NCBI RefSeq assembly: GCF_001477655.1
Contig: NZ_CP011266.1
Span: 1,534,001-1,598,000 of the forward strand
Direction of reading: 5' to 3'
Length of the DNA: 64,000 nucleotides
DNA from: Methanobrevibacter millerae
GTDB taxonomy: Archaea; Methanobacteriota; Methanobacteria; Methanobacteriales; Methanobacteriaceae
How positions within the stretch are numbered: the stretch's first letter is position 1; the number at the start of each line of letters is the position of its first letter. Below are positions 1-64,000 of this stretch, piece after piece. The notes beneath the pieces were generated by a model. The model made no database searches. It was not told the DNA's origin and saw nothing but the letters and a program-made list of their open reading frames with translations. Position numbers and translations under genes: made by a program.

Positions 1-1
1 A

Positions 2-451
2 TCAAATTTCCCTGGAAAAGTTATTCCAATCAAATTAGATGGTGCAAATTCAATCATTGGTCAGAAAAGATCATTTTTAGCTTCAGAAGATAGTGTAGAA
101 ATTGATATGTATTTCCAGAAAAACCTTGGAACTGGAATATTTGGTGGAGAAGGATTCATTCTTCAAAAATTCACTGGAAACGGAATGCTATTTTTAGAAA
201 TTGACGGTGAAGTAATTGAACGTTATTTAGAACCGGGAGAAGTATTGTTTGTAGACCAAGGACATATTGCTGCAATGGATGAGTCAATTGACTTTGACAT
301 CGAAAGGATAAAAGGTGCTAAAAATTGGTTATTCGGTGGCGAAGGAGTATTTTTTGCTAAATTAGTAGGACCTGGAAGAGTATGGGTACAAACCATGCCG
401 ATTACAAAATTAGCTCAAGCATTAATCCCTATGCTCCCTACAAAAAAATAA
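2..451 (+). CDS. AIM24 family protein, 5'-truncated
   Basis: The reading frame is open from the window edge, so the true start lies upstream; 149 residues are visible. The sequence has the glycine- and phenylalanine-rich beta-strand pattern of the AIM24/TIGR00266 family, with two similar segments containing GGEGF and GGEGV followed by KF/KL. This is typical of a trimeric beta-prism-like fold of unknown biochemical role. No membrane segment is visible. The gene converges on serS and ends at a hairpin terminator. Family assignment is fairly secure; function is unknown. Confidence 0.8.
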   Translation, partial: SNFPGKVIPIKLDGANSIIGQKRSFLASEDSVEIDMYFQKNLGTGIFGGEGFILQKFTGNGMLFLEIDGEVIERYLEPGEVLFVDQGHIAAMDESIDFDIERIKGAKNWLFGGEGVFFAKLVGPGRVWVQTMPITKLAQALIPMLPTKK

Positions 452-460
452 ATAAAAAAA

Positions 461-484
461 AGTTTATTTTCAATAAACTTTTTA
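461..484 (+). terminator. Hairpin terminator after AIM24 gene
   Basis: An 8-bp stem, AGTTTATT pairing with AATAAACT around a TTC loop, is followed by T-rich sequence (TTTTACTATTTTTT). It begins 10 bases after the stop codon. Confidence 0.7.
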
Positions 485-545
485 CTATTTTTTATAATTT
501 AAAAAATTAGTTAAAGTGTGTAAATACACACCAAAATTAAAAAAT

Positions 546-1823
546 CTATTTTTTAGCTTCAATAACTTTTTTTCCATTCATGTAAGGGACTAACACTTCA
601 GGAACTTTAACACTACCGTCAGCCTGCTGGTAGTTTTCTAAAATACAGCACATGGTTCTTTCTGTTGCAATAGCTGTACTGTTTAATGTGTGTAAAGTTT
701 GAGCATCTCCAGAACCTGCTCTTCCAATACGGGTTTTTGTTTTTCTTGCCTGATAATCTTTACAGTTGGTACAGGAAACCAATTCTCTGAATGCACCTGA
801 ACCAGGGAACCATGCTTCCAAATCATATTTAATAGCAGCATTATCATTTAAAGCAGATGATACGATAGCTATTATCTGATATGGAAGTCCTAATTTTTGA
901 TAGATTCTTTCAGTCACTTCCATCAAGTGGTCATGCTGGTTTCTTGAGTCTTCAGGTGCTGAATAGATAAACTGTTCTATCTTTTCAAACTGGTGGACTC
1001 TGAATATTCCTAATGTATCCTTTCCGTGTGAACCTGCTTCCTTTCTAAAACAGGTTGAAAGTGCACAATATCTTAAAGGCAAGTCTTCAGGTGAAATGAT
1101 TTCATTTCTGTGAAGTGCTGCCAAGGTTTGCTCAGCTGTTGCAATAAGATACATGTCCTCATTTTCCACTTTATATAAAGTCTCTTCAAACTCACCTAAT
1201 TCAGAGGTTTCTGCTGCAACTTCGCCTTTTACAAAGAATGGAGTTTGCATTGGAATATATCCTTCAGATTCAAGTTCAGATAATGCAAACTGAATTAATG
1301 CAAGGTTTAAATGCAATATATCTCTTTTCAAATAATAGAAACGTGCACCAGCAATGCTTGCTGCAGTTTCCAAATCTGCACCATCAATTTTATTAATTAA
1401 ATCAACGTGGTTTAACAATTCAAAATCATATTCTGGGATTTCACCATAGGTTCTCACAACGACATTATCGTCTTCAGTGTCTGATACAGGCACATCATCA
1501 TCTATGATGTTTCCTACCTTATACCTGTAGTCATCCCTAAGCTTGAGATACTCACTATTTTTAGCTGTTAATTCCTTAATTTCTGAAGCTACCTCTTTTG
1601 AACGTTGGATTACTTCTTCTAAATTACCTTCTTCTTTTGCTTTTTTGAATGATTTAGATAATTTATTTTTTTCAGATCTTAAAGAATTTAATTTTCTTTC
1701 ACCTTCTCTCCATAAGGTGTCATATTCTATAACTTTTTCAACATTTTCAGTATCTCTAAATCTTTTCTTCTCAGAGTCAATGATTAATTCCGGATTTTCT
1801 CTGAATAATTTTATATCTAACAA
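546..1823 (-). CDS. serS: Seryl-tRNA synthetase, canonical type
   Basis: Charges tRNA-Ser (and tRNA-Sec where present) with serine using ATP, in the cytoplasm. The 425 residues match the canonical family: an N-terminal antiparallel coiled coil (about 35-105), class II motif 2 near 258-282 (CFRKEAGSHGKDT...FRVHQFEK) and motif 3 near 378-402 (NSTAIATERT). The start is TTG, with GGGG about nine bases upstream; the product begins MLDIKLFREN as in homologues and an in-frame stop lies just upstream. This is the ordinary SerRS and not the divergent methanogen-type enzyme that, as I recall, Methanothermobacter carries. Confidence 0.96.
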   Translation of the reverse strand: MLDIKLFRENPELIIDSEKKRFRDTENVEKVIEYDTLWREGERKLNSLRSEKNKLSKSFKKAKEEGNLEEVIQRSKEVASEIKELTAKNSEYLKLRDDYRYKVGNIIDDDVPVSDTEDDNVVVRTYGEIPEYDFELLNHVDLINKIDGADLETAASIAGARFYYLKRDILHLNLALIQFALSELESEGYIPMQTPFFVKGEVAAETSELGEFEETLYKVENEDMYLIATAEQTLAALHRNEIISPEDLPLRYCALSTCFRKEAGSHGKDTLGIFRVHQFEKIEQFIYSAPEDSRNQHDHLMEVTERIYQKLGLPYQIIAIVSSALNDNAAIKYDLEAWFPGSGAFRELVSCTNCKDYQARKTKTRIGRAGSGDAQTLHTLNSTAIATERTMCCILENYQQADGSVKVPEVLVPYMNGKKVIEAKK

Positions 1824-1881
1824 TTTATGTCCCCATTAATATTTAATCAATATATAATTATGAATCTTTTATTTTTTAAAG

Positions 1882-2229
1882 TTAATCCTTAACTTCCCTA
1901 TTTATCATCATTCTTCTCATTTTAGTGTTGTCCAACAGTTTCAAATTATCATCAACATCATATTTTAAATCTGCAATTAGGTTGATTTCTTCATCCCATC
2001 CTTCTCTTTCCTGAGTTCTTATTTTTTCCCAGCGTTCAAAATCTTCTTTAACCGGAAGCCCATTCCTTTTAACATTTTCTAATGTATTAAAGAACTTAAA
2101 TTGAATATTTCCCCTTATTTCCATTAGCTTATCATATTCCTGCAGTAAATCATCAAGCTGATATGACATCAATCTAAACTTTTCACATTCAAGCTCCAAT
2201 TTTAAAGTATCCAAATCATCATTTGTCAT
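1882..2229 (-). CDS. Hypothetical coiled-coil protein
   Basis: A 115-residue charged protein rich in Glu, Lys, Asp and Leu with heptad-like spacing, no cysteine pair, no signal peptide and no membrane segment. It lies upstream of serS on the same strand with a 58-base gap. No convincing Shine-Dalgarno precedes the ATG, so it may be leaderless. I do not recognise the family. Confidence 0.6.
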   Translation of the reverse strand: MTNDDLDTLKLELECEKFRLMSYQLDDLLQEYDKLMEIRGNIQFKFFNTLENVKRNGLPVKEDFERWEKIRTQEREGWDEEINLIADLKYDVDDNLKLLDNTKMRRMMINREVKD

Positions 2230-2270
2230 GTTAGTTAATTTAGATTTAATTAGATATAAAAATTATTAAA

Positions 2271-2308
2271 AAAAGTGGTTTACAACTCCCGCCCACACCT
2301 AGCAGGAG
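2271..2308 (-). terminator. GC-rich 3' element after HxlR gene, possible terminator
   Basis: Just downstream of the HxlR stop, the minus-strand RNA can form CUCCUGC/GCGGGAG (2286-2308), or alternatively GUGG/CCAC placed directly before a run of seven U. The two foldings share bases and exclude each other. This GC-rich patch stands out from the AT-rich surroundings. Confidence 0.45.
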
Positions 2309-2321
2309 CAATTATTTTGAA

Positions 2322-2699
2322 TTATTTAAAAAGCAATTTATCTTTGAAACTGCGTTTCATCTTGCCTTTAGTTTCTTCATTGAATTTAGTATCACCAAGA
2401 TCTTCATCAATACTAAACATGGCCAACTCATAGACAATTTTATTCAATGCTTGACCTTTTTTGGTCAATATGTATTCAACATCACGTTCATATCGGTCTG
2501 ATATTCTTTTAATCAAACCGTCTTTTTCCATTGCCTTTAAGCAGTTGCTTAAAACTTTATTAGATAAATTTGGTTTTCCTTGCTTGAACTCTGAGAAACG
2601 GGATTTACCGAAAAATAAATCACGAAGAATTTCGATTACCCATTTCTTTTTGAACAATCGCACTACCAAATCGATTGGACATTTGCTATAGGTATTCAT
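2322..2699 (-). CDS. HxlR-family transcriptional regulator 1
   Basis: Winged-helix DNA-binding protein of about 125 residues. The ATG at 2699 is preferred over the in-frame ATG at 2723 because GGGAGG lies 8 bases before it. HxlR hallmarks are the N-terminal CPID (Cys7), KKWVIEILRDLFFG, the recognition segment KPNLSNKVLSNCLK and the wing. In family members such as HypR and YodB the N-terminal Cys senses electrophile or disulfide stress; that role here is inference. It is a close paralogue of the regulator at 6211 and is divergent from a precursor-peptide gene across a GTAAC/GTTAC inverted repeat, so it probably controls that gene and itself. Confidence 0.9.
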   Translation of the reverse strand: MNTYSKCPIDLVVRLFKKKWVIEILRDLFFGKSRFSEFKQGKPNLSNKVLSNCLKAMEKDGLIKRISDRYERDVEYILTKKGQALNKIVYELAMFSIDEDLGDTKFNEETKGKMKRSFKDKLLFK

Positions 2700-2765
2700 T
2701 TTCAATTTCCTCCCAGTAATCATATAGGCTTTTTTATCATATATAAAGTTATCGGTATTTTATAG

Positions 2766-2783
2766 AGTAACTAAAAAGTTACC
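2766..2783. promoter_or_regulatory. Inverted-repeat operator between HxlR1 and peptide 2
   Basis: GTAACT (2767-2772) and AGTTAC (2777-2782) form a perfect 6-bp inverted repeat with a 4-base A-rich spacer. It lies between divergent TATA-like boxes: TTTATATAA near 2791 for the plus-strand peptide gene, and TTTATATAT near 2740-2750 on the minus strand for HxlR1. The same half-sites recur upstream of the second HxlR/peptide pair at 6110-6159. Confidence 0.65.
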
Positions 2784-2867
2784 AAAAGAATTTATATAAT
2801 AATATCAGAAGTTTTAATTGAAAGTTTTAGTAAAATAGGACTTTCAAGTATTTAAGAGGTGAAAGAC

Positions 2868-3029
2868 ATGTATAAACTAAATTCTTGGAATGAAAAAGAA
2901 AAGTTTAATTCATCAGAGATTGCGCAAAACATGGTAAGTGGACCATGCGGCAGTGATGTTTCAACAAGCTGCTGTGTGGATACAACAAAAATCAGCACAA
3001 GCTGCTGTATTGACACTACAGAAATGTAG
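2868..3029 (+). CDS. Second precursor peptide, Cys-Cys repeat type
   Basis: A 53-residue ORF with a good GAGGTGA site 7 bases before the ATG. Its N-terminus shares KLNSWNE and SS-x-IAQN with the CGSD-repeat peptide at 5801-6028, so the first ~21 residues look like a common leader. The following core has CGSD once (Cys27) and then two 11-residue repeats, STSCCVDTTK and STSCCIDTTE (Cys35/36 and Cys46/47). It lacks a membrane segment. It is divergent from HxlR1 and convergent with the maturase operon. I infer a ribosomally made substrate of the neighbouring radical SAM enzyme; the modification is unknown. Confidence 0.8.
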   Translation: MYKLNSWNEKEKFNSSEIAQNMVSGPCGSDVSTSCCVDTTKISTSCCIDTTEM

Positions 3030-3038
3030 ATCAATTAA

Positions 3039-3149
3039 ATCAAAACAACACCAATATATCTCAACCCCTCCTCTAAATCATATATTCCCAAATAATCAAA
3101 AAAATGTTGTTTTGATAAACACGAAAGGGGATTTTAAATAATCCCCTTT
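3039..3149 (+). terminator. 3' structured region after peptide 2 with strong hairpin
   Basis: Two inverted repeats lie between convergent transcription units. ATCAAAACAACA (3039-3050) is fully complementary to TGTTGTTTTGAT (3105-3116). AAAGGGGATT (3124-3133) is fully complementary to AATCCCCTTT (3140-3149) with a 6-base loop. Neither strand has a clean T-run directly after the second hairpin, so it may act in 3'-end stability or as a shared convergent terminator. Confidence 0.55.
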
Positions 3150-3159
3150 AAAAAAATAA

Positions 3160-3765
3160 TTATAAGCGTTCAATATTTTGCATTGGACACTTTTCAAAGC
3201 ATCTTCCACAGTGAAGGCAGTTTTCCTGAGGAATACAATATTTTTCACCTTCAACAGGAACATTCTGAGGACATACTCCCTTACATATTCCGCAGGCAAC
3301 ACAATTATCCCCTATTACAAAACCTTTAGGAGTTATTTTAGCATTCCCTAATGTGAATGTTTTTCTAAAAATAGGCTTTTGTGTCAAATCAAAAAATTCC
3401 ATTTCAGCATTTTCAATGCAGAACGGCTCTAAAATATAACGGGATTCCCCAGGATATACATTATTCAAGAACTTATTTTCATCAAACATCAAATCAATCC
3501 AATATTTTTGGTCATCCAACTGATATGCTTCACCAGAGATACGAATTGACTTGTTATCCTTTAGTGAAAGATAGGAAACCTTCGGATGATTAATGATTTC
3601 ACGATACACATCCTTTCCGCGTCCTGTCAAAAAATATATTTTTTCATCTTCAATATGCATTATATCAATAATTCTGGATTGGGGATTTCCATTTTCATCA
3701 ACCGTTGATAAAACTGCATCTATTACATCTCTTAATTGGTTAAAACAATCTTCTTTTGTTATCAT
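3160..3765 (-). CDS. FMN-binding split-barrel / ferredoxin fusion protein
   Basis: A 201-residue fusion. Residues 1-135 resemble the pyridoxamine-5'-phosphate-oxidase-like split barrel (GNPQSRIIDIMHI..., IYFLTGRGKDVYREI...HPKVSYLSL), which usually binds FMN or F420. Residues 150-201 hold two [4Fe-4S] motifs, CVACGICKGVCP (C155-C165) and CLHCGRCFEKCP (C183-C193). It is probably a cytoplasmic flavin-dependent redox protein fed by its own ferredoxin domain. Its ATG overlaps the stop of the MDR gene by 4 bases, so translation is likely coupled. As the last gene of the precursor-maturase operon, it could reduce or activate the peptide or supply electrons to the radical SAM enzyme; that is inference. 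Confidence 0.82.
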   Translation of the reverse strand: MITKEDCFNQLRDVIDAVLSTVDENGNPQSRIIDIMHIEDEKIYFLTGRGKDVYREIINHPKVSYLSLKDNKSIRISGEAYQLDDQKYWIDLMFDENKFLNNVYPGESRYILEPFCIENAEMEFFDLTQKPIFRKTFTLGNAKITPKGFVIGDNCVACGICKGVCPQNVPVEGEKYCIPQENCLHCGRCFEKCPMQNIERL

Positions 3766-4724
3766 ATTAATCTGAATATTATTTTTCCTTGTGCATTGTT
3801 ACTTTCCATTAACAAATGAGCTTTTGGAATGTCTTCCAGTGATGTGAAAACTCTTCCAATAGCCGGTTTAATGTCATTAATGATTATAAAATCAAAAATC
3901 TCATCAATAATATCCTGAGTAGGAAAATTAGAAAAGAATGAAGTTACATATTTTTTATATAAATGTTTTATTGGATCAAATCCGTCCAAATATTCAATTC
4001 CACCTAAAATTCCTGTCACACAACAGATTCCATCTTCTTCAAGTAAATTCAGTGAATCAATTAATGTTTTAGGTCCGATTAACTCCAAAATCTTATTGCA
4101 TGAAATATAGCCTGACAAATCTCCATCATCAACAACACATTCATCTGCACCACAATTTTTAAGTTTTTCAAATCTGTTTTCATTTCTTGAAGTTGCTATT
4201 ATTTTACATCCTACTGCACTAGCCAGCTGTATTGCAGTCAATCCCGTAGCACTAGTTGCACCCCTTACAAGCAGAGTATCCTCTTTTTTCAAATTTAATG
4301 TTGAAATTGATCCATAAGAAGTAAAATAAGTTTCAGGGATAGATATTATTTCTTCAAGAGTTAAATTATCAAAGGCATAATCCGGAATTTTAAATACATT
4401 CTTTTTAGGAAGCAGCGCATATTCAGCATAGCTGCCATCAAATAACCTTCCCATACCACCCATTAAAGCAACGATTTTGTCTCCTTTGGATAAATCACTG
4501 TTGGATTCATCTGCAATTTCACCAACACATTCAATTCCCGGAACTACAGGTAAGTTAATGTAAGGCTCATCTGCCTCATAATCCCTTAAAATTACTTCTG
4601 AGCGATTGATTCCAAAACCTATGATTTTAACTAAAACCCAATCCTTTTTGACTTTAGGTATATCTATTTCACTTACTTTCAAATCCTGTGCTTTACATGT
4701 TTTTTTTAAAACAATTGCTTTCAT
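3762..4724 (-). CDS. MDR-family NAD(P)H oxidoreductase (quinone-reductase-like)
   Basis: A 320-residue medium-chain dehydrogenase/reductase. It has an N-terminal GroES-like domain (VVPGIECVGEI near residue 62), a Rossmann nucleotide site with GATSATGLTAIQLA near 159, and no structural-zinc Cys cluster, so the zinc-independent quinone oxidoreductase branch fits best. The ATG at 4724, giving MKAIVLK as in the family, is preferred over one 24 bases upstream because it lies two bases after the radical SAM stop and follows an AGGA-type site. Substrate is unknown. The operon position suggests an accessory redox step on the peptide, or handling of a small molecule linked to it. Confidence 0.85.
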   Translation of the reverse strand: MKAIVLKKTCKAQDLKVSEIDIPKVKKDWVLVKIIGFGINRSEVILRDYEADEPYINLPVVPGIECVGEIADESNSDLSKGDKIVALMGGMGRLFDGSYAEYALLPKKNVFKIPDYAFDNLTLEEIISIPETYFTSYGSISTLNLKKEDTLLVRGATSATGLTAIQLASAVGCKIIATSRNENRFEKLKNCGADECVVDDGDLSGYISCNKILELIGPKTLIDSLNLLEEDGICCVTGILGGIEYLDGFDPIKHLYKKYVTSFFSNFPTQDIIDEIFDFIIINDIKPAIGRVFTSLEDIPKAHLLMESNNAQGKIIFRLI

Positions 4725-4726
4725 TA

Positions 4727-5755
4727 TTATCCTACTTCCTTCCAACATTGTGGATCTGGTGAATACATATTATGAGTATATCCATAGCTTACTGCAGGAC
4801 AACCTCTGCAAAATCTCAGCAATTCACATTTGCTGCATTTTTCAAATTCTTCGAAACGGCGATATTCATTCATTTTATCTCCAGTGAATATATCAAATAT
4901 TCTCTCTGTTAATGCATTGCCCACTTTGCTGTCCATTCTGCGGCAGGCAAAGACATCACCTGTTGGAAGTATTGTCAAATGACTGTTTCCACAGTTACAG
5001 CCATCATAGATGACATCATCTTTTAAATTTTGAGGTATTTTAAAAATTCCCTTTTCATATAGGAACAATGTCCATAAGTGATCTTTTAAATTAAAAAAGG
5101 TATTAGAATCTTTATATTCCTGATATTTCTGCCAAACATCATCCAATAAATTTTTATATTCTTCAGGAGTCATTTGTGCTGTTTTTTCAAAACTGGTCGG
5201 ACAATATCTTGCAAAACTAAACAATCCAACATCATTTTTTACAGCCTCGTCAATAATGCCTGTTATCTCTGAGATATTTGTTTTGGAAACTGTTGTCATG
5301 ATGCTTGCTCTTACACCTGCATCCTGTAAGGTTTTAACAGCATTTAAAGTTGAATCAAAAGATCCTGGTTTTCTGAAATAGTCATGAGTTTCTCGAAGAC
5401 CATCCAAAGAAAGCTGATACTGTCTGCAGCCTAATTCATTCAATCGACTGCATACGTCAGGAGTTAAATGAAAAGGGTTTCCCATGATATTGTAATAAAG
5501 TTTTCTATCATGAAGAGTTTCAAGTAAATCCCAAAAGTTAGGATGTAAAATTGGATCTCCACCAGTAATGGAAAAATATGGTCTGCGATTTGTTTTTTCA
5601 CACATCTCCAAACAGTTATCTAAAACGTGCTCCATTTCATCATAGCTCATTGTTACCAGTTCTTTATTATTGTCCTCTGAAAAAATATAACAGTGCTTAC
5701 ACCTTTGATCACAATCATCAAGTATATGCCATTGAAAAGCAAAAAAATCAGCCAT
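4727..5755 (-). CDS. Radical SAM/SPASM peptide maturase, ACGX-system type
   Basis: A 342-residue enzyme expected to cleave S-adenosylmethionine and modify the adjacent Cys-repeat peptides. The radical SAM cluster motif is CDQRCKHC (C15, C19, C22), followed by SITGGDP near 62-68. The C-terminal SPASM region has C253, C255, C271, C307, C310, C316, C319 and C337, enough for two auxiliary [4Fe-4S] clusters. GGAGTGAT lies before the start. It follows the CGSD-repeat peptide by 45 bases and a terminator-like hairpin. From memory, protein-family collections contain an 'ACGX system' radical SAM paired with an ACGX-repeat peptide, and this pair fits that description. Chemistry (thioether, epimerisation or other) cannot be read from sequence. 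Confidence 0.9.
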   Translation of the reverse strand: MADFFAFQWHILDDCDQRCKHCYIFSEDNNKELVTMSYDEMEHVLDNCLEMCEKTNRRPYFSITGGDPILHPNFWDLLETLHDRKLYYNIMGNPFHLTPDVCSRLNELGCRQYQLSLDGLRETHDYFRKPGSFDSTLNAVKTLQDAGVRASIMTTVSKTNISEITGIIDEAVKNDVGLFSFARYCPTSFEKTAQMTPEEYKNLLDDVWQKYQEYKDSNTFFNLKDHLWTLFLYEKGIFKIPQNLKDDVIYDGCNCGNSHLTILPTGDVFACRRMDSKVGNALTERIFDIFTGDKMNEYRRFEEFEKCSKCELLRFCRGCPAVSYGYTHNMYSPDPQCWKEVG

Positions 5756-5783
5756 GAAATCACTCCAAAAAAAGAAATAAAAA

Positions 5784-5802
5784 AAGATTATTGAATAATC
5801 TT
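5784..5802 (-). terminator. Attenuating hairpin between precursor and maturase
   Basis: AAGATTATT pairs with AATAATCTT around a single base (in practice a 7-bp stem with a 5-base loop), overlapping the precursor stop codon. On the minus strand it is followed by TTTTTTTATTTCTTTTTTT, then the maturase ribosome site. A partial terminator here would make the precursor more abundant than the enzymes. Confidence 0.65.
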
Positions 5803-6028
5803 AGAATTTAATATCACTGCCACATGCAGTGTTAATGTCACTACCACAAGCAGAAGCAACAACATCACTACCACAAGCGGTATTAACATCAGAACCACAA
5901 GCAGTGTTAATGTCACTACCACAAGCAGAAGCTACAACATCGCTGCCACATGCGGTTGAAATTACATTTTGTGCAATTTTAGAACTAAAATATGTTTCAT
6001 TTTCATTCCATGAGTTCAATTTAAACAT
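5801..6028 (-). CDS. CGSD-repeat precursor peptide (ACGX-like)
   Basis: A 75-residue peptide with GGAG 8 bases before its ATG. Residues 1-21 (MFKLNSWNENE..., ending IAQN) look like a leader shared with the peptide at 2868. The core carries six CGSD motifs, with Cys at 27, 36, 44, 52, 61 and 69 (spacing 9, 8, 8, 9, 8). A 17-residue unit ACGSDVVASACGSDINT occurs twice, separated by ACGSDVNT, and the DNA shows the same tandem duplication, so the core grew by repeat expansion. It is first in the operon with the radical SAM, MDR and split-barrel/ferredoxin genes. I infer a multiply modified ribosomal peptide; function unknown. Confidence 0.88.
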   Translation of the reverse strand: MFKLNSWNENETYFSSKIAQNVISTACGSDVVASACGSDINTACGSDVNTACGSDVVASACGSDINTACGSDIKF

Positions 6029-6109
6029 ATAATTTTCTCCTTAATTTTTAAATAAAAGAATTTTTCTTTTATTAATTTTACTTTAATTTATTCAATTATA
6101 AATAAATTA

Positions 6110-6159
6110 AGTTACTTTAAAGTAACTATTAACCATTAAGTTACCTCTAAGTAACTTAA
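6110..6159. promoter_or_regulatory. Two palindromic operators between CGSD peptide and HxlR2
   Basis: Palindrome A (6110-6127) is a perfect 18-mer, AGTTAC-TTTAAA-GTAACT. Palindrome B has arms TTAAGTTAC (6136-6144) and GTAACTTAA (6151-6159) with a 6-base spacer. Their centres are 29 bases apart. A abuts the TATA-like TTTATAATTG of the minus-strand peptide operon (about 6092-6101); B lies just upstream of TATTTATAAA for HxlR2. One operator per promoter suits a self- and cross-regulating dimeric HxlR protein. Confidence 0.75.
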
Positions 6160-6210
6160 AATTAATAAACAAATATTTATAAAAATTTAATTAACAAAAG
6201 AGGCATTTAA

Positions 6211-6582
6211 ATGGAAAAAGAAGAAAAAGCATTAATATGTCCTATTGAAATAGCCATGGAACATATCAACAGAAAATGGGTTATCCAAATCATAAGGGAC
6301 ATGTTTTTTGGCAAAAAAAGATTCAATGAATTTAAGGAAGGAAAACCTAATCTTTCCAATAAGGTTTTAAGTAATTGTCTTAAGGAAATGGAAGAAAATG
6401 GTTTGATAACACGGAAAACTAATGGTGGAATAGAATATAAATTAACTGAAAAAGGTCTGGCTTTAAATAAAGTACTGTATGAATTGGCAATGTTTACCCT
6501 AAATACTGATATTAACAACAGATATTATGATGACGAAAATAAAAAAGAATTAAAAAAAGTTTTTAAAGAAATTTTATTATAA
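6211..6582 (+). CDS. HxlR-family transcriptional regulator 2
   Basis: A 123-residue winged-helix regulator and paralogue of the protein at 2322: both contain RKW/KKW-VI-x-I-x-RD-x-FFGK and the identical stretch KPNLSNKVLSNCLK. An N-terminal CPIE cysteine (Cys10) is conserved with regulator 1 and could be redox-sensitive. An AGAGG site precedes the ATG. It is transcribed divergently from the CGSD-peptide operon across two palindromes. Its 3' end overlaps the convergent ArsC-like gene by 6 bases. Confidence 0.92.
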   Translation: MEKEEKALICPIEIAMEHINRKWVIQIIRDMFFGKKRFNEFKEGKPNLSNKVLSNCLKEMEENGLITRKTNGGIEYKLTEKGLALNKVLYELAMFTLNTDINNRYYDDENKKELKKVFKEILL

Positions 6583-6927
6583 TAATTTCTCTTCCCATTC
6601 TTTAACTTTAAAACCTGTTAAAACAACATCATCACTAACAATTATTGGCCTTTTAACAAGCATACCATCTGTTGCAAGTAATTCTAGCTGTTCATCTTCA
6701 GACATATCAGGAAGTTTGTCTTTTAATTTCAATTCACGATATTTCATTCCACTGGTGTTGAAAAATCTTTTTAACGGTAATTCACTTTTTTCATACCATT
6801 CCTTTAATTCCTCAAAAGTAGGATTGTCTTCCACAATATCTTTTTCTGTGAATTCTAGATTATTTTCTTCCAACCATTTTTTAGCTTTTTTACAAGTTGA
6901 ACATCTTGGATAATGTACGAATAACAT
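6577..6927 (-). CDS. ArsC/Spx-like thioredoxin-fold protein
   Basis: A 116-residue member of the arsenate reductase C/Spx/YffB family. It has the N-terminal redox motif CSTC (MLFVHYPRCSTCKKA) and the late KRPIIV segment typical of the family. Such proteins reduce arsenate with thiols or act as redox regulators; YffB-like members have unclear substrates. No arsenic genes lie nearby, so an arsenate reductase role is only one possibility. Proximity to the redox-rich peptide locus may be coincidental. Confidence 0.85.
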   Translation of the reverse strand: MLFVHYPRCSTCKKAKKWLEENNLEFTEKDIVEDNPTFEELKEWYEKSELPLKRFFNTSGMKYRELKLKDKLPDMSEDEQLELLATDGMLVKRPIIVSDDVVLTGFKVKEWEEKLL

Positions 6928-6948
6928 AATATTTAATTGATTTTTAAA

Positions 6949-7608
6949 TTAAAAATAGTTAATGTTTAATGCATCACTTAACTGTGAAATATCATCAACA
7001 ACAGCTACAGGATAGTCATCATTATAAGCTTTTTCATCACCATATCCCCAAGTAACAATGATACAGTCCATTCCTGCATTTTTTGCAGTTGCAATATCTG
7101 TTTTTGAATCCCCAATATATATTGCTTCTTCTGTTTTAACATTAGCCATATCAAGAATCCTATTAACACCTATCGGACTTGGCTTTGAGGGATAATTTTC
7201 ATTATGCCCTTCAATCAAGAGAAAATCTATATCCTTGAGGAATTTATCCGTAAAATATTTAATTGAATCCGTTGTTCTGTTTGAATTGATTGCAAGCAAC
7301 ACGTTTTTATCCTGCAATTCTTCAAGCAAATTTCCAATTCCTTCAAAAGGAACACTGTTTTGCTTAGGTGATTCATCATATATTGGGATGTAAGTTTCCT
7401 TAACAGCTTCGATATTTTCCGGCGTGTTTTTGTCTTTTAAAACAAGGGAGACGATTTCATTAATGTTACCGCCCAATCTTTCAACATATTCACTGCTGGT
7501 CAATGTTGGAAAATCATGTGCTTTTAAAGCCTTGTTAAGACATATGACAACATCATCAACAGTGTCAACCAAAGTTCCATCAAAATCAAAAATATATAGC
7601 TTTTTCAT
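6949..7608 (-). CDS. HAD-superfamily phosphatase (phosphoglycolate phosphatase-like)
   Basis: A 219-residue cytoplasmic HAD hydrolase. Motif I is DFDGTLVDT (nucleophile Asp8, acid/base Asp10), motif III includes KPSPIG and motif IV is YIGDSKTDIATA. An alpha-helical cap between motifs I and II places it with the phosphoglycolate phosphatase-like group, but the substrate cannot be fixed. It starts 5 bases after the cfbC stop and is probably cotranscribed with it. Confidence 0.88.
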   Translation of the reverse strand: MKKLYIFDFDGTLVDTVDDVVICLNKALKAHDFPTLTSSEYVERLGGNINEIVSLVLKDKNTPENIEAVKETYIPIYDESPKQNSVPFEGIGNLLEELQDKNVLLAINSNRTTDSIKYFTDKFLKDIDFLLIEGHNENYPSKPSPIGVNRILDMANVKTEEAIYIGDSKTDIATAKNAGMDCIIVTWGYGDEKAYNDDYPVAVVDDISQLSDALNINYF

Positions 7609-7613
7609 GATAT

Positions 7614-8408
7614 CTAGATAAATGACTTGAAAAATTCCTCAAATTCCTCATCATCCATAGGTTCTGGAATTGAAATATTTTCATTATCCATAATATTTGA
7701 AGCAAGCTTTGAGTATTCACCAGCCTCTTCACTTTCAGGATATTTTTCTACAACAGTTTTTGCATCTAATTCAGCATCCTGAATAAGATTGCTTCTGTGA
7801 ATAGTACCAATAACATGAGTTCCTATTTTTTCTGCAAAAGCATTAACAATCTCCTCTTCATTTTCAACATTTCTGCAGTTGCAGATAATTCCGCTTAAAT
7901 TTCCCTTAAGCTTTTTAACACCCCTAACAATATTATTTGCCGCATAAAGTGACATGTATTCACCGGAAGTTACAATCAATACTTCATCAGCATAATTTTC
8001 ACGCAAAGGCACAGAAAAACCACCGCAAACAACATCACCCAATACATCATATACTACAACATCCAAATCCTCTTCAAAAATATCGAGTTTTTCAAGCCTT
8101 TTCATTGCAACGATTACACCACGTCCGGCACATCCAACACCAGGTTCTGGCCCTCCGCTTTCAACACATAATATATCCTTAAATCCTTTGAAAACCAAAT
8201 CATCCCTTTCAGGATTTCTATTATCCTTAAGCGTGTTAACTACAGTGGGAATTCTTTGACCATATAATGTACGTGTAGTGTCTGCTTTTGGATCACAACC
8301 AATGACCAGGCATTTTAAATCATCACTGGCCCATGTAGCAGACAAATTAGCTACAGTTGTACTTTTTCCTATTCCACCCTTTCCATAAATAGCTATTTTT
8401 TTAATCAT
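7614..8408 (-). CDS. cfbC: Ni-sirohydrochlorin a,c-diamide reductive cyclase, NifH-like subunit
   Basis: A 264-residue NifH-family ATPase. The P-loop is GKGGIGKST (residues 10-17), and Cys93 (VGCAGRG) and Cys128 (DVVCGGF) are the two subunit-bridging [4Fe-4S] ligands. In methanogens the class IV NifH homologue CfbC passes electrons to CfbD during coenzyme F430 synthesis. No nifD/nifK-like gene is in the window, so nitrogenase reductase is less likely though not formally excluded. The start overlaps the U32 gene stop by 4 bases. Confidence 0.85.
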   Translation of the reverse strand: MIKKIAIYGKGGIGKSTTVANLSATWASDDLKCLVIGCDPKADTTRTLYGQRIPTVVNTLKDNRNPERDDLVFKGFKDILCVESGGPEPGVGCAGRGVIVAMKRLEKLDIFEEDLDVVVYDVLGDVVCGGFSVPLRENYADEVLIVTSGEYMSLYAANNIVRGVKKLKGNLSGIICNCRNVENEEEIVNAFAEKIGTHVIGTIHRSNLIQDAELDAKTVVEKYPESEEAGEYSKLASNIMDNENISIPEPMDDEEFEEFFKSFI

Positions 8409-9652
8409 TGTTGTGACCTCTCTTTAAGTTTATAGACAAAATCATTTTTTCTAACTTTAGTAGGAATCAAAACACCTACATTTGAGTTTTTAGGAACTTC
8501 CTTAACATCTCGACCTTCAATCTGCATGGAATCTATGACATGAGTAACAGAACCCGTGGTTTCACCCTGAATCATTATCCTATCACCGATTTTCAATTCA
8601 TCCCAAACCCTAATCTCAGCAACACTGACCTTATTATAAAAATTGACCACCTGCCCAATGTCTTTTTTAATGTATTTAGATTGGTTGGTTTCGCTTGTCT
8701 CATATGGAACATTGAAATAAAATCCGGTGTCAAATCCACGATTGAAAACACTTTTTAACTCTTCCATCCATTTAGGATTTACTTCATATTCATCAGGATT
8801 ATTCAAATATAAATCAATAGCTTCACGATAAATTCCAGTTACCATCGCACCATAATCAGGACTGCGTGCCCTTCCTTCTATTTTAAATGAGCTTACACCA
8901 GTATCTATTAATTCAGGAATGTGCTCTATCATGCACATGTCTTTCGGTGAAAAAAAGTTAGTTCTATAAGTGTCATCATAGGATTTTGATATGACAAAAG
9001 ACTCTTCCGAAACATCTGAAGTATTTGAAACAGCATCATTTTGAGACTCTTCAAATGTTAATGTCCAATTTTTACGGCATGGCTGCAGGCAATCTCCACA
9101 ATTAGCGCTTCGGCCATATAGCCCATAGCTTAAAAAGCATCTGCCTGAAATTGCCATACACATTGCGCCATGAATAAAAATTTCAGTTTCAATAGGAGAT
9201 TTGTCTGTAATTTCAGCAATTTCATCAATTGACAATTCACGTGAAAGAATTGCTCTTTTAGCACCCAATTTATGTAATGTCTTTAAAGTATGGGAATTGG
9301 TAACGTTTTCCTGAACGCTAACATGGGCTTCAAGACCATGTGAAACAGCATCTTCTATTAGTCCAATATCAGATAAAATAAGTCCATCAATCTCTGATGA
9401 TGAAATGACATCCAAATTATTTTTTAGCTTTTCAATTTCAGATTCTTTCAAAATAATATTTGTGCAAAGATAAGTTTTAGCATCATAATCTGAAGCCATC
9501 TTTGCTATTTTAGATAAATCACTTAGAGAAAAATTTTTGGCATTAGCTCTCATATTGTATTCATCCAAGCCAAAGTATACTGCATCAGCACCATTTTCCA
9601 ATACAGCACGCATTGAGATGAAATTTCCAGCAGGAGCTAATAATTCTACCAT
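8405..9652 (-). CDS. U32 family protein (RlhA/TrhP-like)
   Basis: A 415-residue protein of peptidase family U32. It opens MVELLAPAGNFISMRAVLENGADAVYFG and carries the conserved cysteine patch GRCFLSYGLYGRSANCGDCLQPCRKNW, then FSPKDMC and FKIEGRARSP. Characterised members (RlhA, TrhP, UbiU/V) are iron-sulfur proteins for prephenate-dependent RNA hydroxylation or ubiquinone hydroxylation; the old name collagenase is misleading. The archaeal substrate is unknown. It sits between purF and cfbC with a 4-base overlap into cfbC. Confidence 0.85.
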   Translation of the reverse strand: MVELLAPAGNFISMRAVLENGADAVYFGLDEYNMRANAKNFSLSDLSKIAKMASDYDAKTYLCTNIILKESEIEKLKNNLDVISSSEIDGLILSDIGLIEDAVSHGLEAHVSVQENVTNSHTLKTLHKLGAKRAILSRELSIDEIAEITDKSPIETEIFIHGAMCMAISGRCFLSYGLYGRSANCGDCLQPCRKNWTLTFEESQNDAVSNTSDVSEESFVISKSYDDTYRTNFFSPKDMCMIEHIPELIDTGVSSFKIEGRARSPDYGAMVTGIYREAIDLYLNNPDEYEVNPKWMEELKSVFNRGFDTGFYFNVPYETSETNQSKYIKKDIGQVVNFYNKVSVAEIRVWDELKIGDRIMIQGETTGSVTHVIDSMQIEGRDVKEVPKNSNVGVLIPTKVRKNDFVYKLKERSQQ

Positions 9653-9660
9653 ATTAATCC

Positions 9661-11082
9661 TTAAGGTTTATAATAAGTTTCTGCTTCAATATCATCTGGA
9701 AGTTCAGTTGGATATTCTTCGTTAAGACATCCTAAACATAAATCTTCAGCAGGCATACCTATAGCATCTATAAGAGCATCCAAAGTGATATAACCTAAAG
9801 TATCAATGTCTAATTGCTCCTTAATTTCTTCAATGCTATAATTAGCAGCAATCAATTCTTTTTTAGTTGCCATTGCCACACCATAGAAACAAGGTGCAAC
9901 TACAGGAGGACATCCAACTAAAAAATGAATTTCAGCAGGTTCTGATTCTTTGACTAAATCAAGTAGTTTTTTAGATGTGGTTCCTCTAACAATACTATCA
10001 TCAATTAAAATTATTTTTTTACCTTTAATAGCTTCCTTAATAGGATTTAATTTAAGTCTAACAGCCAATTCACGTTCTTCCTGAGTTGGCATGATAAAAG
10101 TTCTTCCAACATACCTGTTTTTAATCAAACCTTCACCATAAGGAATTCCGGAAGCCCTTGAATAACCAATGGCTGCAGGAATTGATGAGTCAGGTACTGG
10201 AATTACAAAATCAGCATCAATAGGATATAACTTATGTAATTGTTCACCTATATTTAATCTGGTTTGATAAACATTAATACCATCAATGGTACTATCTGGC
10301 CTTGCAAAGTAAACATATTCAAACATGCAATGAGATAATCCGTAATCATCTGCAATTTCTAGCATATGGCTTTGAATTTCATCATCTTTAAAGTAAACAA
10401 CTTCACCAGGAACAATATCCCTAATGTATTTAGCATTTACAACATCAAATGCAACGGTTTCAGATGCTAAAATATAGTCATCAGCTTTTTTAGCAACTGC
10501 CAATGGTTTAATACCCATAGGATCACGAACACCATATAGTTCACCATTGACAAGAATGACTAATGCATAAGATCCAACAAGTTTTTTTGAAACGGCTTCA
10601 ATAGCATCAATGATGCTGTTTTTATTATCATAATATTCTTTTTTAAGCATATAACAAATTACTTCAGAATCAGTGTCTGATTTAAATTCATAACCCTCAG
10701 CAATCAGTTCATTTCTTAACTCACCAGAGTTAACAATATCCCCATTATGAGCCATAGCAATAAATCCATCATCAAAATCAGTGACAAAAGGCTGGGAATT
10801 TTCTAATCGAGATTGACCAGTTGTTGAATACCTAACATGACCAATAGCAATGTTTCCTTCAAGATTATGGATTTCATAATCTTTAAAGACATCAGTGATT
10901 AAACCCATGCCACAGTAATAATTCAATCCTTTTTCTGAATTGAAAGTTGCTATACCTGCAGATTCTTGACCTCTATGCTGTAAAGCATACAAACCATAAT
11001 AAACAAAAGAAGAAACATTCCTAGAAGTATCCTTAGAATGAATTCCCACTATACCACATTTATCTTCCATCTCACCTTGCAT
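9661..11082 (-). CDS. purF: Amidophosphoribosyltransferase
   Basis: Commits PRPP to purine synthesis by making 5-phosphoribosylamine from glutamine. The N-terminal nucleophile glutamine amidotransferase domain begins at CGIVG; a short propeptide must be removed. The PRTase loop reads IILIDDSIVRGTTSKK. Cysteines in HCMFEYVYFARPDS, APCFYG and LCLGCLNEEYPTEL match the [4Fe-4S]-type PurF. ATGs occur at 11082 (MQGEMEDKCG) and 11070 (MEDKCG). I chose 11082; the AGGTGAG before 11070 is almost abutting it, so 11070 is possible. Confidence 0.95.
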   Translation of the reverse strand: MQGEMEDKCGIVGIHSKDTSRNVSSFVYYGLYALQHRGQESAGIATFNSEKGLNYYCGMGLITDVFKDYEIHNLEGNIAIGHVRYSTTGQSRLENSQPFVTDFDDGFIAMAHNGDIVNSGELRNELIAEGYEFKSDTDSEVICYMLKKEYYDNKNSIIDAIEAVSKKLVGSYALVILVNGELYGVRDPMGIKPLAVAKKADDYILASETVAFDVVNAKYIRDIVPGEVVYFKDDEIQSHMLEIADDYGLSHCMFEYVYFARPDSTIDGINVYQTRLNIGEQLHKLYPIDADFVIPVPDSSIPAAIGYSRASGIPYGEGLIKNRYVGRTFIMPTQEERELAVRLKLNPIKEAIKGKKIILIDDSIVRGTTSKKLLDLVKESEPAEIHFLVGCPPVVAPCFYGVAMATKKELIAANYSIEEIKEQLDIDTLGYITLDALIDAIGMPAEDLCLGCLNEEYPTELPDDIEAETYYKP

Positions 11083-11151
11083 TTGCAAACACCATTTAAT
11101 TATCAATTATTATTTTTCTTCAACCTACTATAAATAATAATCTTTTTACTC

Positions 11152-12039
11152 CTAGAAATTCTCAAAAGTGTTTGGTAAATCATAATCATCCCGAACTTCC
11201 GGAGGCTTATTTGAATGTTTAGAAGATAATTCCTTGGTTAATTCATCTTTATTATCTTCAACAAAAATTAAAGCAGTTTTAATAATTTTTAACCAATCAA
11301 TAGCCAGATTTCTAGATTGAGCTGCTATAAAACCTTGTCCAACAAGTATATTATCAGGTCTGAACTTATTTGTAGCTATTACAATCTTTTCCTCATCAAC
11401 CAAATTCTGATTAAAAGTTTCTCTCCACAGTTCATCCAGCCTGTAAATTTCTAAAAAATCTTTAGTGTGGATATTTTCAAACCTATTTTTAAAATTTGTG
11501 AAATCTGATTTTAAATTGTCAATATCATCATGCAAATCCTTATTTTCCATTGACAATACTTCATTTTCCTTAATGAGCTTATTATAATCATCAAGTAAAT
11601 TATTATAGTTATGAGTAACTTTCAATAGTTTATTTTCCAAAGTATGAATATTAATTAAATTTAAAGAATAAGAAAGGGTAGACTTGATGATTGAATTCAA
11701 TATTTCCTTTTGTGCAAGTTCAATATTAATCTCTTCACTTTCAAAAAGGACATTGTTATAATCAAATAAGCCAATATGATTAAAATCTGTTTTTAAATCA
11801 TTGAATAGCATATTAAAATTATCATCTTGGCCATATCCACCAATAAGAATAATATCTGCACCTTCAGCTACTTTTTTAGCTATTTCAAAATCTGTGGTGG
11901 GAATTATAGATGAAACAACAATATTATAATCTTTTTCTAGCTGAACATTATTAACAGCCTTTGAAATCAAACCTGCAATGTCAAGGTTTGATACGATAAT
12001 TCTAACATCAATCTTTGAGTTATAATTGTTGTTTTCCAT
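11152..12039 (-). CDS. Hypothetical protein with central coiled coil
   Basis: A 295-residue protein; the ATG at 12039 is chosen because AGAGG precedes it by 8 bases. Residues 1-95 look like an alpha/beta domain (DVRIIVSNLDIAGLISKAV, ADIILIGGYGQDD) with a receiver or periplasmic-sensor flavour. Residues about 120-190 form a strong coiled coil. The C-terminal part has DNILVGQGFIAAQSRNLAIDWLKII. No membrane segment or signal peptide is seen. It begins 11 bases after galE on the same strand. I do not recognise a family. Confidence 0.75.
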   Translation of the reverse strand: MENNNYNSKIDVRIIVSNLDIAGLISKAVNNVQLEKDYNIVVSSIIPTTDFEIAKKVAEGADIILIGGYGQDDNFNMLFNDLKTDFNHIGLFDYNNVLFESEEINIELAQKEILNSIIKSTLSYSLNLINIHTLENKLLKVTHNYNNLLDDYNKLIKENEVLSMENKDLHDDIDNLKSDFTNFKNRFENIHTKDFLEIYRLDELWRETFNQNLVDEEKIVIATNKFRPDNILVGQGFIAAQSRNLAIDWLKIIKTALIFVEDNKDELTKELSSKHSNKPPEVRDDYDLPNTFENF

Positions 12040-12049
12040 AATAAACCTC

Positions 12050-13018
12050 TTAGATATCATTCACCTTTTGATGCCATTTCCATGCGGATGATACAATACA
12101 TTCCAAATCATATTTAGGTTTCCAACCAAGTTCCTTTTCAATTTTGGATGCATCTGCAATTAAAATATCAGGATCACCTTCACGACGATCAGCAATGTCA
12201 ACTTTAAAATCACGACCAGTGACTTTTTTGCACATGTCAATAATCTCACGAACTGAATATCCTTGTCCATTTCCTAAATTGAAGATATTAGATTCATTTT
12301 TTTCACATAAATATTCATAAGCGGCAATATGTGCACTAGCCAAATCATTAACATGAATATAGTCACGAATACATGTACCGTCAGGAGTATTATAATCAGT
12401 ACCAAATATTGAAATGGAGTCCCTTTTACCAATAGCCGCATCCAAAACCAATGGAATCAAATGAGTTTCAGGGTCATGCAGTTCACCAATTTCACAGTCA
12501 AAATCACATCCTGCGGCATTGAAATATCTTAAAGAAACATAGTTGAAATCACCTTTTTGGGCTTCCCTTTCCAATGCCTTTTCAGTAATCCATTTTGAAT
12601 GACCATATGGATTGATTGGCTTTAATTCCTGATCTTCTGTAATTGGAACCTTTTCAGGATTACCGTAAACTGCAGCAGTTGATGACAAAATGAATTTATC
12701 TACACCGAATTCTCTCATAATCTGTAAAAGATTTAATGTGTTTTTGTAGTTGTTTTTGAAATATTTTTGTGGAAGTTCAACAGATTCTGCAACAGATGAA
12801 AATGCGGCGAAGTGCAATACTCCATCTATATCATATTTTTCAAATACTTCGCGCAAATCCTTACTTCCAAAGTCATAATCTTCAAAATTGCCCCATTTAG
12901 CAAATGTTTCATAACCTTTACACAAATTATCTACTACAACAGTATCATAACCTGCATTATGTAATGCTTTATTAGTGTGGGAACCTATATAACCTGCTCC
13001 ACCAGTGACTAAAATCAT
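12050..13018 (-). CDS. galE: UDP-glucose 4-epimerase
   Basis: A 322-residue extended short-chain dehydrogenase interconverting UDP-glucose and UDP-galactose with bound NAD. It has GGAGYIGS at residues 6-13, FAAFSSVAESV, the YGHSK catalytic YxxxK and RYFNAAG. It probably feeds surface glycan or pseudomurein precursor pools; galU, which makes UDP-glucose, lies at 50.5 kb. AGGTG precedes the ATG. It follows the geranylgeranyl reductase by 8 bases. Confidence 0.95.
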   Translation of the reverse strand: MILVTGGAGYIGSHTNKALHNAGYDTVVVDNLCKGYETFAKWGNFEDYDFGSKDLREVFEKYDIDGVLHFAAFSSVAESVELPQKYFKNNYKNTLNLLQIMREFGVDKFILSSTAAVYGNPEKVPITEDQELKPINPYGHSKWITEKALEREAQKGDFNYVSLRYFNAAGCDFDCEIGELHDPETHLIPLVLDAAIGKRDSISIFGTDYNTPDGTCIRDYIHVNDLASAHIAAYEYLCEKNESNIFNLGNGQGYSVREIIDMCKKVTGRDFKVDIADRREGDPDILIADASKIEKELGWKPKYDLECIVSSAWKWHQKVNDI

Positions 13019-13026
13019 TCAAACAC

Positions 13027-14205
13027 CTAGATAAATTTACCTAATTTCAATAAGGCTTTAGGTGAAATTTTAATTAATTTTTTAACGATTTCTGTAGTGG
13101 AAATTTTCTCGAAGCTTTCACCTTCAAATGCATGGGCAATACTGTCTAACTCTTCATCAGATAATGTAAGCAAGTATTCTTGAACTTTTTTATATCTTTT
13201 AATTTCATAATCCAACTCGTCATGAGCCATTTGATCATATTGCTTTAAGAATTTTTTAGAGCAGTCTTCCTTGATTGCTTCTGCTGCTACTTGACCAGCA
13301 CACATTCCACCAGTCATTCCACTAATGATTCCACCACCGGTTAAAGGATTTACTTGACCTGCAGCATCTCCAACGACCATAATGTTATCATCATAAAGCT
13401 TTTTAGTCATTCCACCAACAGGGTCTCCACCAACATTTAACTCAACAGCCTGAGCATTTTGGGTGTAAGGACATTTAGCAATGAAATCATCCAAATATTC
13501 AATTGCAGGCTTTTCTGCCATATGTGGTAAAACAGCTAAACCAATGTTAGCGATGTCATCTCCTTTAGGGAAAATCCATACGTATCCTCCAGGAGCACAT
13601 GATCCGAAGTAGAATTCAATGACGCCGGGTCTTTCAAATTCCACGTTACACATTTCGTATTGAACACCTGATTCCATTTCTTTTGCTTTTGCAGCTGGTT
13701 TAAGACCTGCCCATCTTGCAATATGTCCTTCCGGACCGTCAGCAGCAATCAATATTTTACATTTGTAAGTTTCTTGTTTACCCATGGATTCAGTTTCAAC
13801 AATGTAACCATTGTCAATTTTATCAATACCTGTTACTAATGTTTTGATTTTAATTTCAGCACCGGCTCTTGCAGCATCCATTGCCATGAATTTATCGAAA
13901 ACTTTTCTCTCAAGGATATAACCTGCTTCAGGCAATTGAACTTCATCTTTAGTCAGCCATACATCTGTTCCGTCTGGAGCCTGTAACCTTACACCTTGAA
14001 TTTCCTGTGTTACGAAACGAGGACTAGGTTCAATTCCTAATTTTTCAAGCCCTTGAATTGAAACTCCTTCAGCACATCTTTTTGGTGCTCCAATTTCAGA
14101 TTTTTTATCCATTAAAATAACTTTTGCTCCACCTAATGCAGCATGTTTTGCTGCAGTTGAACCTGCTGGTCCTGCACCCACTACTATTACATCAGTTTCA
14201 ATCAT
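13027..14205 (-). CDS. Geranylgeranyl reductase (digeranylgeranylglycerophospholipid reductase)
   Basis: A 392-residue flavoprotein that saturates the isoprenoid chains of archaeal ether lipids. FAD-binding GAGPAGSTAAKHAALGGAK is at the N-terminus, with PKRCAEG, YVWIFPKGDDIANIG and the second FAD motif VGDAAGQVNPLTGGGI. It acts at the cytoplasmic membrane face. The ferredoxin gene 5 bases upstream is a natural electron donor; in Methanosarcina, as I recall, a neighbouring ferredoxin is needed for full saturation by this enzyme. Confidence 0.93.
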   Translation of the reverse strand: MIETDVIVVGAGPAGSTAAKHAALGGAKVILMDKKSEIGAPKRCAEGVSIQGLEKLGIEPSPRFVTQEIQGVRLQAPDGTDVWLTKDEVQLPEAGYILERKVFDKFMAMDAARAGAEIKIKTLVTGIDKIDNGYIVETESMGKQETYKCKILIAADGPEGHIARWAGLKPAAKAKEMESGVQYEMCNVEFERPGVIEFYFGSCAPGGYVWIFPKGDDIANIGLAVLPHMAEKPAIEYLDDFIAKCPYTQNAQAVELNVGGDPVGGMTKKLYDDNIMVVGDAAGQVNPLTGGGIISGMTGGMCAGQVAAEAIKEDCSKKFLKQYDQMAHDELDYEIKRYKKVQEYLLTLSDEELDSIAHAFEGESFEKISTTEIVKKLIKISPKALLKLGKFI

Positions 14206-14210
14206 AAAAA

Positions 14211-14378
14211 TCAGTCCTCTTTTTCTAAAGCGTTAATTGGACAAGCTTTAATACATGTGTCACAATCCCTACATTCATCTTCTTTAAAAACTAAAGAATA
14301 TTCTCTTACTTGAATTAAATTTCTTGGGCATACACCTGCACATTCTCCACAGAATGAACACCATTCTTTAACTATCAT
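14211..14378 (-). CDS. 2[4Fe-4S] ferredoxin paired with geranylgeranyl reductase
   Basis: A 55-residue gene with AAGGAGATATT before its ATG. It encodes two four-cysteine motifs, CSFCGECAGVCP and CRDCDTCIKACP. The stop is 5 bases before the geranylgeranyl reductase start, so the two are almost certainly cotranscribed. Role by inference: electron donor for lipid double-bond reduction. Confidence 0.92.
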   Translation of the reverse strand: MIVKEWCSFCGECAGVCPRNLIQVREYSLVFKEDECRDCDTCIKACPINALEKED

Positions 14379-14402
14379 AATATCTCCTTTCTTAAAAAAA
14401 TA

Positions 14403-14419
14403 AACTAAAAAGTTTAGTT
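14403..14419. promoter_or_regulatory. Inverted repeat upstream of ferredoxin gene
   Basis: AACTAAA-AAG-TTTAGTT is a perfect 7-bp inverted repeat, 25 bases upstream of the ferredoxin ATG. It could be an operator or a 5' leader hairpin. No other copy was noticed. Confidence 0.35.
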
Positions 14420-14507
14420 ATTAATAGTAATGTTTTTATTAATATTTAAACATTTGTAAAAAAATAGCCTATATGACTAATTTAATAAAAATAAAAGAAA
14501 AAAATAG

Positions 14508-14933
14508 TTATTTTACCAGTAAAACTGGAATATCTGAGGTTCTTAAAAGTCTTTCAGATACAGAACCAATCTGATGGTCACTAACATTATTTTCTTCAAA
14601 AGATACAAACCTTTCATTATCAGAACCATAACGATGAATAACGACCAAATCAGCGCCAGTTTGATTAACAATGAATTTCATATCCCTTAATGCATCAGCA
14701 GTCAATAAATGTTGAGTAACTTCAATGTCATATTCGCCAGCCTTTTTGGCAACTTTATCCAAGATTGCATCACCGCTATCCTCCTCAGAATCATAGCTAC
14801 TGAATGAAAATTCCTCCAAAACATGAACCGCAGCAATTTTAGATGAAAATTTATGAGCTATTTCAATAGCCACATCTGCGGCTTCATAGCCATATTTAGA
14901 CCCGTCCACAGGAACGCAAATTACATCAAACAT
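14508..14933 (-). CDS. Universal stress protein UspA family
   Basis: A 141-residue single UspA domain: MFDVICVPVDGSKYGYEAADVAIEIA at the N-terminus, VIHRYGSD in the middle, and a C-terminal IGSVSERLLRTSDIPVLLVK matching the ATP-binding G-x2-G-x9-G-S/T region in relaxed form. Cytoplasmic, role in stress adaptation unspecified. It follows the atwA stop by 2 bases and is probably in its operon. Confidence 0.9.
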   Translation of the reverse strand: MFDVICVPVDGSKYGYEAADVAIEIAHKFSSKIAAVHVLEEFSFSSYDSEEDSGDAILDKVAKKAGEYDIEVTQHLLTADALRDMKFIVNQTGADLVVIHRYGSDNERFVSFEENNVSDHQIGSVSERLLRTSDIPVLLVK

Positions 14934-14935
14934 TT

Positions 14936-16639
14936 TTATTCCTCTTTTAAGTAACTTGCATGACAGAAATCAATGAAATCATTAACAATCTTATCCATAT
15001 CTTCACTGTCATCGATTATTTTACCGTCATCCATGAACAGTGCCCTATTTGACAGTTCCTTAATGAAATCAGTATTATGTGAAATCATGATTATGGTAAT
15101 TTGATATTTTTTGGATATCTTTTTAAGTGAATTAGTAACGATTCTTAAAGTAATAGGGTCTAAATCACCGAACGGTTCATCCAAAAGTAAAATTTCAGGT
15201 TTAGAAATTAAGATTAAAGCAAGCATTACACGAACTTTCTGACCGCCAGATAATTCATAAGATTTTCTGTAAAGTATATCCAAATCCAAATCAAGACTCT
15301 CAAATATGTCAGCAACAGCTTCACGAGTAGCTGTTTCTGGGAATTTAGGGAATAAATCATTTAAAATATCTGGAGAAAGACCAACTTGTTCAAGACGTGC
15401 TTTAGCTTCACTTTCCTGTAAATCAGTGAGTAAATAAAGAGAATCCAACAATTCATCACTCAATCCCATTCTTTCAGCTCTTTGTCGAGCTTCTTTAACG
15501 ACGTTTTGATTTTTATAACCCAAACGAGTAGCTAATTGATCTAAAACAGTAGCGTAATGAGATAAAGCAAATTCCTGATGCATAAAACCTAATTTTGAAC
15601 GGATTTTCATACGGCCAATTCCGGCAATGGCAATGTCATGCCACTTTCCATCAACCTGATACAAAACATCCCCTTTGTCTGAATCATCAAGTCCTGCAAG
15701 CATTCTAAGCAAAACAGTTTTACCAGCACCACTAGGACCTATTAAACTTAAAATATTTTCCTTTTGAACTTTAAAATTAATGTCCTCAATCTGAAGAACT
15801 TCTCCACCAGTCAACAAGTAGAACCTTTTATAGACATCCCTTACATCTATGATATCCTCATCGGTTGAAACATTTTTAATATCGACAATAGGATCCATTC
15901 CACCCATAAATTCTTCCGTAATCTCATCAGGGGTTCCTTCTTTTTTAATTTCACCATCTTCCATCAATATTACTCTATCTGCAAGATATTTTTGAACTTC
16001 AGGCAAATGTGAAACAACAATTACAGTAATATTTAATTCTTTATTGATATTTTTAACTGCATCAAGGATTTCTTGTTTTGTTTTAGGGCATGCCATTGTT
16101 GCAGGTTCATCTAAAAGTAATGCTTTTGGTTGTTTTGCAAGCTGACGGGCAATGATTAATCTTTGTTTTTCCCCACCACTCAATACTGAAGCATAATGAT
16201 CTTTTTTATCAGTAAGAGACACCAACTCTAAAATCTTATCTGCCTCTTCACCAAACTCACTTTCAGCAACCTTAAAATCTGTACCGCCTTCATCATGATA
16301 TTTTCTTGAATATAATTTCCTTAAAACATTTTCACGCACGGTATCCGGCCATAATCCGAAAGACCTTTGAAGATGAATTGCTGTAACTTTTTTTAGTTTA
16401 TTATAATAATATTGGGAGGATTTTTCATTAATGCTTACATCAGCAACAGTTATGCTACCCTCATCAATATGTTCAACTCCTCTTAAAGCTCTTAAAAGTG
16501 TTGTCTTACCAGAACCACTTTTTCCCATGATTCCAAGAATTTCTCCTTCTTCAACAGAGAAACTGACATTTTTAAGACCAACAACAGAGTTACCGTCATC
16601 TAATTTATATGATTTACTTACATTTTCAACATTAATCAT
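14936..16639 (-). CDS. atwA: Methyl-coenzyme M reductase activation component A2 (tandem ABC ATPase)
   Basis: About 567 residues with two soluble ABC domains and no membrane segments. Walker A1 is GKSGSGKTT with signature LSGGEKQR; Walker A2 is GPSGAGKTV with signature LSGGQKVRVM. This matches component A2 (AtwA), which helps reductively activate F430 in methyl-coenzyme M reductase using ATP. Two ATGs are close; 16639 has GGGG at better spacing than 16645. An alternative reading is a tandem ATPase of unknown cargo, but the domain order and methanogen setting favour AtwA. Confidence 0.88.
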   Translation of the reverse strand: MINVENVSKSYKLDDGNSVVGLKNVSFSVEEGEILGIMGKSGSGKTTLLRALRGVEHIDEGSITVADVSINEKSSQYYYNKLKKVTAIHLQRSFGLWPDTVRENVLRKLYSRKYHDEGGTDFKVAESEFGEEADKILELVSLTDKKDHYASVLSGGEKQRLIIARQLAKQPKALLLDEPATMACPKTKQEILDAVKNINKELNITVIVVSHLPEVQKYLADRVILMEDGEIKKEGTPDEITEEFMGGMDPIVDIKNVSTDEDIIDVRDVYKRFYLLTGGEVLQIEDINFKVQKENILSLIGPSGAGKTVLLRMLAGLDDSDKGDVLYQVDGKWHDIAIAGIGRMKIRSKLGFMHQEFALSHYATVLDQLATRLGYKNQNVVKEARQRAERMGLSDELLDSLYLLTDLQESEAKARLEQVGLSPDILNDLFPKFPETATREAVADIFESLDLDLDILYRKSYELSGGQKVRVMLALILISKPEILLLDEPFGDLDPITLRIVTNSLKKISKKYQITIIMISHNTDFIKELSNRALFMDDGKIIDDSEDMDKIVNDFIDFCHASYLKEE

Positions 16640-16709
16640 GTTCATGCCCCATTATAACATACAAATTTTTATAAATGAAACTATTTAAAAATATTTATTA
16701 GTGATACAA

Positions 16710-17009
16710 ATGAGTTGTGAAAATAAAATTAAAGAATATGTTAACAGTTTAGAAAATGATAAATTATTAATCGAAACACATTTTGCCAATATAGAAAGAA
16801 TAATTAAGGAAAATGACAAATTAGAAAGGGAAAAACTAATCGGAGTACTCTCTAACTTCAATACCCTAAACATACAATACGATCAGTTATGTAATGATTT
16901 AATTACTTTTATGAAGATTTTCAAACCTGAAACTAAAGAAATCAGACTTTACAAAACCGATGAACTTGTTGAATTATTGAATCAAAAAGCTAATGAGACT
17001 GAAGGCTAA
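16710..17009 (+). CDS. Small coiled-coil hypothetical protein
   Basis: A 99-residue charged helical protein (MSCENKIKEYVNSLENDK...). The ATG at 16710 is preferred over the GTG nine bases upstream, because GTGAT then serves as ribosome site. No membrane segment. It is divergent from atwA and its end overlaps the convergent zinc-ribbon gene by 4 bases. Family not recognised. Confidence 0.65.
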   Translation: MSCENKIKEYVNSLENDKLLIETHFANIERIIKENDKLEREKLIGVLSNFNTLNIQYDQLCNDLITFMKIFKPETKEIRLYKTDELVELLNQKANETEG

Positions 17010-17533
17010 CTTTGATAATTTATAGTTACCTGACCGCCGGAATTTGTAGTTGAATTTTCAGCTACGACCTCACCATTTTTTAAAAGTTGAACAGTCATGT
17101 TTTCAGTAGAATCGTCATTTTTTTCAACCAGAACATAAACCTTATCCCATGCAGCACAGTCTAAGTCAAAAGTATGTCTTCCTTGAGTTGATTGCTCTTG
17201 AAGTGTGCTAGGTTCTCCTGCTTTAGAATACCAGAATCCATCGTAAATTACTTTTACCGCATAAGGATGAGAAGAGCCCTGCTGCACATTATTATCTGCA
17301 ACAACAACATTTAATGATTCTTCATTAGTTGGCTTGTTAAAATGATTAATAGCTGAAAATAAAACTAATGCAATAGCAATTATACCAATAATTAAAACAA
17401 TTTTTTTTGCTGTTCCCATTTTCCACCCACCTTTTTTCTGACCTGTGGGTGAACCATCCAATATATAGGAACAGTTCTCACAATACGTGGTTGACGAAAT
17501 ATTGTCATGACCACATCTTGGACATTTTACCAT
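17006..17533 (-). CDS. Membrane-anchored zinc-ribbon protein
   Basis: A 175-residue protein. The N-terminal zinc ribbon is CPRCGH...CENCSY (residues 4-21), then a single hydrophobic segment (about 43-66, KKIVLIIGIIAIALVLFSAI) and a predicted outside beta-rich domain of about 105 residues containing HPYAVKVIYDGFWYSKAG and TFDLDCAAWDKVYVLVEK. This zinc ribbon plus single TM plus sandwich layout is common in Methanobrevibacter proteins of unknown function. The ribbon should face the cytoplasm. Confidence 0.75.
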   Translation of the reverse strand: MVKCPRCGHDNISSTTYCENCSYILDGSPTGQKKGGWKMGTAKKIVLIIGIIAIALVLFSAINHFNKPTNEESLNVVVADNNVQQGSSHPYAVKVIYDGFWYSKAGEPSTLQEQSTQGRHTFDLDCAAWDKVYVLVEKNDDSTENMTVQLLKNGEVVAENSTTNSGGQVTINYQS

Positions 17534-17619
17534 AATATATACCTAATAATAATTCTTTAAGTCTTATTATTCAAATACTTATATTTAAAGTTAATGCAAA
17601 AATAAGCGATTTAAACAAT

Positions 17620-19371
17620 TTAATGGAAAAAATCATATACATTTTGGGCAGAATTTTTACTCATGCCCTCAACTTTTAAAAGCTCATCAACACTTGCATT
17701 TTTAATATTATCAATAGATCCGAATTCCTTTAAAAGATTGATTTTACGTTTTTTACCAATACCTTTTATATCATCAAGACTGGATTGGATTATATTCTTA
17801 CTTCTAAGCTTTCTGTGATAAGTGATAGCAAAACGGTGAGACTCATCCCGAACCTGTTGCAGCAAATGAAGAGCCCTGTTGTTTTTAGGAATTATAATGG
17901 GCCTTTTTGAATTCGGAAGATAAATCTCTTCAAATTCCTTTGCAAGACCTATAATTGGAATATGGCTTAAATTTAACTCATCCAAAACATCACAGGCCAT
18001 ACCCAATTGACCTTTACCTCCATCAATGACAATCAAGTCAGGCTCAGGGTCTGTTTCAATCATCTTTAAACGACGAGTCAGTAATTCTTTCATCATTGCA
18101 AAATCATTTGGTCCTGGTGTTTCCATTTTGAAATGCTTATACATCTTTTTGTTTGGTTTTGCATCCTTAAATGATACCTTAGAACCAACAGCAAATTTTC
18201 CTGAGATGTTACTTATGTCATAACCTTCAATAATACGAGGCAGCTTTTCAAGCTTCAAATATTTTTTAAGTTCTATCATTGAGTTTTCGAGCTTTTTCTT
18301 TTGATGCTTAATTATTTCAGCATTTTTCTCCGCCATCTTTACTAGCCTTAACTTAACTCCCTTTTGCGGAACTTTTATATGTACTTTATTTCCTCTCAAA
18401 TCACTTAGCCATTCTTCAAGCAATTCATTATCATCAATCTCTTCACTTAATAATATCTGCTTTGGAACATGTCTGTTATAACCATAATACTGCTGAATGA
18501 ATGATGATATAATCTCTGAAGTAGAATCATGCTCTGACCCGCTCATCAAAAAGTCATCACGGCCGGTGATTTTACCATTACGAACAGGCATGATAACGAC
18601 ATAAATATCAAGTTTGCCTTTTGCAATAGCTATTACGTCCTGGTCCAAATCATCATCAACCAAATCAACAAATTGTTTTTCCATAATTTCTTCAATTGAT
18701 TCAATTTGATCTCTTAGCACTGCAGCCTTTTCATATTCTTCACTTTCTGCAGCTTCTTTCATTTCCTTTTTCAGATTCTTAACGATGACTGAATATTTAC
18801 CCTGGAAAAATAAATCAATTTTGTTAATGATTTCACTGTACTCCTTTTCTGTAATATTACCTGTGCACGGAGCATAGCATAAATCAATTTGAGCATTAAG
18901 GCATGGCCCATCCATATTACGACAGGTCCTAATTTTAAATAATGATTTTAAAAATTTGACCGTTCTTTTAACAGAACCAACATCAGTAAATGGTCCATAA
19001 TATATGCCATTTTTAGTAATGTTTCTTGTAATGACTAAACGCGGGAACTTTTCATCAGTTATTTTAACATAAGGATAACGCTTATCATCCTTTAGCTGAA
19101 TATTATAACGAGGATGATGCTTTTTGATTAGATTAGCCTCTAAAATCAAAGCTTCCTTTTCGGAATTTGTTATAATATACTCCAAACTATCAAAATGACT
19201 CATTAAAATTTGAGTTTTCGGTCTGTCCAGTTTTTCCCTAAAATAGGAACGTACCCTATTTAAAAGATTTTTAGCCTTACCAATATAGATTATTTCACCA
19301 TCGGCATTTCTCATAATATAAACACCTGGCTTTTTTGGCAGATTTTCTGGAGATTTAATTTTTGTAGACAT
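17620..19371 (-). CDS. uvrC: Excinuclease ABC subunit C
   Basis: A 583-residue nucleotide-excision-repair nuclease. The N-terminal GIY-YIG domain (PGVYIMRNADGEIIYIGKAKNL, residues 15-36) makes the 3' incision. A UvrB-binding UVR helix pair (EYEKAAVLRDQIESIEE) is central, followed by the RNase H-like domain with EGYDISNISG and VIDGGKGQLG (5' incision) and C-terminal helix-hairpin-helix repeats. It works with UvrA and UvrB, encoded at the right end of the window. It starts 8 bases after the giant helicase stop. Confidence 0.96.
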   Translation of the reverse strand: MSTKIKSPENLPKKPGVYIMRNADGEIIYIGKAKNLLNRVRSYFREKLDRPKTQILMSHFDSLEYIITNSEKEALILEANLIKKHHPRYNIQLKDDKRYPYVKITDEKFPRLVITRNITKNGIYYGPFTDVGSVKRTVKFLKSLFKIRTCRNMDGPCLNAQIDLCYAPCTGNITEKEYSEIINKIDLFFQGKYSVIVKNLKKEMKEAAESEEYEKAAVLRDQIESIEEIMEKQFVDLVDDDLDQDVIAIAKGKLDIYVVIMPVRNGKITGRDDFLMSGSEHDSTSEIISSFIQQYYGYNRHVPKQILLSEEIDDNELLEEWLSDLRGNKVHIKVPQKGVKLRLVKMAEKNAEIIKHQKKKLENSMIELKKYLKLEKLPRIIEGYDISNISGKFAVGSKVSFKDAKPNKKMYKHFKMETPGPNDFAMMKELLTRRLKMIETDPEPDLIVIDGGKGQLGMACDVLDELNLSHIPIIGLAKEFEEIYLPNSKRPIIIPKNNRALHLLQQVRDESHRFAITYHRKLRSKNIIQSSLDDIKGIGKKRKINLLKEFGSIDNIKNASVDELLKVEGMSKNSAQNVYDFFH

Positions 19372-19379
19372 TCAAATAC

Positions 19380-22300
19380 CTAGTTAAGCTCAACAATATC
19401 ATTATCTAATTTAACTGTACCTTCAGCAATCATTGAATCCAAAACGCTTTTGATTTTAACTGAAGTTTTGCGGGATGTGGATTTGAAACCGAAATTACGT
19501 GAAACTTCTCTTGTTAAACTAGCTGTTGTTATGTTTTGTTTATGGGACAATATTGTTTCTATGTTTTTAGAAATTTCCTCATCAGAAATCAAATCTATTT
19601 TAGGTTTAACCCTCTTTCTTATAACAACATCATTACTTGATGCATCATACAAGAAGTCACCGATTCTTATAATATTTCCTGAATTTTCAGATTCTTTAAT
19701 GGCTTTCAAGACCTGTTTTTTCATTTTAGACCCTGCTCTTTTAATATGGCAGCTGTCTTTAACCCTTTTAACAACCTCATTTACATGAATTGGTCCTTCA
19801 ACATTGACAATTTCATTTATCGAATTAGAAACATTATTAATAGGCTGGTTAAATAAATCTTCCTGTGAATTCAAACCGAAATCACTTGCAAATTTATAAT
19901 CAACAATTTCATCTTCAATATTTCCTCTTTTCGGAAGTTTATTGTCATCAAAACTCTTTAAAGTATTATTATTTTTAAATCTTTCTTTTTCTATTTCCTT
20001 GTAATCTTCATCAGCAATCTGAATAATATCTTCCAAAGCCTGATCTTTAATATCTTCACGCCTTTCCTCTTCATGAATTGTTACAATAGCATTATCATCG
20101 CTAGACAATTCCTTTTTGAGTTTTTCCATTTGAAGTTCTCTTTCATACCTCAACTCTTCTTTTTCGGCAAATGTCAAACCTTCATCCTGAGGAACATATT
20201 CTTCGCCTTCATAGTCCTGAATCGGTTCAATGTAGTCATTTTCATCATATTCTTCTGTTCTGTCAACTACAGAAACATAACCAACTTCAGTAGGATTTTC
20301 TATTTCATTTAAAGATTTATGAATATATTTGATATCACGAATACTGCTTTTAATAGAGTCCTTAACTGATTTAGACTTATTTTTATCCCCATCATAATAC
20401 AAATTATTCTTTCTGAGAGGACTATTTACATCATTTATCCCTTTATAATAAGTAACTCCATCAGGTGATGTAGATACCTTGTTTGTTTTTTGATTATTAT
20501 TAATACCAATATCATCATTTACGATATCTGATTGATAATTATCATAGTTATCATCATAAAATTGAGCATATTCATCGTTTTTCTTATTTAATGTATCTGA
20601 AATTACATCATCAAATGCCTTACTTACCAATGCTGAAGCAATATTTGAAATATCATCATCACCAAGGCTGCCGTCAGGATGATTTTCAAAAGCTTCATCA
20701 ATTACACGATCAAAATCCTTTTCTTTAATAGTTTTATTTTTTGTCATTTCAGACATCCCATCCACATTTTTCTTAAATACAATTTTATCTACATTATAAG
20801 AATCAACATCATCATTATCAGATTGGATAAACTCATCATCAATAGTTCTGTCCATTAATGGATTGACATTAGGATTATTTTTATAGTCAGAAGAAATTAC
20901 TTCAACTTCAACCACATCATCATCCCTAGGTGCAGTTTCATGCTCATCAATATCTTCATCCATAATCTCAGCATGGACAGTTTCAACCTCTTCTTTTGTC
21001 AAACTAAGTCTAGAAGTACCCCTAATTGCATCACTAAATTTAGATTCACTTATTCCATTAGGATTTTTAGGTTTGCTATTTCCAAAGAATATATTTTTTA
21101 ATGGATTTACTTCAACTACAGGAGGTTCATCATCAGAATAATCAATAGTACTCTCTTCATCATTACTATGATCTACATAAATATAATCATCATCAGAACC
21201 CAAATCAACCTTACCATCATCTTCATCCTGCTTTAAATCACCAACAGACTCATCTAAAAGATCATCATTAATATTTGATTCATCAACAACAGAGTCAGAC
21301 ACTACAATATCCTCTTCATCATTACTATGATCTACATAAATATAATCATCATCAGAACCCAAATCAACCTTACCATCATCTAATTCAACATCATCCATAT
21401 CATCACTATCATTAACATCAGAACCCAAATCAGCAGATCCTTCACCATGATTTACAAAAACATAATCATCATCAGAATCAGAATCAATACTTTTATCTTT
21501 CAAATCAACAGATTTATTGCTTTTTGATTGGTTTATAGGTTTTATATCAAAATCATCTTCTACATCGACTTTTACATCACTTTCTTTTTCATTTTCAATA
21601 TGTGAAAATTCATCCATATCCATATCTGAAGACTTGTTAAAAGTAACTTTAGATGTATTTTTATCTTTATCAATAGGTTTATGTTCTAAAACATCCTCTT
21701 CAACATCATCCACATCCTGATTTAAATCACCAACAGACTCATCTAAAACATCCTCTTCAATATTTGATTCATCAACAACAGAGTCAGACACTACAATATC
21801 CTTTTCATCATTACTATGATCAACATAAATGAAGTCATCATTGTCAAGTTTGTCCTTTATTATGTCATTTACTTCATCAATAGATTCATCACCATTACTT
21901 TCATCATCATGGAAAAATGAAAATTTATTTTTTATTGAAGATAAAATTCCTCCACCTGATGCCTTGGATATAGTTGAATCAAATTTAACACCTTTTGAAT
22001 CTATATCATCATCTATTTCTTCGGAGAGTTCTTCTTGGATTTCCTGTGAGATTTTTTCGTCCGTATATTGAACATTTTCGCTATCGTTTTTATCACTTGC
22101 ATATGTATCTTCATCTTCAACACCATCATCAAAATGATTATTCTCTTTATCGATTAATTCATCATCAGTTTCATCTTCAGTTAACTCTTCTATAACCTCA
22201 TCAATATTAAATTTATTAGATTCATCATGATTAACATCTATTTCATCAACATGATCGGTATTAACATCAAAATCATCTTTTTTGTCGGCAGAATCATCCA

Positions 22301-25300
22301 CATCAAGATCATCTACAGCAATATCATCTACAGCAATATCATCATTCTCATCAACAGAATCAACAATTTCACTATCATCCACATTAATATCTAAATCATT
22401 ACCAGAATCAACAATTTCACTATCATCCACATTAATATCTAAATCATTACCAGAATCAACCACAGCATTATCTTTTACATTTTCAACATCATCAACAATT
22501 AAATCATCAGTATCTTTTTTAATATCAACTTCTTTATCGAAAACTGATTCCTTATTTATATTTTTAGCATCAGATGTTTTTTCTTCGGCCAAATCATCAT
22601 GGAATACAAAATCATCGAATGCACTATATTCTTCATCAATATCTGATTCTACAACAAACTCACTAGGAGATTCTTTAACAATATCCTCCATAGGTTCATC
22701 TACAACATCAACAAAATCACTAGGAGATTCTTTAACAATATCCTCCATAGGTTCATCTACAACATCAACAAAATCACTAGGAGATTCCTCTACAAATTCA
22801 AAATCATCATTATCAAATTCATCAAGTTCATCTTTGCTTACAAAAATTATGTCATCATCAAAGTCAAGTCCGTCTGGTGGAATTACCTCTACATTTTCTC
22901 CAAGTTCAGCTGCTTTAGCCTCTTCTTCTTTCTTTCTTTGTTCTTCTAACTCTTTTTCGCGTTTTTTTCTCAATTCTTCAGCTTTTTTCTCAGCTTCTTG
23001 TCTGCGTTTCTCTTCTTTTTCACGAGCTATTCTTTGTTCTTCACGAGTTTCCTTAATTGATTTTTCTATGAACTCCAATAATTTTTTACGTCCCAAATCA
23101 CGGTTTCTATACCAATCGGTAGACCATAAATGATAAAGTTTCCATCCTAATCCTTCCAATACTTGCTCACGAAGTCTATCCCGGTCACGTGCAACCTTAC
23201 TTGATGCATACATCTTTCCATCAGTTGTAATTCCCAAAATATATTTTCCAGGATTTTCTTCATCCACAATAGCCAAATCTACCCTAAATCCTGCACAACC
23301 AATTTGTTTATCGACAACATAGCCATTTTCTTCTAAAAAACTTGCAATAGCATCTTCAAAAGGTGCTGCATTATGTTCTTCTGCTGTATGTGCACCCATA
23401 GTTAAATTTTCAGCATATTCTAAGAATTCTCGTAGTGCCCTTACACCATGAGGAGGATTTGCCGTTAATTTCATACTTGAAGCTTTAAAGTTGGAAAACA
23501 CAACACATTTTTGTCTTGCACGTGTAATCAATACATTTAATCTTCTTTCCCCACCATCCTGATTTAGAGGACCGAAGTTAAGTGACATTTTTCTTTCATT
23601 GTCAAAACCATATCCCACACTTATTAAAATAACATCTCTTTCATCCCCCTGAATTGTTTCAAGGTTTTTAACAAAGAATCTTTCATCCTTATTTTCTGAG
23701 AATAATGGTTCAAATTCTGGCCTTTCACGACGTTTTTCTTCCAATTTTTCCAAAATAGCATTTTTTTGAGCTACAGAAAATGTTCCTACACCCAAACTTT
23801 TTGTATCACCATATCTGTCAAAATGTTCAAATATCGCTTCAACAACATCTTCCGCTTCTTTTGGATTTGCAGATGATGAACCTCTATCATATGCAGTGTT
23901 GGGATTATAATGGAATTTTAATCCTAATTCCGAATCATTGTGAGAAGGTGAAGGATATACAAGCAATTCATTATCATAAAACTCTTTATTAGAAACATTA
24001 ATTAATGACTCATGACGGCTTCTGTAGTGCCATTTCAACATCTTTACTGGGAAGGATAACTTACATAAATGTAATATACTCTCCATATCGAGTGATGTTG
24101 CTTCTTCCTCATCACTTTCTCCACTTGCCATCTGATCAAAGAATGATGTTGGAGGCAATTGCTGAGTATCACCCATTACAACTGCGGTTTTACCTCTCAT
24201 AAATGCTCCCAAAGCATCTTCGGGTTTTACTTGACTTGCTTCGTCAAAAATAACCACATCAAATTGTAGTTCTTCATTAGTCGGGTCAAGATACTGTGCC
24301 ACTGACAATGGAGACATCATAAAACATGGTTTTATCTGTTTAATCATACCTCCTGCTTTTTCGAGTAATTTTCTTACCGGCAAGTGTCCACTTTTTCTTG
24401 TAAATTCCCCTGCAAGTACTTTTGCCTGAGGATTTTCAGTAGCACCAAATATCTGCGGAATATTCTGATTTAACTTATGGAAAATTCTTTTACGATTTAA
24501 AATTAATATTTTCTTATCCAAATCCTTAAATTCCCTTATCCTGTTTTCATGAAGTTCACCAATGAATGTAGCCAATTCCTGATTTTCTACAAAAAGAATA
24601 TTTAAAAGAGAATCAGCGAAGTTTCCTTCCACTAAAGATTTAATATCGTCCTTTTTAATATTTCTTTTCTCGATTGAATCAACAAAAGAATCGGCAATTG
24701 TTCCTTTAAGGGAATTTTTAGTGTTCAGATATTGAGACCATAAATGAAGACTTGAAAGCTGACCTCTCCAGTTGTATAACTGTGATTGCCAGTCTTCAAA
24801 ATCAACATCATTAGCACCTTTTTTAAATATTAATTTACTTCTAGGATTTAATTTTGATTTTAATTTATCCAAATCACTGCTAAATTGCTTTCCAGAGTCT
24901 ATATAGTCAACCAAATCCCTTTCAGGATTAATGTCAAATAAATCTTTAGATAGAATGTCAATAGTGTTCTGTGAAAAAATTCCTTCTCTTGTAAGTGCAG
25001 TGAACTGTGTCATCCACTGAGCGATAGCTTTTAAATCATTAATATCTGCATTTAAATACCAATATCCACCATAATACTGTTTGGCTAATGCTTCATTAGC
25101 TTCTAAATTCTTTTTAAGTTTTATAGCAACTTTAGCTTTGCTTAAATCATCAATAATTGTATTGATATCATCCTGAACAGGATAATTATAATATCTCTCG
25201 ACTAGCTCCAAATGCTGATTTCCTTTAAAGAAACGGAATTTTTTATGAGACAATTCGTTTAATTCATAAATTATTCTGTCAATATTTGCATGATAAATAC

Positions 25301-27092
25301 TTGGATTAAACTTATTTAATACATCAGCAACCTTTTGATATTTAGCTAATTCCTGTATCAATCTGTAAGGATCATCATTGTTTTTATCCCATGCTCCTGA
25401 TTTTAATATTTGAGCATCAATTAATTCTGAATTTTGAGTTTTAATTATGTCAAATGCTGAAAGTGACTTTTCAAATTCATTTAATGTATTTGGCTTTTTA
25501 ATTCCATATATATCATATACCCTTCCACGTTCAATTAAAAATGCATCTAAAGATTTCAATGTATCATTTATCAGCATTTCTATTTCCCTTAAATCTGCGG
25601 GAAGCAAACTTTTTGGTGAACATTTGCTCCAAGGATTCTCCTTTGAAATAGTTTGATACAGTTCAGCCACACTTTCCAAAGCCAAAATAGTATCATCCAA
25701 ATCTTTTAATGTTACTGATTCAGGACTATTAAATCTAACCAAAGGCATTATGCTTTGCTTGCGTGAAAAATGATCATCAGCAGCTTCTTTCATTCCATAT
25801 AATTGAAATGCAGAGAAATTAACTGCAAATACAGGTTTATGAATAACACTAGCATAATCATCAAGTTGTCTTTTTAAGGTTTCTAACTTTCTAATTGTCT
25901 GGTCTATGTTTAATGTATCGACAGCTCTGACAGTGGTTGCTTTTTGCAGGTCTTTCAGGAATTTTTTACGTCTAGTTTTATGTGAATGCAATTCTAAAAC
26001 AAATTTGCCCAAACCCACATTAGTCAATCTGTCCTTTACAACATCCAATGCCGCCATCTTTTCAGATACGAATAAAACTGATTTACCTTCTGCAAGCAGC
26101 TCCGCAATCAAATTTACAATTGTTTGTGATTTACCTGTTCCTGGTGGTCCTTCCACAACAAGATTTCTTCCAGCCTTTACATCCTGAATTGCGGCAATCT
26201 GTGATGAATCAGCATCTAAAACCTGATACATTGTCTGATAATCAAGTTGAGTGTCAATATCCTCTTCATTGAAAGCCTCCACATCATTTTTAGCTGGATT
26301 GAATATCGCTTGTATCAGTTCATTTTTAGTTAAATCCACATTATCTGCCCAACTATCAGGATTTAAATCATTATACATGACAAATTTTGTAAAACTAAAG
26401 AAACCTAAAGCAATTTTGTGATTAACTTTCCAATTTTCCATTTTCTGAACAGCATGCTTAACCTTTTCAATATAATGGTCTACAACTTCACCATATTTTT
26501 TAAATTCAAAATCTGGAAGTTCAATACCTCCTTCAAGGAGTTTTGCTTTAAGGGAAATGTTGGTTTGAATATCCTCCCCAGTCCATTCCAAGTTAAATGA
26601 TTCACCCACCTTTTTCCTTTCCATGGAAACGGGAATTAAAACTAAAGGAGCCTGGTTGGTTTGTTTCGGTTTGGATTTATCAATCCACTCCAAAAATCCG
26701 ACTGCAAGGTACAAAATATTATAACCCTGTTCCTGAAGCATTGTTTTAGCTTGGTTATTAATATAATACAGTCTTTTTTGAAGTTCGTTTGGAGTCAAGT
26801 CTATTTCTAACTTTTTATTTCCTTCAGAAAACTTGCTAAAATCAAATGGAATATGGTCCCAAACTGAAGATTTCTCCTCTTTTTTATCTTTCTTATTAGA
26901 TACAAAATACATTTTATTTTCTTGTAAAACTAATGTTTGAAAGACATTAATTGGTGTTTGGTTATTAATAACAACAGTTTTAGCCCTAGATTTAAAATTA
27001 AGCAATTGATTTCTTAAAGTTAAATCTAATAACTCCTTACGTAAGTTTTTAAACTCCTTTTCGATTATATTAGTGGATGAATTGGATAACAT
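19380..27092 (-). CDS. Giant DUF4011-helicase-nuclease-DUF3320 protein with acidic linker
   Basis: About 2570 residues. N-terminal DUF4011-like region (LRKELLDLTLRNQLLNF). SF1 helicase Walker A GPPGTGKSQ near residue 317, Walker B FDEASQ near 950, and motif VI RRLNVLITRARQ near 1190. A Vsr/MTES_1575-like nuclease (FEDAIASFLEENGY...FRVDLAI) lies near 1250-1330, followed by an E/K/R coiled coil to about 1400. Residues about 1405-2385 are extremely Asp/Glu/Ser-rich, with internal repeats such as ESPSDFVDVVDEPMEDIVK and YVDHSNDEEDIVVSDSVVDE. The last ~150 residues resemble DUF3320 and winged-helix segments. Family members are linked to DNA processing or defence. ATGs at 27101 and 27092 are both possible; TGATC precedes the latter. 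Confidence 0.88.
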   Translation of the reverse strand: MLSNSSTNIIEKEFKNLRKELLDLTLRNQLLNFKSRAKTVVINNQTPINVFQTLVLQENKMYFVSNKKDKKEEKSSVWDHIPFDFSKFSEGNKKLEIDLTPNELQKRLYYINNQAKTMLQEQGYNILYLAVGFLEWIDKSKPKQTNQAPLVLIPVSMERKKVGESFNLEWTGEDIQTNISLKAKLLEGGIELPDFEFKKYGEVVDHYIEKVKHAVQKMENWKVNHKIALGFFSFTKFVMYNDLNPDSWADNVDLTKNELIQAIFNPAKNDVEAFNEEDIDTQLDYQTMYQVLDADSSQIAAIQDVKAGRNLVVEGPPGTGKSQTIVNLIAELLAEGKSVLFVSEKMAALDVVKDRLTNVGLGKFVLELHSHKTRRKKFLKDLQKATTVRAVDTLNIDQTIRKLETLKRQLDDYASVIHKPVFAVNFSAFQLYGMKEAADDHFSRKQSIMPLVRFNSPESVTLKDLDDTILALESVAELYQTISKENPWSKCSPKSLLPADLREIEMLINDTLKSLDAFLIERGRVYDIYGIKKPNTLNEFEKSLSAFDIIKTQNSELIDAQILKSGAWDKNNDDPYRLIQELAKYQKVADVLNKFNPSIYHANIDRIIYELNELSHKKFRFFKGNQHLELVERYYNYPVQDDINTIIDDLSKAKVAIKLKKNLEANEALAKQYYGGYWYLNADINDLKAIAQWMTQFTALTREGIFSQNTIDILSKDLFDINPERDLVDYIDSGKQFSSDLDKLKSKLNPRSKLIFKKGANDVDFEDWQSQLYNWRGQLSSLHLWSQYLNTKNSLKGTIADSFVDSIEKRNIKKDDIKSLVEGNFADSLLNILFVENQELATFIGELHENRIREFKDLDKKILILNRKRIFHKLNQNIPQIFGATENPQAKVLAGEFTRKSGHLPVRKLLEKAGGMIKQIKPCFMMSPLSVAQYLDPTNEELQFDVVIFDEASQVKPEDALGAFMRGKTAVVMGDTQQLPPTSFFDQMASGESDEEEATSLDMESILHLCKLSFPVKMLKWHYRSRHESLINVSNKEFYDNELLVYPSPSHNDSELGLKFHYNPNTAYDRGSSSANPKEAEDVVEAIFEHFDRYGDTKSLGVGTFSVAQKNAILEKLEEKRRERPEFEPLFSENKDERFFVKNLETIQGDERDVILISVGYGFDNERKMSLNFGPLNQDGGERRLNVLITRARQKCVVFSNFKASSMKLTANPPHGVRALREFLEYAENLTMGAHTAEEHNAAPFEDAIASFLEENGYVVDKQIGCAGFRVDLAIVDEENPGKYILGITTDGKMYASSKVARDRDRLREQVLEGLGWKLYHLWSTDWYRNRDLGRKKLLEFIEKSIKETREEQRIAREKEEKRRQEAEKKAEELRKKREKELEEQRKKEEEAKAAELGENVEVIPPDGLDFDDDIIFVSKDELDEFDNDDFEFVEESPSDFVDVVDEPMEDIVKESPSDFVDVVDEPMEDIVKESPSEFVVESDIDEEYSAFDDFVFHDDLAEEKTSDAKNINKESVFDKEVDIKKDTDDLIVDDVENVKDNAVVDSGNDLDINVDDSEIVDSGNDLDINVDDSEIVDSVDENDDIAVDDIAVDDLDVDDSADKKDDFDVNTDHVDEIDVNHDESNKFNIDEVIEELTEDETDDELIDKENNHFDDGVEDEDTYASDKNDSENVQYTDEKISQEIQEELSEEIDDDIDSKGVKFDSTISKASGGGILSSIKNKFSFFHDDESNGDESIDEVNDIIKDKLDNDDFIYVDHSNDEKDIVVSDSVVDESNIEEDVLDESVGDLNQDVDDVEEDVLEHKPIDKDKNTSKVTFNKSSDMDMDEFSHIENEKESDVKVDVEDDFDIKPINQSKSNKSVDLKDKSIDSDSDDDYVFVNHGEGSADLGSDVNDSDDMDDVELDDGKVDLGSDDDYIYVDHSNDEEDIVVSDSVVDESNINDDLLDESVGDLKQDEDDGKVDLGSDDDYIYVDHSNDEESTIDYSDDEPPVVEVNPLKNIFFGNSKPKNPNGISESKFSDAIRGTSRLSLTKEEVETVHAEIMDEDIDEHETAPRDDDVVEVEVISSDYKNNPNVNPLMDRTIDDEFIQSDNDDVDSYNVDKIVFKKNVDGMSEMTKNKTIKEKDFDRVIDEAFENHPDGSLGDDDISNIASALVSKAFDDVISDTLNKKNDEYAQFYDDNYDNYQSDIVNDDIGINNNQKTNKVSTSPDGVTYYKGINDVNSPLRKNNLYYDGDKNKSKSVKDSIKSSIRDIKYIHKSLNEIENPTEVGYVSVVDRTEEYDENDYIEPIQDYEGEEYVPQDEGLTFAEKEELRYERELQMEKLKKELSSDDNAIVTIHEEERREDIKDQALEDIIQIADEDYKEIEKERFKNNNTLKSFDDNKLPKRGNIEDEIVDYKFASDFGLNSQEDLFNQPINNVSNSINEIVNVEGPIHVNEVVKRVKDSCHIKRAGSKMKKQVLKAIKESENSGNIIRIGDFLYDASSNDVVIRKRVKPKIDLISDEEISKNIETILSHKQNITTASLTREVSRNFGFKSTSRKTSVKIKSVLDSMIAEGTVKLDNDIVELN

Positions 27093-27282
27093 GATGATCA
27101 TTTATTTTAAAAAAATTCTTTCAATCATATATAATTATTAATATCGTAATTAATAAAGTTTACTTATTAACAAATATTGCTTTTAAATTTCTCAAAAAAG
27201 GAAAAATAGGATTATGAGATATTTTATAAAAAAATAAAAGATTTTAATAAGAGTTTTTTAATAATGATACAAATTTTAAAAA

Positions 27283-28092
27283 TCAATAGTGACCTATTTT
27301 TTTAATTTTTTCACTTGCTATTCTTGAAGCGAAATCGCCTGATTGCATAATTGACTTAGATTTTAATCTCTGAGAGATATAAGCCGCCATATATGTGTCT
27401 CCACACCCTGTTGTATCAACCAGATTTTCACATTTTACGGCTTTAATTCTTATTTCATCTTCACCAATAATTCTTGATCCATTACTTCCATTAGTTATGA
27501 CTATTTCATCCACATCTATGTTATCGCCAATAATGTTTTTTTCTGATTCATCCAAAAATATTAAATCCGCATTTGATAAAATATTATTCAAATCATCAAA
27601 GACATCTAATTTTATAGTGTAATTTCCATTTACTTCAACATCAGGAACTCTCAGAAATCCTTGCACCGATAAAAATATTGGAACATGAAAACCTTTTAGA
27701 TATTCTATTGTTTCAGATGGAAAATCAAATCTGTTTAACGGATTTAACACAAATGCATCAATTTTTTCAGGCAATATATCTTCTAAATCATTAGGTAAAA
27801 TTGGAATTTGAGCAAAATTACTCAATTGATTTCTAATATCCAAATTATCCTCAAAAGGATATTCATTTATAAAATAGTGAGTATTATCCTTTTTAATTAG
27901 ATGAACTTTTGATATATCTGGAAAATCACCGATTAAACTTTCATCACAGCAGTTTACAAAAGCCATGTAATCATTGAAAAATTCTTCAAATACGAAACTT
28001 TGAAAGTAAGTCGCTCCACCAACCATGTTGGATTTTTCCTCACCGATAATAACCAAATCATTGGTCACTGGTCCGATAACAACTAGCGTCAT
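27283..28092 (-). CDS. PfkB/ribokinase-family sugar kinase
   Basis: About 269 residues starting MTLVVIGPVTNDLVI; the ATG at 28092 lies 10 bases after the CDF gene stop and is preferred over an upstream TTG. The C-terminal PfkB signature DTTGCGDTYMAAYI provides the catalytic Asp and anion hole; VGGATYFQS is the N-terminal substrate-side glycine motif. It phosphorylates a sugar or nucleoside, but the substrate is unknown. Confidence 0.85.
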   Translation of the reverse strand: MTLVVIGPVTNDLVIIGEEKSNMVGGATYFQSFVFEEFFNDYMAFVNCCDESLIGDFPDISKVHLIKKDNTHYFINEYPFEDNLDIRNQLSNFAQIPILPNDLEDILPEKIDAFVLNPLNRFDFPSETIEYLKGFHVPIFLSVQGFLRVPDVEVNGNYTIKLDVFDDLNNILSNADLIFLDESEKNIIGDNIDVDEIVITNGSNGSRIIGEDEIRIKAVKCENLVDTTGCGDTYMAAYISQRLKSKSIMQSGDFASRIASEKIKKIGHY

Positions 28093-28102
28093 GATAAAAC
28101 TC

Positions 28103-28951
28103 TTAATCCAGTTCAATAGTGATATCCACTACATGATATTTATTTGAAATATCATAAATCTCTTTTTTTATATTTTCAACATTTTTTCCAAAGTCAACAT
28201 CAACTTTAACAGTCATTACTGAGTCAATTCCGTCAAGTGACCATATATGGAAATCATCAAGTGCATTTACACCGTCAATTTCCAGAATCTGCTGTTTGAA
28301 TTCTTCAACATCAAAGTTATCCGGTGTCTTTTGAAGCAATACTTCAAGTGATTTATATAATGTTCTACCCAAGTTAAAGATTAACCAAACTGCAATAGCT
28401 ATTGATACGAAAGGATCCAAATAGGATATATCCTGCCAAAATATTAAAATTACACTTAAAATCAATATTGCAACCCACTCGAAGATATCTCCAAGCAGAT
28501 GATAAAATATTGCCTTTTCATTAAATGTTTCACCGCCGTGAAGACGCCATACAGAAATTGTCTTGAATACCAAACCTATGATACCTATTATAAGCATTCC
28601 CTCAGCATCAACACCTTCCGGAGAAAATAACCTTGGAATAGCTTCTGAAAGTATGAAGAATGCCATTACAATAACAAATGTTGATGTTATGACTGCACCT
28701 AAAATAGAAAATCTTTGATATCCATAAGAAAATTTATCAGTAGCTCCTTTTTGGGCAACATGCTCTAAAATCCATGCAATCGCCATGGAAAAGGTATCTG
28801 ACATATCATGAATACAGTCAGCTAAAATTGCCATACTGTTAGTTGCAAGACCACCTATAATCACTATAATATTGAATGTTAAATTCAATAAAAAAACAAA
28901 TGCCAAGTTATCACTTGCTTTTTTGTGATGATGATGTGTATCTATTCTCAT
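28103..28951 (-). CDS. Cation diffusion facilitator (CDF) metal efflux protein
   Basis: A 282-residue membrane transporter with about six TM helices and a C-terminal cytoplasmic domain (HIWSLDGIDSVMTVKVDVDF). Metal-site residues in TM2 (ADCIHDMSDTF) and TM5 (YHLLGDIFEW) follow the HD-HD pattern of Zn/Cd transporters. The N-terminal DTHHHHKK may bind metal. It probably exports Zn2+ or a related divalent cation by proton antiport. Confidence 0.92.
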   Translation of the reverse strand: MRIDTHHHHKKASDNLAFVFLLNLTFNIIVIIGGLATNSMAILADCIHDMSDTFSMAIAWILEHVAQKGATDKFSYGYQRFSILGAVITSTFVIVMAFFILSEAIPRLFSPEGVDAEGMLIIGIIGLVFKTISVWRLHGGETFNEKAIFYHLLGDIFEWVAILILSVILIFWQDISYLDPFVSIAIAVWLIFNLGRTLYKSLEVLLQKTPDNFDVEEFKQQILEIDGVNALDDFHIWSLDGIDSVMTVKVDVDFGKNVENIKKEIYDISNKYHVVDITIELD

Positions 28952-29087
28952 AGAATATTATATGATAATAATACAATAAAAAAGTTATTCAAAATTATAA
29001 AAAGAAAAAATAAAGTTAATTTTAAGTATTTAAAAAAATACTAAATTTTATATAATTTAAAAATAAAAAGATAATTAGTGATTAAAA

Positions 29088-29267
29088 ATGGCGTTAACTG
29101 GAACAACAATATTTTCCCACATATTACCTGTATTTTTTGGATTTTTCGGAATATTATTAATATTATCCGGAATAATGGATGATAATAATCCTAAACTTGG
29201 TTTTGGTATCGTACTATTCATTGTAGCTTGTGCTTTCCCATATGTTGTTTTAAATGCACTGCTCTAA
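29088..29267 (+). CDS. Small two-helix membrane protein
   Basis: A 59-residue ORF preceded by GTGAT. It shows two hydrophobic helices (about 10-28 and 39-58) around the polar loop MDDNNPK. It overlaps the convergent HisA-like gene by 4 bases. Function unknown. Confidence 0.6.
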   Translation: MALTGTTIFSHILPVFFGFFGILLILSGIMDDNNPKLGFGIVLFIVACAFPYVVLNALL

Positions 29268-29950
29268 ATAATAGATATCTCACCAGAATGTAGGCTAGTT
29301 CCTACCAATACTTTTTTTATACCCAATCTTTCCAGTTCATCAATAGATTCCTTATTTAATCCACCACCAATTATCAGACAGTCTTTTAAATCTTTAAATT
29401 CATCTAATAATTCTTTATTATAACCGTTATTGGTTCCGACACTGCTGATATCTAAAAGAATTATCTGAGAAGCACCAATATCAACCAATACCTCTTTAAA
29501 TTCTTTAAGAGTCAAGTCAAGATTTTTACAAAACAGTTCATTATCCTTCACATCAACGCTTATGATAATTCTTTCCTTAGGATATTTCTCAAAAATTTCA
29601 TATAGCTCATCCAAACTTTCCAATGTTTCAGTTGGAACAATAAGTTTAAATGCATAATCCAAAAAGAATGAAAAGCCTTCAGCATTTTTTACTCCTGCAT
29701 CCAATATTACAGGAATAATAGTGTTTACCATTTTGATGTCATTAATATTATGGCCGTTGCTTTCGATTAAATCCAAATCCGCAATATATAATTCATCAGC
29801 CCCATTTAATTTTAATCCCTGAGCAATTTCTACAGGATTGGCTGATGGTGCAAATACTGTTTGCAATGGTTGATATGTATCCCTTAAACCAGATTTGCCG
29901 CTTACTGCCTGACCATCTTTTAAATCTAAAACTGGTATTTTTTTAATCAA
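29264..29950 (-). CDS. HisA/HisF-related TIM-barrel protein
   Basis: A 228-residue (beta/alpha)8 protein resembling HisA: KIPVLDLKDGQAVSGKSGLRDTYQPL at the N-terminus, GADELYIADLDLIES and a C-terminal phosphate-binding LIIGGGLNKE...VLVGTSLHSG. It matches the methanogen 'HisA/HisF family' paralogue rather than a clear ProFAR isomerase, and no his genes flank it. Substrate unknown; a sugar-phosphate isomerase role is plausible. Confidence 0.8.
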   Translation of the reverse strand: MIKKIPVLDLKDGQAVSGKSGLRDTYQPLQTVFAPSANPVEIAQGLKLNGADELYIADLDLIESNGHNINDIKMVNTIIPVILDAGVKNAEGFSFFLDYAFKLIVPTETLESLDELYEIFEKYPKERIIISVDVKDNELFCKNLDLTLKEFKEVLVDIGASQIILLDISSVGTNNGYNKELLDEFKDLKDCLIIGGGLNKESIDELERLGIKKVLVGTSLHSGEISII

Positions 29951-30025
29951 ATTATCACCTTAATTATAGTATTTAATTAAGGGAGTATTTAAGATTTTTA
30001 AAAAAAAGTAAAAAACAATAGGAGG

Positions 30026-30059
30026 AAAATTGAGCTAATGAAAAACTTAGCCCAATTTT
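30026..30059 (-). other. 13-bp hairpin, perfect only on minus-strand RNA
   Basis: AAAATTGAGCTAA (30026-30038) and TTAGCCCAATTTT (30047-30059) pair with one A-C mismatch on the plus strand. As minus-strand RNA that position becomes a G-U wobble, so all 13 pairs form. T-rich sequence follows about ten bases later on the minus strand. Confidence 0.45.
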
Positions 30060-30457
30060 GAAAATAATAAATAATGATCAATTTAGGGAGAGTATAAAAA
30101 ATATGATTTTTAACCCTTGTTTATTATCTTTAATATCATAGTATATAAAATTACCTATAATTTATAAAAATTAAATTATACTTGAATAAATTAATGTAAA
30201 TATAAATAATAATTATATGAGATAATGTTCAAAAAAATATTGTAAAATTTAAACAAATAAACATACAATATAATAAATTATAAAATTAATGAATTTTCAT
30301 CAATTTTAAATGTTAAAAATCAATAAAGTTGGCTTGAAAATGCTATAATAGTAAGTAATCATGTCATATCAATATTACAATATGATAAAAGTATAATTGA
30401 TAAAAGTAAAACTAAATTGCATATTTAAAATAAAATTAGGAAATTTAAAAAAATAAT

Positions 30458-30554
30458 AAAAAAAAGTTTGAAGCCAAAGAGGGAATTTTTGAAAGACAGA
30501 AAAAATCGTGTTCATCCTTATTGCTAAGCTATCTAATAAATTACTTCAAACTTT
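30458..30554 (-). ncRNA. Candidate small RNA, about 97 nt
   Basis: On the minus strand a TATA-like box TATTTATATC (30585-30576) is centred about 26 bases before AAAGTTTGAAG (30554-30544). That arm is fully complementary to CTTCAAACTTT (30473-30463), whose T's run into eight T's, so the RNA would be closed by an 11-bp stem and end at a U-tract. Inside are CUUA-GCAA-UAAG, with a GNRA tetraloop, and an A/U-rich hairpin. It matches no RNA family I know. Confidence 0.6.
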
Positions 30555-30660
30555 ATACTATATTATTGTCTTAATGATATAAATACTTTTTTATAAAAAA
30601 GTATTACTTGCATTATGAAAAAAATATAAAAAAGTAATACATATCAGTTTAAAAAAATAA

Positions 30661-30945
30661 TTATTCTCTGAAATTTTCATCAATATATGAATCAAACTTC
30701 AAATAAGCACTATCAATAGCTTCATTTAACATATCTTGGTTTATTTCAGATAATTCATCAAAAAGAACTCCTAAATCAACATCCACATCAAGTTGATCAT
30801 TTTCATAATTGAGTTCAATATCCAAATCAAGGTCTTCAAGTTCCTTTGTTGAAATAACCTTTGAAACTTCAATTTCGAGAATTTCACCAAAATCAGTAGA
30901 AATAGTATCTAAATCCTCGGAGGATAATTTTTTAAGTTTTGACAT
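30661..30945 (-). CDS. DUF3194 family protein
   Basis: About 94 acidic residues (MSKLKKLSSEDLDTISTDFG...). The ATG at 30945 is preferred over the TTG nine bases upstream. Position directly after prefoldin beta matches the archaeal DUF3194 family, which is usually found next to pfdB and Pcc1. Function unknown; association with ribosome or chaperone genes is by context. Confidence 0.8.
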   Translation of the reverse strand: MSKLKKLSSEDLDTISTDFGEILEIEVSKVISTKELEDLDLDIELNYENDQLDVDVDLGVLFDELSEINQDMLNEAIDSAYLKFDSYIDENFRE

Positions 30946-30969
30946 AATAATCAAAAAAAAGAATAGAAA

Positions 30970-31326
30970 TTAAGCTCCATTAGGAGCCATTCCTTGCATA
31001 GCAGCTTGAATATTAGTTTGCATTTCTTCAAGTTTTTTCATGACTCTTTCTTCTTGGCGAGCCATTGTTTGTTTTCTTAACTTGAGGGTTTCTAACTTAT
31101 CTTCAGCTTCATCTAAAGCATCTTTATAATCTACTTTAATAAGTAAATTACCTGCTTGTTTGAATACTTCAGTATTTTCATCAGTATTATTTAATTCTTC
31201 TAATGCTTTTTCAGTTTCTTGAATTTGAACTTCTACAGTTTGAATTTGCATAGTTACAGCTTGAGCTTGTTGTTGTAACTGTTGAAACTGATTTAATTGT
31301 TCTTGAATATTTTCAGGAATTTCCAT
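30970..31326 (-). CDS. pfdB: Prefoldin subunit beta
   Basis: A 118-residue all-helical subunit of the hexameric prefoldin chaperone, with two long coiled-coil helices flanking a hairpin. It starts MEIPENIQEQLNQFQQLQQQ and ends in a Met/Ala/Gly-rich tail. AGGTGATT precedes the ATG. It holds unfolded proteins for the thermosome. It lies in the ribosome/RNAP/KEOPS cluster between Pcc1 and DUF3194. Confidence 0.95.
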   Translation of the reverse strand: MEIPENIQEQLNQFQQLQQQAQAVTMQIQTVEVQIQETEKALEELNNTDENTEVFKQAGNLLIKVDYKDALDEAEDKLETLKLRKQTMARQEERVMKKLEEMQTNIQAAMQGMAPNGA

Positions 31327-31343
31327 ATAATCACCTTTTAATT

Positions 31344-31613
31344 TTATATATTTGTTAAGTTATTTATTTGTAATGATAAATTAATCCACTTGATAGCGGA
31401 ATTTACAGAAGCTCTAAATGATGTAGAGTCTTGAGCATCAATATCAATAATAATAAAATTATCCTTTAAAGTTAAATCCATAGAAGACCTGTAATCAGGA
31501 GCCGTTTGAAATTCTAAAATAATAGAATCATAAATTATCTTTGCTTGATTGGAATTATCAAACTCGACGTTAATTTGACTTTTTACAGATTCCAAAGGAC
31601 TATTCTCTATCAT
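31344..31613 (-). CDS. KEOPS complex subunit Pcc1
   Basis: An 89-residue Pcc1-like protein (VEFDNSNQAKIIYDSIILEF...RSSMDLTLKDNFIIIDIDAQDSTSFRASVNSAIKWI), the dimerising subunit of the KEOPS complex that makes t6A37 on tRNAs. It overlaps the end of the Brix gene by 14 bases, implying coupled translation. Confidence 0.88.
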   Translation of the reverse strand: MIENSPLESVKSQINVEFDNSNQAKIIYDSIILEFQTAPDYRSSMDLTLKDNFIIIDIDAQDSTSFRASVNSAIKWINLSLQINNLTNI

Positions 31614-32091
31614 TGTTATCTAAAATCTTTTTAATATTAATTTGGAAATCAGTTTTATCTCCAAATTTATTAATAAAATTTATTTTAGCTACTAAATCAT
31701 CATAGCCATTAGTAATATTAATATAATTCTCTTCAGCCTTATCAACAAGTTCAAAACCTAAAATATCACTTAAGCAGTTTAGTTTTTGAACTTCACTGAC
31801 TATTTTCAATTTAGATGGTGAAATATTTAGCCTTTCATTTGTTGTAGTAACACTAATTAAAACAGTAATCAGCACTTCACCCTTATTGGAATAAAATGTG
31901 ATTCTACTAGGATTTCCTTTTATTTCATTAACAATAGCTAAATTAATTTCATCTTCATCAAGAGCCCTTAATAAAAGTTCTCTCATATTCATTTTACCTC
32001 TGTTAACAGATGTAGAATCTGTTGCATGAGCTAAATTTTTACAAAATTTTCTTGTTTTTTGAGAAGGTTTTCTAGATGTTGAAATTAACAT
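31600..32091 (-). CDS. Brix-domain ribosome biogenesis protein
   Basis: A 163-residue archaeal Brix/IMP4-like protein. It begins LISTSRKPSQKTRKFCKNLAHA with the conserved SRKPS-x2-TR signature, then NRGKMNMRELLLRAL. Predicted to bind rRNA during ribosome assembly. It lies between rpoP and Pcc1 as in other archaea. Confidence 0.88.
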   Translation of the reverse strand: MLISTSRKPSQKTRKFCKNLAHATDSTSVNRGKMNMRELLLRALDEDEINLAIVNEIKGNPSRITFYSNKGEVLITVLISVTTTNERLNISPSKLKIVSEVQKLNCLSDILGFELVDKAEENYINITNGYDDLVAKINFINKFGDKTDFQINIKKILDNNDRE

Positions 32092-32149
32092 TTAAATCAA
32101 AAATAGTAAAAAAATTATAGATAAAACAAGATAAAATCTTGATTTTATT

Positions 32150-32323
32150 CTATTTTTTAAGGCCAATTCTGTTAGCCATATTCCCATCAGGAACACTTGC
32201 TGATACCCAACGGGTTACTTCTGGAACATTTTTAAATAAAATCCTATATCTACAATTAGGACATTTATTATCCATGTAGCTTTTTTGATCTACTTCTGTT
32301 CCACAACGTGGACACTTATACAA
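32150..32323 (-). CDS. rpoP: DNA-directed RNA polymerase subunit P
   Basis: A 57-residue zinc-ribbon subunit of archaeal RNA polymerase ([12 protein letters not shown]...[11 protein letters not shown]). The start is TTG at 32323, with GGAGG 8 bases upstream inside the L37Ae stop region; no in-frame ATG would preserve the ribbon. The usual family ending, a basic tail after the TR-x-V-x-A segment, is replaced by TRWVSAS plus about 14 further residues, so the stop seems displaced downstream. Confidence 0.88.
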
Positions 32324-32326
32324 GGA

Positions 32327-32596
32327 TTATTCCTCCACTTTAATGTCTCTGATACTACGTGCTGCAGATTTAACCATAGGGGTTTGAGGAACATAAGCTC
32401 CACCGGTGAATACTGCACCACATTTTCTACATTTCCAAATTCCAGCAGCTTGTCTTTTTACATATGGTCTATCACATTTAGGGCAAACATGATTTTTTTT
32501 CATGTTTTCTTCGATGATTTTAACAGATCTTTTAGCTTTTCTTCCGTATCTTGCACCGAACCTACCTGTAATACCAACTTTTTTAGTTCTTGCCAT
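32327..32596 (-). CDS. rpl37Ae: Large subunit ribosomal protein L37Ae (eL43)
   Basis: An 89-residue basic ribosomal protein with a C2C2 zinc ribbon, [22 protein letters not shown], opening [18 protein letters not shown]. First gene of the rpl37Ae-rpoP-Brix-Pcc1-pfdB-DUF3194 cluster. GGAGAG precedes the ATG. Confidence 0.96.
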
Positions 32597-32634
32597 TTTA
32601 ATTTCTCTCCATTATAAAAATAATAATAAAAAAT

Positions 32635-32672
32635 GTAAATCAATTAGATTTACCATGATTAAAAACAATCAT
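32635..32672 (-). promoter_or_regulatory. Tandem hairpins upstream of rpl37Ae
   Basis: Two adjacent perfect inverted repeats lie 39-76 bases upstream of the L37Ae ATG: GTAAATC-AATTA-GATTTAC (32635-32653) and ATGATT-AAAAAC-AATCAT (32655-32672). They could be a regulatory leader or operators; no homologous leader is known to me. Confidence 0.35.
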
Positions 32673-32781
32673 AAAATTATCTAATGTAATAATATTGTAT
32701 CACATCATATTTAAAGTTAATGGAAAATTTAAGAAAATAATAGTATTTTCTCAAGATACCATCAAATTTAGACCTCTTATC

Positions 32782-34263
32782 TTAATCGAAAGTGTGATAA
32801 TTAGGACTTTCATTAGTGATTAACAAATCATGAGGATGTGACTCTTTAATACCACTACTAGTAATTCTTACGAATTGAGCTTTTTTCTGCATGTCAGCAA
32901 TATCTTTAGCTCCACAGTAACCCATTGAAGATTTTAAACCACCAACTAATTGGAATAAAATTTCACTTACTGTTCCTTTGTATGGTACTGCACCTTCAAT
33001 TCCTTCAGGGACATACTTGGTGTGGTTCATTTTACTTTTAGAACCTTGGAAGTATCTATCAGCACCGCCGTCATATTCACTGGTCATAGCACCCATGGAT
33101 CCCATTCCACGGTATTTTTTGTATTGTTTTCCATTCATAACAACAACATCACCAGGAGCTTCATAAGATGCTGCAAGCAAATTACCTAACATTACTGCAT
33201 CCGCACCTGCACCGATAGCTTTTGCAATGTCACCTGAGTATCTGATACCACCGTCAGCAATAACAGGAATTCCAGCGTCAGCTGCTACATCAGCAACATC
33301 TGAAATCGCAGTAAGTTGTGGTACACCAACACCAGCCACAATACGAGTAGTACACATTGAACCTGGACCGATACCAACTTTTAGAGCATCTACACCCATA
33401 GCGATCAAGTCTTCAGCAGCTTCTGCAGTTGCAATATTTCCAACACATAACTCCGCATCAATATTGTCCTTTATGGTTTCAGTAAACTTAACAACATTCA
33501 TGTTATGTGCATGAGCACAGTCGATTGAAATAATATCTGCACCAGCTTCATCCAAAGCCATTGCTCTTTCCAAATCAAACGGACCTGATGCGGCTGCAAC
33601 CAAATAGTTTCCATTTTTGTCACGTGCAGCATTAGGATATTGAGCTTGGTTTAAAATATCTTTAATAGTGATAATACCAACCAATTTGCCATCATGAAGA
33701 ACAGGTAATCTTTCTACCTTATTTTCATAAGCAATATTCAATGCTTCTTCAGCAGTAATTGGCTCTTCGACAGTAACAACATCGGAAGTCATTATATCTT
33801 TGACTGTCTTATTTGGTTCTGATTTTAAAACTGGTCTAATATCCCTTTTGGATATAATACCAATAATTTCATCACCATCAACAACAGGAAGACCACTGAT
33901 TAATTCATCCTGCATTTTAGATTGAACATCCAAAATAGTTGAATCAGGAGTGATTGTTACAACATCACGAATAGTCAAGTCTTCAGCAGATTTAACCTTT
34001 TTAACTTCCTCAACCTGTCTTTCTAAAGAGATATTCCTGTGTATTACTCCAATACCACCTTCCTGTGCCATAGCTATAGCAAGTTCTGCTTCAGTAACAG
34101 TATCCATAGCAGCACTCAAAATTGGAATATTTAATTTAATACCTTTAGATAATTCAATTTTAGTATCAATATCTTTTGGTTCAACATAACTCGCATTAGG
34201 AGTAAGTAAAAAATCATCAAAAGTATAAGACATTCTTGCTTCTTGAACTTTTTTAGAATACAT
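32782..34263 (-). CDS. guaB: IMP dehydrogenase
   Basis: A 493-residue NAD-dependent enzyme converting IMP to XMP, the first step to GMP. It has the TIM barrel with an inserted CBS pair (about residues 95-210, [22 protein letters not shown]-like units), catalytic Cys in [15 protein letters not shown], and the flap region GADRYFQ. mfnB follows upstream by 14 bases on the same strand, suggesting cotranscription. Confidence 0.95.
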
Positions 34264-34277
34264 TAAAAAACACCTAC

Positions 34278-34991
34278 TTAAAATGAATCACATAATTCTT
34301 TTAACTCAGCTACAGCAGTATGATGTATTTTACCAGTGTTACGGTCACCGCCAACACAGGCAGCGCCTCTGATACCAACTACATCACAACCAATATCATG
34401 TAATGGTTTTAATTGATCTTTTTTAACAGAACCTGCGAGAGCAGTTTTTAAATTATAACTATGAGCTTCTTCAACAAATTCAGTTAGTTTATCAATATCC
34501 AAATAATCAAATAAAGTATGACCATCCTTTACAGCAGTATCTAACATTGCCAAATCACAGTTTGCATCACGAGCTACTTTCGGAATTTCCATAGGATCAA
34601 CAGCACCAACACGATGAGCATCAGCATATCCAGCAGCCACAACAATAGTGTCTGGACTTACGTCTTTAACAGTTTTAGATACATTTTTCATAACTTCAAC
34701 AGCTTCGTCGTAGTTTTTGGTTCCGTATAATCCTACTTTGATATAATCTGCTCCTGAAACATGAGCTCCCATTGCCGCAAGAGAAACAGTACCTGGTTTG
34801 TAAGGCACATCTCCTAAAGTAGCACTAACTAATTTATCTTCAGGAGTTAATTCCCTAATCTCTTTAATAACCCAAGGGAAATTAGCACCTAAAGATCCTT
34901 CTTTAGGATTTTTAACATCAACAATATCCGCTCCACCTTTAATAGATTCAAGAGCTTCTTCATGGTTTATAGGACTAATTAATAGAAGCAT
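34278..34991 (-). CDS. mfnB: (5-formylfuran-3-yl)methyl phosphate synthase
   Basis: A 237-residue TIM-barrel enzyme (formerly DUF556) that condenses two glyceraldehyde-3-phosphate molecules to 4-(hydroxymethyl)-2-furancarboxaldehyde phosphate in methanofuran synthesis. Conserved segments include [22 protein letters not shown] with the likely Schiff-base lysine, and LAGSVKKDQ and [18 protein letters not shown] methanogen hallmark gene. Confidence 0.94.
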
Positions 34992-35097
34992 GTATTTCCT
35001 CCGTTTATAATAATAAAATATTAAAATATAATATATTTATATTTAGTATTCCTTCTTTATAAGTATATGCTTTGAAGATAGAAAAAAATAGTAAAAA

Positions 35098-36300
35098 TCA
35101 GTATGGTGAATCGTTATTACTTACATTATCCTTGATTTTGCCATGTACTTTAGGATAAAAACCAACTTCCGAAGATAATTTTCTCATATTTTCAATTATT
35201 TCATTTGTTGGAATGGCTACAGGACAATTTAGAGTGCATAATCCACATAAGGTGCACATGTAAAGGCCTGATTCATAGCATGTCTCATCATCTTCAATGA
35301 ATTTGGACATTGCAACACCACGACCTCCCAAATAATTATTAAAACCGAATTCATTGCCGACAGCATTATAAACAGGACAATGCACAACACAGTTTCCACA
35401 GCCGATACACCAAAGACACTCTTCACTGGCTGAACTTCTTCCATTATCCAAAAATATTACAACTACCCTTTCAGCACCATACATATTCTTTAGAAGTTTT
35501 TTTTCGATGTCTGCGGTTTTTGACGGTCCGGAAATTACATTCATATATGATGTCACATAGTTTCCTGTTGCATAAACAGTTTCAAGTTTTGCAACAGAAA
35601 TTGCGTCTTCCAATGTAGGTACAATTTTATCGATTCCAGCCACAATTATATGCAAGTCTTTTAGTGAAACCAGTGAAATATTACCCTCATTGTGAACCAT
35701 TACGCATGACCCTTCTTCGGATGCTATTGCATTAGCACCAGATATACCTACACTTGCATTTTCCAGGCGATTTAATACATCACTTCTGACAAGTTCCATA
35801 ATTTCACGAGGAATTGGATTGACATTGCTGTCAAGGGAATCATTGACAATATTTGTTATTTCAGACACATTCAAATGAGAAGCAGGACCTGTTGGATGGA
35901 CTGGCTTATTATCCGTTTTTTTAAGCTGCAATATTCTGTCACCCAAATCCGTTTCAACAACATCCCATTTTTTATTAGCCAACTCATCCTTAAGATTAAT
36001 TTCACCTAATGTGTTTGACTTAGCTTTGGCAATTACCTTATTGTCATAGCAATCAATTAAATCAAAAATAATATTTATGGCATCTTCCTTGGTTTCAGCA
36101 AACTCTACATCAATGCCATTGCGTTTGAATGATTCAATGGCATGGCTGTATAATTCTTTAGAATTTTCAATAGAATATTTTTTAATTTCACGAACCCTCT
36201 TTTCCAATCTTTTTACCTGAGGAGAATCCTTAATTTCAGATGATCTTGACTTTACTGTATTGAATGACATTCTCATGGTTTCAAGTTCACTGCTCTTCAT
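35098..36300 (-). CDS. LutB-like LUD-domain iron-sulfur protein
   Basis: About 400 residues. An N-terminal LUD domain (ENSKELYSHAIESFKRNGIDV, GISGANAIASEEGS) is followed by two [4Fe-4S] motifs, CLWCIGCGNCVVHCPVYN and CTLCGLCTLNCPVAIP. The ATG at 36300 has GGTGAT 9 bases upstream. It resembles the LutB subunit of lactate oxidation and HdrC-like electron carriers. No LutC is present. Its start overlaps the CCG-domain gene by 14 bases, so they likely form a complex. Confidence 0.85.
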   Translation of the reverse strand: MKSSELETMRMSFNTVKSRSSEIKDSPQVKRLEKRVREIKKYSIENSKELYSHAIESFKRNGIDVEFAETKEDAINIIFDLIDCYDNKVIAKAKSNTLGEINLKDELANKKWDVVETDLGDRILQLKKTDNKPVHPTGPASHLNVSEITNIVNDSLDSNVNPIPREIMELVRSDVLNRLENASVGISGANAIASEEGSCVMVHNEGNISLVSLKDLHIIVAGIDKIVPTLEDAISVAKLETVYATGNYVTSYMNVISGPSKTADIEKKLLKNMYGAERVVVIFLDNGRSSASEECLWCIGCGNCVVHCPVYNAVGNEFGFNNYLGGRGVAMSKFIEDDETCYESGLYMCTLCGLCTLNCPVAIPTNEIIENMRKLSSEVGFYPKVHGKIKDNVSNNDSPY

Positions 36301-36958
36301 TAATATCACCATATCTTACTAAAAATTCTGTCAAGTCAAACACATCAATACCATGATCTTTTAAGTTAAGCTTGCAAAAGGGACACGGTGTGACCAATAA
36401 GTCCGCATCAGTATCAATAGCCTGTTTTATACGTGAATCAGCCATTTGAGATGCAATTTCAGGATAAGCAGATTTTACTCCACCACCAGCACCACAGCAA
36501 ATGCTATTTTCACGAACATTTTCCATTTCAACCATATTCGCAACATTTGAAATGACATTTCTAGGCTCATCAAATACATCGCAATGACGTCCCAAATGAC
36601 AGGAATCATGATAGGTAACTTTTAAATCATGTTTTTTGAAATTCAATTTTCCCTCATCAATCAACTGATTTAAAAATTGTGAAATATGAATAACATCAAG
36701 GCCTTCATAATCATCTTTTAACGTCTTATAACATCCAGCACATGAAGTTAATATGAGTTCTCCACTTAAAACTTCACTATTTTTTTGAATCTGTTTTTGA
36801 GCTTCATCGACAAAACCTGTTCTCAACAATACAGACCCACAGCATTTTTCATCATCCAAAACTCTATAGTCCACACCTGCCAAATCCAATAACATTTCTG
36901 TTGCATCTTTTATGGAAGTTTCCTTTTCACGTGCAGTGCAACCTCTAAAGTATATCAT
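36287..36958 (-). CDS. Two-CCG-domain protein, LutA/HdrB/GlpC-like
   Basis: About 223 residues with paired cysteine-rich CCG domains: CTARE...EKCCGSVLLRTG...SCAGCYKTLK and YHDSCHLGRH...ENSICCGAGGG...TPCPFCKLNL. Such domains hold unusual [4Fe-4S] clusters for disulfide or lactate chemistry in HdrB and LutA. The ATG at 36958, giving MIYFRGCTARE, is chosen because GAGGAAG precedes it. Partner of the LutB-like protein; substrate unknown. Confidence 0.85.
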   Translation of the reverse strand: MIYFRGCTAREKETSIKDATEMLLDLAGVDYRVLDDEKCCGSVLLRTGFVDEAQKQIQKNSEVLSGELILTSCAGCYKTLKDDYEGLDVIHISQFLNQLIDEGKLNFKKHDLKVTYHDSCHLGRHCDVFDEPRNVISNVANMVEMENVRENSICCGAGGGVKSAYPEIASQMADSRIKQAIDTDADLLVTPCPFCKLNLKDHGIDVFDLTEFLVRYGDINEEQ

Positions 36959-36962
36959 AGAC

Positions 36963-37310
36963 TTATTCTTCCTCATCATCCACGTTTATTTCGTTGTTAA
37001 GTGCAACTTCCTTAACAAGAGTATTTAAATTATTTTGCATTTTATCAACAATGAAATATAACTTTAAAATGGTATAGAACAAAATTACAAATACTAATAT
37101 AATGATAAAGTCCAAACCACGAGTTATACCGAATAATCGTGCAAATGTAATACTGATATCTGGAAAAATTGCAAATAAACTAACAACAATCCAGAATATA
37201 GACCATAAAACAACAGTTGCAAATGAATTTTTTCCCTTCAAATATCTTGTAATAAACCATATGATAGCAATTACAGAAATTATAGGAAATATTAAAGCAT
37301 ATAAATACAT
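36963..37310 (-). CDS. DUF2304 family membrane protein
   Basis: A 115-residue membrane protein with three hydrophobic helices and a Glu/Asp-rich tail ending in DDEEE. DUF2304 proteins commonly follow GT2 dolichol-phosphate-mannose-synthase-like glycosyltransferases, as here (9-base gap), and probably anchor or assist them. Confidence 0.8.
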   Translation of the reverse strand: MYLYALIFPIISVIAIIWFITRYLKGKNSFATVVLWSIFWIVVSLFAIFPDISITFARLFGITRGLDFIIILVFVILFYTILKLYFIVDKMQNNLNTLVKEVALNNEINVDDEEE

Positions 37311-37319
37311 ATTTTCACC

Positions 37320-38024
37320 TTAAAATTGATGTTTAATCATTTGGAACAAAATTTTAAGTGCAACAGTCACATTTGTTCCTTTAGCTTGAGTTTCAGGAGT
37401 ATAAATTGTTTGAATTGGGACTTCTGCAAAAGGAATATTATTGTCATTGACTTCACGTATGAATTCAGAAGAAATGAGATATCCTACAGCATTGATAGAA
37501 ATCTTATCCAACGCATCAACGGTTATGGCTCTAAAACCCGTTTGAGAATCACTTACGTCCACCCTATAAAATATCTTTGTTAAAAAATTCATGACGGAAT
37601 TTGCAAAGCTTCTGGTTTTTGGCATATCCTCAAAAGGTCTTACACCAATTACTGCTTCAGCTTCACCAGTAACCAATGGTTTTATCATTTCATCCAAGTC
37701 ATCAGCTGAATGCTGCCCATCAGAATCCATACTGACAACATATTTTGGGTTGAATCTTAAAACAGCTTCAAAACCTGTTTGGGTAGCTATACCAACTCCC
37801 CTATTAATCATCAGAGAAAAAATATGTATCTTATCAGGAAATTCTTTTTTTACCTGTTTAACAACTTCCAAAGTATTGTCTGATGAACCGTCATTTACAA
37901 TGACCATATTATAACCTTTACTGGCTATATCCACTATAACCGGCCTGATTCTTGTAGCTTCATTATATGCTGGAAGAACCACATACGTTGCATTTTTATC
38001 TTCCTCAGTTATTTCATGTCCCAT
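37320..38024 (-). CDS. Family 2 glycosyltransferase, DPM1-like
   Basis: A 234-residue GT-A enzyme: TYVVLPAYNEATRIRPVI, VIVNDGSSDNTLEVV, and the DXD-type SMDSDGQHSADDL, then SDSQTGFRAI. It probably transfers a sugar from a nucleotide sugar to a polyprenyl phosphate at the cytoplasmic membrane face. It pairs with the DUF2304 membrane protein. GGTGGAT precedes the ATG. Confidence 0.9.
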   Translation of the reverse strand: MGHEITEEDKNATYVVLPAYNEATRIRPVIVDIASKGYNMVIVNDGSSDNTLEVVKQVKKEFPDKIHIFSLMINRGVGIATQTGFEAVLRFNPKYVVSMDSDGQHSADDLDEMIKPLVTGEAEAVIGVRPFEDMPKTRSFANSVMNFLTKIFYRVDVSDSQTGFRAITVDALDKISINAVGYLISSEFIREVNDNNIPFAEVPIQTIYTPETQAKGTNVTVALKILFQMIKHQF

Positions 38025-38032
38025 ATATCCAC

Positions 38033-38557
<525 letters not shown>

Positions 38558-38565
38558 TTAAAAAT

Positions 38566-38583
38566 TATTACTGCAAGTAATAC
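38566..38583 (-). terminator. Hairpin after the cobalt transporter operon
   Basis: TATTAC and GTAATA form a 6-bp stem around a 5-base TGCAA/TTGCA loop, followed on the minus strand by ATTTTTAATA. It lies downstream of cbiO and upstream of ribC, so it may end the cbiMNQO transcript. Confidence 0.5.
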
Positions 38584-38626
38584 TTTTAAAATAAGATTTA
38601 TTATAAAAATTAGTGAATAAAAAAAA

Positions 38627-39460
38627 TTAGTTTTTGTTAACAAGTTTCAAAAACTTCTCCTTTGCTTCTTCAACAGTCAATGGATAGTCATTATCCATAT
38701 CAAATCCTTCAGCTTCAATCTGTTGAAATAACTCAGTAACAATAGGAATTTTTAAATTAGCACTTTCAAGTATATCTGGCCGAGAAAATATATCCTTAGG
38801 AGTTCCTTCAGCAATTAATTCACCCCCAACCAATACAAAAACCCTATTTGCATAATCAGGGACCAAATCAACTTCATGAGTTGAAATAACAATAGTAATT
38901 CCTTCATCATTTAGTTCTTTAAGCAATTTAACTAAATTAGTAACACCCTGAGGATCCAAACCTGCAGTAGGTTCATCCAAAACCATAATTTCAGGCTTCA
39001 TTGCTAAAATTCCAGCTATAGCAACTCTTTTCTTTTGACCACCACTTAAATGATGAGGAGCCGTTTTTTCAAAACCAGACATTCCGACACGATCTAGAGC
39101 TTCTTCTACCCTATCCTGTACTTCTTCCATAGATAATCCTAAATTCAATGGCCCAAAAGCAACATCTTCCTCTACAGTTGGAGCGAAAATCTGGTCATCA
39201 GGATTTTGAAATACAATTCCAACCTTTTGTCTGAATTTTAGTAATGATTTCTTATCGTACTTTAGTTCTTCTCCATCAATGAAAACTTTTCCTTCATCAG
39301 GCTCATAAATTCCATTCAAATGAAGAAACAATGTAGATTTACCTGCACCATTTTTACCTAAAAGAGCAACCATTTCTCCTTTTTCAATTTTTAAGCTAAC
39401 TCCTTTTAAAGCCTGATAATCATTATTATAAGAATATTTAATATCCCTAACTTCTAACAT
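38627..39460 (-). CDS. cbiO: Cobalt ECF transporter ATP-binding protein
   Basis: A 277-residue ABC ATPase: Walker A GKNGAGKST (about 36-44), Q-loop VFQNPDDQIFAPTV, signature LSGGQKKRVAIAG, Walker B IMVLDEPTAGLDP. It energises the CbiMNQ transporter. Start is 2 bases after the cbiQ stop. Confidence 0.95.
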   Translation of the reverse strand: MLEVRDIKYSYNNDYQALKGVSLKIEKGEMVALLGKNGAGKSTLFLHLNGIYEPDEGKVFIDGEELKYDKKSLLKFRQKVGIVFQNPDDQIFAPTVEEDVAFGPLNLGLSMEEVQDRVEEALDRVGMSGFEKTAPHHLSGGQKKRVAIAGILAMKPEIMVLDEPTAGLDPQGVTNLVKLLKELNDEGITIVISTHEVDLVPDYANRVFVLVGGELIAEGTPKDIFSRPDILESANLKIPIVTELFQQIEAEGFDMDNDYPLTVEEAKEKFLKLVNKN

Positions 39461-39462
39461 TA

Positions 39463-40158
39463 TTAATCACTCCTTTTTTTAGGTTTGTAAATTGGAAGTT
39501 CACCAGTGTATCCTCTGGAATCAAGTGAATGCTGTAAAGTTTCACTTTTATCAAGAGACCTTAAAAATATTGTACTTGCAAGGGCACCTAAAGATTTGAA
39601 TGAATTGAAATATGAATGATATCCCAATCTGGTTTCCTGTGCTTTTTGCATCGTGTCAATCTCATTTAAGAAAATGAATATTGAATTATACATTAATAAT
39701 GCAATTTCAATGAAAATCCTTGGAACTTTTAAGGTTGACAAACAGTTTAATATCTTTGCAATAGGTGTTGTAAGAGCTAAAAAACCCAATGAAGGTAAAC
39801 AACCGACAACTCTAAAAAATGTGTAAACACCGTAGTGCAGGGAATCTGTTGTTACTACAATTCCAAATATTCCAGTTTCAAAAATAACTTCCCCTTTACC
39901 AAAGAAGAAGATTAAAAATAAACATGTAATTATAACAAAAGCCATAGGTATTGAAAGAAATTTTAAATAAGATCTAAAACTGATTTTTGCAAAACCTAAA
40001 ATAACTATTGACATTATCACAAATATTGTTATATCAAAATATAGATTATCTAAAGCTAAAGTTAATATCAACAAAAAAATTGTCAAAAATAACTTAAAAT
40101 AAGGATTTGTTTCCGTTAAAGCATTATGATGTGCAATATAATCCATATCAAATTTCAT
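39463..40158 (-). CDS. cbiQ: Cobalt ECF transporter T component
   Basis: A 231-residue membrane protein with about five TM helices and the coupling-helix region MQKAQETRLGYHSYFNSFK followed by SLDKSETLQHSLDSRGY, which hold the two Ala-Arg-Gly-like motifs contacting the ATPase. It transmits ATP hydrolysis to the CbiM substrate-binding unit. Confidence 0.93.
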   Translation of the reverse strand: MKFDMDYIAHHNALTETNPYFKLFLTIFLLILTLALDNLYFDITIFVIMSIVILGFAKISFRSYLKFLSIPMAFVIITCLFLIFFFGKGEVIFETGIFGIVVTTDSLHYGVYTFFRVVGCLPSLGFLALTTPIAKILNCLSTLKVPRIFIEIALLMYNSIFIFLNEIDTMQKAQETRLGYHSYFNSFKSLGALASTIFLRSLDKSETLQHSLDSRGYTGELPIYKPKKRSD

Positions 40159-40193
40159 ATAATCACTAAAAATTAAAAAAAATAGAAAAAGAA

Positions 40194-40487
40194 TTATTCT
40201 TCTTCTTTAGATGATTGTCCTCTCCATAAACCAAAGAAGTAACCAATAATGATTGCTCCAATAGCTGCTTGAAGAGCAAATATTAAACTTTCAATTTCTC
40301 CACTTGGTGGTTCCCAAATTGATTTATACCAAGGTTCAAAACCTGTTTTTTCTACAGCCTGACCAGCAGCATCATCTGATCCACCAAAGTATCCATCATC
40401 CTCACCATGACCACTATACATTATTAATGGTGCTATGAATATAATTATACAAATAACACCTAATAAAATTAAAGTATTTCTGTTCAT
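40194..40487 (-). CDS. cbiN: Cobalt transport accessory protein CbiN
   Basis: A 97-residue protein with two TM helices (about 5-24 and 67-87) and an outside loop containing GHGEDDGYFGGSDDAAG and FEPWYKSIWEPPSGEIE, typical of CbiN. It helps load Co2+ into CbiM. It begins 8 bases after cbiM. Confidence 0.92.
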   Translation of the reverse strand: MNRNTLILLGVICIIIFIAPLIMYSGHGEDDGYFGGSDDAAGQAVEKTGFEPWYKSIWEPPSGEIESLIFALQAAIGAIIIGYFFGLWRGQSSKEEE

Positions 40488-40495
40488 AATATCAC

Positions 40496-41161
40496 CTATG
40501 ATTCATTTGGAGCTAAAGCATCGAGTTTAGCTAATAATTTTGGTTTGTATGCTTTTAATCTATCCCAAATAATTACAGTCAAAATACCTTCACCAACAGC
40601 TAATGGAATTTGTGTTACAGCAAAGATTATTAAGAAATTGGTTAATGCTGTACCAAAGTTAGGAGATGGGAAAGCTAAAGCTAATTGGAATGAAGTAGCA
40701 ACATAAGTTAATAAGTCTCCTAAGAATGCTGCAAAGAAAATTGCAATAGTAGAAGAGATATTTGCTTTTGTTAAAGCTTTATATACAATCCAAGCAATAA
40801 ATGGACCAACAATACCCATTGAGAAAATGTTTGCACCCAAAGTGGTTAATCCACCGTGAGCAAGCAAAATAGCTTGGAAAAGAAGTACTATAGTTGCTAA
40901 AACTGCGGTCACTGCAGGACCGAACAATGCTGCACCTAATCCGTTACCACAAGGGTGAGAACAGCTTCCAGTAACAGAAGGTAATTTCAAAGATGATAAT
41001 ACAAACATGAATGCTCCACTAACAGCAATTAATGCCTTAGATTCTGGAGTTTCATCTACTATTTTTTTAATTTGATATATACCGAATGCTACAACGATGA
41101 TTGATATGACAAACCATATAATACACCAGAACAATGGTAAATATCCTTCCATAATATGCAT
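40496..41161 (-). CDS. cbiM: Cobalt ECF transporter substrate-binding protein
   Basis: About 221 residues, six to seven TM helices. The ATG at 41161 is chosen because AGAGG lies 9 bases upstream and because it gives MHIMEGYLP: in this family His2 at the extreme N-terminus coordinates the metal. [18 protein letters not shown] is the conserved inner metal motif. Imports Co2+ for corrinoids (or Ni2+ if the specificity has shifted; CbiN favours cobalt). Confidence 0.94.
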
Positions 41162-41188
41162 GATAAATTCCTCTCTCAATTTAATATC

Positions 41189-41210
41189 AAATTTAGGTAA
41201 ACTTAAATTT
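41189..41210. promoter_or_regulatory. Imperfect palindrome upstream of cbiM; rest of spacer featureless
   Basis: AAATTTAGGTA/AACTTAAATTT matches 9 of 11 positions as an inverted repeat, 28 bases upstream of the cbiM ATG. It could be an operator for a metal regulator. The rest of the spacer to pyrF (41211-41522) is AT-rich with several TATA-like stretches; I saw no gene or cobalamin riboswitch in it. Confidence 0.35.
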
Positions 41211-41522
41211 AAATATATTAATTACCATTTGACATGATTAGTTTTATTTTTATAATATATAAATCTAATTAAAAATTTATCAAGTATGATTTAATAAAAT
41301 GATTGATTATATCAAACACATTTTAAAAAACCATGAAAGTAAATCCCAATTATAAAATAAATATAATACAATTCTAATCATGAATAAAATACATCAATCC
41401 AATTGTAATTAAATTTAATACAACAGAAATTTTTAGTATGACTAAAAATAATTCAAATAAATAAATATCAAAACAGCTTTTGAGAAAAAAATAATTTAAG
41501 CAGTAACAACAAATATTCAACC

Positions 41523-42161
41523 ATGAACATTAAAAATAACCTAATTTTAGCATTAGATGTTGGAAGCGAATCAGAAGCAATAGACATTTGCGAAAAAGTA
41601 AAAGAAAGTATAGACACCATAAAAATTGGTTATCCTCTTGCACTTGCCGAAGGACTTGAAATAATCAAAAAATTAAAAGATAAATTTGGATTTAAAGTAA
41701 TATGTGACTTTAAAGTAGCAGATATTGATGCGACAAATGAAAAAATCTGTGAAGAAACATTCAAAGCAGGAGCAGATGCTATAATATGTCATGGCTTTGT
41801 AGGACCAGACAGTGTACAGGCCTGCCTTGATGTTGCAAACAAATATGAAAAAGAACTGTTTCTTTTAACTGAAATGTCACATCCAGGAGCTAAAAAATTC
41901 CTACAACCCGCAGCTGATGAAATAGCCAAAATGGGTATTAAAATGGGAATTACAAACTATGTTGCTCCTGCAACCCGTCTTGATCGTTTACAGGATATTA
42001 GAAATATTGTTGGTGAAGATGCATATATCATATCTCCAGGTGTTGGAAAGCAAGGTGGAGACGGCAAAAAAACATTAGAAATTTCAAATGCAATAATTGT
42101 TGGAAGAAGTATTTACGAAGCAGAAAATCCAAAAGAAGCATGTGAAAATTTACTAAAATAA
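41523..42161 (+). CDS. pyrF: Orotidine-5'-phosphate decarboxylase
   Basis: A 212-residue TIM-barrel enzyme making UMP. Catalytic DFKVADIDATN carries the K-D-x2-D pattern, with ALDVGSE at the N-terminus and GPGVGKQGG/ISPGVG and VGRSIY phosphate-binding segments at the end. One of the few plus-strand genes here. Confidence 0.95.
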   Translation: MNIKNNLILALDVGSESEAIDICEKVKESIDTIKIGYPLALAEGLEIIKKLKDKFGFKVICDFKVADIDATNEKICEETFKAGADAIICHGFVGPDSVQACLDVANKYEKELFLLTEMSHPGAKKFLQPAADEIAKMGIKMGITNYVAPATRLDRLQDIRNIVGEDAYIISPGVGKQGGDGKKTLEISNAIIVGRSIYEAENPKEACENLLK

Positions 42162-42256
42162 TGTTAAAATTAACTAAAAATATTTTAATTATTAAATACA
42201 TAAAACAATATGTTCTACTTATCATATGAACAAAAAAATAAAAAGGAGGATACAAC

Positions 42257-42502
42257 ATGGCGTCTAATGTAGGTAAATTAATTATGGAAACCATTTTAGG
42301 TTTAATTACTACCGCTTTTGCATTCGTAGCAGGTTTAGCATGGAACGAAGCTATTCAAGCATTAATTCAACAATTTGTCGGAACTGGAAGTGCTTTAACC
42401 AGCTTATTTACTTATGCAATTATCGTTACCGTTATTGCAGTCATTGTTACTGTAATCTTGGCAAGATTTGCTGCTAAAATGGGTATCGAATTAAACGAAT
42501 AG
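42257..42502 (+). CDS. DUF5654 family small membrane protein
   Basis: An 81-residue protein with two hydrophobic helices (about 8-28 and 47-70) around an AWNEAIQALIQQFVG segment, matching the archaeal DUF5654 family of unknown function. AAGGAGGAT precedes the ATG at ideal spacing, implying strong translation. Confidence 0.8.
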   Translation: MASNVGKLIMETILGLITTAFAFVAGLAWNEAIQALIQQFVGTGSALTSLFTYAIIVTVIAVIVTVILARFAAKMGIELNE

Positions 42503-42522
42503 AAAGGAAAATTTTTTCCTTT
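42503..42522. terminator. Bidirectional terminator between convergent genes
   Basis: AAAGGAAAA pairs with TTTTCCTTT, with T-runs on both strands, exactly between the DUF5654 stop and the stop of the opposing membrane-protein gene. Confidence 0.65.
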
Positions 42523-43050
42523 TTACTCTACTTTTTTAAATACAACACCAGCCATCATATATGAAACTTCAAATAAAATAAAGAATATAAACGTCCAGAA
42601 TGAAAAAGCACCACATAAAGCCAATATAAATATGACAACCTTCATTACAAACCTATACTCAAAAAACGATTGAATAAACTTATTTTCTGTATAATTATAT
42701 ATTAGTTCATGACCTATTTCATCACCTAAAGCTGCCAATATTAATATTAACAAAACAATAATGCTCAATTGGGGCATTCCACAGGTAAAACATATTGCAG
42801 CGAAAATTACAAATGTTACAACATGATGAAGACCATCAACTTTGAAAGCCAACAAATTTCCTATTGCAATGGCAATGAAAATATATGCAGCACCGACATC
42901 AGAAACTGATGCAATTGCACAGGCCAATCCACACAATACTCCGAAAAAAGTAGCTAAAATCAAATTATTATTTATATCATACTCATCATCTGACAATTTC
43001 ATGAAAAAACCAGATAGAATAAACAAAATAGCTAAATAAACATAATCCAT
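42523..43050 (-). CDS. Conserved hypothetical integral membrane protein
   Basis: A 175-residue protein with five or six TM helices (YVYLAILFILSGFFM, LILATFFGVLCGLACAIA, and others) and two conserved-looking polar spots, KVDGLHHVV and DEIGHELIYN. It begins 8 bases after deoxyhypusine synthase and is probably cotranscribed. Family not recognised. Confidence 0.7.
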   Translation of the reverse strand: MDYVYLAILFILSGFFMKLSDDEYDINNNLILATFFGVLCGLACAIASVSDVGAAYIFIAIAIGNLLAFKVDGLHHVVTFVIFAAICFTCGMPQLSIIVLLILILAALGDEIGHELIYNYTENKFIQSFFEYRFVMKVVIFILALCGAFSFWTFIFFILFEVSYMMAGVVFKKVE

Positions 43051-43058
43051 AGTAACAC

Positions 43059-43976
43059 CTAAATTTTATCTAAAACTGAAGCATAAATCAATGGAAATAT
43101 TATTGTAACATCACCAATAACAGTTTCCAGAGTTGAACCGCATTTAGCTTTAGACCAGGATTTCGCTTCCTGCAGAGGAGCTCCGCTTAAACTGCCTGCC
43201 TCCGGTCTGTCCAAAGTTATTTGAATAGCTGAATCAAGTCCTCCTTTAAGCAATGTTGAAGCCAATGTGTAATGCTTAGTTAAACCACCGCCTAAAAGTA
43301 TTCCTCCAATTCTTTCACTATCAAAAACAAAATCAGATAGATAATGCATATCCGCTACAGCATCAACAGTAAAATCATGATCCTGTGTAAACATCCATAA
43401 CTGCAAACCAAACATGCTGTCAATCAAACCAGGTGCAAAGACAGGAGTCTTCATGCGAGCTGCAGTTGCTAAAAATGAGTTTTCATCATCAATCAATAAT
43501 CCAACCTCATACAATAATTCCTGAATGGATATTTTGCTTTTACGAGAGGAGATATCTTCAAATATCTTAATTATTTCCCTTTCAAATATTGTAAAATCAT
43601 CTGATCCCACATTTATATCAGCAATTCTTCCAATTCCATCAGCATTTAAGTCTTCATCATCACGTCCTTCATCACGATAATGATTTCCCCCAAATGCTTC
43701 CAGCATGTCATGAGTAATATTTGCCCCACTTGAAATAATCAGATTAACATGCTTATTTTTTATCATGTCAGTTACTATGTTTCTAAGGCCTCCAGGTATT
43801 AATGGACCACCTAAACTCATAAAAACATTCATTCCTACATCATTAATCATGTCACACAAAATATTAGAGGCTCTTGCTACTCTGCCAGATCCTAAAACTC
43901 CGGATTGGTCAAATTGCCCTATCAATTCAGATACTTTCATGTCTTTTTTTACATTTAATTGGTTAACTTTATCCAT
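43059..43976 (-). CDS. dys: Deoxyhypusine synthase
   Basis: A 305-residue NAD-dependent enzyme that transfers aminobutyl from spermidine (or an archaeal polyamine) to a lysine of aIF5A. Conserved segments include SGANITHDMLEAFGGNHYRD, GGILLGGGLTKHY and the catalytic-lysine region EAKSWSKAKC. The aIF5A gene itself is not in the window. Confidence 0.93.
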   Translation of the reverse strand: MDKVNQLNVKKDMKVSELIGQFDQSGVLGSGRVARASNILCDMINDVGMNVFMSLGGPLIPGGLRNIVTDMIKNKHVNLIISSGANITHDMLEAFGGNHYRDEGRDDEDLNADGIGRIADINVGSDDFTIFEREIIKIFEDISSRKSKISIQELLYEVGLLIDDENSFLATAARMKTPVFAPGLIDSMFGLQLWMFTQDHDFTVDAVADMHYLSDFVFDSERIGGILLGGGLTKHYTLASTLLKGGLDSAIQITLDRPEAGSLSGAPLQEAKSWSKAKCGSTLETVIGDVTIIFPLIYASVLDKI

Positions 43977-43985
43977 TTAATCACA

Positions 43986-44888
43986 CTAATTAGTAAAAAT
44001 TGGGAATTGTTCAAAATTAGTTATTGAATTTATTAAGTCTGTTCTTGTTACAATTCCAAGCAGGTTATTATCATTATCTGCTATTATTAATCTTGAAATA
44101 GATTTTTTAAATAGAATTTCAATTGCTTTTGCTATTTTTAAGTTTTCATTAATAATAATTACTTTTGTTGACATCAAATCGCCAACTGTAGCTTCATCAT
44201 TATCTTCAGCAATTGCCTGAATCAAATCAGTAACAGTGAAAACACCAACAACCTTACCGTTTTTCATGACTGGTGCACCATCAATTCCATTTTCAGAAAA
44301 CAATCTTGCAGCCTCTCTCAGGTCACAATCAATTTTTAGAGAAATTACATTTTTGCTTGCAATATCACCAACAGTTTGTTTTGGAATACTTCTTATTGTA
44401 GTTGTATCAACAAGCAATATATTATCCATATCATCTCTTCCAACAATCTCACCCATAATTCCCAAATTATTTACAGGTGTTGGACCTAACTTAATTGTAT
44501 CGCCTAAATTCAAATCCTTAATGCTTCCAAGCACTTTAATGGCTGCCTCACATTCACCCGGTTGAGGCACTGAAGTAAATTCTATTTTTGCAACTGAAAT
44601 ATTATTTAATCTTTCATCATTTTTATAAATAGGAACCTTTGCTTCCTTATCAGAAATAGATATGTTTAAAGAATGATATGCTTCAATTGTTGGTTTATAT
44701 CCTCCTCTTGGACCTGGAACTCCCTTAACTAAACCCAAACTCCTAAGTGATTGCATCTGATTACGAATTGTTCCAGGATTTCTATTCATAACTTCAGCAA
44801 TATCTTCTCCCTTTATGGATTTTCCATCAGAAGACTGATATAAGTTTATTAGTGTTTGTAAAATTTCTTTTTGTACTGAGGTTAACAT
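43986..44888 (-). CDS. HTH and CBS-pair transcriptional regulator
   Basis: About 300 residues. The N-terminal winged helix (VQKEILQTLINLYQSSDGKSIKGEDIAEVMNRNPGTIRNQM) is followed by a middle beta-rich segment (KIEFTSVPQPGECEAAIKVLG) and two C-terminal CBS domains (VGDIASKNVISL..., VGDLMSTKVIII...). The ATG at 44888 has GTGAT 9 bases upstream. CBS pairs usually sense adenine nucleotides or SAM; the ligand here is unknown. An AAACGA/TCGTTT inverted repeat lies 87 bases upstream, possibly its own operator. Confidence 0.88.
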   Translation of the reverse strand: MLTSVQKEILQTLINLYQSSDGKSIKGEDIAEVMNRNPGTIRNQMQSLRSLGLVKGVPGPRGGYKPTIEAYHSLNISISDKEAKVPIYKNDERLNNISVAKIEFTSVPQPGECEAAIKVLGSIKDLNLGDTIKLGPTPVNNLGIMGEIVGRDDMDNILLVDTTTIRSIPKQTVGDIASKNVISLKIDCDLREAARLFSENGIDGAPVMKNGKVVGVFTVTDLIQAIAEDNDEATVGDLMSTKVIIINENLKIAKAIEILFKKSISRLIIADNDNNLLGIVTRTDLINSITNFEQFPIFTN

Positions 44889-44974
44889 AATAATCACTCT
44901 TAACAATATTAAAATTAATATTAGTTTGTTAAATATACTTTATAAATATAATGATTTATCATGATATATTATTC

Positions 44975-44992
44975 AAACGAATTATATCGTTT
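44975..44992. promoter_or_regulatory. Inverted repeat upstream of HTH-CBS regulator
   Basis: AAACGA-ATTATA-TCGTTT has perfect 6-bp arms and a 6-base spacer containing TTATA. It sits in the promoter region of the HTH-CBS gene. C/G bases stand out in a nearly pure A/T stretch. Confidence 0.45.
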
Positions 44993-45053
44993 TAAAAAAG
45001 AAAAATAAAAAATAAAAAAAGAATAATTAAATATTAAAATTTATTATTTTTGA

Positions 45054-47072
45054 TCAGTTATGATAGTTTTCACATACATGTCTTTCCATAGAATGTGTGT
45101 GGGCATGCAAATGGCGAATACCATTTTCCGTTTGAATCGCATCAATTATTTCCACATTTTCATGTGAATGAGAATGTTCTCCATCATCATGCGTATGGTA
45201 ATGATTATGCTGTGCTTTTTTACTAGTTTTATCAAAATTCCTATCATATAACAAAGCTGCATTTAAAACAACCAAACATGAGCCAGCATTGTGAACAATA
45301 GCTCCTGTAACAGGATTTAATAATCCCAAAACAGAACAAATTATAGCAGCTGCATTAATGGCCATAGACATGACAATATTTGCTTTGATTGTAAATAATG
45401 TGGAATTTGATAAATTCTTAAGATATGGAATTTTGGATATTTCATCACCTAAAAGAGCAATATCCGCAGCTTCAATAGCAACATCACTACCCATAGATCC
45501 CATAGCAACACTTACATTGGCAGTTTTTAATGCTGGTGCATCATTAACACCATCTCCCACCATACATACATTGCCACCGTTTTCCTGGAATTTTTCAATC
45601 CAATCCAGTTTTTCTTCTGGAAGGAGATTACCGTGAACTTCACCGATTCCAACTTTAGAAGCGAAATAATTAGCTGCTTGAGTATTATCCCCCGTAAGCA
45701 AAACAGTTTTTGTTTTTATATCATGCAATGCATTAATCATTTGAGGTGCATCTTCACGAATCATATCAGATAATGCTATGATTCCAACAACATCATTATT
45801 TTTACCGACGATGACAGTAGCCTTACCCTCATTTTTAAACTTATCCAAGTCTTCACCAATATCTGCTGAAATTCCATTTTCATTGATGAATTTAAGATTT
45901 CCTGCATAAATTTTATCTGAATTGATTTCACAGGATACCCCCAAACCAGGATTCATCTTAAAGTTATTGACATCACTAATTGAAACATTATCGTTTTTAG
46001 CCTTATTTACAATAGCTTTTGCAAGAGGGTGTTCACTTAAACTTTCACATGATGCAGTAATTGACAATAACTCCTCTTCAGAAATGCCATATTTAACAAT
46101 ATCTGATACCACAAGATTTCCATAAGTTAAAGTACCTGTCTTATCAAATATCAATGTATTCAAAGCACCTAATTTTTCTAATGCTTCACCTGATTTGATT
46201 AAAACACCATGTTTTGTTGCCTGACCAATAGCTGCCATAATTGCAGTTGGAGTAGCAAGAATTAAGGCACAAGGACAGAATACTACCAATACGGTTACAC
46301 CACGTTCAATATTACCTGTGACAAGCCATGCAGCAATCGCAATAATCAATGCAACAGGAACCAGCCAAGTTGCCCATTTGTCGGCAATTCTTTGTGTTGG
46401 TGCTTGCTTTTCATCGGCAGCCTTAACTAAATCGATTAATTTTTGAAGAGAGGAATCTTCAGCTAAACTTGTTGCCTTAATGTCAATTGCACCAAACATA
46501 TTTGTAGTTCCGCAAAATACTTCATCACCCACAGTCTTATCAATAGGCAATGACTCACCAGTCATTACTGACTGATCAATTGAACTGGTTCCTTTAATTA
46601 TCTCACCATCAACAGGTATGTTTTCACCAGGCAATATCCTGATATTATCTCCCAATTTAACTTCACTTGCAGGAATTATATCACCATTCGTAAGCCTTGC
46701 AGTTTGCGGAGTCAAATCAATTAAATTTTTCAAACCTTTTTTAGCTCTTTCAACAGTCCAATCCTCTAAAAGAGCACCTAATGCCATAATCCATGCTACT
46801 TCACCTGCTGCAAATACTTCACCAATTAACAATGATGCGACCATAGCTATTGCAATTAATAATGCAGATGAAATCCATTTTTCACGAATTAATCTGGTCA
46901 TAGCCAATAACAGCATTGGAATACCGCTGATTATTACTGTACCCCATGCAGGATTTAAATAAATTGGAGTTTCAACCCCAAATATCATAAAAATAATAGC
47001 TATCAGTAAAAATATTCCTGAAATAATTGTCATTTTTAATCCAAATAAAAAATCTGTTATTTCATCAATCAT
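45054..47072 (-). CDS. Heavy-metal P1B-type ATPase with His-rich C-terminus
   Basis: About 672 residues. The metal-site motif is CPC (VVFCPCALILATP), the phosphorylation site is DKTGTLT, with SEHPLAKAI and GDGVNDAPAL. No N-terminal heavy-metal-associated domain is present; instead the C-terminus is His-rich (NHYHTHDDGEHSHSHE and RHLHAHTHSMERH). TM4 CPC fits Cu/Zn/Cd exporters or Fe/Zn PmtA-like pumps. The ATG at 47072, with GGGTG upstream, is preferred over a GTG 12 bases earlier. Upstream lies a repeated GTATTAC/TATA array that suggests tight metal control. Confidence 0.9.
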   Translation of the reverse strand: MIDEITDFLFGLKMTIISGIFLLIAIIFMIFGVETPIYLNPAWGTVIISGIPMLLLAMTRLIREKWISSALLIAIAMVASLLIGEVFAAGEVAWIMALGALLEDWTVERAKKGLKNLIDLTPQTARLTNGDIIPASEVKLGDNIRILPGENIPVDGEIIKGTSSIDQSVMTGESLPIDKTVGDEVFCGTTNMFGAIDIKATSLAEDSSLQKLIDLVKAADEKQAPTQRIADKWATWLVPVALIIAIAAWLVTGNIERGVTVLVVFCPCALILATPTAIMAAIGQATKHGVLIKSGEALEKLGALNTLIFDKTGTLTYGNLVVSDIVKYGISEEELLSITASCESLSEHPLAKAIVNKAKNDNVSISDVNNFKMNPGLGVSCEINSDKIYAGNLKFINENGISADIGEDLDKFKNEGKATVIVGKNNDVVGIIALSDMIREDAPQMINALHDIKTKTVLLTGDNTQAANYFASKVGIGEVHGNLLPEEKLDWIEKFQENGGNVCMVGDGVNDAPALKTANVSVAMGSMGSDVAIEAADIALLGDEISKIPYLKNLSNSTLFTIKANIVMSMAINAAAIICSVLGLLNPVTGAIVHNAGSCLVVLNAALLYDRNFDKTSKKAQHNHYHTHDDGEHSHSHENVEIIDAIQTENGIRHLHAHTHSMERHVCENYHN

Positions 47073-47083
47073 ATTAACACCCA

Positions 47084-47343
47084 CAAAGTATTACTTTTTT
47101 AAATTCTTTTATATACCAAGTATTACTCAAAAATTTTTCAACTAAAATCTCAATACTTGAGACAATTAAAAAATCAATAAAGCACTACTTTCATCTCATT
47201 TAAAAATAGTATTACCCACAGCCAAAAAGTATTACTTTTTTTAAAATCATTTATATACTCAGTATTACATTTAATTATTATATGGCTTATTTGATATAAA
47301 TGTTATTACTTTTTTTGAATTCATTTATATACCCGGTATTACT
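47084..47343. promoter_or_regulatory. Repeated GTATTAC-TATA promoter array before the metal ATPase
   Basis: Three ~44-base units recur at 47085-47127, 47226-47269 and 47299-47343. Each has G(T)TATTACTTTTTT, then TTTATATAC, then GTATTAC. The GTATTAC pairs start 32, 33 and 33 bases apart (47088/47120, 47229/47262, 47303/47336). A degenerate fourth unit has GCACTAC at 47182 and GTATTAC at 47209. The repeats are direct and flank the TATA-like box. This fills the otherwise gene-free 328 bases between the ATPase and the Cys-rich peptide gene. Confidence 0.75.
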
Positions 47344-47400
47344 AAAAAGAAAAAATCATATTAGAAAAAATAAAATTAAAAATAATTAAATAGAATTAAT

Positions 47401-47532
47401 CTATTCGCCGTCATCATCCTTTTTTACAAAATTCATACATTCCTTAACATCCAATAATTGATGTTCATGAATTTTACAGACAATTTTATATTTGTTTCTC
47501 AATTCAAGATGCTTGCAATCATCACAAATCAT
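47401..47532 (-). CDS. 43-residue Cys-rich peptide next to radical SAM enzyme
   Basis: A small ORF with GGAGAG before its ATG, 15 bases after the radical SAM stop. It contains CDDCKHL, then C19, HEH near 22-24 and C32, spaced as a possible zinc-binding or modified-cysteine peptide. From memory, methanogens have a Cys-rich peptide family adjacent to this kind of radical SAM/SPASM protein. Substrate or zinc-finger status is undecided. Confidence 0.7.
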   Translation of the reverse strand: MICDDCKHLELRNKYKIVCKIHEHQLLDVKECMNFVKKDDDGE

Positions 47533-47547
47533 ATTATCTCTCCAAAA

Positions 47548-48672
47548 TTATTTCATTGCCAAATCCATAATGCTGAATGCTTCGCCTTCTTTTCTTTCAG
47601 AAGGTGCTCCCATTCCAAATGCTGATTTGGCGAATTCCTTATTCATCCTTTTAGAAACTTCACCAAAAATCATTTTATATGCAGTACATTGAGGATCTAC
47701 TGCCTGTGGAGTTTGATATGCAACAATAGCATTGTAAGGACAACCTCCTTCGCAGTATTTAACATACCTGCATTTTTTACAATTTTCATCGACATAATCC
47801 CGGAATTCCTGAAGTTTTGCCCATGCATCAGATTCCTTTAAGTCATCAAAGCTAGGGTTAGTCGAAACATTTCCCAAAATATAGTCATCCATTCCAACAA
47901 ATCTGTAGCAAGGATAAATCGAACCGTCGGAGCCTACTGCCAGTGTCGTTCCAATGCAATCTGCAAAGGTACAGAGTGTTCCCCTTCTTCTTAAACTGGA
48001 TTTGCAGATATGATCCAAGTCCATTATTGTAAACTTATCCAAATCATAGAGATACTTATCCAACCATTCAATTAGCAGTTTTCCATGTTCTTCCTGGTCT
48101 AGTGCCCATGGATCTGCATTATCTCCCCTTAGGGAAGGCAATGCCGCATGAATTTTCAGATTCATTTTTTCTGCCTTAAAGAATTCATATAACTCATCAG
48201 AGAAATCTTTTGAATAATCGGTTACAGTCAATACAAAGTTGATTATAAGTCCTTTGCTTTTAGCGAGTTCATATTTGGCCATGGTTTTATCGTAGTAACC
48301 TTCTCCCCTTTGATAGTCATTAATTTCTTTTGGACCATCTATGCTTGTACTGACAACAACATTATATTCAACAAACAAATCAATCAGTTCATCAGTCAAA
48401 AGCCAAATATTACTCTGAAGGGAAAATCCTTCCAAATTAGGCAATTTAGATAGCTTTTCAAGAGCATTTTTGTAAAAGTCATATCCTGCAAGAAGAGGTT
48501 CGCCACCATGAAAAGTGAAATGAACTTTATCATCCCTAAAATCACCTAACCAGTCAATTATCTGATCTATAATTTCAATATCCATCATTTCCTTTTTATT
48601 TTCAGAACCCCAACAATATTTACAATTTGATGGACAATTGAGTGTAGGGATAATCATCACATGAAATGTCAT
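47548..48672 (-). CDS. Radical SAM/SPASM enzyme, methanogen peptide-modifying type
   Basis: About 374 residues starting MTFHVMIIPTLNCPSNCKYCW (an upstream ATG at 48681 is also possible). The radical SAM motif is CPSNCKYC, with HGGEPLLAG and DGPKEINDYQRG as in anaerobic sulfatase-maturase-like enzymes. SPASM cysteines appear in CTFADCIGTTLAVGSDG...CYRF and CKKCRYVKYCEGGCPY, with a last one in DPQCTAY. It forms a three-gene operon with a zinc-ribbon protein upstream and the 43-residue Cys-rich peptide downstream. Likely a peptide or protein modifier; target unproven. Confidence 0.88.
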   Translation of the reverse strand: MTFHVMIIPTLNCPSNCKYCWGSENKKEMMDIEIIDQIIDWLGDFRDDKVHFTFHGGEPLLAGYDFYKNALEKLSKLPNLEGFSLQSNIWLLTDELIDLFVEYNVVVSTSIDGPKEINDYQRGEGYYDKTMAKYELAKSKGLIINFVLTVTDYSKDFSDELYEFFKAEKMNLKIHAALPSLRGDNADPWALDQEEHGKLLIEWLDKYLYDLDKFTIMDLDHICKSSLRRRGTLCTFADCIGTTLAVGSDGSIYPCYRFVGMDDYILGNVSTNPSFDDLKESDAWAKLQEFRDYVDENCKKCRYVKYCEGGCPYNAIVAYQTPQAVDPQCTAYKMIFGEVSKRMNKEFAKSAFGMGAPSERKEGEAFSIMDLAMK

Positions 48673-48673
48673 T

Positions 48674-48883
48674 TTAACCATAAATCTTATTTAATTCTTT
48701 TAACAATTTCTTTTTCTCATCCTCATCCATATGGTCATTTACAAAGAAAATGTAACCGCATTCTTCACATTTTACGGTATCCATCTCTGCATGTGCACGA
48801 TGATTGTCTAACATTTTTCTGTGAGCGACTTTATCTTTAGAACCACATTTTGGACATGGTGCAATTAATTCTTCAAACTTCAT
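48674..48883 (-). CDS. Small zinc-ribbon protein upstream of radical SAM gene
   Basis: A 69-residue protein with two CxxC pairs, CPKCGSKDKV and CEECGYIFF, separated by a His/Ala-rich helix (DNHRAHAEMD). The ATG at 48883 has GGTGAGG 9 bases upstream. It meets or overlaps the radical SAM start, implying coupled translation. Possible roles: metal-binding adaptor, or substrate-delivery partner of the radical SAM enzyme. Confidence 0.75.
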   Translation of the reverse strand: MKFEELIAPCPKCGSKDKVAHRKMLDNHRAHAEMDTVKCEECGYIFFVNDHMDEDEKKKLLKELNKIYG

Positions 48884-48960
48884 TTTCCTCACCTATAATT
48901 AAAATTAGATTTTAAAATATATTAAATTTTTCAATGACAAAAAGTATAAATACCATGTTT

Positions 48961-48984
48961 CAGTGAGAACAATTTTTATCACTG
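48961..48984. promoter_or_regulatory. Inverted repeat upstream of the second radical SAM operon
   Basis: CAGTGA and TCACTG form a perfect 6-bp inverted repeat with a 12-base spacer, 77 bases upstream of the zinc-ribbon gene start. It may be an operator. Confidence 0.4.
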
Positions 48985-49054
48985 CCCTCAACAAGCTTTA
49001 AATAATAAATTGCTAATAAAAATAACTAATTTTTAAAAAAAAGAGATGATAACC

Positions 49055-49213
49055 ATGCCATATGACTATTATGATTACTTTTTAAAAAAGAGAAATGACA
49101 CTGTTTTTACTGAAACCACAAATAAGATAAGGGAAAATTTCTGGAGAGAAACATACGATGTTGTAGAATCGCAGGAATGGGAAGAAATAACTGACAAAAT
49201 AAGAAAAAATTAA
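49055..49213 (+). CDS. Small hypothetical protein
   Basis: A 52-residue ORF (MPYDYYDYFLKKRND...) preceded by GAGATGAT. It is charged and helical, with aromatic residues at the N-terminus. Its stop overlaps the convergent aldo/keto reductase stop by 4 bases, a pattern seen for other gene pairs in this window. Function unknown. Confidence 0.5.
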   Translation: MPYDYYDYFLKKRNDTVFTETTNKIRENFWRETYDVVESQEWEEITDKIRKN

Positions 49214-50433
49214 CGATTTAAAAATTTAACCAAATACCTGTAAACAGGAAATCCAACATGCCTTACAAAAGACAGCATATATTTCATTCCAGGCAATTCA
49301 AATTCCTTTTTTACTTTTTTTAATTCAGAAATTATATCCAATTTCTGAGGGCATTTTCTTAAACACTTACCGCAGCCATTACATTTACCGGCATTTCCAG
49401 AATTACCCATAATTCCACCGACATACTGATAATAGTCCATGAATGACTGATTAATAAATCCTTTATGATTGAATAAATACTTTTCATTATATATCTTCAT
49501 GCATTCAGGAATATTAACTCCTTGAGGGCAGGGCATGCAATATCCACAAGTGGAACAGTTGATTTTAAGAGAATCCCTCATTACTCTTTTAACATATTCG
49601 ACAGTTTCCAAATCCTCAAAGCTCATGGACATTGGAGGTGTATTATTTGCAACATCCAAATTTTCATCAAGCTGTTCAAATGAGTTCATTCCAGATAAAA
49701 CACAGGTAATGTTTCTATTATTCAATACCCATTCCATAGCCCAATAAGCATTACTTTTGTTTGGATTGGCCTTTTTAAATATTTCCTCAGCTTTTGAAGG
49801 CATTTTTCCTGCAAGAATTCCTCCCTTTAAAGGTTCCATGACAAAAACACCCATGCCTTTTGAAGCTGCATGTTCAATTCCTTCAACGCTTGCCTGAACA
49901 TTCTCATCAAAGTAATTGTACTGAACCATGACCACATCCCAGTCATATCCATCAACCAATAATGGAAATTCCTCTTTAGGACCGTGATATGAAAAGCCTA
50001 TGTGCTTGATTTTACCCTCATTTCGAGCCTTGTTCAAGAATTTGATTAAATCCTTTTTAAGCAATCTGTTCATCGCTTTTAAATCAACGGCATGAATAAG
50101 ATAATAGTCAATAGAATCCCTTTGAAGTCTTTTGAGCTGTTCATCAAGAATTATTTCCATGTCTTCATATTTTCGAACATTGATTGCAGGCAGTTTGGTG
50201 CATAACTTAACCTTATCTGCATATTCTCCTTTAAGGATTTCACCCAAAAAACTTTCGCTATCCCCATAAAGATATGCGGTATCAATAAAATTAACTCCAT
50301 TATCTATAGCATGATAAATTAACTTTTTAGCCTTATCTCTATCAATTTTACCATTTTTTAATGGAAGCCTCATCGCGCCAAAACCCAAGGGAGAAATTTC
50401 ATCCCCAGTCTTTACAATTGTTCTATATTGCAT
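49210..50433 (-). CDS. Aldo/keto reductase with C-terminal ferredoxin domain
   Basis: A 407-residue protein. The AKR barrel (residues 1-270) has GFGAMRLP, FIDTAYLYGDSE with catalytic Asp/Tyr, and LIHAVD. The C-terminal part (about 290-380) carries Cys motifs CSTCGYCMPCPQG and CNGCGKCLRKCPQ, consistent with iron-sulfur clusters. Common in anaerobes; physiological substrate unknown. Confidence 0.9.
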   Translation of the reverse strand: MQYRTIVKTGDEISPLGFGAMRLPLKNGKIDRDKAKKLIYHAIDNGVNFIDTAYLYGDSESFLGEILKGEYADKVKLCTKLPAINVRKYEDMEIILDEQLKRLQRDSIDYYLIHAVDLKAMNRLLKKDLIKFLNKARNEGKIKHIGFSYHGPKEEFPLLVDGYDWDVVMVQYNYFDENVQASVEGIEHAASKGMGVFVMEPLKGGILAGKMPSKAEEIFKKANPNKSNAYWAMEWVLNNRNITCVLSGMNSFEQLDENLDVANNTPPMSMSFEDLETVEYVKRVMRDSLKINCSTCGYCMPCPQGVNIPECMKIYNEKYLFNHKGFINQSFMDYYQYVGGIMGNSGNAGKCNGCGKCLRKCPQKLDIISELKKVKKEFELPGMKYMLSFVRHVGFPVYRYLVKFLNR

Positions 50434-50489
50434 ATTATTAAATATTAAACTGAATCATATATAATTCTTAAAAATAAAAAATAGTATAT

Positions 50490-50508
50490 TTGCTGAAATC
50501 ATCAGCAA
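50490..50508 (-). terminator. Terminator hairpin after galU
   Basis: TTGCTGA pairs with TCAGCAA around a 5-base loop. On the minus strand it is followed by ATATACTATTTTTTATTTTT. It begins 12 bases after the galU stop. Confidence 0.65.
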
Positions 50509-50520
50509 TTATTAAATTAT

Positions 50521-51375
50521 TTATTCGCATTTGTTAATCATAGATTTCATATAATCAATTAATGCATCTTTAGATTCATCATCATCCAAAGCGAATTCAA
50601 TTGAAGTTTTAAGCCATTCGAAACGATTTCCTATATCATAGGTTTTTCCTTCAAAGGTGTTTCCATAAATAGCATCCAATTTAGATAAAGCATCGGTAAG
50701 CTGAATTTCTCCTCCAACTCCAGGCTCTGTTTCATCAATTTTATCAAAAATATCTCCTGTTAAAACATAACGCCCCATAATAGCTAAATTGGAAGGTGCC
50801 TGATGAGCTAATGGCTTTTCAACAAGCTTATCAATCTTATAAACATCCTTTTCAACTTCGGTTCCTTTAATAATACCATATCTTTCTACCTTATCTCTTG
50901 GAACTTCTTCAAGGGAAATTGCAGATGCACCATATTTTTCATAAACATCGATCAATTGTTTTGTACATGGTGTAGGGCCTTTGGTAATTGAATCTCCCAA
51001 AAGTACTGCAAACGCTTCTCCACCAATATGTTTTTTAGCACAGTAAATTGCATCACCAAGTCCTTTTTGCTCTTTTTGCCTTACATAACAGATATCTGCC
51101 AAATCAGTAATTGCACGGACTTGTCTTAAACGATCATCTTTACCTGCACTTTGCAAAGTTTGTTCAAGTTCAAAAGATTTATCAAAGTGGTCTTCAATTG
51201 ATCTTTTATTTCTTCCTGTTACAATTAATATATCATCAATACCTGAAGCTACAGCTTCCTCTATAACATACTGAATGGTTGGTTTATCATAAACAGGTAA
51301 CATTTCTTTAGGTTGTGCTTTTGTAGCAGGTAAAAATCTTGTACCAAAACCTGCTGCAGGAATAACAGCTTTCAT
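50521..51375 (-). CDS. galU: UTP-glucose-1-phosphate uridylyltransferase
   Basis: A 284-residue nucleotidyltransferase making UDP-glucose. N-terminal signature AAGFGTRFLPATKAQPKEMLPV, KRSIEDHFD, and VEKP in the sugar-binding region. It supplies GalE (12 kb) and surface glycan synthesis. GGTGAT precedes the ATG. Confidence 0.94.
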   Translation of the reverse strand: MKAVIPAAGFGTRFLPATKAQPKEMLPVYDKPTIQYVIEEAVASGIDDILIVTGRNKRSIEDHFDKSFELEQTLQSAGKDDRLRQVRAITDLADICYVRQKEQKGLGDAIYCAKKHIGGEAFAVLLGDSITKGPTPCTKQLIDVYEKYGASAISLEEVPRDKVERYGIIKGTEVEKDVYKIDKLVEKPLAHQAPSNLAIMGRYVLTGDIFDKIDETEPGVGGEIQLTDALSKLDAIYGNTFEGKTYDIGNRFEWLKTSIEFALDDDESKDALIDYMKSMINKCE

Positions 51376-51459
51376 AGTTTATCACCATATTTTAATTATT
51401 AAATATATTCTTTATTTTAATACATAAATAGTTACTTGAAAAAAATAGTTTGAAAACAG

Positions 51460-51543
<84 letters not shown>

Positions 51544-51599
51544 ATAAAACAAAAGTAGTTATAAATAAATATGTTTTAAGCATTATATAAAGTTAACTG

Positions 51600-52016
51600 T
51601 TAATCAAGGATTTTGATAGTTACTTCCAATGTTTCTTCATTTTTTAAATCAGCTATTAACTGAGAATCAAGGTCACGGGCAGCTTTTGAAGACTTAATCA
51701 TCAATGTTCTAGGACAGGTAAACTCACTGGTTCTGCATACAATATCCGTTGGATGAGTTAAAGTTAAATCTTCATGGCCAAAACCAATTATTTCATCATG
51801 GGCATTAGGAGTATCCAATAAAACAGCAATCCTAGTATTTGAATTGGCAATTTTATTTTTAAACTCTTCCGGAAAGTCCAACATTGAATCATCCATGTCC
51901 ACACCGATTATGCAATCGGCAGCAGGCCCAATTTCCAAATCTTTCGTTATTTCAAAAGTAGATTTATGCATGGATGATACATTCCTATGACCTTTTGATT
52001 TGATTTTAAATTCCAT
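51600..52016 (-). CDS. DUF371 family protein
   Basis: About 138 residues beginning MEFKIKSKGHRNVSSMHKSTFEIT. This start, in place of a GTG 24 bases upstream, matches the usual family beginning with GH and HxT-like residues. Conserved DCIIGVDMD and GFGHEDLTLTHPTDIVCRTS. Archaeal protein of unknown function. Confidence 0.85.
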   Translation of the reverse strand: MEFKIKSKGHRNVSSMHKSTFEITKDLEIGPAADCIIGVDMDDSMLDFPEEFKNKIANSNTRIAVLLDTPNAHDEIIGFGHEDLTLTHPTDIVCRTSEFTCPRTLMIKSSKAARDLDSQLIADLKNEETLEVTIKILD

Positions 52017-52032
52017 AATAGTATATCTATCT

Positions 52033-52968
52033 TTAATCACTTATTAATTCAACAGATTTTAAGTCCCTGATAAAATCCAAAAAGATATCTGCATTTGCAA
52101 TATCCCCACTATGAGGATTTAATTCAAAAGCTTTTTTATATGATTCATAGGCTTTATCATACTCAAACAGGTTCAAATAACATGATGCCTTATCAAAGAA
52201 ATAGCAATCGACAGTATTGTCTATCGATAATGCCTCATCAAAATATCTCAATGCATTTTTAAAATCTGACTTGTCCATGAAAATCTTTGCTTTCAAATAC
52301 CAAGAATAAGAAATCTTCGGATTCATCTCAAGAGATTTATTTACATTATCCAAAGCCTCATCAATACGTTTTGTTTCAAAAAGAGCATCAGCTTTCAACA
52401 TATAAGCCTGAGGATTTTCATAGGAATCCTTGAAAACCTCATCAAGAATTTTTAAAGATTCATCATATCTTTCAATAGAGTTTAGATACTGCACCTTGAA
52501 TAATTTTATATCATTATTACTGGATTCTATTTCTAAAAGCCTTTCCAGACAATTAAAGGCAGCATCCTGTTCATCCAATCTAAGTAAAGCGACTGACTTG
52601 AAGCTAATGGCTATAGTATTCGTATCGTCAATATCCAGTACTTTATCATAACATTCAATAGCTTCAATATAATTTTTTAAAATCAAATTACAGTTTCCCT
52701 TAATGTTTAAAACAAATGGATCATTTTCAACATTTAATTTTTCATTACAAAGAATTATAGTTTCCTTATAAGTATCATAAGCCTCTTTTTTCATATCCAA
52801 TCTCAAATAGCACTGAGCCTTACTCATCAAAATCAGAGGATTATCAATATCTCCGGAATCCAAATTATCAATAAATTCAAGCGCATTTGCATATTGCCTT
52901 TTTCCGACAAGTGACATTATTTTTTCAACCACATCAATTTTGTTATCATCATGTCCATAATAATTCAT
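52033..52968 (-). CDS. TPR-repeat protein
   Basis: A 311-residue protein made of about eight tandem tetratricopeptide repeats (for example EAIECYDKVLDIDDTNTIA, EALDNVNKSLEMNPKIS, NALRYFDEALSIDNTVD). No signal peptide. Likely a protein-interaction scaffold; partner unknown. The DUF371 gene follows closely on the same strand. Confidence 0.88.
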   Translation of the reverse strand: MNYYGHDDNKIDVVEKIMSLVGKRQYANALEFIDNLDSGDIDNPLILMSKAQCYLRLDMKKEAYDTYKETIILCNEKLNVENDPFVLNIKGNCNLILKNYIEAIECYDKVLDIDDTNTIAISFKSVALLRLDEQDAAFNCLERLLEIESSNNDIKLFKVQYLNSIERYDESLKILDEVFKDSYENPQAYMLKADALFETKRIDEALDNVNKSLEMNPKISYSWYLKAKIFMDKSDFKNALRYFDEALSIDNTVDCYFFDKASCYLNLFEYDKAYESYKKAFELNPHSGDIANADIFLDFIRDLKSVELISD

Positions 52969-53136
52969 AATTTACACCTAAACTAATTTATATTAATTTA
53001 TTTATTATATATAGTTTTTAAATTTATCTATTATAAATTTAGACAATTTTACTTCCCCAAATTAAAAAAATAAGATGAAATCAATATTTATTTGATAAGG
53101 TAAAAAAATATTTAAAAACAAAATTAATAATTAAAT

Positions 53137-53561
53137 ATGAAAGGATGCTACTGTCTGGTAATTAAACTCGAAAAGAAAAAAATTTAAAAATTGGCAAAAA
53201 ACTTAAATTCGAGTTTAAAAAGGGCTATTATGTATATATCGGTTCTGCAATGAACAGTTTGGAGTCCCGAGTGAAAAGACATTTATCTGCATCAAAGAAA
53301 CTCCATTGGCATATTGACTATTTATTGAAATATGGCGAAATTGTTGAAGTTATTTATAATCTGGACAAAAAAGTAGAATGTGAACTTTCAATGGAACTGT
53401 CAAAAAAGCATGAATACATTAAAGACTTCGGCTGTAGTGACTGTGAGTGTGAAAGTCATCTGTATTATTTCAAAAACAAAAAAGAAGCTATTGAAGAAGT
53501 AACTAATGCATACAACTCAATAGCATGTCCGTTTAAAATTGGTATTTCTGACTTTTCTTGA
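53137..53561 (+). pseudogene. DUF123 (GIY-YIG-like) gene with a -1 frameshift
   Basis: The ATG at 53137 opens [16 protein letters not shown] and stops at 53185. In the other frame [23 protein letters not shown] continues to 53561 with the conserved RVKRHL...[10 protein letters not shown] and [14 protein letters not shown]. One extra A in the A7 run at 53176-53182 would restore a complete DUF123 protein of about 141 residues. It may be a homopolymer sequencing error, phase variation or real decay. The domain is often found fused to endonuclease III. Confidence 0.8.
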
Positions 53562-54015
53562 ACTTATATGAAATTTCAAAAGTGTTTAAAGCAACCTTTC
53601 TTAACTCTTCAACATCAAAGTCTGCAATTTCGGCCCAATCTTTTTCCAGCAATCTAATTTCGGATAAAATTTCACTGCCGTAATCAGTCAATACGACATC
53701 ATAATGCAAATCATCGACTTCTACTATTTCAACTAGGTTTTTCCTTGCCAGTTTCTCATATCTTTTGAGATAGAGTTTTGAGTGAAGCTTAAAGTGAGCA
53801 TCATCATCTGAAATTTTAGCATATTGCCTTACTCTTGCTTTTCTGTGATGTTTTTTAGAGTGTTTATCTACATTCTTCAGTAACTTTATTTGGCTTTCAT
53901 GAAGATGTATGCTTAAGTTACTTCTAACATGGCTAATTTTAGATTCACTAATAATATCTATTAATTTAGATGCATCTTCCATTGAGGAAATAGCATCAAC
54001 ATGTGGATGTGCCAT
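53533..54015 (-). CDS. Archaeal winged-helix-like hypothetical protein
   Basis: About 160 residues. The ATG at 54015 has GTGAT 6 bases upstream. The sequence resembles a winged helix in its middle part ([48 protein letters not shown]), where LTDYG mimics the MarR-like wing ending. It overlaps the DUF123 gene end by 29 bases and follows the HerA-like ATPase. Family placement is tentative. Confidence 0.65.
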
Positions 54016-54020
54016 ATCAA

Positions 54021-55583
54021 TCACTTCATCTGACCAAATAGTCCTCTCATAATACCTCTTGTCACTTCACGTGCAACAGTATTTGCCGCAGTTGTAGCAG
54101 CCTTTTCCACGGCCTTTTGCTGAGTAGTCTTTTTAGTCTTTTTACCTGCAGGCTGTCCGCCACCTAAAATGCTTCCAAGATCAAATCCTCCAATAGTCAA
54201 TGGTTCTCCAGAAGATTGTTGCTCTTGAGGCTGACTTTGTGGAGCTTCTTCCTGAACTGAAGGTGCTTCAACCTGCGGAGGTGTCACAGGCACTTCACTT
54301 TCCATATTCTGATTTTCATTGATTTTGTTTGCAAGTATTTCATAAGCTGACTCATTGTCAACAGCTTCAAGATATTTGTCCTTAAATTCAGACAGGTTAA
54401 TCAAATCAGATCTTACATTTTCATCAATCGGACCGATATATGACTGTGGAGCAACAATGTTAACCTTTTCAACAATGCTTGGAACACCCTGTTCATCCAA
54501 AACAGACACCAATGCTTCACCAATACCCAAATTAGAAATAACATCAGCAGTATCAAATTCAGGATTAGGTCTGAATGTTTGAGCAGCTACTTTAACCGCT
54601 TTTTGGTCTTTAGGAGTGTATGCTCTTAAGGCATGCTGAATTCTGTTACCCAATTGACCTAAAATCTCATCAGGAATGTCTGCCGGCGATTGTGAAATGA
54701 AATATAAACCAACACCTTTAGAACGAATCAAACGAGTAATCTGTTCTATTTTCTTTAAAAATTCAGCACCCATTCCATCAAAAATCAGGTGAGCCTCATC
54801 AAAGAAGAATACGAATTTAGGTTTTTCAGCATCCCCAACTTCAGGCAATTGCTCATACAATGATGACAGCATCCAAAGCAAGAATGATGAGTATATTTCC
54901 GGAGAAAGGGATAATTTCTGAGCATCCAAAATGTTGATTACACCACAACCGGAATCATCCACACGAATAAAGTCATCCAAATCCAATGCAGGTTCACCGA
55001 AGAAATCGTTTCCGCCCTGATCTTCCAATGTGATAAGATTTCTTAAAATGGTATTTGCAGATTTTGTAGCAATAGAACCATATTTAGGTTCATAAACATC
55101 CTTATGCTCAACAACATAATTAATCATGGACTTTAAATCCTTAATATCAATTATAAGCAATGATTCTTCATCTGCAACCCTGAATACAATATTTAATACT
55201 CCAGTCTGTGCTTCTGTAAGGTTCAATATTTTGGATAATAAAACTGGACCCATTTCAGATAATGTAACACGAACAGGCAATCCCTTTTCACCAAACAGAT
55301 CCCAGAACTCAACAGGATATGATTTAAGCTTAAAGGAATCCAAACCTTCAACTCTTTTAGCAACATTATCATTCATTTCACCGACTTTTGCAAGACCTGA
55401 AATATCACCTTTCATATCTGCTAAAAATACTGGAACTCCCATGTCACTGAATGATTCAGCTAGTGTTTTAAGAGTGATTGTTTTACCTGTTCCCGTTGCT
55501 CCTGCAATTAATCCGTGCCTATTTGCCATCTTTGGTAGTAAGTAAACATTACCACCAATTAAAATTTTATCTTCTACAAACAT
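54021..55583 (-). CDS. HerA/YjgR-like (DUF853) ATPase
   Basis: About 520 residues. FASTK/HerA-type ATPase with Walker A GATGTGKTITLK, Walker B FVFFFDEAHLIFDG and sensor FISQSPADIPDEILGQLGNRIQHALRAY. Residues about 425-485 are a Pro/Gln/Glu-rich linker, and a short basic and hydrophobic tail follows. The ATG at 55583 is preferred over 55595, since the latter overlaps the helicase end. Related bacterial YjgR is of unclear function; DNA-pump activity is inferred from the fold. Confidence 0.88.
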   Translation of the reverse strand: MFVEDKILIGGNVYLLPKMANRHGLIAGATGTGKTITLKTLAESFSDMGVPVFLADMKGDISGLAKVGEMNDNVAKRVEGLDSFKLKSYPVEFWDLFGEKGLPVRVTLSEMGPVLLSKILNLTEAQTGVLNIVFRVADEESLLIIDIKDLKSMINYVVEHKDVYEPKYGSIATKSANTILRNLITLEDQGGNDFFGEPALDLDDFIRVDDSGCGVINILDAQKLSLSPEIYSSFLLWMLSSLYEQLPEVGDAEKPKFVFFFDEAHLIFDGMGAEFLKKIEQITRLIRSKGVGLYFISQSPADIPDEILGQLGNRIQHALRAYTPKDQKAVKVAAQTFRPNPEFDTADVISNLGIGEALVSVLDEQGVPSIVEKVNIVAPQSYIGPIDENVRSDLINLSEFKDKYLEAVDNESAYEILANKINENQNMESEVPVTPPQVEAPSVQEEAPQSQPQEQQSSGEPLTIGGFDLGSILGGGQPAGKKTKKTTQQKAVEKAATTAANTVAREVTRGIMRGLFGQMK

Positions 55584-55587
55584 TTTT

Positions 55588-58170
55588 CTAACCATTTTCT
55601 ATTTTTTTAATTAAATAAGAAGTTTTACGTTCAATATTTCTTCGATTAAATGCTTTTGCAATTCTTTTAATAGCATCTAAGTTTTTAACAAAATTATCCA
55701 GCCATGAGAATATGTCTCCAGGATAAACCTGAATCTGATATTTTCTAAATAACTTATTTGATATGTCCACAGGATCTTTACCTTTCAAACGTTCATGGAT
55801 GATAACTTCAGAAATTCCAAGCTGCAGACATCTGCAGAATGGCCTATCCTGACAGTTACATTTCAAGAAATCACTTTGAAGACGAATCAATGCATCCTGA
55901 AATTTGGAATCCAATTTATCCAGAGCTTCACCTGAAGATATGATATCCAATGTGGATTCGGCGAATAATCTGGTTGAAAACTTAATCTTTAATGCATTAG
56001 CTATCTGATTGTGAATAACAGATGAAAGATATGCATTTTCAAATAATTCCAAATCCAAAGCCATAGCTATTACTTTTACCAATAACTTATCATATTTCTC
56101 TCTTTTCTTATACATTGGGGATAATCCAACATAATTGATTAGATAATCCCAGTCATCCAAAGCAGATCTGATAAATTCAGCATCATCTATGCTTAAAAAT
56201 GATACGGATGTGGCTCTTCCATATTTAGTAATTTTAAAATCATCACTTATTAAACCTAACTCTTTCATTTCGCTAATGGCTATTTCCAAGCTGATTGGCA
56301 CATCAATATCCTTATAAAATTTATTCAATTCATCCATATTCTTAATGGATGTAGATGAAATGTCTGCTAAAATCTGTTCATATGAGCTTTCTTCATCATA
56401 TTCAATATAAACATCTTCACTATTGCTTTCAAGAAGTTCCAATGCTTTTGATTCTTCGCTTTCTCCTGAAAAATCATTTCCAACTTCAGGAAGCAAATAT
56501 ACTATCCCCCTATCGTGATAGCTTGGTCTTCCAGCACGTCCAAGCATCTGTGAAAATTCATTAGGATTAATCCATTTATTCCCCATTACAAGAGAATCAA
56601 AAATTACCTGTGAAGCAGGAAAATCAACACCTGCAGCCAAAGCGGCAGTTGTAACTACAACAGATAATCTTGCCCTGTCAAAGTCCTTTTCGATTTTTTC
56701 CTTCTTATAATATGATAAACCAGCATGATAAGCGGCAGCATTGATATGCTTTTCCTGCAAAAAGTTAGCAATTTTGTGGGTTTTTCGTCTTGAATTAGTA
56801 AATATTATAGTTTGACCGCGATACCCTTTTTTTGATTTGGTATTGAATTCTTTTTTAGCCAATTTAGCCATCAAATGTCTTTTAGATGATTCATTTCTCA
56901 TATAAACAAGATGCCTTTCCAATGGCACTGGCCTGTCCGGATATTCGACAAGTTTCATGTTGAATTCATTTGCTAAAAACTGTGGATTTTTAACTGTAGC
57001 TGAAAGTCCTATAATCTGAGTTTGAGGATATAGATTTTTTATTCTTTTTATCAAACCGTTTAAACGGGTACCACGGTCCTCATCATCAATCATGTGGATT
57101 TCATCTATCAGCACTACGCCAAGATTGCTTAATGCATTTGAATTTCCGTTTCTTAACAAAAAGTCAATTCCCTCATATGTTGCAACAACAATGTCTGCAT
57201 TTGAAACATCACTATCCGGCAATTTCAACTCACCTTTGGCCTTGACACGATTGCGCCCAACCTTAATTGCAACTTTCAAACCCAATTTTTTATATTTTCT
57301 TTTAAAATCCCGATATTTCTGATTTGCAAGTGCAACCAACGGAGTCAGAAAAATAAATTTTTTACCTTTAAGAGCTTGTGTAATACCTGCAAGCTCCCCA
57401 ATCAAAGTTTTACCACTTCCAGTTGCACTTACAACAAGCAAATCTTCACCCTTAAGCAATCCCTCATGAATAGCCAAATACTGAACAGGCAAAAGCTTAT
57501 CATTGCCGTTTTTAATTAAAATATCTCTAAAATCATGATTTATCTTTAAACGTTTCATCTCAACAGAGGGAATCTTAAGCCTAGATTTGGTTGAAGTTCT
57601 ATCAAATAACGTCAAATTTCTGTTTTTTAGGGGATTAAAATGGGGATCAAGTACAGATAATGTCTTTTCCAAATTACCTGTTTTTTCAAGTGTTGATTTT
57701 AAGTTTCTAAAAATCTTTTTATCAAAACCCTGAAGCTTGATTTCATTTTTTATCGTATCCAATGCACAGTTTTTACACAACAATTGATTTTGATACTTGT
57801 ATGAAAAGTCAGAGTTGACTATGGTTATCATTCCATCATATGCACAGTAGTCACATACTCTCGTGTGTCTGACCTTAACGTTAAGTCCCTTTAAGAAGTT
57901 TTCTACCTTTTCATCATGAGTAGCTAAAAAAACAGCCTGAGAACGAAGAAGTTTATTTACCTCACCAGGAGGAACTAGCTTTTCATTTAAAGTGGAATTT
58001 TCTTTAAAATTATAATCTGCTACAAATCTAGAAATAGCCAAAGAATCTCCATCATTTGTAAATTTAATGTTTCCTACAAATTCAGGTTCCCTTTTATGAT
58101 TAAGAGCACCTTTTGGTGAACCAATAGGATATAGTCTCCACTGTTTTTTAATCTTTTTTAAAACTAGCAT
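55588..58170 (-). CDS. Ski2-like DEAD/DEAH-box helicase with zinc finger
   Basis: An 860-residue SF2 helicase. The N-terminal region carries CDYCAYDG...CKNC (a zinc finger). Helicase motifs are SATGSGKTLIGELAG, DEIHMIDDEDRG, LSATVKN, TTAALAAGVDFPA and QMLGRAGRP. The C-terminal domain has CNCQDRPFCRC, a second cysteine cluster. It matches the archaeal Ski2-type group near Hel308 with an extra DUF5814-like tail. Likely acts on DNA or RNA structures. It runs into the HerA-like gene with a 4-base gap or small overlap. Confidence 0.9.
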   Translation of the reverse strand: MLVLKKIKKQWRLYPIGSPKGALNHKREPEFVGNIKFTNDGDSLAISRFVADYNFKENSTLNEKLVPPGEVNKLLRSQAVFLATHDEKVENFLKGLNVKVRHTRVCDYCAYDGMITIVNSDFSYKYQNQLLCKNCALDTIKNEIKLQGFDKKIFRNLKSTLEKTGNLEKTLSVLDPHFNPLKNRNLTLFDRTSTKSRLKIPSVEMKRLKINHDFRDILIKNGNDKLLPVQYLAIHEGLLKGEDLLVVSATGSGKTLIGELAGITQALKGKKFIFLTPLVALANQKYRDFKRKYKKLGLKVAIKVGRNRVKAKGELKLPDSDVSNADIVVATYEGIDFLLRNGNSNALSNLGVVLIDEIHMIDDEDRGTRLNGLIKRIKNLYPQTQIIGLSATVKNPQFLANEFNMKLVEYPDRPVPLERHLVYMRNESSKRHLMAKLAKKEFNTKSKKGYRGQTIIFTNSRRKTHKIANFLQEKHINAAAYHAGLSYYKKEKIEKDFDRARLSVVVTTAALAAGVDFPASQVIFDSLVMGNKWINPNEFSQMLGRAGRPSYHDRGIVYLLPEVGNDFSGESEESKALELLESNSEDVYIEYDEESSYEQILADISSTSIKNMDELNKFYKDIDVPISLEIAISEMKELGLISDDFKITKYGRATSVSFLSIDDAEFIRSALDDWDYLINYVGLSPMYKKREKYDKLLVKVIAMALDLELFENAYLSSVIHNQIANALKIKFSTRLFAESTLDIISSGEALDKLDSKFQDALIRLQSDFLKCNCQDRPFCRCLQLGISEVIIHERLKGKDPVDISNKLFRKYQIQVYPGDIFSWLDNFVKNLDAIKRIAKAFNRRNIERKTSYLIKKIENG

Positions 58171-58227
58171 CGTATTTTATTATATAATTAATTGTTAATA
58201 AATTTTAAAAAAAATAGAAAAATTTGA

Positions 58228-59097
58228 TTAATCGATGTAATCAAATTTAGTTTCCATAATTACAATAATTACAAATGCAATTACCGCAATTATAATGCAT
58301 GGTAATAAACCTGAAAAGTTCATACTTACAGCATTTGATATTTCAACGAAAGGAACTTTAAGTGATCCAAGCATTACACCAATAAGAAATGCCATAGTTA
58401 ATTCTTCATGGTTTTTAAGCAAGTAATTTAATATTTTTGAAAATCCAAGTATACCAATTAGAGCACCAACAACAAACACAATAATTTCAGTGAAATGAAG
58501 CTGATGAAGTGCATTCAACATGTATTTGTATTGTCCAAGCAATAACAGTAAAAATGAACCGGAAATACCTGGTAAAATCATAGCACAAATTGCAATCATT
58601 CCTGAAAAGAATAATATAATCAAAGAATGATTAGCTGCTATTGGATTTAAGCTTACAAAAATATAAGTTAAAATACAACCTATTACAGCAGATATTATTG
58701 TTTTTATACTAATTTCATTAAGTTTTCTAAATAATACAACAGCAGAGGCTATAATTAAACCCAAGAAGAATGAATATGTTAAAGCAGTGTGTACATCCAT
58801 ACAATAGGTAACCACTTTAGCTAAAGTTAGAAAAGCAACACCAATACCTAAAACCAATGGAATGAAAAATTTAAAGTCTATTTCATCCAAAAGTTGATTC
58901 CAAAATCCTTTCAAATTTCCCTTAAACAAAGGCTTAATAAATCCAAACTTAATGTTACTGATTGCCTCAATTAAATGACCGTAAATTCCAGTTATAAGTG
59001 CCATTGTTCCGCCGGAAACACCAGGAACAATATCAGCAGCACCCATTAATAATCCACGAATAAAAATTAAAAATGCTTCTTTAATGTTAAAATTCAC
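58228..59097 (-). CDS. DUF368 family membrane protein
   Basis: A 289-residue protein with eight or more TM helices and the duplicated family motif: IVPGVSGGTMALITGIY near residue 23 and ILPGISGSFLLLLLG near 175. DUF368 proteins have been implicated in polyprenyl-phosphate (C55-P) recycling in bacteria and archaea; here that would serve surface-glycan carriers. GGAGAT precedes the ATG. Confidence 0.88.
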   Translation of the reverse strand: MNFNIKEAFLIFIRGLLMGAADIVPGVSGGTMALITGIYGHLIEAISNIKFGFIKPLFKGNLKGFWNQLLDEIDFKFFIPLVLGIGVAFLTLAKVVTYCMDVHTALTYSFFLGLIIASAVVLFRKLNEISIKTIISAVIGCILTYIFVSLNPIAANHSLIILFFSGMIAICAMILPGISGSFLLLLLGQYKYMLNALHQLHFTEIIVFVVGALIGILGFSKILNYLLKNHEELTMAFLIGVMLGSLKVPFVEISNAVSMNFSGLLPCIIIAVIAFVIIVIMETKFDYID

Positions 59098-59209
59098 ATT
59101 ATCTCCTCTATCTTAATTATATATAATCCTTTTAATAACTGTTTTGATTGAAAGTTTGGTAAAAAAGAAGTAAGCTATTTCAATGTAAAAAAATAAAAAA
59201 TTGAAAATA

Positions 59210-62098
59210 TTATTTTCCCATATCCTCAACTAATTCCTTAGCATATGGAGTAATATTTTCATTTAGCATTTTTTCCAGGAACTGACCCGTGTATGTTCCG
59301 GCTTCGGCAATCTCTTCAGGTGTTCCGGTAGCTATGACTTCACCGCCTCCGTCTCCACCTTCCGGACCCAAATCAATAATATGGTCTGCAGTTTTGATTA
59401 CATCCAAATTATGCTCAATTACAACAACAGAATTTCCTGCATCTGTTAATCTAGCAAGAACCTCTAATAAACGTTTAATGTCAGCAAAATGAAGGCCTGT
59501 GGTTGGCTCATCAAGAATATATAAAGTTTTACCTGTGCTGGTTCTTGATAACTCTTTAGCCAATTTGATTCTTTGAGCTTCCCCACCAGACAATGTTGTA
59601 GCAGGCTGACCTATTTTCATATAACCCAGTCCAACATCATACAAAGTCTGGAGTTTTTTAGTGATTTTAGGAATGTTTTCAAAGAATTCCAAAGCCTCTT
59701 CAACTGTCATTTCCAAGACTTCATAGATATTTTTACCTTTATACCTGATATCCAAAGTCTCTTCATTGTATCTCTTACCGCCACAGACTTCACATGGAAC
59801 ATATACATCTGCCAAGAAGTGCATTTCAATTTGAACGATTCCATCACCGGAACATGCTTCACATCTTCCGCCTTTAACATTAAATGAGAATCTTCCAGGT
59901 TTGTATCCTCTTGCTTTGGACTCTGGAGTGTTTGCAAACAAATCACGAATGTCTGTGAATACTCCCGTGTATGTAGCAGGATTAGATCTTGGAGTTCTAC
60001 CAATTGGCTTTTGGTCTATTGCAATGACCTTGTCTATGTTTTCCAGCCCATTAATTTTATCATATTTACCTGCAAACATGAATTTTTTGGATAATTTACC
60101 GTGAGCTCCCTTATATAAAATTTCATTTATAAGACTGCTTTTACCTGAACCGCTGACACCAGTAACACAGGTGAATTTACCTAATGGAATTTCTACATCT
60201 ATATCTTTAAGGTTATTTTGGGCAGCACCCTTAATTTCAATGAATTTACCGTTTCCAGGTCTTCTTTCTTTTGGAATATCAATTTTTTTAGTCCTTGAAA
60301 TATATTGGCCTGTGATTGAATCCTTATTATTCATTATGTCAATTGGTGTTCCCTGAGCAACGACTTTACCACCATGCTCTCCGGCACCGGGACCTATGTC
60401 AACAACATGGTCTGCTGACAAAATGGTTTCCTCATCGTGTTCAACTACAACCAAAGTGTTTCCTAAATCTTTAAGTCTTTTTAATGCTTCAATAAGTTTA
60501 ATATTATCTCTTTGGTGAAGACCAATACTTGGCTCGTCCAAAATGTATAATACTCCTACCAGACCGGAACCAATTTGAGTAGCTAAACGAATCCTTTGTG
60601 CTTCCCCACCAGATAATGTACCTGAAGACCTTGACATAGACAGGTAATCAAGACCTACTTCAACTAAAAAGCTTAAACGTTCTTTAATTTCTTTTAAAAC
60701 TTCTTTTGCAATGAAGTTTTCTCTTTCAGTTAACTCGAGATCCTGAAAAAACTGATAAGAATCTTTTATTGCCAAATCACAAACATCAATAATGGATTTT
60801 CCACCGACGGTTACTGCTAAAACTTCCGGACGTAATCTTTTTCCATCACAAACATAACATTTCCTGTCAGACATGAATTTTGAGAGATATTTTCTTGAAT
60901 AGCTTGATTTGGTTTCAAAATATAATCTTTGCATTCTTGGAACTACACCTTCAAATTTACGATTAACCATATAGGATTTATTTCTTCTTTTAAAAGTGAA
61001 TGGGATTTTTTCATCACATCCAAAAAGAATCGTATCTTGATATTTTTTATCCAATTCCTCAAATGGAGTGTCCATGCTGAAATTAAAATATTTAGATACT
61101 GCATCAAGCATTTGGAAATAGTAATTTTCCCTTTTGGCTGAACTTGCCCACGGTACGATTGCACCTTCACTTAATGATAATGATTTGTCAGGAACAACCA
61201 AATCAGGGTCAATTTCCATTTTGGAACCAATACCATTACATTCAGGACATGCCCCCTGTGGAGCATTAAAAGAAAACATTCTTGGAGTTAACTCTTCGAA
61301 GTTTATTCCACAATCAACACATGCAAAATGCTCGGAATATTTTTTTTCATATTCTTTTTCACCATCATCATATAAAACTGTGATTAAACCTTCTGAAAAT
61401 TCTGCTGCAGTTTCTAAAGAGTCAACAAGTCTTCTTTTAAAGTCAACATCCTTACGGATTTTCAATCTATCAACCACAACATCTATGTTATGTCTGTATG
61501 TTTTTGCAAGAGAGATGTCTTCTTCAAGTTCCCTGATTTCTCCATCTACACGAACTCTGACAAATCCCTTATTTCTCAAATCTTCCAAAACATCTTTGAA
61601 CTGGCCTTTTTTATCCCTTACAATTGGAGATAATATTTGGACTTTAATTCCTTCTCCCTCTTCGATAATACTGTCACCAATCTGTCCAATGGTTTGATGA
61701 GATACTTCATTTCCACAATTTGGACAGTGGGGAATACCAATTCTTGCAAACAATAATCTCAAATAATCATAAATTTCCGTAATAGTACCTACAGTTGATC
61801 TTGGATTTTCCCTTGTTGTTTTTTGATCAATTGAAATAGCTGGAGACAAACCTTCAATAGATTCCATTTCAGGCTTTTTCATCTGACCCAAAAATTGTCT
61901 AGCATAAGCAGATAATGACTCCACATATCTACGCTGTCCTTCAGCATAAATTGTATCAAAAGCTAATGAAGACTTTCCAGACCCACTCAATCCAGTAATT
62001 ACAATAAATTCATCACGAGGAACACTAACATCGATATCTTGCAAATTATGTTCTCTAGCTCCCTTTATGATAATTTGTTTTTTAGACTCATCTGTCAT
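59210..62098 (-). CDS. uvrA: Excinuclease ABC subunit A
   Basis: A 962-residue DNA-damage sensor ATPase of nucleotide-excision repair. Two ABC modules: Walker [14 protein letters not shown] and [10 protein letters not shown], signatures [12 protein letters not shown] and [12 protein letters not shown]. Three zinc sites are visible: CPNCGNEV..., [10 protein letters not shown]...CPECNGIG, and CEACSGDG...CEVCGGKRY. Full length, bacterial type, next to uvrB. Confidence 0.97.
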
Positions 62099-62196
62099 AA
62101 TAATCTCCCAAAATTATATTGATTATAATATTATTGTTCTATAATATATAAACTATTTCAAAGAGCATTTGATAAGTAAAAAAAAGTAATGAAAAA

Positions 62197-64000
62197 TTAT
62201 TTATCAAAGCCTTTAAGTGCATAGAGCTTGTTTCTTAACTCAGCTGCCCTTTCAAAGTCAAGTCTTGCGGCAGCTTCTTTCATGTCACTTTCAACATCCC
62301 TAATGAGTAGTCTGAGCTCATCTTTAGGCATTTTGCTAATGTCTGCACCTGAAGCAATTTTTTCTTCGGTTTCTGTTTTTTCTTTTAATGTTCTTGTAGT
62401 TGATTTAGGTACAATTCCATGCTCTTCATTATATTTCATTTGCAGGAAACGACGTTTTTTGGTAATGTCTGTTGCTTTTCTAACAGAATCAGTCATTTCA
62501 TCAACATACATGATTACCTGACCGTTGACATTTCTTGCGGCACGTCCGATAGTCTGTATTAATGAAGTTTCGTTTCTTAAAAATCCTTCCTTGTCCGCAT
62601 CCAGAATGGCTACAAGTGATACTTCAGGCAAATCAAGCCCTTCCCTTAAAAGGTTTACTCCAACCAATACATCAAAGGTTCCTCTTCTCAAATCATCTAC
62701 AATATCAATTCTTTCAAGTGTATCTATTTCGGAGTGCATGTATCTTACCTTAACACCAATTTTAGCATAATAATCAGTTAAGTCCTCAGCCATTCTTTTT
62801 GTCAAGGTTGTAACAAGAACACGTTCGTTTTTCTTAGCCCGTTTTTTAACTTCACCAAGAAGGTCTTCAACCTGGCCTTCAACTGGTCTTATGATAACTT
62901 CAGGGTCGACCAGTCCTGTAGGACGGATAATCTGTTCAACTACATTGCTTGATTTTGAAAGTTCATAAGGTCCGGGTGTCGCTGAAACATAAATTACCTG
63001 ATTTACACTTGATTCAAATTCATCAAATCTTAAAGGCCTGTTTTCCTTAGCAGATGGAAGTCTGAAACCGTATTCAACCAGGGTTTCCTTACGTGCACGG
63101 TCCCCATTATACATTCCTCTGATTTGAGGAACAGTTACATGTGATTCATCAATGATTGTTAAAAAGTCATCAGGAAAGTATTTCAATAGAGAATATGGTT
63201 TTTCTCCCCATTTACGTCCAGACAAATGCATTGAATAGTTTTCTACTCCAGGACAATATCCCATTTCCTGAAGCATTTCAATGTCAAAGCGAGTTCTTTG
63301 CTCTAGTCTTTGAGCTTCTAGAAGCTTATTCATAGCATTCAACTCATTTAATCGTTCATTCAATTCAGATTTTATATTGGTTAATGCTACATCCATCTTG
63401 TCCTGACCGACAACAAAGTGCTTTGCTGGGAAAATCATATATCTAGGCAAACTTTCAAGTTTTTTACCTGTGACTTTATCTATAATGCTTATTGCATCTA
63501 TTTCATCACCGAATAGCTCAATTCTTATTGGTGGTGTTCCATGAACAGGATTGATTTCAATGACATCACCTCTGACCCTAAACTGTCCACGGTCAAATTC
63601 AATGTCATTTCGCTCATACTGCATGAAAACTAGTTTTTTAATAATTTCTGAGCGGTCATAAATGTCACCAACAGCTATACCAAAAGCGAATTCACCATAA
63701 TCCTCAGGAGAACCTATACCATAGATACAGCTGACACTGCTTACAACAATCACATCATCCCTTGAAAGAAGAGATTGGGTTGCAGAGTGTCGCATCATAT
63801 CAATATCTTCATTGATGGACGCCTCTTTATCAATAAATGTATCTGTTCTTGGCACATATGCTTCCGGCTGATAGTAATCATAATAACTGACAAAATATTC
63901 GACTGCATTATCCGGAAAGAATTCCTTAAATTCCTCATACAATTGTGCAGCCAAAGTTTTATTATGTGAAATAACAAGAGTTGGTTTTTGGACTTTTTCA
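62197..64000 (-). CDS. uvrB: Excinuclease ABC subunit B, 5'-truncated
   Basis: The frame is open to the window edge, where [17 protein letters not shown] is visible, so about 600 C-terminal residues are present and the P-loop lies outside. The DNA-wedging beta-hairpin [16 protein letters not shown], helicase motif [27 protein letters not shown] and QTIGRAARN are intact. The C-terminal UVR motif [20 protein letters not shown] binds UvrC. It lies upstream of uvrA with a 98-base gap. Confidence 0.97.

Follow-up and report, generated by a model that had tools for sequence, protein, structure and literature searches.

The locus spans positions 2322 to 6582 of the window (the whole 64,000-nucleotide stretch of DNA analysed here) and comprises the following features:

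2322..2699 (possible longer start at 2723), minus strand: HxlR1, the regulator paired with P2 (PF01638, 67.5 bits, cut-off 20.8)
2767..2782, no strand assigned: operator GTAACTAAAAAGTTAC in the HxlR1/P2 divergent region, a match to pattern GTWACYNNNNRGTWAC
2818..2847, plus strand: predicted hairpin of the P2 5' leader (TTGAAAG...CTTTCAA), where a long stem is predicted for all 10 P2 loci
2868..3029, plus strand: P2, second precursor peptide, 53 aa, with 10 homologues
3160..3765, minus strand: PNPOx-like split-barrel flavoprotein fused to two 4Fe-4S motifs (PNPOx_N, 41.5 bits, and Fer4)
3762..4721, minus strand: MDR-superfamily reductase, quinone-oxidoreductase-like (ADH_N and ADH_zinc_N)
4727..5755, minus strand: radical SAM/SPASM peptide maturase of the rSAM_ACGX family, 342 aa (TIGR04340, 574.1 bits, cut-off 400)
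5801..6028, minus strand: P1, ACGSD-repeat precursor, 75 aa, with repeats and leader conserved among relatives
6051..6073, minus strand: inverted repeat AATAAAAG...CTTTTATT, a predicted hairpin directly upstream of the P1 ribosome-binding site
6111..6126, no strand assigned: operator GTTACTTTAAAGTAAC in the HxlR2/P1 divergent region, a pattern match
6140..6155, no strand assigned: second operator copy, GTTACCTCTAAGTAAC, in the same region, also a pattern match
6211..6582, plus strand: HxlR2, the regulator paired with P1 (PF01638, 65.4 bits, cut-off 20.8)

The original prediction had described a tight minus-strand operon of peptide, SPASM radical SAM enzyme, MDR oxidoreductase and split-barrel/ferredoxin protein, flanked on each side by an HxlR regulator and a precursor-like peptide. 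The genes lie exactly where it put them and the domain calls agree: P1, the maturase, the reductase and the flavin/ferredoxin fusion follow one another on the minus strand, with HxlR1 divergent from P2 on one side and HxlR2 divergent from P1 on the other. Because the gaps are only 45 nt (P1 to maturase) and 5 nt (maturase to reductase), followed by a 4-nt overlap between the reductase and the fusion gene, the four genes likely form a single transcription unit. The gene order recurs among relatives from three further genus-level groups of Methanobacteriaceae and, given also the peptide/enzyme co-occurrence described below, this arrangement is not due to chance.

The maturase carries a CX3CX2C motif together with Radical_SAM and SPASM domains, and its score places it clearly within NCBI's uncharacterised rSAM_ACGX family, which bears out the resemblance to the ACGX system named in the original prediction. 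The second-best model was SbtM (TIGR04082; 197.9 bits, below the cut-off of 350), with the third-best at 119 bits. The predicted fold (pLDDT 88.5), taken from a model built on 46 input sequences because an earlier 19-sequence model was poor in the SPASM part, resembles anSME, SuiB, SkfB and CteB. No characterised ACGX product was found in the literature searched.

P1 contains seven CGSD units and, across its homologues, Gly follows Cys in 172 of 173 cases. It scored only 10.2 bits against the TIGR04341 peptide model (cut-off 28), a close homologue reached 18.0 bits and four bacterial precursors scored 30.6 to 77.8 bits; we therefore did not accept TIGR04341 as proof of P1 identity. The hairpin upstream of P1 was also predicted in many, though not all, P1 leaders. 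Extra P1 genes in two genomes (G115 and G126; loci L165 and L166) were set aside, as each runs to a contig end and they look like one locus broken at the repeat.

P2 combines the leader common to P1 with one PCGSD and two SCC[IV]DTT units, the latter kept in all ten homologues. These come from 10 Methanobrevibacter genomes, every one of which encodes the radical SAM enzyme. Judged by its sequence, P2 is a second, distinct precursor class, newly recognised here, in rumen and gut methanogens. Covariation gave no support to the P2 leader hairpin, since shuffles equalled the observed score; the hairpin sequence is largely conserved, so that any such support is weak.

Peptide and enzyme are closely paired across genomes. 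A peptide model covering P1 and P2 matched 31 of 33 enzyme-bearing genomes of the family versus 1 of 106 others (Fisher p ~2e-27, without correction for shared descent). The ACGX enzyme family, with at least 584 relatives, is widely distributed among anaerobes of gut and sediment; in 59 of 62 bacterial loci a peptide with three or more ACG repeats lay no more than 1.5 kb from the enzyme. The original prediction would have been refuted had enzyme homologues never stood beside either peptide; instead, the P1- and P2-type peptides follow the enzyme's distribution within Methanobacteriaceae, and in bacteria the enzyme is preceded by ACG-repeat peptides. This wide bacterial spread, P2 as a distinct class, and the SirTM/Zn-Macro regulon and exchangeable reductase described below could not have been seen from the window alone.

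Both HxlR/peptide divergent regions carry one operator type, GTWAC-N6-GTWAC, which lends support to the predicted paired HxlR control, with the reservation that this is a sequence pattern without binding data. The pattern GTWACYNNNNRGTWAC has three matches in the window versus none in 100 shuffles, and five sites genome-wide; of the only two outside the locus, one belongs to an HxlR–Zn-macrodomain–SirTM operon and the other to a PNPOx/nitroreductase pair. Among relatives, the strict operator was present in 22 of 22 HxlR2/P1 regions and 5 of 10 HxlR1/P2 regions (9 of 10 in relaxed form), compared with a chance expectation of 0.01 of 32 regions. A reversed-pattern control gave a similar site count in the genome, and the operator may simply be common to HxlR proteins of archaea, without marking a dedicated regulon. 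The strict motif was absent from Bacteroidales regions, and some Firmicutes regions have related TTAC...GTAAC sites. The N-terminal Cys of the HxlR family, which senses electrophiles and oxidants (PMC7835342, PMC6943732), was conserved in 74 of 75 aligned proteins.

The operator at the same-genome HxlR–Zn-Macro–SirTM operon lies at G000:C1:217891-217906, and a site of this type lay upstream in 20 of 30 relatives scanned. Bacterial ACGX loci (n = 62) contained SirTM in 21 cases, a macrodomain in 10 and HxlR in 51. The Zn-Macro family exceeded its cut-off in 31 of 33 ACGX genomes versus 42 of 106 others; the link is one-way, since many genomes that lack ACGX carry Zn-Macro/SirTM as well. Apart from GcvH-L, the targets of SirTM/Zn-Macro systems have been stated to be unknown (PMC11490716), and these gene and operator links name a testable candidate for those of the stand-alone pairs. 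Matured ACGX peptides might be the missing targets, ADP-ribosylated by SirTM (for example, on Asp/Glu or modified Cys) and freed of the modification by Zn-Macro, thereby taking the place that lipoylated GcvH-L has in other bacteria; ADP-ribosylation is itself inferred and we consider this proposal speculative and rather improbable.

The best NCBIfam model for the MDR reductase, TIGR02824, scored 142.5 bits, below its cut-off of 296.8. In bacteria, the gene after the enzyme encodes an MDR reductase in 35 of 62 loci and a nitroreductase in 25, never both, and exchange between the two requires at least nine changes on the tree; the PNPOx/4Fe-4S fusion is also found in 10 of the 62. The role of either reductase is left open, because ring formation by SbtM in vitro is described without a named partner reductase in a review (PMC11002830).

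We suggest, at what we would put as an even chance, that the locus encodes an intracellular stress system under HxlR control, for thiols and electrophiles or for metals, based on radical-SAM-modified Cys peptides with Cys-Gly-derived heterocycles. The genes, the cross-species pairing of peptide and enzyme, the common operator sequence and its recurrence at HxlR–Zn-macrodomain–SirTM are direct observations, and modification, expression and DNA binding are all inferred. HxlR1 and HxlR2 would recognise the GTWAC-N6-GTWAC sites, and transcription would change when their N-terminal Cys is attacked by reactive electrophiles or oxidants. The common leader, M[FY]KxNxWN...KIAQ, may recruit both P1 and P2 to one enzyme, which would modify Cys, most likely at Cys-Gly, to yield thiooxazole-type rings. 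The MDR reductase (nitroreductase elsewhere) and the flavin/ferredoxin protein could handle the redox part of this reaction or detoxify the stressor to which the system responds. The product would remain intracellular and, being rich in thiols, act as a sink that takes up metal or electrophiles.

Two features of this scheme, the ring chemistry and the role of P2, can be read differently. The enzyme may instead make thioether cross-links of the sactipeptide or ranthipeptide type, joining Cys to nearby residues such as the CGSD Asp, so that the stress peptide would be cross-linked rather than heterocyclic. We regard this as unlikely, if still a real possibility: the nearest solved relatives include the SPASM maturases SuiB, SkfB, CteB and TigE, and 146 of 173 P1 cases form a regular Cys-Gly-x-acid unit, but scores against PapB (NF047865; 66.5 bits, cut-off 340) and StsB (72 bits, cut-off 625) were low, and most P1 peptides have a Cys-to-acid distance of 3, against 4 or none in bacteria, leaving no constant acceptor residue. 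What stays constant is Cys-Gly: in bacterial precursors, too, Gly follows Cys in 305 of 334 cases, and 155 of 334 Cys have no Asp or Glu within five residues. For heterocycle formation there is the precedent of SbtM, which takes four hydrogens to give a thiooxazole (PMC11002830; Lewis et al. 2021 via that review), and of captophorins, copper-binding peptides whose Cys-Gly repeats bear numerous 5-thiooxazoles (PMC12668002). This logic does not reach the SCC[IV]DTT repeats of P2, which lack Cys-Gly. Most P2 Cys lie outside Cys-Gly, P2 is confined to a single genus group (10 genomes), and a further genome (G072) has a bare P2 leader remnant and no enzyme, all of which would fit a retained, degenerating P1 paralogue that is not a substrate, with HxlR1 an unrelated local regulator. 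Against this, all or almost all of the ten retain SCC[IV]DTT, the leader and the operator type, and P2 persists at three enzyme loci without P1 nearby (L056, L063 and L064), making such decay very doubtful.

Peptide pathways with a radical SAM enzyme often make bacteriocins, and the peptides could be secreted antimicrobials or signals, with the reductases and HxlR proteins an ordinary quinone-detoxification set alongside. HxlR-family regulators do control nitroreductases and azoreductases in quinone detoxification (PMC6943732). We nevertheless consider secretion highly unlikely and rejected a bacteriocin role: domain calls on the locus proteins revealed no transporter, peptidase or immunity gene at the locus in the window, none was recurrent in bacterial neighbourhoods (no transporter or peptidase cluster recurred in at least 4 of 42), and the strict alternation of reductases after the enzyme also speaks against it. 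The comparative evidence, interpreted as an intracellular stress system, provides the ACGX family with a regulon, a probable setting in the cell and candidate chemistry.

Among known systems, SirTM/Zn-Macro operons (PMC4518038, PMC11490716) are linked to the locus by the same-genome operon behind the same operator and by their genes within bacterial ACGX loci, whereas neither GcvH-L, the substrate known for these operons, nor its lipoyl ligase is among the recurrent ACGX neighbours. Captophorins and bufferins (PMC12668002) are likewise small, stress-linked peptides with many Cys-Gly repeats, but are oxidized by MNIO enzymes, none of which was detected among the locus proteins by domain and model search, and a product chemistry in common is only a hypothesis. 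Of the other maturase models, that of the SbtM thio(seleno)oxazole pathway is by far the nearest, and this pathway also uses a radical SAM/SPASM enzyme on Cys, although the maturase falls under the SbtM cut-off and lacks ~195 N-terminal positions of that model. HypR, YodB, CatR and HxlR of Bacillus subtilis (PMC6943732, PMC7835342) are HxlR/DUF24 proteins with the conserved N-terminal Cys and an association with nitroreductases or related reductases; those of the locus differ in being archaeal, duplicated and divergent from peptide precursor genes. The computationally named ACGX system (TIGR04340 rSAM_ACGX with the TIGR04341 ACGX-repeat peptide) matches in having an enzyme over the cut-off and an adjoining Cys-Gly repeat peptide. 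The locus departs from it in that P1 falls under the TIGR04341 cut-off and its ACGSD units lack bacterial PKP-type linkers, and adds an SCC[IV]DTT precursor with its own HxlR, a flavin/ferredoxin fusion in the operon and an operator common to SirTM/Zn-Macro.

The gene arrangement in the original prediction was borne out, with all locus genes and domains as described:

P1, the ACGSD-repeat precursor: 75 aa, minus strand, first of a four-gene set
Radical SAM/SPASM enzyme: 342 aa, minus strand
MDR-superfamily reductase: minus strand, same set as the enzyme
Fusion of a split-barrel flavoprotein with two 4Fe-4S motifs: minus strand, same set
P2, the second precursor: 53 aa, divergent from the regulator HxlR1, on one flank
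HxlR2: divergent from P1, on the opposite flank

Gaps within the four-gene set are at most 45 nt, and the enzyme is single-copy in a genome of one 2.54-Mb contig. Another radical SAM protein, distant from the enzyme (25% identity), is encoded on the minus strand at ~47683-48639 of the window.

The enzyme scored 574 bits against TIGR04340 (rSAM_ACGX; cut-off 400), followed by the thio(seleno)oxazole maturase SbtM (198 bits) and heme b synthase (119 bits). Its core and SPASM cysteines are invariant across 46 archaeal and bacterial relatives, and a fold model built from 46 sequences (pLDDT 88.5) resembles anSME, SuiB, SkfB, TigE and CteB. Among 139 Methanobacteriaceae genomes, 31 contained the enzyme above cut-off and 2 more a broken or partial copy.

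P1 homologues carry 4 to 11 Cys-Gly units. P2 homologues share the P1 leader and have two to three SCC[IV]DTT units, retained in 10/10, with one CGS[DN] in 9/10. The SCC[IV]DTT DNA pattern occurred in 10 genomes, all in the window's genus group, plus one lone match elsewhere that encodes Trp-Cys-Cys. Using a model derived from P2 that also recognises P1, we found peptides in 32 genomes, 31 of them with the enzyme; in the remaining one (G072) the match is no more than a remnant of the leader. Enzyme genomes missed by this model were G120, where P1 is divergent, and G093, where P1 is cut by a contig end. The pairing of peptide and enzyme is nearly certain.

The strongest support for P2 as a substrate in its own right, for which there are no modification data, comes from three enzyme loci with P2 but no P1 nearby (L056, L063 and L064). 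The genome carrying L063 (G052) also has a separate P1 locus (L041), and the L063 enzyme frame (4169-5179) contains an in-frame TAA shortly past the CX3CX2C motif, reflecting either a pseudogene or an assembly error. At the other two loci, FMN-reductase-like genes adjoin the enzyme, replacing the MDR and flavin/ferredoxin genes:

L056, 6391-7632: FMN-reductase-like gene region
L064, 8376-9074: FMN-reductase-like gene region

A long hairpin is predicted in the P2 leader immediately 5' of the ribosome-binding site in 10/10 P2 loci (window 2818-2847); covariation could not be demonstrated across these ten loci because the sequence is too conserved.

A wider scan returned at least 584 enzyme relatives. 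Methanobrevibacter and Methanosphaera were named among the matches listed, and the 80 relatives kept include Bacteroidales, Clostridia, Thermodesulfobacteriota and a spirochaete. In 59 of 62 bacterial loci, an ACG-repeat peptide with 3 or more repeats lay no more than 1.5 kb from the enzyme. By tblastn, HxlR was near the enzyme in 51/62, a fusion of identical type to the flavin/ferredoxin protein in 10/62, a sirtuin-type protein (SirTM) in 21/62 and a macrodomain in 10/62; Pfam confirms the nitroreductase, SIR2, Macro and HxlR identities. MDR reductases were found in 35/62 and nitroreductases in 25/62, and tblastn found the two together in none of the 62. These states require at least 9 changes on the enzyme tree, so their mutual exclusion is not a single inherited split; the two reductases probably fill the same role. 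Downstream of some Firmicutes enzymes lie DUF1848 proteins with macrodomain and SirTM genes (L082, L085, L125).

The strict operator GTWAC-N6-GTWAC was present in 22/22 HxlR2/P1 regions and 5/10 HxlR1/P2 regions (9/10 with one relaxed base per half-site), compared to a chance expectation of 0.01 of 32 regions. A tighter pattern matched three times in the window, always at this locus, and never in shuffles. Genome-wide it gave 5 sites, 2 of them outside the locus: one (L179, ~217891) between a third HxlR gene and the divergent Zn-macrodomain/SirTM pair, the other (L180, ~1222329) between a PNPOx-like gene and a stop-interrupted nitroreductase frame. The L179 SirTM has Gln where the catalytic His is usual (FATQGDYG). 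A reversed-pattern control found 4 genome sites, implying that a few chance sites per genome are possible; the operator argument rests on gene context and its conservation. The operator lies 5' of the macrodomain in 20/30 relatives scanned, and the Zn-Macro family exceeded its cut-off in 31/33 enzyme-bearing genomes versus 42/106 others, uncorrected for shared descent. HxlR control through these sites is very likely, in the absence of DNA-binding or expression data, and a stress regulon shared with SirTM/Zn-Macro is reasonably probable, again without expression data.

The N-terminal Cys of HxlR is present in 74/75 proteins. Members of the family use it to detect electrophiles or oxidants (PMC7835342, PMC6943732), and by analogy it would do the same here. 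SirTM/Zn-Macro is linked to oxidative stress, with targets besides GcvH-L unknown (PMC4518038, PMC11490716). While pairing, operator sharing and locus composition are observed, modification is inferred: on the favoured reading, radical SAM chemistry would give an anaerobe its own way to thiol peptides carrying multiple heterocycles, which would serve against metal or electrophile stress. A thiooxazole product is tentative, metal binding by the peptides rather unlikely, and the P2 SCC[IV]DTT units are not accounted for by Cys-Gly chemistry. The constant precursor unit is Cys-Gly; the Cys-to-acid spacing is not constant. SbtM, the nearest other maturase model, removes four hydrogens to form a thiooxazole (PMC11002830), and captophorins, made by MNIO enzymes, have Cys-Gly repeats bearing multiple 5-thiooxazoles and bind copper (PMC12668002). 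Together, the constant Cys-Gly, the proximity to SbtM and the captophorin parallel favour heterocycle-containing peptides.

Follow-up and report, generated by a model that had tools for sequence, protein, structure and literature searches.

A probable second precursor peptide, with vicinal-cysteine core units, in the predicted ACGX radical SAM system of Methanobrevibacter

Can one radical SAM enzyme be guided by a conserved leader to two different cysteine-rich cores? A small open reading frame in Methanobrevibacter millerae, a rumen methane-producing archaeon, raises this question. The window analysed here is a stretch of 64,000 nucleotides (NZ_CP011266.1, positions 1,534,001 to 1,598,000 of the forward strand), and coordinates below are those of the window. 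In it, a 53-residue peptide with paired cysteines—the CC peptide—lies near a radical SAM gene (rSAM) and a peptide with CGSD repeats. We consider it probable that the CC peptide is a second precursor of the ACGX radical SAM RiPP system and a substrate of one leader-guided rSAM. As part of this same explanation, it would be a paralogue of the CGSD peptide confined to one clade, with a separate HxlR regulator and promoter and with structure in the 5' untranslated region of its mRNA. The genes concerned are as follows:

2322..2723, minus strand: HxlR-type regulator HxlR1, divergent from the CC peptide (Pfam HxlR, 67 bits)
2868..3029, plus strand: CC-type precursor peptide gene, 53 aa (sequence, genome search, orthologues in 9 further species, dN/dS)
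3160..3765, minus strand: PNPOx-like flavin domain fused to a 2[4Fe-4S] ferredoxin (Pfam PNPOx_N and Fer4; absent in G063 and G091)
3762..4727, minus strand: zinc-type medium-chain dehydrogenase/quinone oxidoreductase-like protein, MDR (Pfam ADH_zinc_N, 52 bits; ADH_N, 48 bits; the open reading frame as listed runs on to 4748)
4727..5755, minus strand: radical SAM/SPASM maturase, TIGR04340 rSAM_ACGX, the proposed shared enzyme (574 bits, cut-off 400)
5801..6028, minus strand: CGSD (ACGX-type) repeat precursor peptide, 75 aa (TIGR04341, 10.2 bits, cut-off 28)
6211..6582, plus strand: HxlR-type regulator HxlR2, divergent from the CGSD peptide (Pfam HxlR, 65 bits; conserved beside the cassette)

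The MDR and flavin-ferredoxin genes lie 3' of the rSAM on the same strand, each peptide gene is divergent from its own HxlR-type gene, and the CC peptide gene and the rSAM gene belong to separate transcription units. Among the cassette proteins scanned with Pfam and NCBIfam profiles, no peptidase or transporter was recognised.

Is the small reading frame a gene at all? It runs from an ATG at 2868 to a TAG ending at 3029, 53 codons in all (translation MYKLNSWNEKEKFNSSEIAQNMVSGPCGSDVSTSCCVDTTKISTSCCIDTTEM), and a ribosome-binding-like GAGGTGA can be read 5' of it at 2856–2862. Same-locus orthologues in two near species are 79–81% identical, and dN/dS is about 0.12–0.14 among the three closest orthologues in the two comparisons that could be computed, the third giving saturated dS and no value. 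The CC peptide reading frame is therefore a selected coding gene, not a chance open reading frame. In a search of the whole genome, it matches two places: itself and the CGSD peptide, the latter with 58% identity over residues 1–47 (E = 9.3e-11), in agreement with the leader match reported in the first-pass annotation. Pfam and NCBIfam offered no meaningful family for the CC peptide; the CTB-bacteriocin family, at 14 bits against a cut-off of 32, was rejected. The parts of the gene, and a repeat beside it, are these:

2868..2930, plus strand: leader, residues 1–21, MYKLNSWNEKEKFNSSEIAQN (invariant residues in 10 species; leader profile)
2946..2957, plus strand: CGSD unit inside the CC peptide, residues 27–30 (kept in 9/10 orthologues; CGSN in G091)
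2964..2987, plus strand: first TSCCVDTT unit, residues 33–40 (sequence, orthologue alignment, codon comparison)
2997..3020, plus strand: second TSCCIDTT unit, residues 44–51 (sequence, orthologue alignment, codon comparison)
3039..3116, plus strand: perfect 12-nt inverted repeat (3039–3050 / 3105–3116, 54 bases between) just 3' of the CC peptide, a possible 3' structure (window sequence)

The core is mixed, with PCGSD (residues 26–30) first, then TSCCVDTT, and then TSCCIDTT. The first-pass annotation had described a switch from CGSD to two SCC(V/I)DTT repeats; both SCC units stand, but the PCGSD unit had been overlooked, and the switch is not a full one. The two types of unit align (xACGSDxx / xSCCIDTT) with equal Cys-x-x-Asp spacing, as read from the sequence. 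Across the ten intact CC peptides, T/S-S-C-C-[IV]-D-T-T is constant in every unit while the linkers drift, the SCC units number two or three, and nine members carry one PCGS(D/N) unit; in the tenth (G055), an intact gene encodes three SCC units but no PCG unit. With one PCG and two SCC units, the CC peptide core thus departs from the ACG repeats of the ACGX system, which the CGSD peptide does have. The shared leader with a core of TSCC(I/V)DTT units, usually together with one GPCGSD unit, is by its sequence a new, second class of predicted precursor, and its ten intact members bear out the earlier idea that a conserved leader with a changed core marks a substrate family.

How far does the leader itself belong to the ACGX type? 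Residues N5, W7, N8, E9, F13, I18, A19, and Q20 are invariant in the CC peptides of ten species, and IAQN corresponds locally to an (S/N/D/I)AQ/AR element in ACGX leaders. A profile made from six non-Methanobrevibacter leaders (Sporomusa, another member of the Bacillota, Labilibaculum, Treponema, and two Thermoplasmata) scores the Methanobrevibacter CC peptides at 9–19 bits, whereas 300 shuffled copies reach at most 4.1 bits; the weakest score, 9.1 bits, is that of the window's own CC peptide. By this measure, the CC peptides carry the family-type leader of the ACGX system. The keeping of the leader while the core changes fits a leader-guided enzyme that would tolerate core change. Leader and repeats are both conserved in related genomes—ten species—a conservation on which the first-pass annotation had staked its reading.

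The neighbouring rSAM is TIGR04340, well above the cut-off in a profile search, and the locus therefore belongs to the predicted ACGX system, which the first-pass annotation had not recognised. Its next-best profile, SbtM (TIGR04082), scores 197.9 bits against a cut-off of 350, short of membership. The genome that contains the window has one TIGR04340 copy, and the CxxxCxxC motif and all SPASM-region cysteines of the enzyme are invariant in 95 homologues. Within the family Methanobacteriaceae, 33 of 138 genomes carry the enzyme, spread over 4 of 17 genera. From a scan of public genomes, 80 rSAM loci (at least 57% identity) were retained; they span Bacteroidota, Bacillota, Spirochaetota, Thermoplasmata, Elusimicrobia, and others. 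We counted cores in the upstream peptides at 74 rSAM loci, within the 700 bases before the enzyme—a count that includes the Methanobrevibacter CGSD peptides and excludes the CC peptides, which are located elsewhere—and found 450 of 498 cysteines followed by Gly and 418 preceded by Ala. No Cys-Cys core was seen among the upstream peptides of the other retrieved loci (74 loci); since their cores are of the C-G type, the Cys-Cys core is a clade-specific departure. The TIGR04341 precursor profile gave no match to the CC peptide and only a below-cut-off score for the CGSD peptide; a Prevotella-type neighbour peptide scores 69.9. Several side observations concern the wider family. Peptides before the rSAM at two Elusimicrobia group loci (L166, L176) have GCG-type, not ACG-type, repeats. 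A 174-kb record catalogued as a plasmid (NZ_CP118754, Methanosphaera sp. ISO3-F5; G116:C2) carries an ACGX cassette whose rSAM frame is interrupted. At G036:C1:539641 (L093 7639–8088), CGSD repeats change frame midway, through either an indel in the repeats or a sequencing error. Literature searched for ACGX and radical SAM yielded no experimental work on the ACGX system, and the M. millerae SM9 genome paper mentions neither radical SAM nor bacteriocins.

In which genomes does the CC peptide occur, and with which partners? Intact copies are found in ten species of one genus, Methanobrevibacter (G000, G039, G051, G052, G054, G055, G058, G063, G091, and G092), every one adjoining an HxlR1-like gene and mostly between serS and the cassette. 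All ten are in rSAM-bearing genomes, a co-occurrence with a chance of 2e-7 if genomes were independent; the compared genomes share ancestry and are mostly draft MAGs, which makes this value a guide only. Two genomes that lack the rSAM, G075 (98% complete) and G072 (83% complete), have only broken CC peptide copies, again at the HxlR1 locus. The G075 copy has lost its start codon and has a stop after the leader; that of G072 has a frameshift in the core. Beside both decayed copies, the promoter region and at least part of the HxlR1 gene persist. In G063 (94% complete), rSAM and CC peptide are both intact, and a search throughout the assembly found no ACGX peptide, MDR dehydrogenase, or flavin-ferredoxin. 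G091 (87% complete) has the CC peptide; the ACGX peptide and flavin-ferredoxin were not found there, and its dehydrogenase match is only remote.

Three independent kinds of evidence—the ten-of-ten co-occurrence, the decay in the two rSAM-less genomes, and the retention of rSAM with CC peptide in G063—show across genomes a dependence of the CC peptide on the rSAM. The comparison indicates that it needs the rSAM but neither the MDR nor the flavin-ferredoxin, with the catalysis itself predicted. Since all CC carriers have an ACGX rSAM and the window's genome has a single copy, one rSAM serving two cores is the simplest reading of this distribution. The earlier suggestion that one enzyme may accept two unlike cores is favoured as regards the enzyme, but the cores are less unlike than had been supposed, given the PCGS(D/N) unit kept in nine of ten members and the shared Cys-x-x-Asp spacing.

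The enzyme tree groups G091 with G052:C29 (100/98) and places G063 apart, and the CC-only state therefore arose at least twice. A single dedicated CC-only enzyme clade is not supported by this tree, G063 lying away from the other two. Residue 236 of the rSAM, the only position changed in both CC-only lineages, is Gly in 98% of 92 homologues and Glu/Lys in G063 and G091; as a candidate specificity position it is too weak, being unchanged in G052:C29. In G052, the rSAM beside the intact CC peptide (L088 4172–5179, diverged) has an in-frame TAA just after CxxxCxxC, and a second, intact rSAM is present in that genome.

How might the CC peptide gene be controlled? The region 5' of it, and its counterpart at the CGSD peptide, contain the following:

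2767..2782, plus strand: operator-like inverted repeat GTAAC-N6-GTTAC, between HxlR1 and the CC peptide (0.01 expected in window)
2791..2798, plus strand: TATA-box-like TTTATATA (TTATA invariant at the equivalent place in 11 species)
2818..2847, plus strand: 12-bp hairpin, 5' untranslated region of the CC peptide (comparative folding and covariation)
6111..6155, no strand assigned: two GTTAC-N6-GTAAC operator-like repeats (6111–6126 and 6140–6155) between HxlR2 and the CGSD peptide (0.02 expected in window)

Sites similar to the repeat at 2767–2782 occur at the equivalent position in most relatives, and the GTWAC-N6-GTWAC type stands upstream of both peptides; these sites are likely to be HxlR operators. 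A further GTTAC-N6-GTAAC site (G000:C1:217891; L212 ~2891), flanked by a different HxlR gene and by a pair of genes for a macrodomain and a sirtuin-like protein, suggests an HxlR operator type in common. The hairpin begins about 20 bases after the TATA box and therefore presumably forms the extreme 5' end of the mRNA. It forms in 10/10 species and in the decayed G072 copy (11 sequences), with 97% of cells paired and four pairs changed on both sides; in this count the loops were cut to 4 nt and the structure was picked by eye from the same sequences, which favours paired cells. Its covariation score is 0.389, against 0.215 for shuffled alignments, 0 of 500 of which score as high, and sliding the partner destroys the signal. 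Its candidate roles include ones such as stability and translational control. A short hairpin is also found in the CGSD mRNA of several species, but its z-scores are mostly near zero and we do not claim a shared element. An Rfam search of positions 1–12000 of the window returned no match.

What would the enzyme do to the CC peptide? In the mechanism that we propose, the genome's only TIGR04340 radical SAM/SPASM enzyme, whose gene lies 1.7 kb away, would read and dock the 21-residue leader. It would then modify cysteines of the core—the PCGSD unit and probably both TSCC(I/V)DTT units—with no need for the MDR dehydrogenase or the flavin-ferredoxin protein. We infer this binding and modification, as well as the reacting residues and the product. 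Since the closest characterised family by profile is SbtM, we tentatively, and by a narrow margin, favour oxidation of cysteine to 5-thiooxazole-like rings over thioether crosslinks. In the SbtM reaction, a Cys/Sec substrate loses four hydrogens and becomes a thiooxazole (PMC11002830), and multi-Cys 5-thiooxazole peptides that unrelated iron enzymes produce bind Cu(I) and can remain in the cell without a protease or exporter (PMC12538549, PMC12668002). If the product is of this kind, our leading guess is that it may be an intracellular metal- or redox-handling peptide and not an exported antibiotic, because the cassette has no recognised gene for a transporter or peptidase. A bolder version, which we rate as unlikely, has one archaeal rSAM convert both Cys-Gly and adjacent Cys-Cys units, the latter to an undescribed paired heterocycle or double crosslink, in a metal- or redox-handling peptide made from its own HxlR-controlled, hairpin-headed mRNA.

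The reading of the CC peptide as a second rSAM substrate has points against it. The CC unit departs from the Cys-Gly pair that prevails in the other cores (450/498), so that the rSAM might act on PCGSD only, and G055, which has no such unit, carries the CGSD peptide as well; the rSAM beside the intact CC peptide in G052 has its in-frame stop, although a second copy is present; and peptide and enzyme are in separate transcription units. As to chemistry, it is possible, if somewhat doubtful, that the rSAM makes cysteine thioether crosslinks, as in sactipeptides or ranthipeptides, with an acceptor such as the Asp at +3 or the paired Thr of the CC unit. The Cys-x-x-Asp spacing common to CGSD and CCID units, the PDB sequence matches to SPASM enzymes such as SkfB, SuiB, and CteB, and the Cys-Thr links known in ranthipeptides (PMC11002830) would all suit such links, but some members of the family lack Asp/Glu at +3 (ACGEG, ACGSACGAG), and maturases of the thioether type have profile scores well under that of SbtM.

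We regard as unlikely a restricted action in which the rSAM reads the leader and acts on PCGSD only, leaving the TSCC(I/V)DTT thiols free for metal or Fe-S binding or as a disulfide redox switch. PCG is accepted in other ACGX peptides (Methanosphaera PCGSE), one PCG unit is kept in 9/10 CC peptides, and vicinal cysteines with a downstream Asp could themselves ligate metal; yet G055 keeps an intact gene with three SCC and zero PCG units, and within the core nothing is more conserved than the SCC units. That the CC peptide, though derived from a precursor, no longer meets the enzyme and serves unmodified in regulation or metal buffering seems very unlikely to us: its own promoter, own HxlR gene, separate transcription unit, and different core would agree with this, but its leader is kept under selection, its copies are decayed in the two rSAM-less genomes, and G063 retains the rSAM with the CC peptide when the rest of the cassette is absent. 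A two-component product of CGSD and CC peptides, also raised by the first-pass annotation, is barely credible, for although both peptides are at one locus in 7/10 genomes counted on the enzyme tree, in most genomes the CGSD peptide is found alone, and in G063 and G091 the CC peptide is.

On the preferred reading, the CC peptide truly extends a predicted RiPP system, and the locus is a natural substrate swap: a single enzyme lineage is paired with two cores, some genomes have only the CC or only the CGSD peptide, and where the enzyme is missing the copies are decayed. Its 53- and 75-residue substrates make leader-guided core tolerance directly testable, and it offers an entry into the uncharacterised ACGX system, which is present also in rumen and gut Bacteroidota and Bacillota. 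The accessible literature describes no radical SAM-modified archaeal RiPP product; only lanthipeptides counted as experimentally validated before a 2025 paper (PMC12144867).

How does the locus compare with known systems? It shows the general RiPP arrangement, a leader and a variable repeated core beside a modifying enzyme; the constant pairing of both peptides that would mark a two-component lanthipeptide-like system is not found. Captophorins and bufferins resemble it in their Cys-Gly type repeats, their repeated Cys modification, and their lack of need for a protease or exporter (PMC12668002, PMC12538549), but their enzymes are iron oxygenases of the MNIO type, not radical SAM, and the resemblance is one of motif and idea only. 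Ranthipeptides and sactipeptides (CteB, SuiB, SkfB) share radical SAM/SPASM enzymes that act on Cys-rich precursors, as well as the PDB sequence matches; here, however, any crosslink is a prediction and the acceptor residue is not conserved. SbtM (TIGR04082, thio(seleno)oxazole-forming) is the next-best match over the whole rSAM at 198 bits, but the rSAM falls below the cut-off of 350 and lacks the first 195 profile positions, and no selenocysteine codon was recognised in the substrate. From the ACGX system (TIGR04340 plus TIGR04341) the locus differs in its second precursor, TSCC(I/V)DTT core, lack of a TIGR04341 match, and own HxlR gene; it shares with that system an enzyme above the curated cut-off, a precursor directly upstream, leader elements that recur across phyla, and the MDR and PNPOx-ferredoxin partners and HxlR-type genes that are often nearby.
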